From a bacterium (GTDB lineage: Bacteria > Vulcanimicrobiota > Vulcanimicrobiia > Eremiobacterales > Eremiobacteraceae), in assembly GCA_902812405.1 (NCBI GenBank), contig CADDZI010000016.1, positions 1 to 45,618 on the forward strand: DNA of 45,618 nucleotides. Direction: 5' to 3'. The notes under the pieces are model-generated. The model was not told the origin of the DNA, did no database searches, and saw only the letters and a program-made list of their open reading frames with translations. This document shows, piece by piece, positions 1-45,618 of this stretch. A program made the translations under genes and the position numbers. Within the stretch, counting starts at the first letter, position 1. Each line of letters starts with the position of its first letter.

Positions 1-1151
1 GGACGGCGCTCAACCAGACCCTGCATTTCAAGCAGGGTGAGCTGCGCGGCGACCGATGCCGCGTCCAGTCCGGTCTGCGCGCAGACCTCATCAATCGTAC
101 ATTCTCCGGCCGCCATGATACCCAAAATGTCCGGCGCCATGTGCCTGCAGTCGCCGCCGGATGCAGAAAGCATCTTTCGCCCCGCAACCGGCAGGCTCGC
201 ATTGCCTTGGCGTGCACGCACAGGCGCTAGCGGCGTCCACCCCAGGACGGATGCGATGTCGGCCGCGCCGGTCGTCAGCATGGCGCCGTCCTTGATCAAA
301 GCATTCGTGCCTTCGCTTGTCGAGCGTCCGAGGTCCCCCGGAACCGCAAAGACCGGCCTCCCCAGCTCTGCCGCCAAACGCGCGGTAATGAGAGCGCCGC
401 TTGTCGAGCCGGCTTCCACAACGACGGTTGCGTGCGCCAAGGCTGCCACCAGACGGTTGCGCATCGGAAAATGATGCGCTCGCGCGGCCATGTCGGGCGG
501 GAACTCCGACACGATGCCGCCGCCGCTTGCCGCCAATTCGTCGGCTAAGCGCGCGTGGTAGGGCGGATAGACACTGCAGACCCCTGAGCCTAGGACAGCA
601 ATGCCGGGGATAGCGGCGGCGTTTGCGGCGCGGTGAGCGGCAGCGTCAATACCACGCGCCAGACCGGAGAGGACGCAGGCGTCGTACGCTGCACAGCCGC
701 GGGCGATGCTGGCGGCAACGGTTCTGCCGTACGACGTGGCGGCGCGGCTACCGACGATAGCGAGGCAGCGACCCGCCAGCGGTTTGAGGGAACCCCGGTA
801 GTAGATGACCGGCGGAGGGTCGCATAGGTCGCGCAAGAGAGGCGGATAGGCGGCAGCGCGGCTTGTCACAAACCGTATGCCGGGCGCTTGCGCTGTTTCC
901 AAAGCCCGCGCGGCTTCGACATCGCCGATGTCCGCCACCCTTTGCAGGGCATCTCGGCCGAGATGCTCGCAGGCCGGCCGCAGCGTCAGCCGCCCTTTAT
1001 CGACATGACTGCGGGCATATGCAACCAGCGCGCGTGCCCCACCCAGCGCCTCAAGCATCGCGACGAGCGGCCGCGGCGTCCAAACCGCAGCCGCCGCCAC
1101 AGCGAGCAGGTATCCCAGTTCTCTTTCGTCATCGTCCGGTTCATACGGCAT
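1..1151 (-). CDS. dprA: DNA processing protein DprA (Smf), 3' end outside window
   Basis: DprA binds incoming single-stranded DNA in the cytoplasm and loads RecA during natural transformation. About 383 codons are visible, reading from an ATG at 1151 towards position 1 without a stop. The Rossmann-like core is clear: a GSRAATSYGR motif, SGLARGIDAAAHRAA, SEFPP, FPMRNRLVAALA, and a GRSTSEGTNALIKDGA stretch that matches the family's nucleotide-binding loop. The last ~50 residues (ILGIMAAGECTIDEVCAQTG...) look like the C-terminal winged helix, so only a few codons should be missing. It diverges from argS with a gap of 106 bp. No good ribosome binding site precedes the ATG, so the exact start is less certain than the identity. 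Confidence 0.93.
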   Translation of the reverse strand, partial: MPYEPDDDERELGYLLAVAAAAVWTPRPLVAMLEALGGARALVAYARSHVDKGRLTLRPACEHLGRDALQRVADIGDVEAARALETAQAPGIRFVTSRAAAYPPLLRDLCDPPPVIYYRGSLKPLAGRCLAIVGSRAATSYGRTVAASIARGCAAYDACVLSGLARGIDAAAHRAANAAAIPGIAVLGSGVCSVYPPYHARLADELAASGGGIVSEFPPDMAARAHHFPMRNRLVAALAHATVVVEAGSTSGALITARLAAELGRPVFAVPGDLGRSTSEGTNALIKDGAMLTTGAADIASVLGWTPLAPVRARQGNASLPVAGRKMLSASGGDCRHMAPDILGIMAAGECTIDEVCAQTGLDAASVAAQLTLLEMQGLVERR

Positions 1152-1257
1152 GGTTGTGTGTATCACGCGTGCGACTGGCCCCGGCCATGCCTTCGAGACT
1201 TCACGCGGCCAGGGAGCCGGCGGCCACGGCGCAAACGGTAGGCTGCAAGGAGAGTTG

Positions 1258-2955
1258 ATGGAGGACCGCTATCAGGCGCTTTTGACGGCCGTGGCGCAGG
1301 CTCTTGACCAGCGGCTGCAAGGCCTGGCCCCGGCGAGCGCGGCTGCCGGGACGCATGACGGCATACCCCGGGTTGTGCTGACACCGGCTCGCGATGCCCG
1401 CCACGGCGACTTCGCGACGCCGGTCGCCCTCGCGGCCGCCAAGATCTGGAAACGCAACCCGTTGGAGATTGCGCGCGCGCTCGCGGAGGCGGGAACGCAA
1501 GGACTGCCGGAGGTGGCGCGCATTGAGGCGGCACCGCCCGGTTTCGTCAATGTGACGATGACCGGGTCCTTTTGGAGCGGCGTGGTGCGGGAGGTTCTCG
1601 AACGGGGCGAAGATTTTGGGAAGTCCACCGCGCTGGCCTCGCTCGGGCCCGTGCTCGTCGAGTTCGTGTCGGCCAACCCAACCGGCCCGCTCGTCGTCGT
1701 GCAGGGGCGATCGAGTGCGCTGGGCTCGTCGCTCGTCGCCATGTTGCGCTTTGCCGGTGCCGAGGCCGCATCCGAAACGTACGTCAACGACGCCGGCGCT
1801 CAGCTGGACCGCTTGGCCGATTCACTCTTTGCGCGCTACGCGACGCTGCTCGGCCGCCCGACGCCCGTACCCGAGGACGGCTACCCCGGCGAGTACCTGG
1901 TCGATGTCGCGCGAGCACTTATCCAGCGCGACGGCGAGCGCTGGCTGGACGCCGACGCAAACGAGCGCCGGAGAGCTTTGGGCCGCTTTGCCCGCGATCT
2001 CATCGTCGAGCAGCAGCGGCAGGATCTCGAACGCTTCCGCGTCCGCTTCGATACCTGGGTCTCGGAAGCGACGCTCCACGAAAGCGGCGCCATTGCACGC
2101 ACGCTCGAGCAGCTGCGCGCCTCGGGACACGTCTACGAGCAGGACGGCGCGCTGTGGTTACGCGCGACAGCGTTCGGCGATGAAAAGGACAGGGTCCTCG
2201 TGCGCAGCGACGGCCGCCCGACGTACCTGGCGGCGGACGCGGCCTACCATGCGGATAAACTACGCCGCGGCTATCGTTACCTGATCGATATCTTGGGGCC
2301 CGATCACCACGGCTATATCGCGCGACTCAATGCGCTCGTCGCGGCTCTGGGTCACCCCGGGGCGCTGGAGGTGCTCATCGCGCAGCACGTGACCCTCAAG
2401 CGCGGCGAGGAGAAAGTCTCCATGAGCAAGCGGGCCGGCGAACTCGTCACGCTGCGCGAAGTCATCGAACAGGTGGGCGTCGACGCGGCACGGTTTTACT
2501 TCATCAATCGGTCGCCCGAGTCGCACCTGGTGTTCGACCTGGCCCTTGCGGTTGAGCAGTCGGCCAACAATCCCGTGTACTACGTGCAGTACGGGCACGC
2601 ACGCATCGCGTCCATCCTGCGCAAGGCGGCCGCCAGTCATGGCAGCCTCTTGGAGCGGGCGCAGGCGGGCCGGGATGTCGAGAGGCTCGGTCATGCGCGC
2701 GAAATCGCTCTCATTCGCCGGTTGGCAGACTTCGGCCGGACCGTCGCCTCTGCCGCGCAAGCCCGGGCTCCCCATCGAGTGGCCGAGTACGCCCTCGACC
2801 TGGCGGCGGGTTTCCACACCTTCTATACCGACTGCGTCGTCTTGGGGGAGGATGAGGGTCTGAGCAGCGCTCGGCTATCGCTGTGCTTGGCAACCAAGAC
2901 GGTTTTGGCGTCGGCCTTGGGCTTGCTGGGCGTCACCGCCCCAGAGCATATGTAG
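1258..2955 (+). CDS. argS: Arginyl-tRNA synthetase
   Basis: Class I synthetase that charges tRNA-Arg; 565 aa, normal for the family. The frame is open from 1150, but the ATG at 1258 is preceded by AAGGAGAG and is the credible start. The N-terminal Add1-like domain is followed by the catalytic domain (VEFVSANPTGPL at about 134-145), a YVNDAGAQ motif, the KMSKS-type loop MSKRAG at 389-394, and a C-terminal anticodon-binding domain (PVYYVQYGHARI). The HIGH signature, normally HxGH after NPTGPL, reads VVVQ here, so both histidines are missing; see findings. The stop codon lies inside a 13-bp tandem duplication that runs into a palindromic-repeat cluster. Confidence 0.95.
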   Translation: MEDRYQALLTAVAQALDQRLQGLAPASAAAGTHDGIPRVVLTPARDARHGDFATPVALAAAKIWKRNPLEIARALAEAGTQGLPEVARIEAAPPGFVNVTMTGSFWSGVVREVLERGEDFGKSTALASLGPVLVEFVSANPTGPLVVVQGRSSALGSSLVAMLRFAGAEAASETYVNDAGAQLDRLADSLFARYATLLGRPTPVPEDGYPGEYLVDVARALIQRDGERWLDADANERRRALGRFARDLIVEQQRQDLERFRVRFDTWVSEATLHESGAIARTLEQLRASGHVYEQDGALWLRATAFGDEKDRVLVRSDGRPTYLAADAAYHADKLRRGYRYLIDILGPDHHGYIARLNALVAALGHPGALEVLIAQHVTLKRGEEKVSMSKRAGELVTLREVIEQVGVDAARFYFINRSPESHLVFDLALAVEQSANNPVYYVQYGHARIASILRKAAASHGSLLERAQAGRDVERLGHAREIALIRRLADFGRTVASAAQARAPHRVAEYALDLAAGFHTFYTDCVVLGEDEGLSSARLSLCLATKTVLASALGLLGVTAPEHM

Positions 2956-2970
2956 ATAGCATATGTAGAT
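2945..2970. repeat. 13-bp perfect tandem duplication spanning the argS stop codon
   Basis: AGCATATGTAGAT occurs twice in direct succession (2945-2957 and 2958-2970). The first copy contains the TAG stop of argS; the second repeats it just downstream. Confidence 0.9.
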
Positions 2971-3251
2971 GGAGCCGCTGCGCTCGCGCAGCCGACAGAG
3001 CGTGACCCCTTGGGACGGTCTACGCGGACGGGTTCTCTCGGTCGCCAAAGCGCGACCGCTACCTACGGACCCGGAAAGAAGGTCTGTAGCAGTCGGCCTT
3101 GGCCAACCGACGGAACGTCGCGCCTTGGGTTGCGTCCGCCCAGAGGCTACGTTCTCTCGGTCGCGCAAGCGCAAGCGCTACGGCATGGGGGTCGCGCAAG
3201 CGCGAGCGCTACGGGTCTTCCGGGTTGGCCGCACCGGCGCGCGACCGCTAC
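2964..3251. repeat. Cluster of palindromic intergenic elements (REP-like), about six copies
   Basis: This fills the 350-bp gene-free stretch between argS and the GNAT gene. Copies are recognisable at about 2964-3005, 3032-3062, 3086-3118 (opposite orientation, GGCC-type stem), 3151-3181, 3189-3212, plus a half element at 3238-3251. The shared layout is GTTCTCTCGG, then a self-complementary stem such as GGTCGCGC-AA-GCGCGACC, then GCTAC. Several copies here are degenerate, and weak open frames through them are by-products of the repeats. Nothing else is visible in this stretch. Confidence 0.85.
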
Positions 3252-3308
3252 GGAACCAGCACGTACCTCCCCGTCGCGGGCCGGCGGACATCCGCGGCGG
3301 GCTGCAGA

Positions 3309-3809
3309 ATGCCAGCGCGGATGGCACTGACCGTACGACGTGCGTGCGACGATGATAAGGCCTTCATTGAGTCGTTGGGGCTGGCGACCGCACTGGAGAC
3401 AGTCTCGTCGCTGCGCGACATGACGGAGAGCGCGGCCCGGCAGGCTTTTCGGCGGCTGCTAACCTTTTGCCGGGAGCGCGCCGGCACTGTTACCTTCCTG
3501 GCTGAAGACGAGGGACGGCCGGTGGGCTTTGTCATTCTGCTCACCGATTTGCCGGATGACGTTACCCAAACCGCGCAGGCGTTTATCGCCTACATTGCGG
3601 TGCTGAAGGAACACCGCGGTCGTGGGGTCGGCCGGATGCTCTTGCGCACCGTGGTCGAGGAGAGCCGGCGGCACAACTTGCCGCACATCGCCCTGATGGT
3701 GAGCGCCGACAACCCTCGCGCGCGCCGACTCTACGAAAGCGAGGGCTTTGTTGCCGAACGCGTCCTCATGACGCGCCGCGTGCCCGCCGCGGGAACATCA
3801 CGGACGTGA
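3309..3809 (+). CDS. GNAT family N-acetyltransferase
   Basis: A single-domain GCN5-related acetyltransferase, 166 aa if started at the ATG at 3309 (a second in-frame ATG at 3321 would give 162 aa). Neither start has a clear Shine-Dalgarno. The frame stays open upstream, but only through palindromic repeats, so I exclude that part. The acetyl-CoA loop is seen as HRGRGVGRMLL, preceded by the beta-4 strand AFIAYIAVLKE and followed by NPRARRLYESEGF, the usual C-terminal GNAT motif. The substrate cannot be told from sequence; the SADNPRAR...YESEGF tail resembles RimI-like protein acetyltransferases only in a general way. It overlaps the next gene by four bases (GTGA). Confidence 0.88.
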   Translation: MPARMALTVRRACDDDKAFIESLGLATALETVSSLRDMTESAARQAFRRLLTFCRERAGTVTFLAEDEGRPVGFVILLTDLPDDVTQTAQAFIAYIAVLKEHRGRGVGRMLLRTVVEESRRHNLPHIALMVSADNPRARRLYESEGFVAERVLMTRRVPAAGTSRT

Positions 3810-4900
3810 GCCCGGCACCGATGCCTGCCTGGCGCAGCTTCGCACGCCCGGCCATCATTGTCGTCGGGTTGGTGCTGGCGGCCTACGTTCTCAGCCGTAT
3901 TCCCCTGACGATCGAGGTCTTTGCCATCGCCACCCTCATCGCGTACGGCGTCAACCCGCTCATTCGGGTGCTCTCGACGAGAGTGCCGCGTCCGGCAGCC
4001 ATTGCACTCGTCTATGGGGGGTTCGTCCTCGCTCTCCTGGTTTTGGCGATCATCGTCATCCCAACGACGGTCGAGCAGGTACAGTCTCTTTTTGCGAATA
4101 GCGGCACCTACCTGAGCGCAACCGAAGCGTTCATCGATCGTGAACAAGCGTGGTTGAACCACCGCTTCGGTGGTCACGTCCTTGCACCCCAACTGAGCAA
4201 ACTCGAGAGCAGCTTGCTCAATCAGATGTCGTCGGCCGTCCAGAGCGGCGTCTCACGGCTTGGGGCAGCCGTCGTATCCGCAGCCACCGCCGTCGTGGTC
4301 GGCCTGACCGCTATTCTCCTGTCCTACTATTTCTTAGTCAATGCCCACTACATCCGCCGCTCGTTTCTGAGCCTGTTCCCTCCGTCGGGGCAAACTCGCG
4401 CCGAGCTGTTTCTGCAGGAAATCCAGCGCGTCTTCAGCGGCTTCGTGGGCGGTCAAATCATCTTGTGTGCGTTCTGCGGCATTCTCACGTTCATCGGCCT
4501 CCTGATCATTCACTCGCAGTTCGCAGTACTGCTGGCGGTGGTCACGGGCGTTTTGTATGCCATCCCCTACCTCGGGGTCGCAGCTGCCTTGCTCTTGGGT
4601 GCACTTCTTGGCTTGCTGCAAGGCTGGCCGACCGCCCTGTGGACGGTCATTATCATTTTCGTCGTGACCCGCATCGCCGATACGTTTTTGGTGCCCAAGG
4701 TGATGGCCGAAAGCGTCGGTGTCTCGCCCATGGCGATCATCTTTGCCGTGTTTGCGGGGGGGGAACTCTTTGGCCTATGGGGCCTCGTGCTTGCCATCCC
4801 TGTCGCTGCGCTGTGCAAGAGCCTGTGGGTGGTCTGGGGATACCCGTGGCTCACCGGCAAGGACCCGCCTCCCGAAGCGTCTGCCCAGGGACAGGGGTAG
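3806..4900 (+). CDS. AI-2E transporter/PerM (UPF0118) family membrane protein
   Basis: Predicted polytopic inner-membrane protein, 364 aa, the typical length of this family. Start is GTG at 3806, overlapping the GNAT stop (GTGA), which implies translational coupling. Hydrophobic segments lie at about 11-30, 32-48, 66-90, 150-178, 212-240, 240-270, 280-300 and 305-345, with the soluble loop at about 91-150 that is normal for the family. The C-terminal region with IPYLGVAAALLLGALLGL and a later P-x-VMAESVGVSPM segment is diagnostic. Family members have been linked to autoinducer-2 export, permeation and Na+/H+ antiport, so the substrate here is unknown. The TAG stop directly abuts a palindromic element. 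Confidence 0.88.
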   Translation: MSPAPMPAWRSFARPAIIVVGLVLAAYVLSRIPLTIEVFAIATLIAYGVNPLIRVLSTRVPRPAAIALVYGGFVLALLVLAIIVIPTTVEQVQSLFANSGTYLSATEAFIDREQAWLNHRFGGHVLAPQLSKLESSLLNQMSSAVQSGVSRLGAAVVSAATAVVVGLTAILLSYYFLVNAHYIRRSFLSLFPPSGQTRAELFLQEIQRVFSGFVGGQIILCAFCGILTFIGLLIIHSQFAVLLAVVTGVLYAIPYLGVAAALLLGALLGLLQGWPTALWTVIIIFVVTRIADTFLVPKVMAESVGVSPMAIIFAVFAGGELFGLWGLVLAIPVAALCKSLWVVWGYPWLTGKDPPPEASAQGQG

Positions 4901-4990
4901 GTTCTGTCGGTCGCGCAAGCGCGACCGCTACCGAAAACGCCACCAGCGGCACGTTCTGTCGGTCGCGCAAGCGCGACCGCTACCGAAAAC
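4901..4990. repeat. Two identical 38-bp palindromic elements
   Basis: The same 38-bp unit occurs at 4901-4938 and 4953-4990, separated by 14 bp. Each has the GTTCTGTCGG lead, the stem GGTCGCGC-AA-GCGCGACC, GCTAC and then CGAAAAC. They lie between convergent genes (membrane protein and GGDEF protein) and could form strong hairpins in both transcripts, possibly acting as bidirectional 3'-end structures. Confidence 0.92.
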
Positions 4991-5002
4991 AAAGCGCGAC
5001 TT

Positions 5003-6487
5003 TTAAGGTGCTGTGACGGGTACCCCAGAGTCGGACGCAATCGTGCGGTTGCGCCCCGTTCTCTTTGCCGCCAGCAGCCTGCGGTCGGCCAACCCGATTA
5101 ACTGGCCCGGGGTGTGGATATTGTCTTTTAGGTGGGCCACTCCGCACGAGATGGTCACGCCGAGCTGCACGCCGGCAGCGGTCACGAACGACATCTCCTG
5201 CACGGCTCGACGGACTCGCTCCGCCACCTGATATGCGTCGCGTTCGTTCGCCCCGGGCAAAATAAGGGCAAATTCTTCGCCTCCGAAGCGGGTGACGACG
5301 TCAATGTCACGGACGGAGGAGGCGATGACCTTAGCCACCGCCTGGAGTAGGCGATCCCCCTCCAGGTGTCCGTAGCGGTCGTTAACGGTCTTGAAGTGAT
5401 CGAGGTCCGCGATAATGGCCGACACGTTGGTGCCCATGCGCCGCGCTCGTTTGACCTCGTCGGCCAGCCGTCGGTCGAGGTAGCGACGATTGAGGACCCC
5501 GGTCAGCGCATCGGTCATGCCCAGCGTGATGCTGCGGCTATACAAAGTCGCGTTGGCCAGGCTGCGCCCCGCCAACTCTGCCAGCTGGGTCAAAGTTCGC
5601 ACGTCATCGCCCGTGAGGCCGCTCTCCTCAGCATCCGTGATGACGATGCAGCCATACGCCGGCTCAGGCGGCTGGGAGACCATGGGGATGATGATCCGCG
5701 TACCCCGATCGCCGTTGGCCTCCCCCTGCAGTGTCTCCGCATCCGCCACGATGACCTCGCCGCGTTGCACGCACTGCCGCAGCCGCGCTCGGTAGCGAAA
5801 CATGAATTGTTCCGCCTCGAGCGGCTCGACCCCGTGGCCGGCGTGGAAAAGAAATGCGTCGCCATCGGCAAGGGCGACGAAGCAGCGACGAACCTTAAAG
5901 CGCGACGTGTGCACGATGGCGTTGACGACCGTTTGGCCGAGCGTGGACAAGTCGATGGAACTTGCCAGCAGCAGGCTCGCCTCGTACAGGAACGAGAGCT
6001 CCAGATTCTTGCGCTGCAACAGCGCGTTGGCAGCCTCCAGGCTGGCGATCCGTGCGTGCAGCGTATGGAGGTGTGCCTGGGCCTCACCAACCGGAGCGCC
6101 CACGGGCCGCACGGACCTCACCCCGGGAGCGTCCGGGGTCAGGAGCTGAGCCGGCGGTATTGTAGTCGAACGCACCGCGGCACCCCCGGCCAAATCCTCA
6201 AGTTCCCGGGTGAAGTACGATGCCAGCCGCTCGATGACGTCCAGAAATTGATCCGCGACGTGGGATGCGTACACGGGGGGGTTCCCCTCGCCTGTGGTCT
6301 TGCGATCCAAGACTCCGAGGGCGACGAGATGGTCCAGCACGGGTTGGATGCTGGAGAGTGCCAAGCCGAGATCGCGGGCGATGCGGTCGGCCTGGGCTGT
6401 GCGAAGCGGATCCGAGGAAAAGTAGTGCACGACGGCGGCCGCCGAGCGGTCGGGCGCGGGACCACCGGCGGGTCGCGTTCCGTTCAT
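5003..6487 (-). CDS. Winged-helix / GAF / GGDEF diguanylate cyclase
   Basis: Likely cytoplasmic diguanylate cyclase making c-di-GMP from two GTP. From the ATG at 6487 it has 494 aa; in-frame ATG (6499) and TTG (6526) codons lie upstream. Domains: a winged-helix region at about 15-85 (AQADRIARDLGLALSSIQPVLDHLVALGVLDR), a coiled coil at about 135-165, a GAF-like sensor at about 165-315, and GGDEF at about 325-485. The active-site loop is GGEEF (402-406), with DADLDHF-like metal-binding residues (DLDHF, 361-365) and an intact inhibitory RxxD site (RDID, 393-396). Catalytic activity with product feedback is therefore expected. The DNA-binding-type N-terminus on a cyclase is unusual; see findings. 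Confidence 0.9.
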   Translation of the reverse strand: MNGTRPAGGPAPDRSAAAVVHYFSSDPLRTAQADRIARDLGLALSSIQPVLDHLVALGVLDRKTTGEGNPPVYASHVADQFLDVIERLASYFTRELEDLAGGAAVRSTTIPPAQLLTPDAPGVRSVRPVGAPVGEAQAHLHTLHARIASLEAANALLQRKNLELSFLYEASLLLASSIDLSTLGQTVVNAIVHTSRFKVRRCFVALADGDAFLFHAGHGVEPLEAEQFMFRYRARLRQCVQRGEVIVADAETLQGEANGDRGTRIIIPMVSQPPEPAYGCIVITDAEESGLTGDDVRTLTQLAELAGRSLANATLYSRSITLGMTDALTGVLNRRYLDRRLADEVKRARRMGTNVSAIIADLDHFKTVNDRYGHLEGDRLLQAVAKVIASSVRDIDVVTRFGGEEFALILPGANERDAYQVAERVRRAVQEMSFVTAAGVQLGVTISCGVAHLKDNIHTPGQLIGLADRRLLAAKRTGRNRTIASDSGVPVTAP

Positions 6488-6735
6488 CACTGCGCACATT
6501 ATATGCCACACAGGCGGCGGGACCAATCAGCGCCAGGCAGTCGTGACCGCGCGCACAGGCGGGCGCGTGCACTCCTCGGACCGGACCCCAGGTCGCGCTG
6601 CTCTCGCCGGTGGAACGACAGCAGGTCAGCTGCGCTCGGCTGCCACAACGATCGGCGCCGGCAAAGCAGGCGCTCGCTGCACTCGACCGGCACGCACAGA
6701 CACGGGCGCTGGAGCAAAAGCCGTGACGAAAGAAG

Positions 6736-7560
6736 CTAAGAAACGCTGACCGGTTCGGAGCGATACCCCAAGCGAGCCGAGAGTTTCATCACACACTCCA
6801 TCACTTCGGGGATCACCGCATTCATCTGACGATCGTTGAGACGCGTGACGGGTCCCGAGACGGACAGACTGGCAATGACTTGTCCAGATTGGTCCCGCAC
6901 CGGGGCCGCCACGCAGCGCACGCCTTCCTCATGCTCTTCGTCGTCGATCGCGTAGCCGCGTTGGCGAATGCGTTCCAGCTCTTCACGGAAAGCCTCGAAA
7001 TCCACGATCGTGCGGGGTGTGCGGCGGGCCAAACCGTACCGTCGCACGATGCCTTCGACGACGTCCGGAGAGGCAAATGCCAGCATGACCTTGCCGCTGC
7101 CCGTGGAGTGAGCCGGTAAGCGGTTGCCGATTTGGGTGAACATCCGCAAGATGCGGGTGGACTGCGCCTGGTCGATGTAGACAACCTCGCCGTCGTCGAG
7201 CACCGCCAGGTTGGCGCTCTCCCCGCAATGTTGCACGAGACGCTGAAGGAAAGGTCGCGCTTCGAGCCTCAGGGTGAAGCGCTGTCGCATGTCGGACCCC
7301 ATCTGCAGAGCGCGGAAACCCAGCGAGTACTTGCGATTCTGGCGGTTCTGCTTGACGTAGCCACGTTGGATGAGCGTGCCCAGCAGCCGGTGCACGGTGG
7401 CCAGAGGGAGTGAAACAGCCTGGCTGATCTCGACCAGTCCGACTTCCGAACCCAGTTCGACCAGCGCCTCGAGGATATCCAGCGTCCGCTCGACGGATTG
7501 GACGCCGCCGCGCCCTCGCCGCGCACCGCCGGCTCCGTTGTGCTCTCTTCCTGTGGCCAT
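6736..7560 (-). CDS. IclR family transcriptional regulator
   Basis: 274 aa, the standard IclR layout. A basic, Gly/Arg-rich N-terminal tail is followed by the winged helix at about 20-80 (SVERTLDILEALVELGSEVGLVEIS...ATVHRLLGTLIQRGYV), then the effector-binding domain with AHSTGSGKVMLAF and EEGVRCVAAPVRDQSGQVIASLSVSGP, both hallmarks of the family. Such proteins usually control catabolic genes for aromatic or small organic acids. No obvious target operon sits beside it; the closest genes are a GGDEF protein downstream and an M48 protease upstream on the same strand. It has its own strong sigma-70-type promoter. Effector and targets are unknown. Confidence 0.95.
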   Translation of the reverse strand: MATGREHNGAGGARRGRGGVQSVERTLDILEALVELGSEVGLVEISQAVSLPLATVHRLLGTLIQRGYVKQNRQNRKYSLGFRALQMGSDMRQRFTLRLEARPFLQRLVQHCGESANLAVLDDGEVVYIDQAQSTRILRMFTQIGNRLPAHSTGSGKVMLAFASPDVVEGIVRRYGLARRTPRTIVDFEAFREELERIRQRGYAIDDEEHEEGVRCVAAPVRDQSGQVIASLSVSGPVTRLNDRQMNAVIPEVMECVMKLSARLGYRSEPVSVS

Positions 7561-7605
7561 CGAGAGTCTAAAGCCCTCAGAAATCGGCTTCTGGTGTGTG
7601 GGAAA

Positions 7606-7634
7606 ATCCTAGCACCGAGTACCACGGCTGTCAA
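7606..7634 (-). promoter_or_regulatory. Sigma-70-type promoter of the IclR gene
   Basis: On the minus strand TTGACA (7634-7629) and TAGGAT (7611-7606) are separated by 17 bp. Transcription should begin near 7599, giving a leader of about 40 nt before the ATG at 7560. Confidence 0.75.
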
Positions 7635-7675
7635 GCGCAGCTGGGACTTCCCGCGGTGCGGGGGTCTGCTGCGGG

Positions 7676-8839
7676 TTAGGGAACGAGGTGCGCCAGGCCA
7701 GCGGCCGTCATGATGCGCTCATCCGGCGGCGGGTGCGTGTAGAAGTACCACACGGCAAGATGGCTGGGGTGGAGCGGTGAGAGATCGATGCAGGCCAGGC
7801 GCGCTTGCGCCCGCACACCGGCATCTCCCAGGTGAGTGTGTTCACCTGCGAAGACGTCGGCTGCGTGCTCGATCTGACGGGAGAGCGCGTTCGTGACGGG
7901 AGCGGTGACGAGAACAAAGACCAGCAACAGCGCCGCGATCAGCGGTGCGGCGGCTGGGTCGGCGAGGTCGTGCGACAAAGGAGGACGTCTTGCGAGACGC
8001 GCGCCGACAGTTGCCAGGATTGCCAGCGCGACGAGGACCGTTACCCACGCCTCGAACGTGCCCAGCCACAAATGGCCAAGCTTGTAGTGGCCCATCTCGT
8101 GTGCCATGACGTACAGCACCTCGTCCGGCCGCATGTCGGCCAGCAGCGTGTCGCCGACCGCGATGCGCTCGGTGCCGGCCAAACCGGCAACGTAGGCGTT
8201 GACCTCGCGCGTCTGCGCACTCATGTTGTACTCGTAGACGACCGAGGCGCGAATGCCCTCATCGGCCGCCAGCCGCAAGATGGCGTGGGTCAGCGGCGAC
8301 GGCGGGAGCGGACGGTATGTGTTGAAGAGCGGCGCGATGAAAACCGGATACACCGCGTTCCCCAGGACGAGCAGCACGGCGGCCCCGGCGGCCGCCAGCA
8401 GGTACCAGGCGCGAAGCCGGGCCACGGTGCGCAGAAGAGACGCGCCGACGAATGCGGCGATGACCGCGCCGAGTGCCAGAGACACGCTCCAGTCCCGAAA
8501 CCAGCGGGCCGGGGTCTCCCCCGACAGGCCAAAGTCGTGCGGAACCACAAAGCCTGCGTAGAACGTCAAGGGTACCATCACAAGGGAGAGCCCGGCAAAG
8601 AGCAGCGCAATGAAAACGGCGGCGAGGAGCCACGGCTTGCGCACCCTTGCGGCAAGCGCCGTGCGCACACCGGCCGACGCACCGCTTCCATACCACCACA
8701 GCAAAAACGCCAGTTCCACGCCGGCGTACACGAAGTAGAGCGGACGCGTCAGGTGCGCGAGTTCGGATGCCATGAGCTGGCGAGGCACGGGATACACCCG
8801 ATCGACGATCTGCTCGATCCCGGGCGGGAAAGGGATCAT
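7676..8839 (-). CDS. M48 family (Ste24/CAAX-protease-like) membrane metallopeptidase
   Basis: Integral-membrane zinc protease of 387 aa. The ATG at 8839 is preceded by GGAGAAAG; the frame runs further upstream only through a palindromic element, so I reject the longer form. Hydrophobic segments at about 33-50, 71-95, 118-135, 145-172, 262-282 and 298-318 surround the active site HEMGH (247-251), with the third zinc ligand in EHAAD (Glu324). The CAAX-like N-terminal half (FYAGFVVPHDFGLS...) places it nearer Ste24 than HtpX. In bacteria such enzymes act in membrane protein quality control; the actual substrate here is unknown. It lies between a TonB-dependent receptor and the IclR gene, all minus strand. 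Confidence 0.9.
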   Translation of the reverse strand: MIPFPPGIEQIVDRVYPVPRQLMASELAHLTRPLYFVYAGVELAFLLWWYGSGASAGVRTALAARVRKPWLLAAVFIALLFAGLSLVMVPLTFYAGFVVPHDFGLSGETPARWFRDWSVSLALGAVIAAFVGASLLRTVARLRAWYLLAAAGAAVLLVLGNAVYPVFIAPLFNTYRPLPPSPLTHAILRLAADEGIRASVVYEYNMSAQTREVNAYVAGLAGTERIAVGDTLLADMRPDEVLYVMAHEMGHYKLGHLWLGTFEAWVTVLVALAILATVGARLARRPPLSHDLADPAAAPLIAALLLVFVLVTAPVTNALSRQIEHAADVFAGEHTHLGDAGVRAQARLACIDLSPLHPSHLAVWYFYTHPPPDERIMTAAGLAHLVP

Positions 8840-8858
8840 TCTTTCTCCGTGACGCCGC

Positions 8859-8970
8859 GTCGGTCGCGCAAGCGCGACCGCAACGCCAGGCGCGCAGTGT
8901 AACGGTCGGCCTTGGCCCATCTCTCGGTCGCGCACGCGCCCCCGCGCGTTGCGCAAGCGCGACCGCTACA
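8859..8970. repeat. Palindromic elements between the receptor and protease genes
   Basis: One near-complete copy lies at 8859-8884, a GGTCGGCC-type half copy at 8902-8917, and a pair of part copies at 8921-8970. The last one reads (on the minus strand) GTAGCGGTCGCGC, and its TAG is the stop codon of the TonB-dependent receptor. Confidence 0.8.
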
Positions 8971-11900
8971 ATTTCCAGTTGAGTTCGAAGCTCATTTGCA
9001 GGGGTTGCTTGACGCCGACGAATCCCGTGTTGTTGTTGTTCAGCCACATACCGTACGGGTAGCGCAGCTGGACCGGTCCCGCCGCCGCCTGAGCCAGCGT
9101 CCCTCCCGTCGGTTGCAAGAAGCTGGACGGCAGCGAGGAGTACAGGCAGATGTTGGGGGCATCCCAGGGATATCCGCGCTGATGGCAGCTGTCCACGATG
9201 TTCGAGAACACGGCCGTCGCCGACACCTGCGATGTGAGCTCGTAGTTCACCGCCGCGTTGAGCGTCAACCGCCAGGGCTCCCGGAACTGGCCGAAGTTGT
9301 CAAACTGGCCGGTGTACGGGTCCGGGATCATCAGCGGGACGCCGCACGACTGGCTGGCCACGGTCGTCACGGTGGTGCAGTTGGCGGAGGCACCCGGCCC
9401 TCCGACACCCGGTACGGCGCCCGGCCACGACAGCGGCGAGCCGTACTTCGTCCCCGAGCTGTACGCCAAGGTCGGCGTCACGCTGAAGCGGTCGTGCTTG
9501 TAGTTGAGGATGAGTGAGGCGACGTCGGGCACCTCGTAGCCGTTGGCGGCCGCGAACGGAACCGGGATAAGGTCGTAGGGTTCGTAGTTGCCGTGCCGAT
9601 CGAAGAGCGGTTGCGGCGACAGGTTGTAGTACGGGTTGTTGGTCGCGACCGCATTCTGATTGCCGAACACGCCGCACAAGGCGGTGGGATTGCTGGACGG
9701 CGCCGCGCCGGCGCAGGCACTCGTGAACGAGTTGTAGAGCTGGATGTACTCGTTCATGTTGTCGATGACGTTGCGGCCGTCCGGGAAATCGTGGTACTGG
9801 ATGTAGCTGTGGTTGTACGTGTAGGCCAGCTGCATGGCCAAACCGTTGCGCGCAAAGTCACCCTTGCTGAGTGCGAATTCCACACCGTACGAAGTCAAGT
9901 GCCCGGTGTTGAGCCCGCCGAACAGGCCGCTGAGCGCGTTGACGATGATCTGTTGGTACTGGTTTTGCGTGCTGCGGTAGTAGGGTGAGATTTTGAAGCT
10001 GACGTCGGTTCCGGTGAAGCGGTGCTCGAAGGATAGGTCGAAGTTGGTGGACTGGTCCGGCACGACGTCGTGGTTAGGCGTGTTGAGCCCGTAGGCCGCG
10101 AAGTTTTGACCCAGGAAGCTGGCCAGGTTTTCCTGACCCGTGTTCCAGGAAGCCTCCCGCGTGCTGGCCGGTCGTGCATAGAGACCGGCGGAGAAGCGCA
10201 GTACGCTGTCCGGATTCAGCTGGTAGCTGGCGGCAAAGCGCGGCTCGAACACGCTGTGCGAGAAATCGTGGGGATTGACGTTGACCAGGTTGACGTTTGT
10301 CGTCAGCGGGAACGACGCGGCACAGGTTCCCGCGGGCCCCTTGTAGAGCGGCTGGAAGTAGCCCGGCGCAAAGCAATACTCGCGATTGTACGCGTTGAAC
10401 CAGAATTGACGCGACGGATAACCGGCCGCCGTGTTGTCGTCGAGCACGATGGTGTAGGTCTCAAAACGCGCCCCGATGTTGAGGTTGAGGCGTTCGGTCG
10501 GCCGCAGGTTATCGTTGATCGAGAAGGCGTCGAAAATCGGTCGAACCTTATTCAGGTTGTAGCTGTAGCCGTTCTCCGTGACCACCCACTGCGTACCCGC
10601 GGCGGCCGGGAAGGGCTCCAAGTTCGCCAACGTCGTCGGCCCGGCACCGTAGGGAGCAAAGGTGCCTTGATTTGGGTTGGCGGAGAATGCAGAGACCGCG
10701 GGACTCCCAAAGCAGGTCACGGGCCCTGCTGAGATGCCTCCCGGTCCGTAACAGTTGCCGGCGGCATCGACGTCGTTCGTGATGCCATAGCCCGCCGCGA
10801 AGGCATACCCCGGCAATGCCGCACCCGGGAATCCATGCGTCGTCGTGTAGCGCAGGATGTGAATCTGGTTGTAGAAAGCCGAGATGGTCAGCAAGTTCTG
10901 GTCGTTGAGCTGATTCGAGTAGTCGATGACGCCGCCCGTCGTGTGCGAGGGCAGCTCGTAGTCGGCAATCTCGCCGCCGTAGCAGCAAAAGCCGAGCTCG
11001 GCTGAGACCGGGCCGTGAATGAACCAGTCGGAGTACAAGGTGTACCCGAAGATGCGCAGGTAGGATGTGCTTGAGAAATTGCGCTGATACTGGAGCTTGG
11101 TGATCGCAACCGAGTTTTCATTGGAATCGCGCAGATTGTAGGGGATCGCGCCGTCGAACAAGTGAGGCGTGCTGGGATAGAGGTAGGGCACGACGTCGGC
11201 CGGATTGGGAGGCGCGAAGATGGGCCCCCTGTAGACGGCACCGTCGCTGAAGGTGAGAGGCTTGCCGACCGTGTTGTTCTGCACGTACGCCGGACCTCCC
11301 AAATCGTTAATCGAGCTGTAGTACGGCATGAGGATGTAGCCGGTCATCCACAGCGCCTGAATGTCGTCTTTGGTCGTGCCGTCACGGTGCGGCACTTCCA
11401 GGTGCAGGTTGGCAACCGACTCGCGGTCGATGGTCTCGGCGATGCCGTAGGTGTTACCCGGGTCGAACGCATCCGTGCTGTTGCCGAAAAACGTCGTGTT
11501 GAGGGGGTAGAAGTAGCCCGGAGCACCCGCACCGTTGGCATTATTGATGTAGCGATACGCCGTGTTGGCAGCCAGCGATCCGATGTACCAGGAAAAGTTC
11601 TGATCGGGCGTGGCGCCGCCGGCCTCGACCGAAGCCTTGTTGTAGAGAGAGGGGGAACCGATGGCAAGGCTGGCGTTGGCAAACCCCGGCAACGTGCCTC
11701 GCTTGACGACCTGGTTGACGTATCCGGCAATCCCCGAGGCATCGGCGTACGGCGGTGTGCCGCCCGTATAGACCTGCAGCTCCTGCTGGCCTAAGTTCGA
11801 GAGAAACGTCTGCGGGGCGTTGTCGTACGAGCGATTGACGGGAATACCGTCAAATTCCCATCCGACTTGGTCGAGGTCACCGCCGCGGATGTACACGGGT

Positions 11901-12448
11901 TGGTACCAGCCTTGCTGCCCCTGGGGAACGTTGACGCCGGGAACGGCGGCCATACCGCTGTAGGCGGTGTTAAGGTTTCCCGCTCCGGCCAAAGTGGCCG
12001 CCGCCTGCTGGGTGGCCACGTTGATCGAGTAAACGTCGCTCGTCGTCCCGGGTCGCACAAGGTCCGTCGACGATCGCACCGTGACATGACCCAGCGTCGT
12101 AATCGTCTTGATGAGGGCGATGGACACGGTCTGGACTTGGTCGGCGGTCACCGTGATCCCGCGCGTCGTCGAGAGGTCGTACCCCTCTTTGCTGGCCGTT
12201 ATCGTGTACGTGTCGGGAGCCAGGGAGATGAACGCGAAGTTTCCTTGGCTGTCGGTCACAGCCGTCGCACTCTGCGATGGCGAGGCAGCCGTCACCGTGA
12301 CGCCCGCCAGGGGTGCATTGGTGCGGCTATCGTAGACCCGACCGTGAATGACGCCCGTCGTGCCGGCGACTGCCGGCCGCACGAAGCCAACCCATAACAA
12401 TGCCAGCGCCGCCACTACGACGAGGCAGCGCCGATACGCATGCGACAT
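8966..12448 (-). CDS. TonB-dependent receptor with carboxypeptidase-regulatory-like N-terminal domain
   Basis: Outer-membrane receptor for energy-dependent uptake of an unknown ligand; 1160 aa. The ATG at 12448 is preceded by GGGAGG. A signal peptide (about 1-28, hydrophobic core VVVAALALLWVGFV, cleavage after AVA) is followed by a CarboxypepD_reg-like beta-sandwich (about 30-110), a plug domain at about 120-240 (YIRGGDLDQVGWEFDGIPVNR), and a long beta-barrel rich in Tyr/Asn/Gly ending in FELNWKL. The regulatory-like domain is common in receptors of Bacteroidota, Acidobacteriota and some diderm Terrabacteria. No TonB, ExbB/D or ligand-processing gene is adjacent. The stop codon belongs to a palindromic element. 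Confidence 0.92.
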   Translation of the reverse strand: MSHAYRRCLVVVAALALLWVGFVRPAVAGTTGVIHGRVYDSRTNAPLAGVTVTAASPSQSATAVTDSQGNFAFISLAPDTYTITASKEGYDLSTTRGITVTADQVQTVSIALIKTITTLGHVTVRSSTDLVRPGTTSDVYSINVATQQAAATLAGAGNLNTAYSGMAAVPGVNVPQGQQGWYQPVYIRGGDLDQVGWEFDGIPVNRSYDNAPQTFLSNLGQQELQVYTGGTPPYADASGIAGYVNQVVKRGTLPGFANASLAIGSPSLYNKASVEAGGATPDQNFSWYIGSLAANTAYRYINNANGAGAPGYFYPLNTTFFGNSTDAFDPGNTYGIAETIDRESVANLHLEVPHRDGTTKDDIQALWMTGYILMPYYSSINDLGGPAYVQNNTVGKPLTFSDGAVYRGPIFAPPNPADVVPYLYPSTPHLFDGAIPYNLRDSNENSVAITKLQYQRNFSSTSYLRIFGYTLYSDWFIHGPVSAELGFCCYGGEIADYELPSHTTGGVIDYSNQLNDQNLLTISAFYNQIHILRYTTTHGFPGAALPGYAFAAGYGITNDVDAAGNCYGPGGISAGPVTCFGSPAVSAFSANPNQGTFAPYGAGPTTLANLEPFPAAAGTQWVVTENGYSYNLNKVRPIFDAFSINDNLRPTERLNLNIGARFETYTIVLDDNTAAGYPSRQFWFNAYNREYCFAPGYFQPLYKGPAGTCAASFPLTTNVNLVNVNPHDFSHSVFEPRFAASYQLNPDSVLRFSAGLYARPASTREASWNTGQENLASFLGQNFAAYGLNTPNHDVVPDQSTNFDLSFEHRFTGTDVSFKISPYYRSTQNQYQQIIVNALSGLFGGLNTGHLTSYGVEFALSKGDFARNGLAMQLAYTYNHSYIQYHDFPDGRNVIDNMNEYIQLYNSFTSACAGAAPSSNPTALCGVFGNQNAVATNNPYYNLSPQPLFDRHGNYEPYDLIPVPFAAANGYEVPDVASLILNYKHDRFSVTPTLAYSSGTKYGSPLSWPGAVPGVGGPGASANCTTVTTVASQSCGVPLMIPDPYTGQFDNFGQFREPWRLTLNAAVNYELTSQVSATAVFSNIVDSCHQRGYPWDAPNICLYSSLPSSFLQPTGGTLAQAAAGPVQLRYPYGMWLNNNNTGFVGVKQPLQMSFELNWKL

Positions 12449-12461
12449 GAAAGCCTCCCAC

Positions 12462-12481
12462 TTGGTGTTGCGCAACGCCAA
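12462..12481. promoter_or_regulatory. 20-bp near-perfect palindrome upstream of the receptor gene
   Basis: TTGGTGTTGCGCAACGCCAA is palindromic except for one base pair. It lies just upstream of the receptor's Shine-Dalgarno (12449-12460) and in the divergent region towards the YjbQ-family gene. It could be an operator; no matching regulator is identified. Confidence 0.35.
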
Positions 12482-12597
12482 CGCACGGACGGCATCCTGA
12501 CATGTCCGCGCCCGTGCTCTCCGGGCGAGGCATTCCCATGACGGGGGGCGCAGTCCTTGCGCCGCCGGCCGGCGAAGGTGTCAGACGGGAGGAGCGT

Positions 12598-13014
12598 ATG
12601 ATCGCCTACACGACCTACCTGACGGTTCGGACCAAGAAGCGTTACGAGATCCTGGACATCACCGACCACGTCGAGCGTGTCCGCGAGGAGTCAAAGCTGC
12701 GCGATGGCCTGATTTTTGTCAGCGCCATGCACATCACGGCCAGCGTTTTTGTCAACGACCACGAACCGGGCCTGTGGGCGGACATCATGGACTGGCTGGA
12801 GCGTCTGGCGCCCGCCAAACCGGACTACCGGCATCACCAGACCGGCGAGGACAACGCGGATGCACACCTCAAGCGCATGCTGCTGGGTCAGCAGGTCTTT
12901 GTACCGGTCACCGAGGGCAAACTAGACCTGGGGCCGTGGGAGCGGGTTCACTACGGAGAGTTTGACGGCCAGCGCCCGAAGCGCATTCTCTTCAAAGCGA
13001 TGGGCCTTCCATAA
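12598..13014 (+). CDS. YjbQ family (UPF0047) protein, putative secondary thiamine-phosphate synthase
   Basis: 138 aa from the ATG at 12598, which has GGGAGGAG seven bases upstream; the frame is open further back, but those codons overlap the divergent regulatory region. It is a full-length single-domain YjbQ protein: TVRTKKRYEILDITDHV at the N-terminus, SAMHITASVFVNDHE, HHQTGEDNADAHLKRMLLG carrying conserved His/Glu/Asn residues, and a C-terminal GPWERVHYGEFDG. The family was annotated as thiamine phosphate synthase because a member complements thiE mutants weakly; its real role is unsettled. It is followed, after a 387-bp gene-free stretch, by a creatininase-family gene on the same strand. 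Confidence 0.88.
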   Translation: MIAYTTYLTVRTKKRYEILDITDHVERVREESKLRDGLIFVSAMHITASVFVNDHEPGLWADIMDWLERLAPAKPDYRHHQTGEDNADAHLKRMLLGQQVFVPVTEGKLDLGPWERVHYGEFDGQRPKRILFKAMGLP

Positions 13015-13401
13015 AGATCGAAGGCCGGCGTACGCCGATCGCGGTCTTCGGTTGCCGAACAAAGCGCGGTTTGAGCACGCGCTTCCGTCTCGCAAGCCTA
13101 AAAAAAGCAGTTCATGCTCGCCGCGCACAAGCAGAAAGCGGCGCTGCACACCGGCACCTTTGCCGACAGCCTGTATCAGGTTTTGGTGTCGGCCCGCGCA
13201 CAAGCAGAAAGCGGCGCTGCACACGGGCACCGTGCAGCACCGAGCAAATCCTGGAAGGCACACCACTCTGGGGGGATGACCGGTATGTGACGGCTCTCCC
13301 GGACCGAATCTGTGCGCGGCTGTGCGCGGCCTGCGATTGCCTCAACCTGGGGCTGCCGGGGCAGCGGAGCGGTCGTCGGGGACCCCGAATTTGGCGGCTA
13401 C
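13015..13401. other. Gene-free stretch with a duplicated 38-bp segment
   Basis: No gene is supported here. A 38-bp segment occurs at 13121-13158 and again at 13194-13231 with one mismatch (core CAAGCAGAAAGCGGCGCTGC). A 7-bp inverted repeat GCTGCAC/GTGCAGC (13216-13222 and 13232-13238) overlaps the second copy and could fold as a hairpin. No T-run follows. These elements are unrelated in sequence to the GCTAC-ended palindromic family. Confidence 0.6.
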
Positions 13402-14214
13402 ATGGCCGGGCCAAGCAGGTACCACTACGGCGAGATGACGTGGCCCCAGGTTCGTGAGGCTGCCGCCGCTCGCCGCGTCGCTGTGGTTCCCGTTGCGACT
13501 CTCGAGGACCACGGTTTCCACCTGCCGGTGGACACCGATGTCCGGCTGTGCTATGCCGCTTGCGATCGGGCCGTCGCACGGGTTGCCGAGAAGGCGGTCT
13601 TGGTGCCGCCTGTCATCCACGGGTACAGCCCTCATCACATGGACTTCCCGGGGGCGTTGACGATCACGTGGGATACTTTCATCCGCTACCTCCTCGACGT
13701 CTGCAAGAGCCTGGCGGCGCACGGCTTTGCGCGCATCCTTATCGTCAACGGTCACGGCAGCAATACGCCCTTCGTCGATATCGTTGCGCGTCTGACCGTT
13801 GTCGAGACAACCGCCGTCGCGGCCGCCATCAACTACTGGAACGCTCCCGGTGTCCGCGAGGTGGCCGAGAGCTTACGCGAGTCGGACGCAATTGGCGGGA
13901 TGAACCACGCCTGCGAGTTCGAGACATCTTTGTATTTGGCACTTCGTCCTGATCTCGTCGACATGTCGCGGGCGGTACGCGAGCTGGGTCACGAACCGAC
14001 GAAGAACTACTGGACTGACCTCGTTGCCGGAGATGGACCGCTCATGCTCATGGAGCACTGGAGTGCTCTCTCGCACAGCGGCGTCATGGGTGACCCGACG
14101 AAGGCCAGCGCCGCAAAAGGCGAGCGCCTCTTGGAGGCGATTGCACGCGGACTCGCCGAGGTTATTGAGGAGTTGCGCGAGCGGCGCACGCCGCAGCGCA
14201 TCGACCATCACTAG
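13402..14214 (+). CDS. Creatininase family amidohydrolase
   Basis: Metal-dependent amidohydrolase of the creatininase fold, 270 aa from the ATG at 13402 (a GTG at 13312 would add 30 residues with no family match). Family motifs are all present: LEDHGFHLPVDTD (34-46) with the metal-binding Glu/His/Asp, HHMDFPGALTI, NGHGSN (116-121), and HACEFETS (169-176). Family members include creatinine amidohydrolase, the MftE peptidase of mycofactocin maturation and FAPy deformylase; nothing nearby (no mycofactocin radical SAM genes) narrows the substrate. A palindromic element follows 27 bp after the stop. Confidence 0.88.
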   Translation: MAGPSRYHYGEMTWPQVREAAAARRVAVVPVATLEDHGFHLPVDTDVRLCYAACDRAVARVAEKAVLVPPVIHGYSPHHMDFPGALTITWDTFIRYLLDVCKSLAAHGFARILIVNGHGSNTPFVDIVARLTVVETTAVAAAINYWNAPGVREVAESLRESDAIGGMNHACEFETSLYLALRPDLVDMSRAVRELGHEPTKNYWTDLVAGDGPLMLMEHWSALSHSGVMGDPTKASAAKGERLLEAIARGLAEVIEELRERRTPQRIDHH

Positions 14215-14240
14215 GATCGTCAGAGCCGCTGAATCTAGAC

Positions 14241-14353
14241 GTAGCGGCCGCGCTTGCGCGGCCGACGGAATGTTATTGCTGCTCGTCCGACCACAGCCGC
14301 GCAATTCATGCAAACGTGAATCCGTCTTTCGGTCGCGCAAGCGCGACCGCTAC
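14241..14353. repeat. Two palindromic elements in opposite orientation
   Basis: A GGCCG-stem copy at 14241-14272 (GTAGCGGCCG...CCGACGGAA) faces a GGTCG-stem copy at 14324-14353. They lie between the convergent creatininase and GGDEF genes. The second copy provides the TAG stop of the GGDEF gene (minus strand CGG TAG CGG). Confidence 0.88.
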
Positions 14354-15630
14354 CGGCGCGGAATGGGGCCCTCCCCGGGATACCGTACCCTCCTAGGCAA
14401 CGCCCGGGTGCGCGCATACGCCACGCGGTTGCGGCCCTCGCGCTTGGCTTCGTACATCCGCGCATCTGCAAATTCGAGCAGGCGGTCCGCCGGAGCCTCC
14501 GCCGTGGCCGGCACATCAACCGGAAAGTGCGCGACCCCAATGCTCACGGTCAGCGGGATGAAAGGCGCAGGAATTCCGTCGGCCGAGGCCGCGAGGTCGG
14601 TCTTCTCGAGCCTCGCGCGCAGGTGCTCGGCGACCGCAATGGCGTCGTCTTTGGTGCGATCCAGCAGAGCAATGCAGAACTCGTCACCGCCGTTGCGCCC
14701 CGCAAAGCCGCCGGTTGCCGCAATCTCCGCCAAGATGGCGGCCACGCGCTTGAGCAGCACATCCCCAACCGCGTGCCCAAACGTGTCGTTCCACATCTTG
14801 AAATTGTCGGTGTCGATGAAGAAGAGCGCAAGGTCGCGGGGCGCAGAGAGCGGCACCTGCGTGTGGCGGCGCAGCTCGATCTCGCGGCGTAGCCGGGCGC
14901 GAAAGGCCGACGGCGTCAGCAGCTGGGTTAAGGCGTCGATGTCCGCTTCACGTCTCACGTCGTCGGTGAAGCAGGCCCGCTGCAGGGCGTCGGCCGCCAC
15001 TGCCGCCACCAACTGCGCGGCCTGCACCTCGTGCGCGGCAAAAGGCGCCTCATGCGAGCGCTCGGCGTACAGCACGCCGATGACGGATGGCCGGCGCCCA
15101 AACCCGCGCGGTACGAGCAAGGGGAGGCACAGCGCCCAGACGCGGTCGCGGCTGCCGGCAAGCGGGCAGGCACACCGGCCGGCAGTCACATCCCGGGTAA
15201 GGTCCGCAGCGACCTGTGCCAGGTTTGCATCCGCGGCGTGAGGCCCGACCACCGCTGCGCGACCCCGACTGGCGACCCAATCCACGATGGTATCGCCCTC
15301 GCATGGTTCCCCCACGCGCAAAAACTCCGTGTAGCCTCCCGTCCGCGCGCCGACAACCAGCCGGCCTCCCCGGTCAATGCAGCACACGACGACGGGCGCA
15401 CCGAGAATCTCGCGGCAGCGCTCGACGATCCGCAGGCACGTGTCCGGCACGGACTCGGACGCCGCCTGCGTCAACGGCGGTGCCACGTTCGTCAGCAAGG
15501 CCAATCGGCGCTCGGCTTCCCGGGCCCGATCACACGCGGCGCGCAGGCGCAGGCTTTGTTCCAACGCCCAAGCGGCACATCCCGCAGCCAGTGCCGCGCA
15601 CGCCACCCACCCGGCGGCCGCCGGCAGCAC
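14350..15630 (-). CDS. Membrane-anchored GAF/GGDEF diguanylate cyclase
   Basis: 426 aa, started at a GTG (15630) whose G is the last base of the glmU TAG stop, so the two are translationally coupled. A single hydrophobic N-terminal helix (about 4-24), a short coiled coil (about 28-45), a GAF-like domain (about 55-215) rich in cysteine, and a GGDEF domain (about 228-395). The signature is GGDEF (314-318) with DTDNF (273-277) for metal binding. The inhibitory RxxD site is absent (TGGF at that place), so product feedback is probably lost, unlike the enzyme at 5003-6487. The usual DALTGLxNR start is DALTQLLTPSAF here. Likely active; signal unknown. Confidence 0.88.
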   Translation of the reverse strand: MLPAAAGWVACAALAAGCAAWALEQSLRLRAACDRAREAERRLALLTNVAPPLTQAASESVPDTCLRIVERCREILGAPVVVCCIDRGGRLVVGARTGGYTEFLRVGEPCEGDTIVDWVASRGRAAVVGPHAADANLAQVAADLTRDVTAGRCACPLAGSRDRVWALCLPLLVPRGFGRRPSVIGVLYAERSHEAPFAAHEVQAAQLVAAVAADALQRACFTDDVRREADIDALTQLLTPSAFRARLRREIELRRHTQVPLSAPRDLALFFIDTDNFKMWNDTFGHAVGDVLLKRVAAILAEIAATGGFAGRNGGDEFCIALLDRTKDDAIAVAEHLRARLEKTDLAASADGIPAPFIPLTVSIGVAHFPVDVPATAEAPADRLLEFADARMYEAKREGRNRVAYARTRALPRRVRYPGEGPIPRR

Positions 15631-16982
15631 TAGACCGGGTCTTTCTTGGGCAGCGTCCGTGCAGGATTGCCCGCCACGCGCTCCCCCGGAGGCACGTCGC
15701 GCAGGACGACCGACCCGGCTCCGGTCAGCGCGTGGTCGCCGACCTCGACCGGTGCCACGAGCGAGGAATTGGAACCGATGAAAGCCCCCTTGCCGATGCG
15801 GGTCTTGTTCTTCTTCTTACCGTCGTAGTTGCAGGTGATCGTTCCAGCGCCGATGTTCGCTCCCTCGCCCACATCCGCGTCTCCCAGGTAGGTCAGGTGC
15901 GAGGCCTTGGCGCCGGCCCCCACCCGCGTCTTCTTGGTCTCGACGAAATTGCCGATATGCGCTCCACGCTCGATGACGCTCTCGCCGCGCAGGTGGGCAA
16001 ACGGTCCTACCGTCGCCTCGTCGCCGATCGTCGAGTCGCGTACGTAGGACTGGATGACCGTGACCCGTGCACCGATCGTCGCGTTGATTGCCACCGTGTT
16101 CGGCCCGATGACACACCCCGGCCCAACGGTCGTCGCACCTTTCAGGTGTGTCTGGGGAAGCAGCGTCGTATCGCGCCCGATGCTCACCGTGTCGTCAACG
16201 TACGTCGCCGCCGGGTCCACGACGGTGACGCCATCGCGCATGTGCCGCTCAAGGATGCGCCGCTGGAGAATCTGACGGGCCCGCGCCAGTTCGACCCTGT
16301 CGTTGATACCCACGATGTCCTCCTCACGCTGCGCGGGCACCGTCTCGACGCCCTCACCGCGCCGTGCGAAAAACGCGATACAATCTGTCAGGTACAACTC
16401 GCGCTGAGCATTGTCGGGACTCAGCGCCACCACGGCCTCGCGCAGACGCGCCTGGTCAAAACAGTAAATGCCCGCGTTGACCTCGGCGATGCGTGCCTCC
16501 GCCGGCGTGGCGTCGCGGACCTCGACGATGCGCTCGACCCGGCCCGACGGATCGCGCAGGACGCGACCGAACCACGAATCCGGGCCCAGGTGCGCCGTTA
16601 CGCAGGCAACCGCGGCGCCGCTGTCCGCCCGCACCTTAGCCACCTGCGCCAGCAGGCCGGGCGGTACGAGCGGCATGTCGGCGCTGACAATGAGAAGCGG
16701 CGTATCGTCGGGCGCAAACGCGGCGAGAGCGGTCTGCACCGCGTGTCCGGTGCCTAGCTGCGGCTCCTGAACGACGAAGCGCAGGCCCATCGCCTCAACC
16801 CGGTCGCGCACCTCGGGGTTGGCCACGACGAGGACGTCGGTCGCCGGCACCTCGCGCACGGCCTGGACGACGTACGACAGCATCGGACGGCCGCATAGGT
16901 CGTGAAAGACTTTCGGCAAGGAGCTCTTCATGCGCGTGCCCTTGCCGGCGGCCAAGATGACGGCGCGAAGCGACTGGGACAT
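15630..16982 (-). CDS. glmU: Bifunctional GlmU: glucosamine-1-phosphate acetyltransferase / N-acetylglucosamine-1-phosphate uridylyltransferase
   Basis: Makes UDP-GlcNAc, the precursor of peptidoglycan and LPS. 450 aa, full length. The N-terminal uridylyltransferase has the nucleotide loop LAAGKGTRMKSSLPK (10-24), SADMPL and NAGIY motifs. The C-terminal left-handed beta-helix is visible as hexapeptide repeats from about residue 250, with the acetyltransferase signatures VGPFAHLRG, NFVETKKTRVG, KASHLTYLGDA and GAGTITCNYDGKKKNKT. It starts at ATG 16982, leaving no gap to the upstream gltX stop (16983), and overlaps the downstream GGDEF gene by one base. Confidence 0.97.
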   Translation of the reverse strand: MSQSLRAVILAAGKGTRMKSSLPKVFHDLCGRPMLSYVVQAVREVPATDVLVVANPEVRDRVEAMGLRFVVQEPQLGTGHAVQTALAAFAPDDTPLLIVSADMPLVPPGLLAQVAKVRADSGAAVACVTAHLGPDSWFGRVLRDPSGRVERIVEVRDATPAEARIAEVNAGIYCFDQARLREAVVALSPDNAQRELYLTDCIAFFARRGEGVETVPAQREEDIVGINDRVELARARQILQRRILERHMRDGVTVVDPAATYVDDTVSIGRDTTLLPQTHLKGATTVGPGCVIGPNTVAINATIGARVTVIQSYVRDSTIGDEATVGPFAHLRGESVIERGAHIGNFVETKKTRVGAGAKASHLTYLGDADVGEGANIGAGTITCNYDGKKKNKTRIGKGAFIGSNSSLVAPVEVGDHALTGAGSVVLRDVPPGERVAGNPARTLPKKDPV

Positions 16983-18530
16983 TTACGGGACGGTCGTCCG
17001 GGCCGCGGGCCGCGCATCCAACAGGTGCACGAGCGCGTCGATGCGGCGCAGAACACGCTCCTTGCCCAGGATGGCCAGAACCTGGAAGATGCCCGGGCTG
17101 ACCGCCTGACCGGTGACTGCCACCCGCAAGGGGTGGATGTAGTCCGACGCCTTGCACCCGCGCTCGGCGGCGAGGTCGCGGATAACCTTCTCGACCGTCG
17201 CCGCATCGAAGGCTGCGGTACCGGCCAATGCCGAGCGCACCTCGCGCAGACGCTCGACCGCCTCGCGACCAGCACAGTACTTCGCCAGAGCTTCCGGGGC
17301 CGGCACCACCGGCTCGTCCGTAAAGAAGTACGAGCCGAGTTCGAAAACCTCGACCACGGTTCGGACACGATCGTGGAAGAGCTCCGCAACCTTTTCGATG
17401 TACGCGTCATCGCGGGCCGGACCTGCGGTTTCCCCATCCGCCGGCCGCTGGGCCAACAGTTCGCGCATGCGGCGGGCCAGCTCGGCGGCGGGGCGGGCCT
17501 TGATGTATTCCCGGTTCATCCAGTTGAGTTTGGCCGTGTCGAAGATCGCCGGGTGCTTGACGACGCCCCCCAGGTCGAACAGCCGGATCAGATCGTCGCG
17601 CGACAGGATCTCGCGGTTGTCACCCGGCGACCACCCCAAAAGCGCCAGGAAGTTAACGACCGCATCCGGCACGTAGCCCATCGCAGCATACTCGTTGAGC
17701 GACGTGGCGCCGTCGCGCTTACTCAACTTGCGCCGTTGCTGATTCAAGATGATGGGCAGGTGGGCAAAGTGAGGCGGCTGCCAGCCCATCGCCTCGTAGA
17801 TCAGCTGCTGCTTGGGCGTGTTGGCCAGGTGCTCTTCACCCCGGATGACGTGGCTGATCGCCATGTCGTGATCGTCCACCGCAGCAGCCAGGTTGTAGAG
17901 TGCCCGTCCGTCGCCGGTCACGAGCACGAAGTCCTCCACCATCACGCCGGGGAACGTCACCCTGCCCCGCACGAGGTCGTCGACGACGAAATCCCGGCCG
18001 GGCGGGACGCGCAGACGCAACGCGGGCGCGCGCTCCTCCCGCAGAGCTGCCAACCGGCCGGCATCCAGCGTGCGGCATTCACAGACAGTGCGCGGGGCGC
18101 CTGCAGCCTGCTTCGGGCCTTCCGCGCGGGCGGGCGCCACTGCCGGGAGCTGCTGCGCTTCGTCTTCGTCTTCATTGTCGTCGGCCGGGCGCTGGCTGCA
18201 AAAACACTCGTACGCCGCCCCCCGTTCGTGCAGCGCTTGCGCCACCTCGCGGTGGCGCTGGGCACGCAGGCTTTGCAGGTACGGTGCGTACGGGCCGCCG
18301 CGGTCCGGCCCCTCATCCCACTCCAGTCCCAGCCAGCGCAAGCCCTCGTAGATGGCGTTGACGTACTCGGGGCGATTGCGCGCCACATCGGTGTCCTCGA
18401 CGCGCAGAACGAACGCACCGCCGTGATGCCGGGCGAAGAGCCAGTTAAAGAGCGCGGTGCGCGCGCCGCCGACGTGCAAGTAACCCGTCGGGCTGGGGGC
18501 AAACCGTACCCGCACGCCGCCCGCGGTCAA
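16983..18530 (-). CDS. gltX: Glutamyl-tRNA synthetase
   Basis: Class I synthetase charging tRNA-Glu; 515 aa if started at TTG 18530, which has GGAG ten bases upstream; a GTG at 18515 (510 aa) is the alternative. The frame is open further upstream only because it runs through the mutase small-subunit gene. Motifs: APSPTGYLHVGGARTAL (11-27, HIGH), an RVEDTD motif, and KLSKRDGA (KMSKS). The zinc-type CxC...CxC pair is at 109/111 and 150/152, with an acidic insertion between (ADDNEDEDE, 116-124), longer than in E. coli. Whether it is discriminating or also charges tRNA-Gln cannot be decided from the sequence. Confidence 0.93.
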   Translation of the reverse strand: MTAGGVRVRFAPSPTGYLHVGGARTALFNWLFARHHGGAFVLRVEDTDVARNRPEYVNAIYEGLRWLGLEWDEGPDRGGPYAPYLQSLRAQRHREVAQALHERGAAYECFCSQRPADDNEDEDEAQQLPAVAPARAEGPKQAAGAPRTVCECRTLDAGRLAALREERAPALRLRVPPGRDFVVDDLVRGRVTFPGVMVEDFVLVTGDGRALYNLAAAVDDHDMAISHVIRGEEHLANTPKQQLIYEAMGWQPPHFAHLPIILNQQRRKLSKRDGATSLNEYAAMGYVPDAVVNFLALLGWSPGDNREILSRDDLIRLFDLGGVVKHPAIFDTAKLNWMNREYIKARPAAELARRMRELLAQRPADGETAGPARDDAYIEKVAELFHDRVRTVVEVFELGSYFFTDEPVVPAPEALAKYCAGREAVERLREVRSALAGTAAFDAATVEKVIRDLAAERGCKASDYIHPLRVAVTGQAVSPGIFQVLAILGKERVLRRIDALVHLLDARPAARTTVP

Positions 18531-18535
18531 GCGGC

Positions 18536-18943
18536 CTACGCTCCGACCCGCTTGCCGCACTCGCGGCGCACGAAGTCGATGATGGCGGCGATGGGAGTCC
18601 CCGGCGTGAAGACGGCCGCGACCCCCGCATCCAGCAACGGCTTGACGTCTTCGGCGGGAATCGTGCCGCCCCCGAAGAGGACGATGTCCTGCGCGCCGTT
18701 TTCGACCAGCAGCTGCTTGATGCGCGGGAAGAGCGTCATGTGCGCACCGGAGAGCACGGACAGCCCGATGCCGTCCACGTCCTCCTGAATGGCCGCCTCG
18801 ACGACTTGTTCGGGCGTCTGGTGCAGGCCGGTGTAAATCACCTCGCACCCCGCGTCACGCAGGGCTCGCGCGATGACTTTGGCACCCCGGTCGTGTCCGT
18901 CCAGACCGGCCTTGGCGACCAAGATGCGGATCGGACGGGCCAC
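18536..18943 (-). CDS. mcmA2: Methylmalonyl-CoA mutase small subunit (B12-binding domain protein)
   Basis: 135 aa, a stand-alone cobalamin-binding domain. The base-off B12 motif is intact: [11 protein letters not shown] (DxHxxG, with His as lower cobalt ligand), followed by GLSVLSGAH and [11 protein letters not shown]. It pairs with the catalytic large subunit encoded immediately upstream (1-bp gap between the genes) to isomerise methylmalonyl-CoA and succinyl-CoA. The split large/small arrangement is the archaeal/actinobacterial-like form rather than the fused MutB of enterobacteria. The gltX TTG start lies 6 bases after its stop. Confidence 0.92.
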
Positions 18944-18944
18944 G

Positions 18945-20651
18945 TCAGATCACCGCCGGCTCGCGGTAGCGCCCGAAGATGGGCACGAGCGATTCGGAGA
19001 TTTCACCCAACGTGGCTTTGTTGCGCACGCAGTCGATGTAGTGCGGCATGAGGTTGGCCCCGCTCTTGGCGGCCTCCACCAGGCGGTCGAGCGCGGCGCG
19101 CGTCGCCTCCGGATCGCGCGCCGCCCGGAAGGCCTGAACACGCCGGCACTGCTCCAGCTCCACCTCGCGGTCGATCTTGAGCAGCGGAATCTGCTCTTCT
19201 TCTTCTTGCACGAACTCGTTGACCCCGACGATGATGCGCTCGCCGCTTTCGATTTCGCGCTGGTAGCGGTACGAGGCGTCGGCAATCTCGCGCTGGAAGA
19301 AACCGGCGTGGATGGCCGGGATGACCCCGCCCAATTCGCGGATGCGCTCGAAGTACCGCTCGGCCTGCTCCTCCATCTCGGACGTCAACTTCTCGACGTA
19401 GTACGACCCGCCCAGAGGGTCGATGACGTTGCTGACGCCGGTCTCGTAGGCGATGATTTGCTGCGTGCGCAGCGCGATCTGGGCGTTCTTCTGCGTGGGC
19501 AGCGCCAGGACTTCGTCCAGGGAATTGGTGTGCAGCGACTGGGTGCCGCCCAGCACCGCGGCCAGCGCCTGGAACGCCACACGCATGATGTTGTTCTCGG
19601 CTTGCTGCGCGGTGGCCGAGCAGCCCGCGGTCTGGGTGTGGAAGCGCAGCGTCCAGGAGCGGGGATCTTTGGCCTTGTAGCGCTCCCGCATGTGGCGCGC
19701 CCAGATGCGGCGCGCCGCCCGGTACTTGGCGATTTCCTCGAAGAAGTCGGAGTGGGCGTTGAAGAAAAACGACAGGCGCGGGGCAAACTGGTCGACGTCC
19801 ATGCCGGCGGCGATGCCGGCCTCGACGTAGGCGAACCCGTCGGCCAGCGTAAACGCCAGCTCTTGGACCGCGGTCGAGCCCGCCTCGCGAATGTGGTAGC
19901 CGGAGATCGAAATCGTGTTCCACTTCGGCACGTGACGCGAGCAGTAGGCCATCATGTCGGTGACGATGCGCAGGGACGGCTCGGGCGGGTAAATCCACTC
20001 CTTCTGCGCGATGTACTCCTTGAGAATGTCGGCCTGCAAGGTGCCCGTGAGGCGCTCCTGGGGTACGCCTTGCTCCTCGGCGCACACGATGTACATGGCA
20101 AGCGCAATCGGCGCCGTGCAGTTGATCGTCATGGAGGTCGAGATGCGGCCCAGATCAATGCCGGCCATGAGGTCCTGCATGTCCTGCAGCGTACACACCG
20201 CCACGCCGCACTTTCCCACCTCGCCTAGCGCCCGTGGGTGATCGGAGTCGTAGCCCATGAGGGTCGGCATGTCAAAGGCCACGGACAGACCGGTCTGGCC
20301 CTGCGAGAGCAGGAAGTGGAAACGCTCGTTGGTTTGCTTGGCCGTCCCAAATCCCGCGAACTGGCGCATCGTCCACAGCCGCCCGCGGTACATCGTTGCG
20401 TGGATGCCACGGGTGTACGGGTACTGCCCGGGATAGCCCAGGTCGCGTTCGTAGTCCAGGCCCGCGACGTCGTCGGGGCCATACAACGGCTGGAGCGGGT
20501 GGTCGGAAATCGTCCGGTCGATGGCACCCGGGCGCTTGGCCCCCGCCGCAAACTGCTCTTCCCACGCAGCGCGGGCCGCCGTCCGTCCAGCCGGAGTGCG
20601 AGCCTGGCCGTTGCCGGTTTGGCCGTTGGTCTTCGTCTTCTTGACGCTCAC
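18945..20651 (-). CDS. mcmA1: Methylmalonyl-CoA mutase large (catalytic) subunit
   Basis: 568 aa, TIM-barrel acyl-CoA mutase of the split type; start is GTG at 20651 (20645-20650 has no strong Shine-Dalgarno). Family motifs: [61 protein letters not shown]. At the places that separate methylmalonyl-CoA from isobutyryl-CoA mutases, this protein has Tyr (in ATMY) and Arg (in PSLRIV), as in methylmalonyl-CoA mutases. Downstream is the B12-binding subunit and upstream cobO, which supplies the cofactor. No MeaB-type GTPase chaperone or epimerase gene is seen in this window. Likely role: propionate/odd-chain metabolism. Confidence 0.92.
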
Positions 20652-20741
20652 GAGCTGCTCACGCTTTCTTCTTTTTTACGACTCCCGCTATGCGTACTAT
20701 AGCATACGGTCTGGGCGCCCCGCGGCGCCACGCGACCTGCG

Positions 20742-21320
20742 TCAGAACTCGATGCCGACGCGGGCCGGCACGTTCTTGCTGTAGGGGTGCTTGAGATCGG
20801 TCACCACGTTGACGTAATCGGCCAGATCGATGATAGCCTGGGGCGCGTCGCGGCCGGTCAGAACGACCTCGACGTGACGGGGCTTGCGGCGCAAAAGGTC
20901 CGCCACGGCCTCCACCGGCACGAGACCGAAGTTCATCGCGACGTTGACTTCATCCAAGATGACGACGTTGTAATCGCCCGAGAGAACGGCCTGGCGTGCC
21001 GCCTCGAGGCCGGCCTGCGCTCGCGCCACCTGTTCGGGTTCCGGGTTTTTGGGGTCGACGAACCGGTCGAGTCCATACTGTTCGATCTCGAGCTCGGGCA
21101 GGCGTTCGCGCACGAGGATCTCACCGTAGAACGGGTCACCCTTCATGAATTGAATCATCTTCACCCGGTGGCGGTGGCCGATGGCCCTCAGTGCCAGTCC
21201 CAAAGCAGCCGTCGTCTTCCCCTTCCCCGGGCCCGTGTTGACCATGACGAGGCCGAGCGGCCGTTCGTCGGAGCGCTTTTTCTGCCAGGGGTGGGGTGTC
21301 TTGTAGTCTTCCTTAACCAC
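20742..21320 (-). CDS. cobO: Cob(I)yrinic acid a,c-diamide adenosyltransferase (CobO/BtuR type)
   Basis: Transfers the adenosyl group of ATP to cob(I)alamin or its precursors to form the coenzyme B12 upper ligand. 192 aa, full length, start GTG 21320. The P-loop is GPGKGKTT (30-37), followed by FMKGDPFYGE, a Walker-B-like VVILDEVNVAMNFGLV and VVLTGRDAP, all standard for the family. It is the first gene of the minus-strand run cobO - mutase large - mutase small - gltX - glmU - GGDEF. A 90-bp gap with a GC-rich inverted repeat (GGCGCC/GGCGCC near 20713-20729) separates it from the mutase gene, so co-transcription there is likely but not certain. Confidence 0.93.
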   Translation of the reverse strand: MVKEDYKTPHPWQKKRSDERPLGLVMVNTGPGKGKTTAALGLALRAIGHRHRVKMIQFMKGDPFYGEILVRERLPELEIEQYGLDRFVDPKNPEPEQVARAQAGLEAARQAVLSGDYNVVILDEVNVAMNFGLVPVEAVADLLRRKPRHVEVVLTGRDAPQAIIDLADYVNVVTDLKHPYSKNVPARVGIEF

Positions 21321-21446
21321 GCCGCCTGCGCTTTTCGCGCCGACGGCGGGCCCGGCCTTTGGAACGCCGTCACCGGCCCGCCCTGCGGGCCCAGCCCGGC
21401 CCCGTGCCCCGGTCGCGCTGCCCCCGGCCTTTGCGACCTTGTCCTT

Positions 21447-21474
21447 TTGACAAAAGCCGCGGCCATGCTATAAT
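21447..21474 (+). promoter_or_regulatory. Consensus sigma-70 promoter of the infC-rpmI-rplT cluster
   Basis: TTGACA (21447-21452) and TATAAT (21469-21474) with a 16-bp spacer; both hexamers match consensus exactly. The start should be near 21481, giving a leader of about 180 nt before infC. Confidence 0.88.
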
Positions 21475-21577
21475 CCCAGGGCAACGACTACCCTTCGCAC
21501 CGGCCGGCGCCACGCGCAGCCTGACCGGTTCGAAAGACGAAGGCAGCGAACGACGCTTCGTGTTACTTTGTCACGGT

Positions 21578-21608
21578 AGCCTGCACAAGCGGGCTTTTTC
21601 TTTTGACC
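21578..21608 (+). terminator. Rho-independent terminator within the infC leader (attenuator)
   Basis: Stem AGCCTGC / GCGGGCT (one G-U pair) with loop ACAA, followed by TTTTTCTTTT. It lies between the consensus promoter and infC, about 60 nt before the coding region, so it is positioned to attenuate transcription. An upstream inverted repeat ACGAAG / CTTCGT (21536-21541 and 21555-21560) might compete, but I cannot show a specific anti-terminator. The rest of the 343-bp gene-free stretch between cobO and infC shows nothing else. Confidence 0.78.
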
Positions 21609-21663
21609 AAGGAGGCCAACCGCATCCATAAACCAGTGAACCGGGGCCGGGGAGCGCGCGCTC

Positions 21664-22257
21664 ATTAGCCGTCAGTTCCGCGTCAACGAACAAATTCGGG
21701 TGCCTCAAGTCCGCGTCATCGCGGACGACGGCACGCAGCTGGGCATCATGACAACGGGCGATGCCCTCATGTTGGCCCGCGAGCGGGGGGTTGACCTCAT
21801 CGAGGTGTCTCCCAACGCGGTCCCGCCCGTCTGCCGCCTGGACGACTACGGCCGGCTGCGCTACGAACAGAATAAGAAAGACCGCGAAGCGCGCCGTAAG
21901 GCACACAGCATGGAGTTGCGCGAAGTCAAGCTGCGGCCGAAGATCGAGGACCACGACTACCAGGTCAAGGTCCACACGGCGGAGCGCCTGCTCTTCAACG
22001 GCGACAAGGTGAAGGTGACAATCATGTTCCGCGGCCGCGAGATCGCCTATGCCCAGCAGGGCCGCAAGCTGCTGGAGCGGATGGCAACCGATACGGCGCG
22101 TTTTGCGACCGTCGAGCGCGAGCCGCGGCTGGAGGGGCGCAACATGTTCATGATTTTGTCGCCCCGCCAGGACGTCATCGCGGCCCAAGCCGGTGGCCAC
22201 AAAGCACAGCAACCGGCGGTCACGCCGCCCCGGGCCGCAGCCGGCAAACAGGCCTGA
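21664..22257 (+). CDS. infC: Translation initiation factor IF-3 (non-canonical ATT start)
   Basis: Binds the 30S subunit and checks start-codon and initiator-tRNA pairing. 197 aa if begun at ATT 21664, nine bases after GGGGAG. An in-frame TGA at 21637-21639 and no ATG/GTG/TTG before 21700 leave ATT as the only start that keeps the conserved [12 protein letters not shown]-type N-terminus; starting at GTG 21700 would remove it. The rest is standard: [48 protein letters not shown]-like, and [15 protein letters not shown] as infC start is known from E. coli and underlies IF3 autoregulation. A better Shine-Dalgarno with ATC lies upstream but one base out of frame; see findings. Confidence 0.93.
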
Positions 22258-22350
22258 ACGGATCGGGTGCAGGGCGAAAGGCCGGACGCAAAGGCTAGGC
22301 GGCGACCGGTACGGCACGAGACCGCCCGAAGCATGCAGCCAGACGGCAGC

Positions 22351-22412
22351 GGTTCACAAGGCGGTAGGTTTACGAGGCGGCGGTTCGCAAGGCGGCACTT
22401 TACGAGCGGGGA
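22351..22412 (+). repeat. Four 15-16-bp imperfect tandem repeats before rpmI
   Basis: Units at 22351-22366, 22367-22381, 22382-22397 and 22398-22412 follow the pattern GGTT(C/T)(A/G)C(A/G)AGGCGG(C/T). They occupy much of the 172-bp infC-rpmI gap, ending at the rpmI ribosome-binding region. Confidence 0.6.
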
Positions 22413-22429
22413 GTTGTGAAGAGAGCAAG

Positions 22430-22636
22430 ATGGCAAAATTGAAGACACACCGGGGAGCAGCCAAGCGCGTCAAGGTGACGGCGCGCGGCAAGTTCCTTCG
22501 CGAGCGCCAGTTCTCCGGATGCAGCCACATTCTGACCAAGAAGCCGCCCAAGCGCATCCGGCGCTTCCGCAAGCAGGTCGTCGTCGATCAGACCGACGTG
22601 CCGCGCTTGCGCCGCCAGCTGCCGTACGCGTCCTAA
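22430..22636 (+). CDS. rpmI: Ribosomal protein L35 (bL35)
   Basis: 68 aa, highly basic, with the L35 signature [21 protein letters not shown] split across residues 1-20 and the C-terminal [30 protein letters not shown] region in the usual place. The ATG at 22430 is chosen because family members start with MxKLKTH; the longer open frame from 22193 is chance read-through of the infC-rpmI gap. It sits between infC and rplT as in most bacteria and is part of the large ribosomal subunit. Confidence 0.97.
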
Positions 22637-22744
22637 CATCCGCCGGGCGGCGCGCCGGCCGGCCTGCGCCGAACGCCGGGATACCCGGCCCATCACTGCG
22701 CCGGGCCGCCGCACTGCCGCACTCACGAAGGAGAGACCGAGCAC

Positions 22745-23122
22745 ATGTCACGCGTCAAACGCGGCGTCATCGCCAAGAAGAAGCATAAGAAGGTTCTCAA
22801 GGCCGCCAAAGGCTTTCGCGGCGCGCGCCGGCGCACGTTCCGTGCGGCCAACGAGGCGCTCTTGCATTCGCTCAGTTATGCCTTTCGCGATCGCCGCAAT
22901 CGTAAACGCGACTTTCGCGCCCTGTGGATTGCCCGCATCAACGCGGCGGCCCGGTCGGAGGGTCTCACGTACAGCCGGCTGGTCAGCGGCTTGAAGAAAG
23001 AAGGCCTGGCGCTCAACCGCAAAGTGCTGGCCGACTTGGCGGTCAACGACCAGGCTGCGTTTTCGGCGCTGTTGGCCATCGCCAAAAAGCACCTCCCGGC
23101 ATCGCCCGCCGCGCAAGCCTAA
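22745..23122 (+). CDS. rplT: Ribosomal protein L20 (bL20)
   Basis: 125 aa, full length, begins [19 protein letters not shown] and continues [18 protein letters not shown], the conserved rRNA-binding N-terminus; the globular C-terminal part ([27 protein letters not shown] split over 73-100) is standard. Ribosome binding site AAGGAGAG lies upstream. L20 is an early 50S assembly protein and, in several bacteria, represses this operon. After the stop, a short hairpin GATTCTC/GAGAGTC (23131-23147) has no T-run. Confidence 0.97.
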
Positions 23123-23206
23123 GACCGGATTCTCGGTGAGAGTCTTGGGCGCACAGGCCACCGTGCGTGCACGACAAAGGTGCCTATCCCTTAACGCGCA
23201 TTCGCG

Positions 23207-24139
23207 GTGAGCGAGCAGCAAGAAGACGCAGCTCGTGGGGCCGGCCCGCACCGGCGGGCCCGCACGGGCCACGCCCCCGACAAGGCCGACCCGGAAGAGG
23301 CTGGGTTTCACCACCGCGCGGTTCGCGAGGCGCGCTTGCTGCACGTCAAAAAGCACCGTCAGATACGGCGGTGCTTTCTCGTCGAGGGGCCGGCACTCGT
23401 CGAAGCCGCGCTCGACGCCGGCGTGCGGCTCGAGCGGGTCTTTGCGCAACGAGATACCTGTCCGCCTGCTCTGGTGCAGCGCCTGAGGGGATACCCAGAC
23501 GTGCCTGTCGTCTTCGTCAGTGCTCGCACCCTGACATCGCTGGCGCAGACGCAAACGCCGCAGGGCGTGGTTGCCGTTGCCCCGTTCCTGCATCGGCCGG
23601 CCGCGGATCTGGCAAATCTCGTGTCGCCGGCGGGGCCGGCGGTCGTCCTGGCCCTGCCGAGCCTCTCCGACCCCGGCAACGCCGGTACACTCTTGCGCAG
23701 CGCCGAAGCGTTCGGTGCCTGTGCGGTGTGCTTTGGCCGCCAGGCGGTCGAACCGTATAACGACAAGGTCGTGCGCGCGTCGATGGGGTCGCTGTTCCGG
23801 CTGCCCGTCGTGTGCTACGGCGAGTGGGCGGAGCTCGCGGCGGCGGCCGAACGTGCCGGGCTGCGCATCGTTGCGGCCGAACGCGAGGGAGAGGATGTGA
23901 GGGCGGTCACTCTGCCCGAGCGGTCCTTACTCGTCATCGGCCACGAGCGCCGGGGACTGGGCGGGATTCCCCGGGAGGACGTCCACCTGCAGGTCGCCAT
24001 CCCCCACGCCCCCAGCGTCGAGTCTCTCAACGCAGCGGTGGCGGGATCGATTCTTCTCTACGAGTTGGACCGGCGCCGGCATCTGCCGGCGGCGGAGACG
24101 GTGCCGGCTGCTGCAAGAGTGAGAACACCTGCCGGATGA
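23207..24139 (+). CDS. TrmH/SpoU family RNA 2'-O-methyltransferase
   Basis: S-adenosylmethionine-dependent 2'-O-ribose methyltransferase of the SPOUT class acting on rRNA or tRNA; 310 aa from GTG 23207. After a hydrophilic N-terminal tail (1-35), there is the SpoU substrate-binding domain (about 40-125, KKHRQIRRCFLVEGPALVEAAL) and the knotted catalytic domain with motif 1 LSDPGNAGTLLRSAEAFG, motif 2 VIGHERRGLGG and motif 3 SVESLNAAVAGSILLYE. It occupies the position between rplT and pheS where many bacteria carry such a gene (TsnR/RlmB-like). The modified nucleotide cannot be predicted. Confidence 0.92.
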   Translation: MSEQQEDAARGAGPHRRARTGHAPDKADPEEAGFHHRAVREARLLHVKKHRQIRRCFLVEGPALVEAALDAGVRLERVFAQRDTCPPALVQRLRGYPDVPVVFVSARTLTSLAQTQTPQGVVAVAPFLHRPAADLANLVSPAGPAVVLALPSLSDPGNAGTLLRSAEAFGACAVCFGRQAVEPYNDKVVRASMGSLFRLPVVCYGEWAELAAAAERAGLRIVAAEREGEDVRAVTLPERSLLVIGHERRGLGGIPREDVHLQVAIPHAPSVESLNAAVAGSILLYELDRRRHLPAAETVPAAARVRTPAG

Positions 24140-24160
24140 TTTGTCAAGCCCCCCGCGACC

Positions 24161-24190
24161 TTGCTTCCCGTTTGTTGCCTGTGCTATACT
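24161..24190 (+). promoter_or_regulatory. Probable promoter of the pheS leader
   Basis: TTGCTT (24161-24166) and TATACT (24185-24190) with 18 bp between. It lies just after the methyltransferase stop codon and would produce a leader of about 255 nt before pheS. Confidence 0.6.
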
Positions 24191-24227
24191 GGATGCCGGA
24201 AAGCGGTGTCAGAACGCCAGGTAACGC

Positions 24228-24349
24228 AAAGGAGGTCGAGCACACTGCTACTCTCTCCGGGGCTGTTCTGGAAGCTGTTTCTCTCCACTGGTTCGATCAA
24301 AGCCTATCTGCTCTACAAGCGGATGGCAACGCAGGACTCCCACTCGTAA
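24228..24349 (+). promoter_or_regulatory. Candidate leader ORF in the pheST leader
   Basis: A perfect Shine-Dalgarno AAAGGAGG (24228-24235) is followed, after nine bases, by CTG (24245) opening a 34-codon frame that stops at TAA 24347-24349. The peptide includes LFWKLFLS and two tyrosines, with only two Phe codons. No ATG, GTG or TTG stands at a useful distance. If translated, it could couple translation to the terminator downstream; a T-box (TGGNACCGCG) is not seen. Confidence 0.35.
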
Positions 24350-24386
24350 CGTCTCCCGGCGCAAGGATGCGCCCCGGGAAGGTCCG

Positions 24387-24423
24387 GAAGTGGCCGCACA
24401 CTGAAGGCGGCCACCTTCTTTTT
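24387..24423 (+). terminator. Rho-independent terminator upstream of pheS (attenuator)
   Basis: Stem GTGGCCGC (24390-24397) / GCGGCCAC (24407-24414), extended by AAG/CTT, followed by CTTCTTTTT. Since it lies between a promoter and pheS with no gene ending just before it, it is best read as an attenuator of the pheST operon. A second GC-rich inverted repeat (CCGGCGC / GCGCCCCGG) occupies 24357-24377. Confidence 0.75.
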
Positions 24424-24454
24424 GCGGCGTGGCGCCGTCGGGAGGAGCACACGG

Positions 24455-25477
24455 GTGGACGATAAGCTGGCGGCTCTCGCAGCGGAGGTTGAGGCGCGGG
24501 CGCAGCAGGTGCGCGACGAGCGCGAACTCGACGAGCTCCGCACGAGTGTGCTGGGGCGAAAAGGCGGCCGCTTGTCGCAGGTGCTGGCCGGTCTGGGAAA
24601 GCTCCCCAAGGAAGAGCGCGCCGAGTTCGGACGCCGCGCCAACGAGGCCAAGGCCCGCATCGAGGCGTCACTGGAGCACGCGCGCCGGCGGCTGGCGGAC
24701 GCCGCCGTTGAGCAATCCCTAGCGCGACGCTACGACGTTACCTTCGACGCATTGCCGCCGCACCGTGGATCCCTGCACATCCTGCGTCAGACGCTGGAGG
24801 ATGTTGCGTCCTTCTTTCGCAGCCGCGGCTTTGCGATCGTCATGGGCCCCGAGGTGGAAACCGAGTACTATAACTTTGAAGCGATGAACATTCCCGCCGA
24901 CCATCCGGCGCGGGATGCCATGGACACGTTCTACGTGGGGCCTCGGACGCTGCTGCGCACGCACACCTCTCCGATGCAGGTGCGGTCTATGCTGGCCTAC
25001 CCGCCGCCGATTGCGATCCTCGTGCCCGGGAAGGTGTACCGCCGCGATGCCCTGGACGCCCGGCACGCATTCGTCTTCCATCAATTTGAAGGCCTGCAGG
25101 TCGACCGGGGCGTGACGTTTGCGCACCTGAAGGGCTTCGTCACCGACCTGTGCCGGGCGCTCTATGGTGAGGATCGGCGCACGCGCTTCCGGCCATCCTA
25201 TTTTCAGTTCACCGAACCTTCAGCCGAGGTGGATGTGTCGTGCGCGGTCTGCGAGGGGCGAGGATGTCGCACCTGCGGCGGCGCCGGCTGGCTGGAGATG
25301 GGAGGCGCGGGCATGGTGCACCCGCACGTTCTGCGGGCCGGCGGCTACGATCCCGAAACCTACACCGGGTGGGCCTTCGGTCTGGGCATCGAACGCATCG
25401 CCATGGTGCGCAACGGCATCGACGACATTCGGCTCTTCACGGAGAACGACCCGGCATTCGTGGAGCAGTTCGCCTGA
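24455..25477 (+). CDS. pheS: Phenylalanyl-tRNA synthetase alpha subunit
   Basis: Class II catalytic subunit of the heterotetrameric PheRS; 340 aa from GTG 24455, seven bases after GGAGGAG. The N-terminal coiled coil (about 1-85) carries the family motif LGRKGGRLSQVL; the catalytic core has motif 2 (LRTHTSPMQVRSM, GKVYRRDALDARHAFVFHQFEGL) and motif 3 (WAFGLGIERIAM). A Cys cluster CAVCEGRGCRTC (about 260-271) is a zinc-ribbon-like insertion found in many bacterial PheS proteins. Its stop TGATG overlaps the pheT ATG by one base. Confidence 0.97.
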   Translation: MDDKLAALAAEVEARAQQVRDERELDELRTSVLGRKGGRLSQVLAGLGKLPKEERAEFGRRANEAKARIEASLEHARRRLADAAVEQSLARRYDVTFDALPPHRGSLHILRQTLEDVASFFRSRGFAIVMGPEVETEYYNFEAMNIPADHPARDAMDTFYVGPRTLLRTHTSPMQVRSMLAYPPPIAILVPGKVYRRDALDARHAFVFHQFEGLQVDRGVTFAHLKGFVTDLCRALYGEDRRTRFRPSYFQFTEPSAEVDVSCAVCEGRGCRTCGGAGWLEMGGAGMVHPHVLRAGGYDPETYTGWAFGLGIERIAMVRNGIDDIRLFTENDPAFVEQFA

Positions 25478-28014
25478 TGCGGCTGCCGGTGTCGTGGCTG
25501 CGCGACTTCGTCGCCACGGATGCGACGGCCGAGACCATTGCGGATGTCTTGACCCAGCGCGGTCTTGCCGTGGATGCCATTCATCCGCAGCCGACCCCAG
25601 AGCGCATCGTCGTCGGCAAAGTGGAAAGCTTGGCACGCCATCCTCAGGCGGATCGTCTCCTCGTGGCGGCGGTGGACGTTGGAGGCGAGCGGTTGCAGAT
25701 CGTCACCGGGGCGACCAACGTCGCCGAGGGCAACAAGGTGCCGATCGCCCTGCCCGGCGCCGTGGTCTTCGAACGAGCCGCCTCCGGAGCGCGCGACGGA
25801 GCGGCTGCGCGCCGGCCCACCCGGCAGATTGCGCCGACCGTTCTGCGAGGTGTGGAGTCCCGGGGCATGATGTGCTCGCCCGACGAGTTGGCGCTGCCCG
25901 GCGATTACGACGACGGAATCTTCATCATGGACGACGAGGCACCGGTGGGCGCGCCGTTTTGGCAGGCGGCCCGGTTTGGCGACGCAGTCCTCGAGGTGGA
26001 CGTGCCCTCCAACCGCGCGGATTGCCTGTCTGTCATCGGTGTGGCGCGCGAGGTAGCGGCCGGATTACAAGCCCCTTTTTCGCCTCCCACGCCCGGACCG
26101 GGCACAGGCGACCGGCCCTGCCCGGTGCGGGTCGAGATCGAAGATCCCGACATCTGCCGCAGGCTCTTGGGGCAATGCTTCTTCGGTCTGGCCGGCCGCC
26201 GCTCGCCGACCTGGATGGTCTTGCGCCTTGCGGCGGCTGGGATGCGCAGTCTGAACTTTGCGGTTGACGTCTCCAACTTCGTCCAGCTGGAGACCGGACA
26301 GCCGCTGCACTTCTACGATCTCGCAGCGCTGCGCGGCGGCGCGATCGTGGCACGCGCGGCGCGCGAGGGGGAGACCGTCGTCACGCTGGACGGTGTCGAG
26401 CGCCGGCTTGATCCGGGCACGCCGGTGATCGCCGATGGCGCCGGTCCGGTTGGCCTCGCCGGCATCATGGGCGGGGCGGCGTCCGGGGTAACGGCGACGA
26501 CGCGCGACATCTTCGTCGAATCGCCCAATTTTGTCGGGCCGCGCATCCGGCGGGCCTCGCTGGCCCTGGGCCTGCGCACGGAGGGTGCACTGCGCCATGA
26601 GAAAGATCTGCCACTGGAATTGCCGGAGGTCGGCCGGCGCAGAGCGGCGCAGCTGCTGATGGCAGCAGGTGCAGTCCCGAGCCAGGTTGTGGACGCCGGT
26701 GAACGGCCCGGCCCGCAGCGCCGCGTGCAGCTGCGCGCACGCCGCGTCAACGCCGTCCTGGGCACATCATATGCCGTCACGCAGATGAAAGATACGCTAC
26801 GGGCGCTGGCGTTCGAACCGGCCGGCGAGGACGATCTCGAGGTCGGCGTGCCGTACTGGCGCCGCGACGTGCGCGAGGAAGTGGATCTCATCGAGGAGAT
26901 TGCACGCGGCATCGGCTACGATACGATTCCGGAGGCGCGCATCGTCGCCCAGCCGCAACGAATCGACGAGAGTCTGTATGATCAGGAGAGCATCCTGGTC
27001 CGCGCGTTTGCCGCCTTGGGCTACCACGAGATCGTCAGTCTGCCGCTCCAGGGTAGCAAGACGGTGGCGGCCTGGGAGCGTTCCGGACTCCCCTTCTGGC
27101 CGTCACGCGTGGAGATCGTCAACCCCCTTTCGGAGGACCACCGCTTCCTGAGACCCAGCCTGCTTCCCGCCCTGCTCGCGACTGCGGCGACGTGGTACGG
27201 CCGCCGGGGCGACGGCGTGCGCCTGTTTGAAGTCGGCCATATCTTTCGAAGGCTCGATGATGCGCCGCAGGTAGAGCATCGTCCCGAGGCCGGCGTCTTT
27301 GCCGACAACGGGGTGGTGGAATGGCCTTCGCTGGCCGGCATGTGTGTGGTGGAGGAGGAGCCCCAAAACGGCGCACCGGGTGCCGGGGGAGCGGGCGATG
27401 GGACGGCTGACGGTGCTGCGGGTGCCAACACACGGTCCGACGGGTCTTTTGACCGCCGGCTGCTGGAACTCAAAGGAGAGCTGGAGAGCGTCTTGCACGA
27501 CATGGGCTTGACCGAATTGAGCGCGCAGCCGCGCGAGCGCACCTACTTTCATCCCGGGGCATCCGGAAACATCAAGACCGCAAGCGCAACGGTGGCAAAA
27601 TTCGGCCGGCTACACCCGCGTCTAGCCCGCGCCTTCGAATTGCCGGAAACGACGTATGCCTTCAGCCTGCTCTTGGAGAACATCCCGCGGCACAAACCCG
27701 TGAAGCGCTTCGTGCCGCTGCCACGCTTTCCGGCCACCCGTCGCGACATTGCGGTCGTCGTGGACGAATCGCTGCCCGCCGGCAGCCTCACCGACACCAT
27801 CCGCCACGCCGGCATCCCCCACCTGGAGAGCGTCAGAGCCTTCGACGAGTACAGGGGGCCGCAGGTCGGCAGCGGCAAGAAGAGCATTGCGCTGACCATG
27901 GTGTTGCGCCGCGCGGACGGCACGCTCACCGACGAGGAGGCCAACGCAACCGTACGTGCGGTTGTGACCTTGTTGCAGGAGCGCTTTGCGGCCGCACTGC
28001 GCGAAGCCACATAG
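25477..28014 (+). CDS. pheT: Phenylalanyl-tRNA synthetase beta subunit
   Basis: 845 aa. The ATG at 25477 overlaps the pheS stop (TGATG). Domain order is normal: B1 (MRLPVSWLRDFV), tRNA-binding OB-fold at about 40-150, B3/B4 editing region with NRADCLSVIGVAREVAA and VDVSNFVQLETGQPLHFYD, B5, the catalytic-like core (LIEEIARGIGYDTIP, PLSEDHRFLRPSLLP), and a C-terminal FDX-ACB anticodon domain (PLPRFPATRRDIAVVVDES). A Gly/Ala-rich insert at about 627-650 (PQNGAPGAGGAGDG...) lies between the core and the C-terminal part and looks like a flexible loop. It forms the alpha2-beta2 enzyme with PheS. Confidence 0.97.
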   Translation: MRLPVSWLRDFVATDATAETIADVLTQRGLAVDAIHPQPTPERIVVGKVESLARHPQADRLLVAAVDVGGERLQIVTGATNVAEGNKVPIALPGAVVFERAASGARDGAAARRPTRQIAPTVLRGVESRGMMCSPDELALPGDYDDGIFIMDDEAPVGAPFWQAARFGDAVLEVDVPSNRADCLSVIGVAREVAAGLQAPFSPPTPGPGTGDRPCPVRVEIEDPDICRRLLGQCFFGLAGRRSPTWMVLRLAAAGMRSLNFAVDVSNFVQLETGQPLHFYDLAALRGGAIVARAAREGETVVTLDGVERRLDPGTPVIADGAGPVGLAGIMGGAASGVTATTRDIFVESPNFVGPRIRRASLALGLRTEGALRHEKDLPLELPEVGRRRAAQLLMAAGAVPSQVVDAGERPGPQRRVQLRARRVNAVLGTSYAVTQMKDTLRALAFEPAGEDDLEVGVPYWRRDVREEVDLIEEIARGIGYDTIPEARIVAQPQRIDESLYDQESILVRAFAALGYHEIVSLPLQGSKTVAAWERSGLPFWPSRVEIVNPLSEDHRFLRPSLLPALLATAATWYGRRGDGVRLFEVGHIFRRLDDAPQVEHRPEAGVFADNGVVEWPSLAGMCVVEEEPQNGAPGAGGAGDGTADGAAGANTRSDGSFDRRLLELKGELESVLHDMGLTELSAQPRERTYFHPGASGNIKTASATVAKFGRLHPRLARAFELPETTYAFSLLLENIPRHKPVKRFVPLPRFPATRRDIAVVVDESLPAGSLTDTIRHAGIPHLESVRAFDEYRGPQVGSGKKSIALTMVLRRADGTLTDEEANATVRAVVTLLQERFAAALREAT

Positions 28015-28073
28015 AGCATTGCAGAGCGTTGCGCCACGGGCGCCTGTTGCTTTTCCCCGGCTCACGGCAGTGT

Positions 28074-28166
28074 TTCCATCGGCCGCGCAAGCGCGGTCGC
28101 TACGTACAGCCTACGTACAGCCTGGGAACGTTTCCGTAGCGGTCGCGCTTGCCCGACCGACAGTAG
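28074..28166. repeat. Two palindromic elements and an 11-bp tandem duplication
   Basis: One copy at 28074-28103 (CGGCCGCGC-AA-GCGCGGTCG type stem, mixed between the two common stems) and one in opposite orientation at 28132-28166. Between them TACGTACAGCC is perfectly repeated in tandem (28101-28111, 28112-28122). Confidence 0.85.
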
Positions 28167-28183
28167 AGAATAGTAAGGAAGAG

Positions 28184-28723
28184 ATGATGACGTGGACCTG
28201 GGCTGATTGGCTCGTTCTCCTGACGCTGGCGCTGGCATTTTGGGGCGGGTACCGCAGCGGCGTCGTGCGGGAGGCAATCGGGATGGCCGCCGTCATCCTG
28301 GCCTGGGTGATTGCCGGAGCGCTGGCCGGCAGCATGGCGGGCGGGGTTGAACAGCGCACGGGGTTGGCGCCCGCATCCGCCCACCTCGTGGCTTTTTGGT
28401 TGCTCTTCCTCTTTGTGTTCGCGCTGACCAGGGCCCTGGGTTGGGCGCTGGAGCGGATCCTCGCGGTGGGTGTCTTGAAGGTGGTCAGCGGCATCGGCGG
28501 AGGCATTGTCGCCTGCGCGAAGGCGGTGCTCATCCTGTGGCTGGTTCTGTTCATCGCGCTATTTTTTCCCATGGCACCGGATGTGCGGACAACGCTGCAC
28601 AGGTCGCCGACGGTCGGTCTCATCGAATCCTTGGACCGGCCGGCGTACGCTTTGCTCGTTGCATCGCTTCCTCACCGTGCCCGCCCCTGGGCCAAGCTGT
28701 TCTTGGAACGCCACCACACCTAA
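28184..28723 (+). CDS. cvpA: CvpA family membrane protein
   Basis: 179 aa from ATG 28184 (an ATG at 28187 is equally possible), with AAGGAAG just upstream. Four hydrophobic segments at about 8-25, 34-55, 65-85 and 100-127, plus the family pattern WADWLVLLTLALAFWGGYRSGVVREA and a small-residue third helix. CvpA proteins are needed for colicin V production in E. coli and for envelope homeostasis elsewhere; the biochemical role is not settled. It follows pheT after a palindromic cluster. The frame open from 27986 is read-through of pheT's end and the repeats. Confidence 0.85.
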   Translation: MMTWTWADWLVLLTLALAFWGGYRSGVVREAIGMAAVILAWVIAGALAGSMAGGVEQRTGLAPASAHLVAFWLLFLFVFALTRALGWALERILAVGVLKVVSGIGGGIVACAKAVLILWLVLFIALFFPMAPDVRTTLHRSPTVGLIESLDRPAYALLVASLPHRARPWAKLFLERHHT

Positions 28724-28731
28724 AGGATATG

Positions 28732-28768
28732 ACAGCGGCCGCCTTTGCGGGCGGCCGCGGGAACGTGC
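28732..28768. repeat. Palindromic element between convergent genes
   Basis: GCGGCCGCC (28735-28743) pairs perfectly with GGCGGCCGC (28750-28758); flanks AGCGG and GGGAAC resemble the GTAGCGG...GACGGAAC borders of the family. It lies just after cvpA and before the end of the minus-strand gene, where it could terminate both. Confidence 0.7.
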
Positions 28769-28782
28769 GATGGCGCTCGCGT

Positions 28783-30078
28783 CTATGGCCGAGATGTGAC
28801 GCGGGGTTGGGGCAGGCCCGGCGGATGGATGCCGGGACGGACATGCACGGGAATCCGCATGTCGGCCGGGTGGCGCTGGACCGACGCAGTGAACTGGAAG
28901 GAGTTAGGGGTTAGGGGCGTCCCCGTTTGGGACGTGATCTTGGAAGTAAAATAAAAGGTGACTTGCTGGCCGGGTGCGAGATTTGCTGTTGTGGTGATCG
29001 TCAGCTGGGTATCAGTGGGGTCCCAGATCTGGGTTCCATCCAGATTCGTCACGGGCGATTGCGGGACGTTCGGCGACGTCGCGGTGTAATACATGTATGT
29101 GACGTTATAGAAAACGATGGGCGCGATGTTGACCGGCTGACTGAAGATGAAGATAAAGGTTTCGTTGGGAGCGGTGCCAGTCTGTCCTCCGCTGGTTACC
29201 GAGAACGGGCCCGCGGTCGGACTTGGACTCGGTAGCACTATCGGGGAAATCGGAGCAGCCTGACCGTGATGACCGATGGCCAAGAGTGCGGCTCCTGTGG
29301 CGACCACCAGTCCCAGGATGCTGAAAGTGTTCGGCGTGCGGGGCGCAGGATAGACGGGCGGCAGGGGTTGCAAGCCCACCAAGAGGTCGCCGATGCGCGG
29401 CTGGTAGCCGTTTGCAGGATTCGAAATGGTGACCGTTGCCGAGTCATCCGTGATGGAGGTGATCTGCGCATCGGCGACGTGCTGCCCGTCGCGCATCACG
29501 TTGAAGCGGTCACCCAGGTGGAAACCGTATGTCGAACCCAAGTCGGCCTGGACGCCGCCGACGAGCGAGTAAATCGTGCCGGTCGCGGCGCGCGGTTCGT
29601 CCAGAGTTGCCAGGTTATTCACGAATCCCGCCGTCAGGGAGGGCGCAGCCAAAGACGACTGCGTGAAGACTTGCGTGCGGATGAAGGCTAACGGCGCAAT
29701 TCGATACGCCGAGAGTCGATAGACGATGTTGGACCCTGAGACGCTGACGAGCTCTGGGACGATAACCTCCTGTGCGCCCGCCCGTGCGGCGGCATTCACC
29801 GCGGGCCCGACGATCGCACCGTCGGGCGCCGGTCGCACGGCAAGCGGACCGCCGCCGACCGGTGTAAACTTGCCCGATTGACCGACCGCATCGTAGAGCG
29901 CTTGGCTCAATGCGCTGACGGTCGCCTGTGGTGCCCCCGCCTGGTTGAAGAAGGCCGTCACGGCAACCGGGGGTCCGGATCCGAAGACCGGCGGACTTGA
30001 TGCGAAACCGGCAAGAGATGCAAGGGCAAGTATGCCGGCGAGCCGGACCACGGATAGAGACCTGAAAAGTCTTTTCAC
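28783..30078 (-). CDS. Secreted protein with FlgT/CsgG-like region and Ig-like domain, function unknown
   Basis: 431 aa, start GTG 30078. A signal peptide (1-26) precedes an N-terminal domain (about 36-165) whose pattern VAVTAFFNQAG...ALSQALYDAVGQSGKF...AGAQEVIVPELV resembles the anticodon-binding-like fold of CsgG/FlgT/LpoB proteins. Residues 167-235 (GGVQADLGSTYGFHLGDRFNVMRDG) look like the FlgT C-terminal domain. A hydrophobic stretch (251-269), a Pro/Ser linker and an Ig-like (Big_5-like) domain at about 291-397 follow. The last ~30 residues are Pro/Arg-rich without similarity to the rest. No flagellar or curli genes are near. The identity is by pattern only; role unknown. Confidence 0.6.
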   Translation of the reverse strand: MKRLFRSLSVVRLAGILALASLAGFASSPPVFGSGPPVAVTAFFNQAGAPQATVSALSQALYDAVGQSGKFTPVGGGPLAVRPAPDGAIVGPAVNAAARAGAQEVIVPELVSVSGSNIVYRLSAYRIAPLAFIRTQVFTQSSLAAPSLTAGFVNNLATLDEPRAATGTIYSLVGGVQADLGSTYGFHLGDRFNVMRDGQHVADAQITSITDDSATVTISNPANGYQPRIGDLLVGLQPLPPVYPAPRTPNTFSILGLVVATGAALLAIGHHGQAAPISPIVLPSPSPTAGPFSVTSGGQTGTAPNETFIFIFSQPVNIAPIVFYNVTYMYYTATSPNVPQSPVTNLDGTQIWDPTDTQLTITTTANLAPGQQVTFYFTSKITSQTGTPLTPNSFQFTASVQRHPADMRIPVHVRPGIHPPGLPQPRVTSRP

Positions 30079-30462
30079 GGCGCCTCGAACTCCTCACAAA
30101 TGGGGATGCACGGGCGGCCAACGCCTAGGCGCTCCCCTGCCTTGAGTTATCGGCTAAGGGGTAAGCGGGAATAGGTCCGCGCGAAGGGACAAGCAGGCGG
30201 GCGGCCGGACGGCAAGGCGCAAGGGTTCCCTCGCTCGCGCAAGCACGACGGTCGGCCAAGGCCGACCGCTACACGAGGGCCCTCAACAAGGCTCAGGTTC
30301 TGTCGGTCGCGCAAGCACGACGGTCGGCCAAGGCCGACCGCTACGCGCCGGCTGGATGACACGCTGCCCCGTAGCGGCCGCCTTTAGGCGGCCGACGGAA
30401 CATCACGCGTTGGGGCATTGGCGCGCAAGGCCGTGGGGCGGCCATCCAGAAAGCCATGCCCC
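30079..30462. other. Gene-free stretch upstream of selD, mostly palindromic repeats
   Basis: No gene is supported. The segment 30224-30403 holds three repeat elements (listed separately). The remaining parts (30079-30223 and 30404-30462) show no clear promoter hexamers, terminator or small ORF to my reading. Confidence 0.6.
30224..30403. repeat. Composite palindromic elements (double-stem type)
   Basis: Two near-identical 49-bp copies (30224-30272 and 30296-30344) carry a broken first stem (TCGGTCGCGCAAGCACGAC) followed by a full GGTCGGCC-AA-GGCCGACC stem and GCTAC. A third copy in opposite orientation (30371-30403) has the GCGGCCGCC-TTTA-GGCGGCCG stem. The composite looks like one element inserted into, or recombined with, another. 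Confidence 0.88.
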
Positions 30463-31554
30463 ATGAGCAAAGCCGACATCCTACGTCTGACCCACCTCTC
30501 GAGTTGCGCCGGCTGAGCCTCCAAGGCAGACGCGAGCGTGCTCGCGCAGGTGCTGTCGGGTCTGCCGCCCATTGACGACCCCAACGTCTTAGTCGGCACC
30601 TCGACGGCGGACGACGCCGGTATCTACCGCCTGAGCGACGATCTGGCACTCGTGCAGACGGTTGACTTCTTCACACCCATCGTGGATGACCCTCACACGT
30701 TCGGACGGATCGCGGCCGCCAACTCCCTCTCGGACATCTATGCGATGGGGGCGACTCCGCTGTGCGCCCTTGCCATCGCGGCGTTTCCAGCCGATCTCGA
30801 CCCGTCAATCCTGGCCAGCATTTTGGCGGGCGGGGCGGAGAAGGCGCGCGAGGCGGGTATCTGGGTGATCGGCGGCCACACGGTGAAGGATCCCGAACCC
30901 AAGTACGGCCTGGCCGTCACCGGCACGGTACACCCTAAGAAGATTTTGCGTAACGCAAGCGCGCGCGCGGGCGACGTGCTCGTGCTCACGAAGCCGCTTG
31001 GCACGGGAATCCTCACAACGGCGCGGCGCAACGATGCCATCCCGGAGTCCGACCTCGCTCACGCCATTGCCTCGATGGAGACGCTTAACCGCGCGGCCGC
31101 CTCCGCCATCACATCCTTGAACGACCACTCCCCAGGCGATCCGCCCGTACACGCCGTAACCGATGTGACCGGGTTCGGCCTCGTCGGCCATCTGCTCGAG
31201 ATGGCGCGCGGCAGTGGTGTTGGTTTCGTCCTCTCGGCAGAGCGCGTTCCACTCTTCGATCACGTCCTCGAACTCGCAAACGCCGGTCAGGTGCCCGGCG
31301 GCACGCGGACGAACCTGGCCCAGGCGCTTGCGGCCGGCGTTGCGTTTGACCCCGCCCTGCCCGAGGCGCTGCGCTTTGTGGTCTGCGATGCCCAAACGTC
31401 GGGCGGCCTTCTCGCCGCAGTCGCCGCAGACCACGCCGAAGCACTTCTCCTCGCCCTCAAACGCAGCGGCGTCGCCCAGACTGCGCCAATCGGCACACTG
31501 ACCGCCGAGCAGACGTTCGAGGTGGTACCGCAACAGAGGTCCGAATCCGGGTAA
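30463..31554 (+). CDS. selD: Selenide, water dikinase SelD, a predicted selenoprotein (Sec18, UGA codon)
   Basis: Makes selenophosphate from selenide and ATP for selenocysteine and selenouridine synthesis. Read from ATG 30463, codon 18 is TGA (30514-30516) and the frame then continues to 31554 (363 residues). The TGA falls in LSSCAG-U-ASKAD, exactly where SelD has its catalytic Cys or Sec (GCGCK or GUAAK-type motif). The remainder is standard: LPPIDDPNVLVGTSTADDAGIYRL, VDFFTPIVDDP, AANSLSDIYAMGATP, GGHTVKDPEPKYGLAVTG, and the C-terminal DVTGFGLVGHL and DAQTSGGLL. A gene caller that stops at TGA would start at GTG 30538 and lose the active-site loop. A SECIS-like hairpin follows. The gene directly precedes tkt. 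Confidence 0.93.
30531..30546 (+). promoter_or_regulatory. SECIS-like hairpin downstream of the selD UGA
   Basis: Perfect 6-bp stem CGCGAG/CTCGCG with loop CGTG; the loop begins 20 nt after the UGA, within the spacing used by bacterial SECIS elements inside coding regions. The loop contains the G and U residues expected, but the exact SelB contact pattern cannot be confirmed by eye. Confidence 0.55.
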
Positions 31555-31605
31555 AAGAAAAGGCACAGACACAAGTCAACATAGACGACGGGAAGGTGTC
31601 TCCCC

Positions 31606-33633
<2,028 letters not shown>

Positions 33634-33720
33634 AATACCCGGCGCCGGCGCGGGTGGGCACCGCTCCCGAGCCCGCGACGACAAGCCGGACAACGACATC
33701 ACTTCGAGAGGACACTGAGA

Positions 33721-36537
33721 ATGGCGAATCCCCTCACCCGGCTCATCGACTTCGGCCAAAGCTTCTGGCTGGATAATATCCGGCGCGGTTTTACCCGTTC
33801 GGGTGAGTTGCGCCGGATGATCGAGGAGGACGGCCTGCGCGGCGTCACGTCCAACCCGACGATCTTCGAAAAGGCGGTGTCGAGCAGCCGTGACTACGAC
33901 GCCGGCATCAAGGAGCTCGTCGCGCGCGGCGTCACCGACCCCAAAGCGCTCTACGATGCGATTACCCAACAGGACATCCGCGAAGCGTGCGACGTGTTCG
34001 CCGACCTGTATCGCGCCAGCGACGGCGGCGACGGCTATGTCTCCATCGAATTGCCGCCGGATCTCGCCATGGACACCCAGGCCTCCATCGCCGAGGGCAA
34101 GCGCCTGTGGCAGGCCATCAACCGCCCCAACGTCATGATCAAGGTGCCGGCAACCGAGGCCGGTCTGCCCGTCATCACCGCGCTCATCGCCGAGGGGATC
34201 AACGTCAATGTCACCTTGATGTTCGGCGCCCGCTACTACGAGCGCGTCATCGACGCGTACTTCACCGGGCTCGAGACGCGCCTGGCGCGCAATCTGCCGC
34301 TGGCGTCGGTCGCGTCGGTTGCAAGTTGCTTCGTCAGCCGCGTCGACACCGAGGCCGACCGGCGCCTGACGGCTCTCATCGAACGCGCCGACGCCGCGCG
34401 GCGCCCGGCCCTCGAAGCCCTTCTGGGCAAGACGGCAATCGCCAACGCCAAACGGCTCTACCGCATCTATCAGGCGTCCATCGCAACACCGCGCTTCCAG
34501 AAACTGGCAGCCGCAGGTGCGCGGCGTCAGCGCCCGTTGTGGGCGAGCACCTCAACCAAGAACCCGCGCTACCCCGACACCTACTACGTCGAGGCGCTCA
34601 TCGGCCCGGACACCGTCGACACGATGCCGCCGGCCACGATTGACGCCTTCCGCGACCACGGCAAGGTCGAGCGGACGCTGGATCGCGATTACGACGTCTG
34701 GGACGCGGCGCTGGCGGAGCTCGAAGCGGCCGGCATTTCGCTGGACGAGATCACGGACAAGCTGCTGGCCGACGGCGTCGTCCTCTTCGAAGATGCCTAC
34801 CGTCAGCTGTTCGACGTCCTGCGCGAGAAGGCAAAGGCGATAGCGGCAGACGGGATCGGCCGGCGTACCTTCGTCAACCTGGATCCCACCGAGCTGGGCC
34901 AGACCCTGGACCGCCTCGACGCAGAGCGCTTCGTCCAGCGGGTGTGGCAGCACGACCCCGACCTGTGGCGGCCGGGCGATGTCAAGGCGGCGGCGATCAT
35001 TCGCAATCGCCTGGGCTGGTTGACCGTCGTCGAAACGATGCAGGGCTGCCTCGCCGACCTCCACGAGTTCGCGCAGGGTGTGCGCCGCGACGGGTTCACG
35101 CATGCCGTCCTCATGGGTATGGGCGGCTCGAGCCTGTGCCCGCTCGTGTTGCGCGAGACCTTCGGCATCACGCCCGGCTACCCCGAACTCCACGTACTCG
35201 ACAGCACCGTGCCGGAGGTGATTGCGGCTCTCGAAGAGCGCATCGATCTGCGGCACACCCTCTTCATTGAAGCCAGCAAATCCGGCACGACCCTTGAAAG
35301 TCGCAGTTTCGGTGAATACTTCTTTGCCAAAGTCTCAGACGCGCTGGGCGGTGCGGCGGCCGCGGCGCGCCATTTCGTCTACATCACGGATCCGGGAACA
35401 CCGCTCGCTGCGCTGGGCAAGGAGCGCAACGTCCGCCGGGTGTTCGCTAACCCGCCTGACATCGGCGGGCGCTACTCGGCCCTGTCGTACTTTGGCCTCG
35501 TGCCGGCAGCCATCGCCGGCTACGACGTCGCCGCTTTGCTGGACCGGGCACACGGCATGATGCAGGCGTGTGCGGCGGGTGTGCCGGCACGCGACAATCC
35601 GGGCGTCACGCTGGGAGTCGCGCTGGCTCAGGCCGCCATCCATCACGGGCGCGATAAGGTGACGTTGTGGGCCTCCCAGCCGATTTCGACCATCGGGCTG
35701 TGGCTCGAACAGCTCATCGCCGAGAGCACCGGCAAAGATGGCGAGGGACTCGTACCGGTCTCCGGCGAGCCGCTCGGCCCGCCCGAGGTGTACGGCGACG
35801 ACCGCATCTTCGCGTTCTTGACGCTGCCGGGAGACGAGGACGCCCGGGCCGCGCGCGAGGCGCTCGTCGCGGCCGGTCACCCAGTGGTGTGTCTTACCCT
35901 GCGCGATCCGCGCGATCTGGCCGAGGAGTTTTTCTGCTGGGAGTTCGCAACCGTGACTGCCGGCGCGCTGCTCCACCTGGACGCGTTCGACGAGCCCAAC
36001 GTGCAGGAAAGCAAGGACAACACGAATCGCATCTTGGCCGGCGGGGATGGCACGGGCGGCGTCCGCGCGGTTGCCCCGTCGGACGAAGCTGCTCTTGGGG
36101 CGTTTATCGGGCAGCTGCGGCCCAAAGATTACTTCGTGCTTGGGGCATTCATCGGCCCAGCGCCGCAGCGGGATGCGGCGCTGACGGCGATGCGGGTCGC
36201 CGTCCGCGATGCGACCAAGAATGCGACGACGCTTGGCTACGGGCCGCGCTTTTTGCACTCGACCGGTCAACTGCACAAAGGCGGTCCGAACACGTGCGTC
36301 GTCCTGCAAATCGTAGGCCGCGACCGGATCCGGCTGCCCATCCCGGGCCAACCCTTTGACTTCGGCACTCTCAAAGACGCACAGGCACTGGGCGACTATC
36401 AGTCGCTTGTCGCGCACGGGCGGCGCGTGCTGCGGGTTGATCTGGGAGACGATATTGATGGCGGCCTGGAGGCGCTGCAGCGCACGCTGGGTGCAGTCGC
36501 GCGGCGCGCCGGGCAGGCGTCGACGCCCGCACGCTAA
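33721..36537 (+). CDS. tal-pgi: Bifunctional transaldolase / glucose-6-phosphate isomerase
   Basis: A 938-aa fusion. Residues 1-~365 form a transaldolase: LTSNPTIFEKA-like GVTSNPTIFEKAV, the Schiff-base Lys141 in MIKVPAT, and NVTLMFGARYY. Residues ~385-938 form a phosphoglucose isomerase: MGMGGSSLCPLVL, SKSGTTLESRSF (the sugar-phosphate loop), and YGPRFLHSTGQLHKGGPNTCVVLQI near the C-terminus. The fusion joins two steps that share fructose-6-phosphate and occurs in several bacterial phyla. The ATG at 33721 follows GAGAGG. No separate tal or pgi gene is in this window. Confidence 0.95.
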   Translation: MANPLTRLIDFGQSFWLDNIRRGFTRSGELRRMIEEDGLRGVTSNPTIFEKAVSSSRDYDAGIKELVARGVTDPKALYDAITQQDIREACDVFADLYRASDGGDGYVSIELPPDLAMDTQASIAEGKRLWQAINRPNVMIKVPATEAGLPVITALIAEGINVNVTLMFGARYYERVIDAYFTGLETRLARNLPLASVASVASCFVSRVDTEADRRLTALIERADAARRPALEALLGKTAIANAKRLYRIYQASIATPRFQKLAAAGARRQRPLWASTSTKNPRYPDTYYVEALIGPDTVDTMPPATIDAFRDHGKVERTLDRDYDVWDAALAELEAAGISLDEITDKLLADGVVLFEDAYRQLFDVLREKAKAIAADGIGRRTFVNLDPTELGQTLDRLDAERFVQRVWQHDPDLWRPGDVKAAAIIRNRLGWLTVVETMQGCLADLHEFAQGVRRDGFTHAVLMGMGGSSLCPLVLRETFGITPGYPELHVLDSTVPEVIAALEERIDLRHTLFIEASKSGTTLESRSFGEYFFAKVSDALGGAAAAARHFVYITDPGTPLAALGKERNVRRVFANPPDIGGRYSALSYFGLVPAAIAGYDVAALLDRAHGMMQACAAGVPARDNPGVTLGVALAQAAIHHGRDKVTLWASQPISTIGLWLEQLIAESTGKDGEGLVPVSGEPLGPPEVYGDDRIFAFLTLPGDEDARAAREALVAAGHPVVCLTLRDPRDLAEEFFCWEFATVTAGALLHLDAFDEPNVQESKDNTNRILAGGDGTGGVRAVAPSDEAALGAFIGQLRPKDYFVLGAFIGPAPQRDAALTAMRVAVRDATKNATTLGYGPRFLHSTGQLHKGGPNTCVVLQIVGRDRIRLPIPGQPFDFGTLKDAQALGDYQSLVAHGRRVLRVDLGDDIDGGLEALQRTLGAVARRAGQASTPAR

Positions 36538-36702
36538 AGGCTGCGGTGACAACTCGTACCGCAGCACCGCCCGGACGAACACGCACCGGCACTCCCGTGA
36601 CGGCGTCGGCGGCGGAGAGCGCCCCGCGCAGCCGTGGCGTCGCAGCGCGGCTGCACGCACGTACCCCGGCACAATGACGCGGACATTGAGAAAGGGAACG
36701 CT

Positions 36703-37707
36703 ATGCAACTGGGGATGGTGGGTCTGGGGCGCATGGGCGCCAACATGGTGGAGCGGCTGCGCCGCGGAGAGCACGAGATCGCCGCGTTTGACCGCAATCC
36801 GCAGGCGGTAGCGGCGGTTGCCGCGAGCGGAGCCCGCGGCTGCCATTCGCTCGACGAACTCGTGGCGGCTCTGTCGCCGCCGCGGCACGTTTGGGTTATG
36901 TTGCCCGCCGGCGCACCAACGAACGACACGATTCGGGCGCTGGGCGATCTCCTCGAGCGCGGCGACGTCATCATTGACGGCGGCAACTCGTATTGGAAGG
37001 AAGCGCAGGCGCACGCGGCTGCTCTGGCGCCCAAGGGCATCTCCTTCGTCGATGCCGGCGTGTCGGGCGGCATTTGGGGATTGAAGGTCGGCTACTGTCT
37101 CATGGTGGGCGGCGAGGCAGACGTGTGCCGGCGTTTGGAGCCCATCTTCCTCACCCTGGCGCCCCCCGACGGGTACCTGCGCGTGGGGCCGGTCGGCGCC
37201 GGGCACTTCGTCAAGATGGTGCACAACGGCATCGAGTACGTGATGCTGCAGGGATACGGCGAAGGCTTCGAGGTGCTCGAGGCGTCGGAGTTTGGCGCTC
37301 AGCTCGACTTGCGCGCCATTGCGCACTTGTGGAACCAGGGCAGCGTCATCCGCTCGTGGCTCCTCGAATTGGCCGAACGCGCCTTTGCTGCCGACCCGGG
37401 GCTTGCGGCGATCGCGGGCTACGTCGAGGACACGGGTGAGGGGCGCTGGACCGTCTTGGATGCCATTGATCTTTCCGTGCCCGTGCCCGCGCTCGCGCTG
37501 GCCCTCTTCATGCGCTTCCGGTCGCGGCAAACGGATTCGTTTGCGGCCAAAGTGATCGCCGCGCTGCGCAACGAGTTCGGGGGCCATGCCGTGAAGAGCG
37601 AAGCGCCGGCAGCAGCAGACGGGCCAGCGGGGGGCAAGACGCCGGCGGGTGGCGGCAAGGCGCAGGCGGGCGGCACGAGTGGCCGCACCGGCACCTCCGG
37701 CGGATAG
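36703..37707 (+). CDS. gnd: 6-phosphogluconate dehydrogenase, decarboxylating (short form)
   Basis: Oxidises 6-phosphogluconate to ribulose-5-phosphate and CO2. 334 aa from ATG 36703 (MQLGMVGLGRMGANMVERL, with AAAGGG upstream), the short Gnd/YqeC-type form rather than the 470-aa enzyme. Rossmann motif GLGRMGANM (7-15), IIDGGNSYWKEA, DAGVSGGIWGLKVGYCLMVGG, and Lys171 in GHFVKMVHNGIEY as acid/base. The last ~40 residues (AAADGPAGGKTPAGGGKAQ...) are Gly/Ala/Lys-rich low-complexity sequence outside the fold. Six bp separate its stop from zwf. Short forms are often NAD-preferring; cofactor use here is not determined. Confidence 0.94.
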   Translation: MQLGMVGLGRMGANMVERLRRGEHEIAAFDRNPQAVAAVAASGARGCHSLDELVAALSPPRHVWVMLPAGAPTNDTIRALGDLLERGDVIIDGGNSYWKEAQAHAAALAPKGISFVDAGVSGGIWGLKVGYCLMVGGEADVCRRLEPIFLTLAPPDGYLRVGPVGAGHFVKMVHNGIEYVMLQGYGEGFEVLEASEFGAQLDLRAIAHLWNQGSVIRSWLLELAERAFAADPGLAAIAGYVEDTGEGRWTVLDAIDLSVPVPALALALFMRFRSRQTDSFAAKVIAALRNEFGGHAVKSEAPAAADGPAGGKTPAGGGKAQAGGTSGRTGTSGG

Positions 37708-37713
37708 CGCGCC

Positions 37714-39261
37714 ATGGCGGCGACCACGCTCGTCAATCCGTTCCGGGAGGGCATCTCGCTCGAGGGAGCCACACACCCAGTCCAACTGGTCATCTTTGGG
37801 GCTTCGGGCGATCTAACGCGGCGCAAACTCTTGCCGGCCATCTACAACTTGGTTCAGGCATCGCTGGCACCGCCCGCCTTCTCGGTGCTGGGCTTTGCGC
37901 GCCAGAAGATGACGGACGATGACTTCCGCAACCTGCTCAGCCAGGCGGTTGCCGAATCAGGCGAGGTGCGCGTGCGCGATGCCCAGGCCCTGGAGCGGCT
38001 GCGCGAGCGCACGCACTACCTGCCGGGCGACTTTCAGGATGCCGGCGCCTTTGCCACGCTCAAGACGATGCTCGACGCCTTCGACAAGCAGTACGGGACG
38101 GGCGGCAACCGCATCTTCTACACCGCGACGCCTGCCAGTCTGTACGGCGGGATTGCCGCACAGTTGCACCATGCCGGCCTCATCACGCCGCCCGGCGGCG
38201 ACGGCGGCTTCGTGCGCATGATCGTCGAGAAACCGTTTGGGAGAGACCTGGCGTCGGCCAAGGCGCTCAATGCGGAATTGCTGCGCTACATGAGCGAGGA
38301 GCAGATCTACCGCATCGACCACTACCTGGGCAAGGAGACCGTCCAGAACATCTTGGTGCTGCGCTTCGCCAACGGCATCTTCGAACCGGTGTGGAACCGC
38401 CGCTACGTGGATTCGGTGCAGATCACGGTCGCTGAGAGCATCGGCATCGAGGGCCGCGGGAATTTCTACGAGGAGACCGGCGTCGTCCGCGACGTCATTC
38501 AAAACCATGCGCTGCAATTGATGTCGCTGGTGGCGATGGAACCGCCGCTCTCGTTCGACGCCCGCGATTTTCGGGCCGAGAAGATCCGCGTTCTCGAGGC
38601 GATCCGGCCGATTGCGCCGGATGACGTGCCGCGCGTCGCCGTCCGCGGTCAGTACGGCCCGGGCAGCGTGGCCGGCGAACGCGTCTGCGGCTACCGCGAG
38701 GAGCCCAACGTCAACCCGGTCTCCCTCACGCCGACCTACGCGGCCCTGGCGTTGGGCATCGACAACTGGCGCTGGGCGGGAGTGCCGTTTTACATCCGCT
38801 CGGGTAAGCGCCTGCCCAAGCGCATCACGGAGATCGCCCTGCAGTTCAAGGAGGCACCGCACCTACCGTTCCGCAAGTCCCAAATCGAGACGCCGGGCGG
38901 CAACGTGCTGGCGTTGCAGATTCAGCCCGATGAGGGCATCAGTTTGAAGTTCGACGCCAAGGTGCCGGGGCCGACGATGCGCATCCGAGCGGTTGAGATG
39001 GACTTCACGTACGGTGAGACCTTCGGCAGCAAAGATGCCTCACCATACGAACGTCTCATTTTGGACTGTATGAAAGGGGATCAGACGTTGTTCGACCGAG
39101 CCGACGGCGTTGAGGCGGCATGGGCCATCGTCGATCCCATCCTGGCGGTGTGGGAGGCAGACACGAAGGTGGCGTTTCCCAATTACGCAGCGGGAACCTG
39201 GGGACCGCCCGAGGCCGACGAGCTTTTGGCTCGCGACGGGCGGTCCTGGAGACGCCTGTGA
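37714..39261 (+). CDS. zwf: Glucose-6-phosphate 1-dehydrogenase
   Basis: First step of the oxidative pentose phosphate pathway, reducing NAD(P)+. 515 aa, full length. Nucleotide loop GASGDLTRRKLLPAIYNL (about 29-46), FVRMIVEKPFGRDL, the substrate-binding RIDHYLGKETVQN (Arg200, His203), FANGIFEPVWNRRYVDSVQI, and WAGVPFYIRSGKRLPKR. Tightly packed: 6 bp after gnd, and its TGA overlaps the opcA ATG (TGATG). Working with pgl and gnd it channels glucose-6-phosphate to ribulose-5-phosphate. Confidence 0.97.
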   Translation: MAATTLVNPFREGISLEGATHPVQLVIFGASGDLTRRKLLPAIYNLVQASLAPPAFSVLGFARQKMTDDDFRNLLSQAVAESGEVRVRDAQALERLRERTHYLPGDFQDAGAFATLKTMLDAFDKQYGTGGNRIFYTATPASLYGGIAAQLHHAGLITPPGGDGGFVRMIVEKPFGRDLASAKALNAELLRYMSEEQIYRIDHYLGKETVQNILVLRFANGIFEPVWNRRYVDSVQITVAESIGIEGRGNFYEETGVVRDVIQNHALQLMSLVAMEPPLSFDARDFRAEKIRVLEAIRPIAPDDVPRVAVRGQYGPGSVAGERVCGYREEPNVNPVSLTPTYAALALGIDNWRWAGVPFYIRSGKRLPKRITEIALQFKEAPHLPFRKSQIETPGGNVLALQIQPDEGISLKFDAKVPGPTMRIRAVEMDFTYGETFGSKDASPYERLILDCMKGDQTLFDRADGVEAAWAIVDPILAVWEADTKVAFPNYAAGTWGPPEADELLARDGRSWRRL

Positions 39262-40334
39262 TGCCCGGCCCGGACGGCACCCCGCCGGCGCCGGTCGCCG
39301 GGTTGACGGCCGTGCCCGTCACCGGTATTGAAACCGCCATTGCCGAGCGCTGGCGTGCGCTGGCCCACACCATGGCTCGGCCGCGCGCTCACGCGCGGGT
39401 CATGACGATGCTGGTGCGCGTCGAAGACGATGCCGCCACCTTCGCGGTTTTCGATACGGTCAAGCAGCTGGCAGGCAAGCATCCCATCCGCGTGATCAGC
39501 GTCGGGTACAATGCACGGCTGGCCAACGGCGTGCGTGCGTGGGTCAACGCGGGCTGTGCGGGCGACGATCCACGCGCGGTCTGCTCCGAGGAGATCGTCC
39601 TGCAGGGCGGCCAGACGGCCGGCGACTGCCTGCTCTCGGCGGTGCGGGGTCTGCTCGTCCCCGACTTGCCGGTTCTTCTGTGGTGGCGCGGGCCGGACGT
39701 GGGGGCCAGCCCCCTGTGGTCCGGACTTGCCGGCTTGTCCGATCGCATCATCGTGGATTCGAGCGACTTCGGGGCGCAGGCGCTGCAGGTGCTGCACCGA
39801 GTGGTGGGAGAGGTTGGCGCCGGCGGCCGGCGCGCGGTGCGCGATCTCAACTGGCAGCGCACAGCGCCCTGGCGGGCCGCGCTGGCAACCTGCTTCGACG
39901 ACCGCGCCGTGTTGGCGATGCTCGACGCCTTGGATCGCGCAGTCATCACGTTCTCGGCTGAGGATGCGAGTGCGCCGCCCTCGGTGCGCGCGCAGCTGGT
40001 GGCCGGCTGGCTATGCCGGTGCGTGAACGGTTTACAGAGGCACTGTTCCGTGGTGCCGGGGCCGCATTGGAGCCGCGATGTTGGCGTAGGCCGCGTCGTC
40101 TCCATTGCGCTCACCTCCAGCCGGTCGAAGGCCTCCCTCTTGCTCGTCCGCAAGGTGGGGCCGACCCGCATCGATGCGCAGGCGTGCGAGGGAACAGGCG
40201 GCCATATCGTACGGCGTTGGAGTTTTCCGGCTGCGACATTGACAGAGGCGGAATTACTGGACGGCTGCCTGTCGTCTTTGGGCAGCGATCCGGTTTTCGA
40301 AGCGGCTCTGCAAGCTGCACTCGTGCTCTCGTGA
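39261..40334 (+). CDS. opcA: Glucose-6-phosphate dehydrogenase assembly protein OpcA
   Basis: 357 aa from ATG 39261, sharing a base with the zwf stop. OpcA is known from cyanobacteria and actinobacteria as an allosteric/assembly partner of glucose-6-phosphate dehydrogenase. Seen here: N-terminal ARPRAHARVMTMLVRVED, VCSEEIVLQGG, LLVPDLPVLLWWRG with the family's double Trp, DSSDFG, and RDLNWQRTAPWR, the OpcA hallmark, followed by a less conserved C-terminal beta-rich domain. The one-base overlap with zwf points to coupled, matched production of the two partners. Confidence 0.93.
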   Translation: MPGPDGTPPAPVAGLTAVPVTGIETAIAERWRALAHTMARPRAHARVMTMLVRVEDDAATFAVFDTVKQLAGKHPIRVISVGYNARLANGVRAWVNAGCAGDDPRAVCSEEIVLQGGQTAGDCLLSAVRGLLVPDLPVLLWWRGPDVGASPLWSGLAGLSDRIIVDSSDFGAQALQVLHRVVGEVGAGGRRAVRDLNWQRTAPWRAALATCFDDRAVLAMLDALDRAVITFSAEDASAPPSVRAQLVAGWLCRCVNGLQRHCSVVPGPHWSRDVGVGRVVSIALTSSRSKASLLLVRKVGPTRIDAQACEGTGGHIVRRWSFPAATLTEAELLDGCLSSLGSDPVFEAALQAALVLS

Positions 40335-40398
40335 GGGCGCGGGCAGGCGGGGTTGCCCTGCGTGTGCGCCGGGCGGCGGGTGTCGCCCCAGGAAAGCG

Positions 40399-41151
40399 AT
40401 GACCGGCTCGCAGGCCCGGCTGATCGTTTTCGACACTCCCGAGAAGGTTGCGTCTGCGGGTGCCGCCGAGTTCGTCACGCGCTCGCACGCCGCCGTTGCC
40501 GCCCGCGGCAAGTTTGCCGTTGCGCTGTCGGGAGGTCACACCCCGGCGGCAATGTTCGACCTGCTGGCAGGCCCGGATTTTGCGGACCTCGTCGCGTGGG
40601 AGAACGCGCATGTATTCTGGGGCGACGAACGATGCGTGCCGCCCGACGATTCAGCATCCAACTATTGCATGGCGCACGAACGTCTTTTGTCCAAGGTTCC
40701 CGTGCCGCAGGCCAACGTCCACCGCATTCGCGGCGAACTCGACCCGCACGCGGCAGCCGTCTTGTACCGCGAGGAGTTGCAGACGTTCTTCGGCGGTCCG
40801 ACCGCATTTGATCTGACGTACCTGGGTTTGGGGCCGGAAGGACATACCGCATCGCTCTTTCCGGGCAGCCCGGCTCTCGACGAGACCGAGCTGACGTGCG
40901 TGGCAACACACGTCGCCGACGCCGCGGTCTCCCCGTGGCGGGTGACGCTGACCTTTCCGGCGCTCAACGCATCTCGCGCGGTGGTCTTCCTTGTGGAGGG
41001 GGTGGAGAAAGCGGGCATTGTTGCACAGGTCTTGGAAGGCGAGCGCGACGTCCATCGCTTCCCCGCGCAGGGCATTGCTCCCCGGGGCACTCTGCTGTGG
41101 CTGCTCGATGGCGCCGCGGCTTCCCGCCTCTCGCACTCCCCGGCGCCGTGA
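40399..41151 (+). CDS. pgl: 6-phosphogluconolactonase
   Basis: Hydrolyses 6-phosphogluconolactone, between Zwf and Gnd. 250 aa, DevB/NagB-fold type. Motifs: FAVALSGGHTPAAMFDLL (SGG phosphate loop), VFWGDERCVPPDDSASNYCMA, LGLGPEGHTASLFPGSPAL with the catalytic His, and RVTLTFPALNASRAVVFLVEG. Last gene of the pentose phosphate run; a 64-bp gap separates it from opcA. It is followed by a palindromic-repeat cluster that probably marks the operon end. Confidence 0.96.
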   Translation: MTGSQARLIVFDTPEKVASAGAAEFVTRSHAAVAARGKFAVALSGGHTPAAMFDLLAGPDFADLVAWENAHVFWGDERCVPPDDSASNYCMAHERLLSKVPVPQANVHRIRGELDPHAAAVLYREELQTFFGGPTAFDLTYLGLGPEGHTASLFPGSPALDETELTCVATHVADAAVSPWRVTLTFPALNASRAVVFLVEGVEKAGIVAQVLEGERDVHRFPAQGIAPRGTLLWLLDGAAASRLSHSPAP

Positions 41152-41164
41152 GAGGCCGCGTTAC

Positions 41165-41360
41165 GTAGCGGCCGCTTTTACGTAGCGGCCGCGTTTACGC
41201 GGCCGACGGAACGTAACGCCTTGTGGAATTTTTCCAACGCGAAACGGTCTCTCGGTCGCGCACGCGCGACCGCTACGTGAGTCCTCCTCCCTGAGAATCT
41301 CTAACGCGAAATGTTCTCTCAGTCGCTCACGCGCGACGGTCGGCCAAGGCCGACCGCTAC
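41165..41360. repeat. Cluster of palindromic elements between convergent pgl and lon
   Basis: A half element at 41165-41179, a full GGCCG-stem copy at 41182-41214, a GGTCGCGC-type copy at 41246-41276 (loop AC shifted), and a composite copy at 41313-41360 with the second stem GGTCGGCC-AA-GGCCGACC. The last two copies are each preceded by a shared AACGCGAAA segment. No gene lies in 41152-41404. Confidence 0.88.
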
Positions 41361-41404
41361 ATTGATGCGATGATAATGATGTGCGAAACGCCTACGCGCG
41401 AACG

Positions 41405-43858
41405 TTATGCGCGGCGTGTGGCCGAGGCGCGCGTGCGCGTTTGGCGCGCGGCGGCCGGCAGACGGCCGTTGCGCTTGCCATTGGCGCTCATGACCGGCGA
41501 AATGACCTGCGTGCCCAAGGCCTCGCGGAAGACTTGTGACAATTCGGTCACGTAGACGAACTTCATTGACTTGCGGACGTCGGGCGGGACGTCCTCGAGG
41601 ACGTCGGCCTCGTTGCGTGCGGGCAGGATCACCTTGCGGATGCCCGCGCGCCGTGCGCCGAGGACCTTCTCCTTGACCCCGCCGATGGGCAAGACTTGGC
41701 CGGTCAGCGTCACCTCGCCCGTCATCGCTACGCGCGGGTCAACCTTCTTGCCCGTGAGCGAGGATACCAAGGACGTCGCAATCGCGACGCCCGCCGACGG
41801 ACCGTCCTTGGGTACGGCGCCGGCCGGTACGTGAATGTGAATGTCGTGGGTGTTGAAGTAGTCGTCCTTGAGTCCCAGCTCGGCCGAGCGGCTGCGGACA
41901 AAGGCCAGCGCCGCCTGCGCTGACTCCTTCATCACCTCGCCCAGCTGACCCGTGAGGATAAGCTTGCCCGTGCCGGGCATAACCTTGGATTCCACGAAGA
42001 CAATGTCGCCCCCGACCGGCGTGACGACGAGGCCCGTCGCGACGCCTTCGGTGGAGGTGCGCATCGCCACTTCGGAATAGAAGCGCCGCTTACCGAGGTA
42101 CTCGACAACCTTGTCCTTGGTGACGTGCTCGGTAAAGGACGGCTGCTCGGCGACCTTGCGCGCCACTTTACGTGCGATGGTCGCGATCTCGCGCTCCAGG
42201 TTGCGGACGCCCGCCTCGCGCGTATAGTAGGCGGCGATCTCCTCGACCGCATCTTTGCTGATCGTCAGCTGCTTGGACGTCAGGCCGTTGGCTTCGAGCT
42301 GCTTGGGAATGAGGTACTTGCGGGCGATCTCGACCCGCTCGGCCTGCGTATATCCGGAGAGCGGGATGATCTCCATGCGATCCCGCAGCGCCGGCTGGAT
42401 CGTGTCCAGCTGGTTGGCCGTGGCGATGAACAGGACGCGGCTTAAGTCAAACGGCAGGTCGAGGTAGTGGTCGCGGAAGGTGTTGTTCTGCTCCGGATCG
42501 AGCACCTCGAGGAGCGCCGAGGACGGGTCGCCGCGGAAGTCGGATCCGACCTTGTCGATCTCGTCGATCATGATGAGCGGGTTGGCCGAGCCGACGTCGC
42601 GGATGGCGCGAATGAACGTGCCGGGCATGGCGCCGATGTAGGTGCGGCGATGCCCGCGGATCTCAGCTTCGTCGCGGACGCCGCCCACGGAGAGGCGGAT
42701 GAACTTGCGTCCCATGGCCCGCGCGATGGACTTGCCGAGCGACGTCTTGCCCACCCCGGGCGGCCCCACGAAGCACAGGATGGGACCGCTCAGCGTGTTG
42801 CGCAGCTTGCGCACCGCCAGGTACTCCAGGATGCGGTCCTTGACTTTCTCCAGATCGTAGTGGTCTTCATCGAGAACCTTGCGCGCCTTCTCGATGTCGA
42901 GTGAATCCTCGGTCGTCACCGACCAGGGCAGCGTGACGAGCCAGTCGAGGTAGGTCCGGATGACGGAGTACTCGGGGCTGGCCGAGGGGATTTTGCTCAG
43001 CCGGTCCAGCTCGCGGAGCGCGGCCTTGTGTGCCTCCTCGGGCATCTTGGCGGCCTCGATCTTCTCGCGCAGTTCGTTGACGTCGGCCTGGGCGGGGTCG
43101 GTTTCGCCCAGCTCTTCCTGGATGGCCTTGAGCTGCTGGCGCAGGTAGTACTCGCGCTGGCTCTTGTCCATCTCCTTTTGGATGTCGGTCTGGATCTTGT
43201 GCCCGAGTTCGACGACCTCCAGCTCGCGCGCCATGAAGGCGGTCAGCATGCGCAGCCGGGCGTGCGTGTCGCGCTCTTCGAGGACCGCCTGCTTGTCGGC
43301 CGTGTCCAGCCGCATCGTCGAGGCGATGAAGTACGAGAGCATGTTGGGGTCGCTGATGTTGTTGACCTCAAGCTCCAGCTCGCGCGGCGCGGAGGGCAGA
43401 TACGAGAGCAGCTTCGAGTACTGCGCCGCCAGATTGCGCGACATGGCGGTCAGCTCGTCGCTTTCGACCGTGATCTCTTCCAGCTGTTCGACTTTCGCGA
43501 CCAGGTAGGGCTGGGCTTGGGTGAACTCGACGACCTTGAAGGGCACGGTCCCCGAAATGATGCAGCGCAGGGTGCCGTCCGGCACCTTGATCATCTTCTG
43601 GATGACGGCCACCGTGCCGACCGTGTACACGTCGTCCGGCGTCGGGACCGCGACGTCGCGTTCGCGCAGCGCCACGACGCCGATCGGGGCGCCCGAGCGC
43701 AGCGCATCCTCGACCAGTTTGATGCCGTGGGGTTTGGTCACCGCCAGCGGCATGACGGTATTGGGGAAGAGCACCGCTTCCTGCAGCGGCAGGATGGCCA
43801 GCTGCGCCGGAATGGCGGCGCCGGTACCGGACTCCATCGAGCGGGTGCGTTCGGCCAT
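41405..43858 (-). CDS. lon: ATP-dependent Lon protease
   Basis: Cytoplasmic AAA+ serine protease that degrades misfolded and regulatory proteins. 817 aa, standard bacterial LonA. N-terminal substrate-binding LON domain (LPILPLQEAVLFPNTVMPLAV-type, split over residues 20-40), coiled coil (about 190-270), AAA+ module with Walker A GPPGVGKTS and Walker B IMIDEIDKVG, and the C-terminal protease domain with catalytic Ser in KDGPSAGVAIATSL and Lys in GGVKEKVLGARRAG. It starts one base after the hsp20 stop (TGA-G-ATG), so the two form an operon. The extreme C-terminus is a basic, Ala/Arg-rich tail of ~25 residues. Confidence 0.97.
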   Translation of the reverse strand: MAERTRSMESGTGAAIPAQLAILPLQEAVLFPNTVMPLAVTKPHGIKLVEDALRSGAPIGVVALRERDVAVPTPDDVYTVGTVAVIQKMIKVPDGTLRCIISGTVPFKVVEFTQAQPYLVAKVEQLEEITVESDELTAMSRNLAAQYSKLLSYLPSAPRELELEVNNISDPNMLSYFIASTMRLDTADKQAVLEERDTHARLRMLTAFMARELEVVELGHKIQTDIQKEMDKSQREYYLRQQLKAIQEELGETDPAQADVNELREKIEAAKMPEEAHKAALRELDRLSKIPSASPEYSVIRTYLDWLVTLPWSVTTEDSLDIEKARKVLDEDHYDLEKVKDRILEYLAVRKLRNTLSGPILCFVGPPGVGKTSLGKSIARAMGRKFIRLSVGGVRDEAEIRGHRRTYIGAMPGTFIRAIRDVGSANPLIMIDEIDKVGSDFRGDPSSALLEVLDPEQNNTFRDHYLDLPFDLSRVLFIATANQLDTIQPALRDRMEIIPLSGYTQAERVEIARKYLIPKQLEANGLTSKQLTISKDAVEEIAAYYTREAGVRNLEREIATIARKVARKVAEQPSFTEHVTKDKVVEYLGKRRFYSEVAMRTSTEGVATGLVVTPVGGDIVFVESKVMPGTGKLILTGQLGEVMKESAQAALAFVRSRSAELGLKDDYFNTHDIHIHVPAGAVPKDGPSAGVAIATSLVSSLTGKKVDPRVAMTGEVTLTGQVLPIGGVKEKVLGARRAGIRKVILPARNEADVLEDVPPDVRKSMKFVYVTELSQVFREALGTQVISPVMSANGKRNGRLPAAARQTRTRASATRRA

Positions 43859-43859
43859 C

Positions 43860-44300
43860 TCAGCTGCGCCCTCGCACGGTCATGCGGATCTCCATGCGAT
43901 CGACGGTGTGCACCGGCGGGCGCTCCAGGACGGGCAGGTGCACCGTCAGCATGCCGTCCACGTACTCCGCCCGTACCTTGTCGATCGCGACCGGCGCCGG
44001 TAGGAGGATCTTCTTGAAGAAGTAGCCGTGCTCGATTTCCTTCTGCAGCACGGCTTCGCAGCCGTGCGCCTCGCTGCTACGCGCCCCGACCAAATAGAAG
44101 GTGCGCCCCTCGACAAACAGGCGGATATCCGGCCGGCGGACGCCGGCCAGCTCGATCTGGACGACCATGAGCGACCCGCCGTCGGTTAGGTAGACGTCGG
44201 CATTCGGACTGAAGGACCCGCGGCTGGCCAAACCGGCAAACGGCAAGCTGAGTTCGGCAAACAGCCGGTCGAGGTCGCGCCAGGAATCGTCGGCAAACAT
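43860..44300 (-). CDS. Small heat shock protein (Hsp20/alpha-crystallin family)
   Basis: ATP-independent holdase; 146 aa from the ATG at 44300 (MFADDSWRDLDRLFAELS), the usual beginning of bacterial Hsp20; the longer frame to 44396 lacks family resemblance. The alpha-crystallin domain spans about 35-130: PNADVYLTDGGSLMVVQIELAGVRRPDIRL split over beta strands, then FFKKILLPAPVAIDKVRAEYVDGMLTVHLPV, the conserved end of the domain. It is encoded immediately before lon with a 1-bp gap, which links holding and degradation of damaged proteins. Upstream region has a perfect inverted repeat. Confidence 0.92.
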   Translation of the reverse strand: MFADDSWRDLDRLFAELSLPFAGLASRGSFSPNADVYLTDGGSLMVVQIELAGVRRPDIRLFVEGRTFYLVGARSSEAHGCEAVLQKEIEHGYFFKKILLPAPVAIDKVRAEYVDGMLTVHLPVLERPPVHTVDRMEIRMTVRGRS

Positions 44301-44441
44301 CGCACGTCTCGCTGATGGGGTAGGGTCGGCACAAAAGAGTCGAAGCGTTACGTTCGTCACACTCGCCGGGGCCACCCTTTGGACCCGGTTCGGCACGGGC
44401 GCCGCGCCGCGACGCCGCTACTGGCCCGCCGCACTGGCCGA

Positions 44442-44466
44442 CGGTGAGACGAAAAAAGTCTCACCG
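44442..44466. promoter_or_regulatory. Perfect 9-7-9 inverted repeat upstream of hsp20-lon
   Basis: CGGTGAGAC (44442-44450) and GTCTCACCG (44458-44466) flank GAAAAAA. The geometry resembles stress-response operators (HAIR has a 7-bp spacer, CIRCE a 9-bp spacer), but the sequence matches neither consensus. It could also form an RNA hairpin. Confidence 0.55.
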
Positions 44467-44637
44467 CCGCGGTACGGTACCAAGATCCGGGGGCACACCG
44501 AGCTTGGGCGGGCTCGGCTGCTATGACGCGGTCGTTACAGGCCCCACATCGCGCTCCCCGCGTCCCGACCGGTGCCCGCATACCTGTGACAGACAGCACC
44601 GCTTGACCGTGCGCCCCCTCCGGCGCGGCGCACGTCA

Positions 44638-44666
44638 TTGATTCAGCGCACGCTCTTCCCGATACT
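44638..44666 (+). promoter_or_regulatory. Probable promoter of the rightward Ig-like protein gene
   Basis: TTGATT (44638-44643) and GATACT (44661-44666) with 17 bp between; the leader would be only about 16 nt, containing the GGAGG at 44676-44680. Confidence 0.5.
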
Positions 44667-44688
44667 AGAGGTTGCGGAGGCTCACTCT

Positions 44689-45618
44689 TTGTCCTCGGGA
44701 TTTCGGATCGAAACTCTGGACCGTTCCGGTCGTTGGTACCTGTCGCCGGGAATACGATCCATCTATGACTTGCGCGTTCGCAACGAGACGCGCGAGGCGA
44801 CCGACTGCCTGCTGAGGGTCGAAGACCCTCCATCCGGCGTTCACGTCGATCCCTCCTCGTGCGTGCTGCGGGGGTCCGAGGTGCGCACGGTCACCGTGAT
44901 TTTGGAGGGCGATGCTCCGGTGGCGCGCAGTCAACGCGTGGTCATCGCGCTGTGCACCGCCGGCGGCCAGGAACTCGCGAGATTCGAACACCCGGTCGTC
45001 ATCACCGGAGGTTCGGACTGCAGTCTGACGCTGGCGCTGGACGACGTTCTCTGGGAGGAAGACGAGCCGCACGGCGTCGTCGTGTCGTGTACGGTCCGCA
45101 GCCAAAGCGAAGGACCGACGAGTTTTGCGCTCGGCGTGACGCCGCATCCGTCGCTGTGCGTCGCTCCCATCGAGCCGCTCGCGTTGGAACCGGGTGAAAC
45201 CGGCCGCGTGCTCATTCCGGTGCGCTGGGATCGCAGCGTCAAGGATGAGCAGGGACGCAATCATCCTCCGACGCTCGAGATCGGTGTCGCCGTGTCGAAC
45301 GGGCGTCGCACAGGCCGCATTCGCTGGGACCTCATTGAGGAGAAATTGCGCAGCGCCGAGCGCCAGAGCCGGGAGCCGCGCCGGGAAGAGAATGCATCCG
45401 CAACACCCGCGGCGGCTCCGTCGGCGGTTGCGGCGATGCCTAGCCCGGCTCGCAACGAAGCGCAACCGGCGGCGCAAAGCGGCACTGCCTCTGCCGCGAA
45501 CCAACCCGCTGGGGTTTCGGCTGCCGGACAGGACGGCGCGCCGGCGGGTCCTGCACCCGGTCTTCCCGAACGCGGGGCCGCATCTGTCGCGGCGCCAACC
45601 AATGCCAATGAAACACCT
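44689..45618 (+). CDS. Unrecognised protein with Ig-like repeats and an Ala/Pro-rich tail, 3' end outside window
   Basis: 310 codons are visible without a stop. Start TTG 44689 is eight bases after GGAGG. Residues ~1-100 (IETLDRSGRWYLSPGIRSIYDLRVRNETREATDCLLRVED split over the first 45) and ~105-225 look like two beta-sandwich domains of the Ig/Fn3 kind: alternating hydrophobic strands, a VRNETREATD and TVRSQSEGPTSF motif at equivalent places, and ...VLRGSEVRTVTVIL / LEPGETGRVLIPV at equivalent ends. From ~228 the sequence becomes Ala/Pro/Gln-rich and disordered. There is no signal peptide or TM segment in the visible part. I do not recognise the family. Confidence 0.75.
   Translation, partial: MSSGFRIETLDRSGRWYLSPGIRSIYDLRVRNETREATDCLLRVEDPPSGVHVDPSSCVLRGSEVRTVTVILEGDAPVARSQRVVIALCTAGGQELARFEHPVVITGGSDCSLTLALDDVLWEEDEPHGVVVSCTVRSQSEGPTSFALGVTPHPSLCVAPIEPLALEPGETGRVLIPVRWDRSVKDEQGRNHPPTLEIGVAVSNGRRTGRIRWDLIEEKLRSAERQSREPRREENASATPAAAPSAVAAMPSPARNEAQPAAQSGTASAANQPAGVSAAGQDGAPAGPAPGLPERGAASVAAPTNANETP

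Follow-up and report, generated by a model that had tools for sequence, protein, structure and literature searches.

A HIGH-less type of arginyl-tRNA synthetase, most likely an active housekeeping enzyme, in an Eremiobacteraceae genome and in several bacterial phyla

The window analysed here (the whole stretch of 45,618 nucleotides, contig CADDZI010000016.1) carries on its forward strand a gene for an arginyl-tRNA synthetase (ArgRS), argS, at 1258..2955. The gene consists of 565 codons and a stop, encoding 565 amino acids; it adjoins a divergent dprA and its ATG at 1258 is preceded by AAGGAG (1247..1252, forward strand), which we read from the sequence as a ribosome-binding site. Against the NCBIfam argS profile TIGR00456 the protein scored 368.8 bits, above the curated equivalog cut-off of 261.65. 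Its domains follow the order PF03485 (N-terminal), PF00750 (catalytic) and PF05746 (DALR), the last of these profiles matching the DALR anticodon-binding domain at 2584..2952 (forward strand). The predicted structure (pLDDT 93.9) has a Rossmann catalytic fold, and a Foldseek search with this model gave ArgRS as the top matches, followed by CysRS and MetRS, with the Campylobacter jejuni ArgRS 3fnr as the best solved match. The window also contains eight copies of a short palindromic repeat (GGTCGCGCAAGCGCGACCGCTAC, up to 3 mismatches), where none would be expected by chance. Five lie downstream of argS and of an AI-2E transporter gene (3035-3062, 3154-3181, 3185-3212, 4904-4931 and 4956-4983) and the remainder at 14326-14353, 28136-28163 (reverse strand) and 41249-41276. 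This repeat resembles a REP element family.

The HIGH (HxGH) motif is the textbook hallmark of class I aminoacyl-tRNA synthetases. The window ArgRS lacks this signature, and its place in class I rests on fold and homology. In both the sequence and the alignments, the conserved stretch NPTGPL (1675..1692, forward strand) is followed in the place of HxGH by VVVQ, residues 146-149 (1693..1704, forward strand), giving NPTGPL-VVVQ-GRSS as compared with the usual NPTGPL-HxGH-GRGA of ArgRS; both histidines and the glycine are replaced. The alignment to 3fnr runs without gaps across the site (NPTGPLHIGHARGA in the window, NPTGPLVVVQGRSS in 3fnr), which confirms the claim of an earlier, sequence-only reading of this DNA that both HIGH histidines are missing. 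That reading had framed the change as one of two histidines and it proved to be wider: within V146-V147-V148-Q149 the third residue, normally glycine, is Val148, and residues 152, 253, 348 and 377 shift along with the motif. The KMSKS loop, which had been described as intact, is indeed present as M389-S390-K391-R392 (MSKR; 2422..2433, forward strand) in the context VSMSKR, with the second lysine, K391, retained. Three of the shifting positions are Ser152 (1711..1713), Gln253 (2014..2016), which lies on helix 234-259 of the model, and Pro348 of the G-x-D-H loop G347-P348-D349-H350 (2296..2307), all on the forward strand. Compared with the canonical NPTG-type ArgRS represented by 3fnr, the window protein thus shares the family, fold, NPTGPL, G-x-D-H, MSKR and anticodon domain and differs in having VVVQ for the HIGH histidines and glycine, P348 for alanine and Q253 for a hydrophobic residue.

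The absence of both class I histidines could mean that this is a degraded or moonlighting ArgRS-like protein, with the real enzyme encoded elsewhere. We consider this highly improbable, as only one argS is present, also in a genome assembled as one contig (see below), dN/dS is low and the profile score exceeds the equivalog cut-off. The window's genome (2.32 Mb in 110 contigs, 96.65% complete) was searched with PF00750, PF05746, TIGR00456 and the protein itself and no second argS was found, and hence not the second canonical copy which the sequence-only reading had named as the sign of a paralogue. The extra weak matches in this genome were ruled out as a second argS: they are LeuRS and an unrelated protein which we take to be tRNA-dihydrouridine synthase-like. 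Since LeuRS, the only further class I enzyme examined, retains HVGH, the idea that HIGH was lost throughout the genome was rejected as far as LeuRS is concerned. Between the window ArgRS and its nearest relative, dN was ~0.21 and dS ~1.65 (pN 0.181, pS 0.667); the gene is intact and evolves under purifying selection, and its arginine-site and anticodon portions are conserved. VVVQ is kept despite synonymous codon changes, and because the motif is conserved through such changes we rejected an artefact, a frameshift or chance as its source; the view that the gene is not decaying is likewise borne out. In an alignment of 40 ArgRS (the window and 39 of 80 relative loci) N140, Y323, D327, Q376 and Y442 were among the invariant residues and E270 was present in at least 90%; we take these six residues to belong to the arginine site.

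Of the 31 genomes tested, only three (G249, G326 and G396) contained a second clear argS. One genome of the window's class, G014, is assembled as one contig (3,508,363 bases), and its sole TIGR00456 match over the cut-off carries VVVQ. Vulcanimicrobium alpinus WC8-2 is described as a pure culture with a circular chromosome of 3,508,363 bases (PMC9758169), and if G014 is this strain, a cell would be growing on a HIGH-less ArgRS alone. Similarly G397, whose argS lies on a 3.8 Mb contig, has one argS, with the motif NVVN. Together, these data suggest that the window ArgRS is most likely an active housekeeping enzyme with a remodelled ATP site.

Some genomes with more than one match should be described separately. 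In G396, a 3.0 Mb contig contains two ArgRS types (L246:3812-5848 and L239/L247), a HIGH-less NVVN type and a K-type with NPNKAAHVGH. In G326, where the other argS is NVVN, a 9.5 kb contig bears an HVGH ArgRS fragment (L248, G326:C256) whose open frame starts with unrelated sequence; this contig is probably chimeric or foreign. G126 has two argS (L146 and L171), both VVVQ, and an estimated contamination of 7%, and this bin probably holds two strains or species. Lastly, three ArgRS-like sequences from the window's phylum (L153, L154 and L157, in G105, G102 and G101 respectively) carry N[VF]DD where HIGH would stand, lack MSKR and look like a non-catalytic paralogue; L153 scored 194.1 bits, below the argS cut-off, and all three genomes also hold a second ArgRS-like match.

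We read argS motifs across genomes with a DNA pattern which is neutral as to the motif and which matched 112 of the 149 genomes of the window's phylum. In the window's class the pattern matched 106 of 117 genomes, and all 106 carried [VNLAS][VIA]VQ: 85 VVVQ, 8 NVVQ, 7 LVVQ, 5 VIVQ, 1 AIVQ and 1 SAVQ (one genome giving two rows). G082, one of the 11 class genomes outside the pattern, was read separately as NPVGPLVVVQ, bringing the class genomes with a motif read to 107, all of them [VNLAS][VIA]VQ. In other families of the phylum we found NVVN in four genomes and HVGH or HAGH in others. HIGH-less "xVV[NSQ]" ArgRS also dominate three further sampled groups. The phylum to which a Rokubacteria record belongs gave 92 rows (84 of 95 genomes), of which 68 were HIGH-less, 17 HIGH-like and 7 chance matches. 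The phylum to which a KSB1 record belongs gave 74 rows (71 of 82 genomes), comprising 55 HIGH-less, 16 HIGH-like and 3 chance matches, and the class containing a Bacillota record gave 68 rows (63 of 72 genomes), comprising 64 HIGH-less, no HIGH-like and 4 chance matches. Half-altered motifs occur elsewhere, namely HxGN in Clostridia, TIAH and SVAH in Omnitrophota and TIGH in part of the KSB1 phylum.

Judged from these sequences, the HIGH-less state is a class-wide clade variant here and is also present in several phyla. The suggestion of a lineage with a changed ATP site therefore holds at the sequence level, but not as to a single lineage. The sequence-only reading had also raised a clade variant known from well-characterised active enzymes; a clade variant it is, but no characterised ArgRS with a VVVQ-type motif was found and the five solved ArgRS which were aligned (of 12 matches) all keep HxGH.

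To describe which residues change with the motif we used 202 aligned ArgRS, from which 11 sequences belonging to the other main type of ArgRS were removed along with 3 divergent paralogues, leaving 188 NPTG-type sequences (94 HIGH-less and 94 HIGH-like). Of nine sequences shorter than 450 residues, eight were dropped and L224 was kept. A Q or H occupies position 253 in 94/94 HIGH-less and 0/94 HIGH-like ArgRS. Residue 348 is P or R in all 93 readable HIGH-less sequences; in the 94 HIGH-like ones it is A (n = 88), P (n = 4) or S (n = 2). The four HIGH-like P348 cases are all Omnitrophota with TIAH or SVAH motifs, and the HVAH ArgRS L223 retains Ala348, for which reason the package of co-changes is not perfectly strict. 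Among representatives, 31 of 32 HIGH-less ArgRS have A, S or T at residue 152 (the remaining one has H) and 32 of 44 HIGH-like ArgRS have Gly there; the KMSK lysine is present in 32/32 HIGH-less vs 25/47 HIGH-like ArgRS, the 47 being the 44 plus three HVGH/HVAH rows of the Rokubacteria phylum. Within the HIGH-less motif the first residue is N, V, L, A, S or G, the third is Val with one exception (VVAN) and only N, S or Q occurs at the fourth. That place thus remains polar, whereas the first histidine is just lost.

The pattern at residue 253 raises the question of whether Gln253 or His253, on helix 234-259, directly replaces a HIGH histidine in its function. The complete separation of the two types at this residue fits such a role, as does the HVGH group of the Rokubacteria phylum, in which residue 253 is hydrophobic again. 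However, in HMMER pairwise alignments a Gln is also aligned to this position in Pyrococcus 2zue and Thermus 1iq0, which keep HMGH/HVGH, and since Gln coexists with HIGH in these enzymes, Q253 is not peculiar to HIGH loss. We therefore dropped Q253 as a proven compensation, and we regard a direct takeover as improbable.

The number of switches between the two types varies with the tree used. In a careful tree of 61 rows, from which the switch columns had been removed, the type has to change six times, with well-supported (starred) branches forcing at least three of these changes, and none of its 200 bootstrap trees gets by with only one change. A quick tree from which just the four motif columns had been removed needs two. 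In independent pairs on starred branches residue 253 tracked the motif in 3/3, where significance would need at least 6 pairs. The HVGH group of the Rokubacteria phylum is nested in the HIGH-less clade in the quick tree and, because this nesting is absent from the careful tree, we dropped the idea that the group is a reversion. One clean recombination behind this group was also considered and rejected, as segment identities show none and have no sharp breakpoint.

Constrained trees gave different answers for different parts of the protein. With a single HIGH-less clade imposed, the whole protein gave a borderline rejection (p-AU 0.0472) and the C-terminal domain a rejection (p-AU 0.0037), while the catalytic part without the switch sites did not reject it (p-AU 0.687). 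This contrast would be expected if the HIGH-less catalytic segment had arisen once and then moved between phyla by segment exchange. The catalytic columns accept the organismal grouping equally, however: the KSB1 phylum as one clade had a p-AU of 0.767, the constrained tree being 15.8 log units better, and there is no sharp breakpoint in the segment identities. We regard a single origin followed by exchange as rather unlikely. The catalytic part also did not reject a grouping of the HVGH and xVV sequences of the Rokubacteria phylum (p-AU 0.13). Most likely, several phyla acquired or switched to the HIGH-less type, and the data are compatible with both repeated change in place and exchange of short segments, either of which may have occurred.

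The HIGH histidines are reported to stabilise the transition state of activation and the motif glycine to give adenine room (PMC10485003; PMC5919687). With Val148 in the glycine's position, the site must therefore be rebuilt. ATP would still bind in the Rossmann pocket, whose adenine and ribose part would, by homology, be reshaped by Val148 and Pro348; Pro348, beside residues expected from homology to contact ribose, would be the natural partner of Val148. The pentavalent transition state would be stabilised without the HIGH histidines, candidate stabilisers being the KMSKS-loop lysine K391, the polar residue in the fourth motif position (Q in the window ArgRS, N or S in others), the backbone amides at the start of helix 147-165, Mg2+ and the bound tRNA. 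ArgRS needs bound tRNA for activation. For K391, Q149 and P348, the ATP-binding roles are putative and assigned by homology.

We are fairly confident that the window protein is the cell's working housekeeping ArgRS and that it belongs to a HIGH-less type (xVV[NSQ]) which is widespread and whose ATP site was remodelled through a set of linked changes. A broader proposal, on which we are evenly divided, is that bacterial NPTG-type ArgRS may use two interchangeable ATP sites, HIGH/Gly148/Ile-Leu253/Ala348 and xVV[NSQ]/Gln253/Pro348, which would have been switched as a package at least three times among phyla, and that the second would activate arginine without any histidine in the motif, making the HIGH histidines dispensable for catalysis in a modern full-length class I synthetase.

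The closest precedent is the swapped HIGH motif of mupirocin hyper-resistant IleRS2. Its G/AxHH motif is reported to raise mupirocin resistance by as much as 1000-fold while costing little in catalysis, to have arisen at least twice and to have reverted in Deinococcus-Thermus (PMC10485003). As described there, IleRS2 is likewise a working and widespread class I synthetase with an altered HIGH motif and an enlarged residue at the glycine position, including a case of reversion; one of its histidines has shifted to position 3 and the last stays in place (PMC10485003). The HIGH-less ArgRS motif has no histidine.

The precedent also offers a reason for the rebuilding, compatible with an active enzyme: the ATP site may have been selected to keep out a natural inhibitor resembling ATP or arginyl-adenylate, in the way that IleRS2 excludes mupirocin through its swapped motif (PMC10485003). 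ArgRS also shows an altered motif glycine, repeated change and HIGH-bearing relatives, and the NVVN and K-type HVGH ArgRS of G396 occur together as IleRS1 and IleRS2 can. IleRS2 confers mupirocin resistance; for ArgRS, HIGH-less or otherwise, we know of no ATP-site inhibitor. Most genomes tested contain one argS (a second clear copy in 3/31), and fixation across whole classes would fit ancient inheritance equally, and we consider selection by an inhibitor unlikely.

Other altered motifs can also be compared with that of the window ArgRS. The HxGN ArgRS of Clostridia and those with TIGH, TIAH or SVAH, all seen in the present analysis, are likewise short of one motif histidine; they differ in retaining the other and in having Gly or Ala third. 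AVGA mutants of LeuRS are reported to have lower activity at full length, and yet the AVGA form of the LeuRS urzyme is its most active (PMC10450160). Both histidines are absent from AVGA as from the window ArgRS, but AVGA as reported was made in the laboratory, whereas VVVQ is natural and fixed. Neither IleRS2 nor LeuRS AVGA, as described in these sources, covers a natural synthetase without any motif histidine, and in the open-access literature we found no description of an ArgRS without the HIGH histidines.

Mutating the first HIGH histidine is reported to slow activation ~1000-fold in several class I synthetases (PMC10485003). Set beside this, the present ArgRS suggest that a textbook catalytic motif is evidently not indispensable. 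A natural, full-length and apparently essential HIGH-less enzyme with HIGH-bearing relatives makes the contribution of the histidines, and what substitutes for them, directly testable, and has a bearing on the urzyme debate over early synthetases. It is also a warning that motif-based annotation or drug design which assumes HIGH will miss large bacterial groups.
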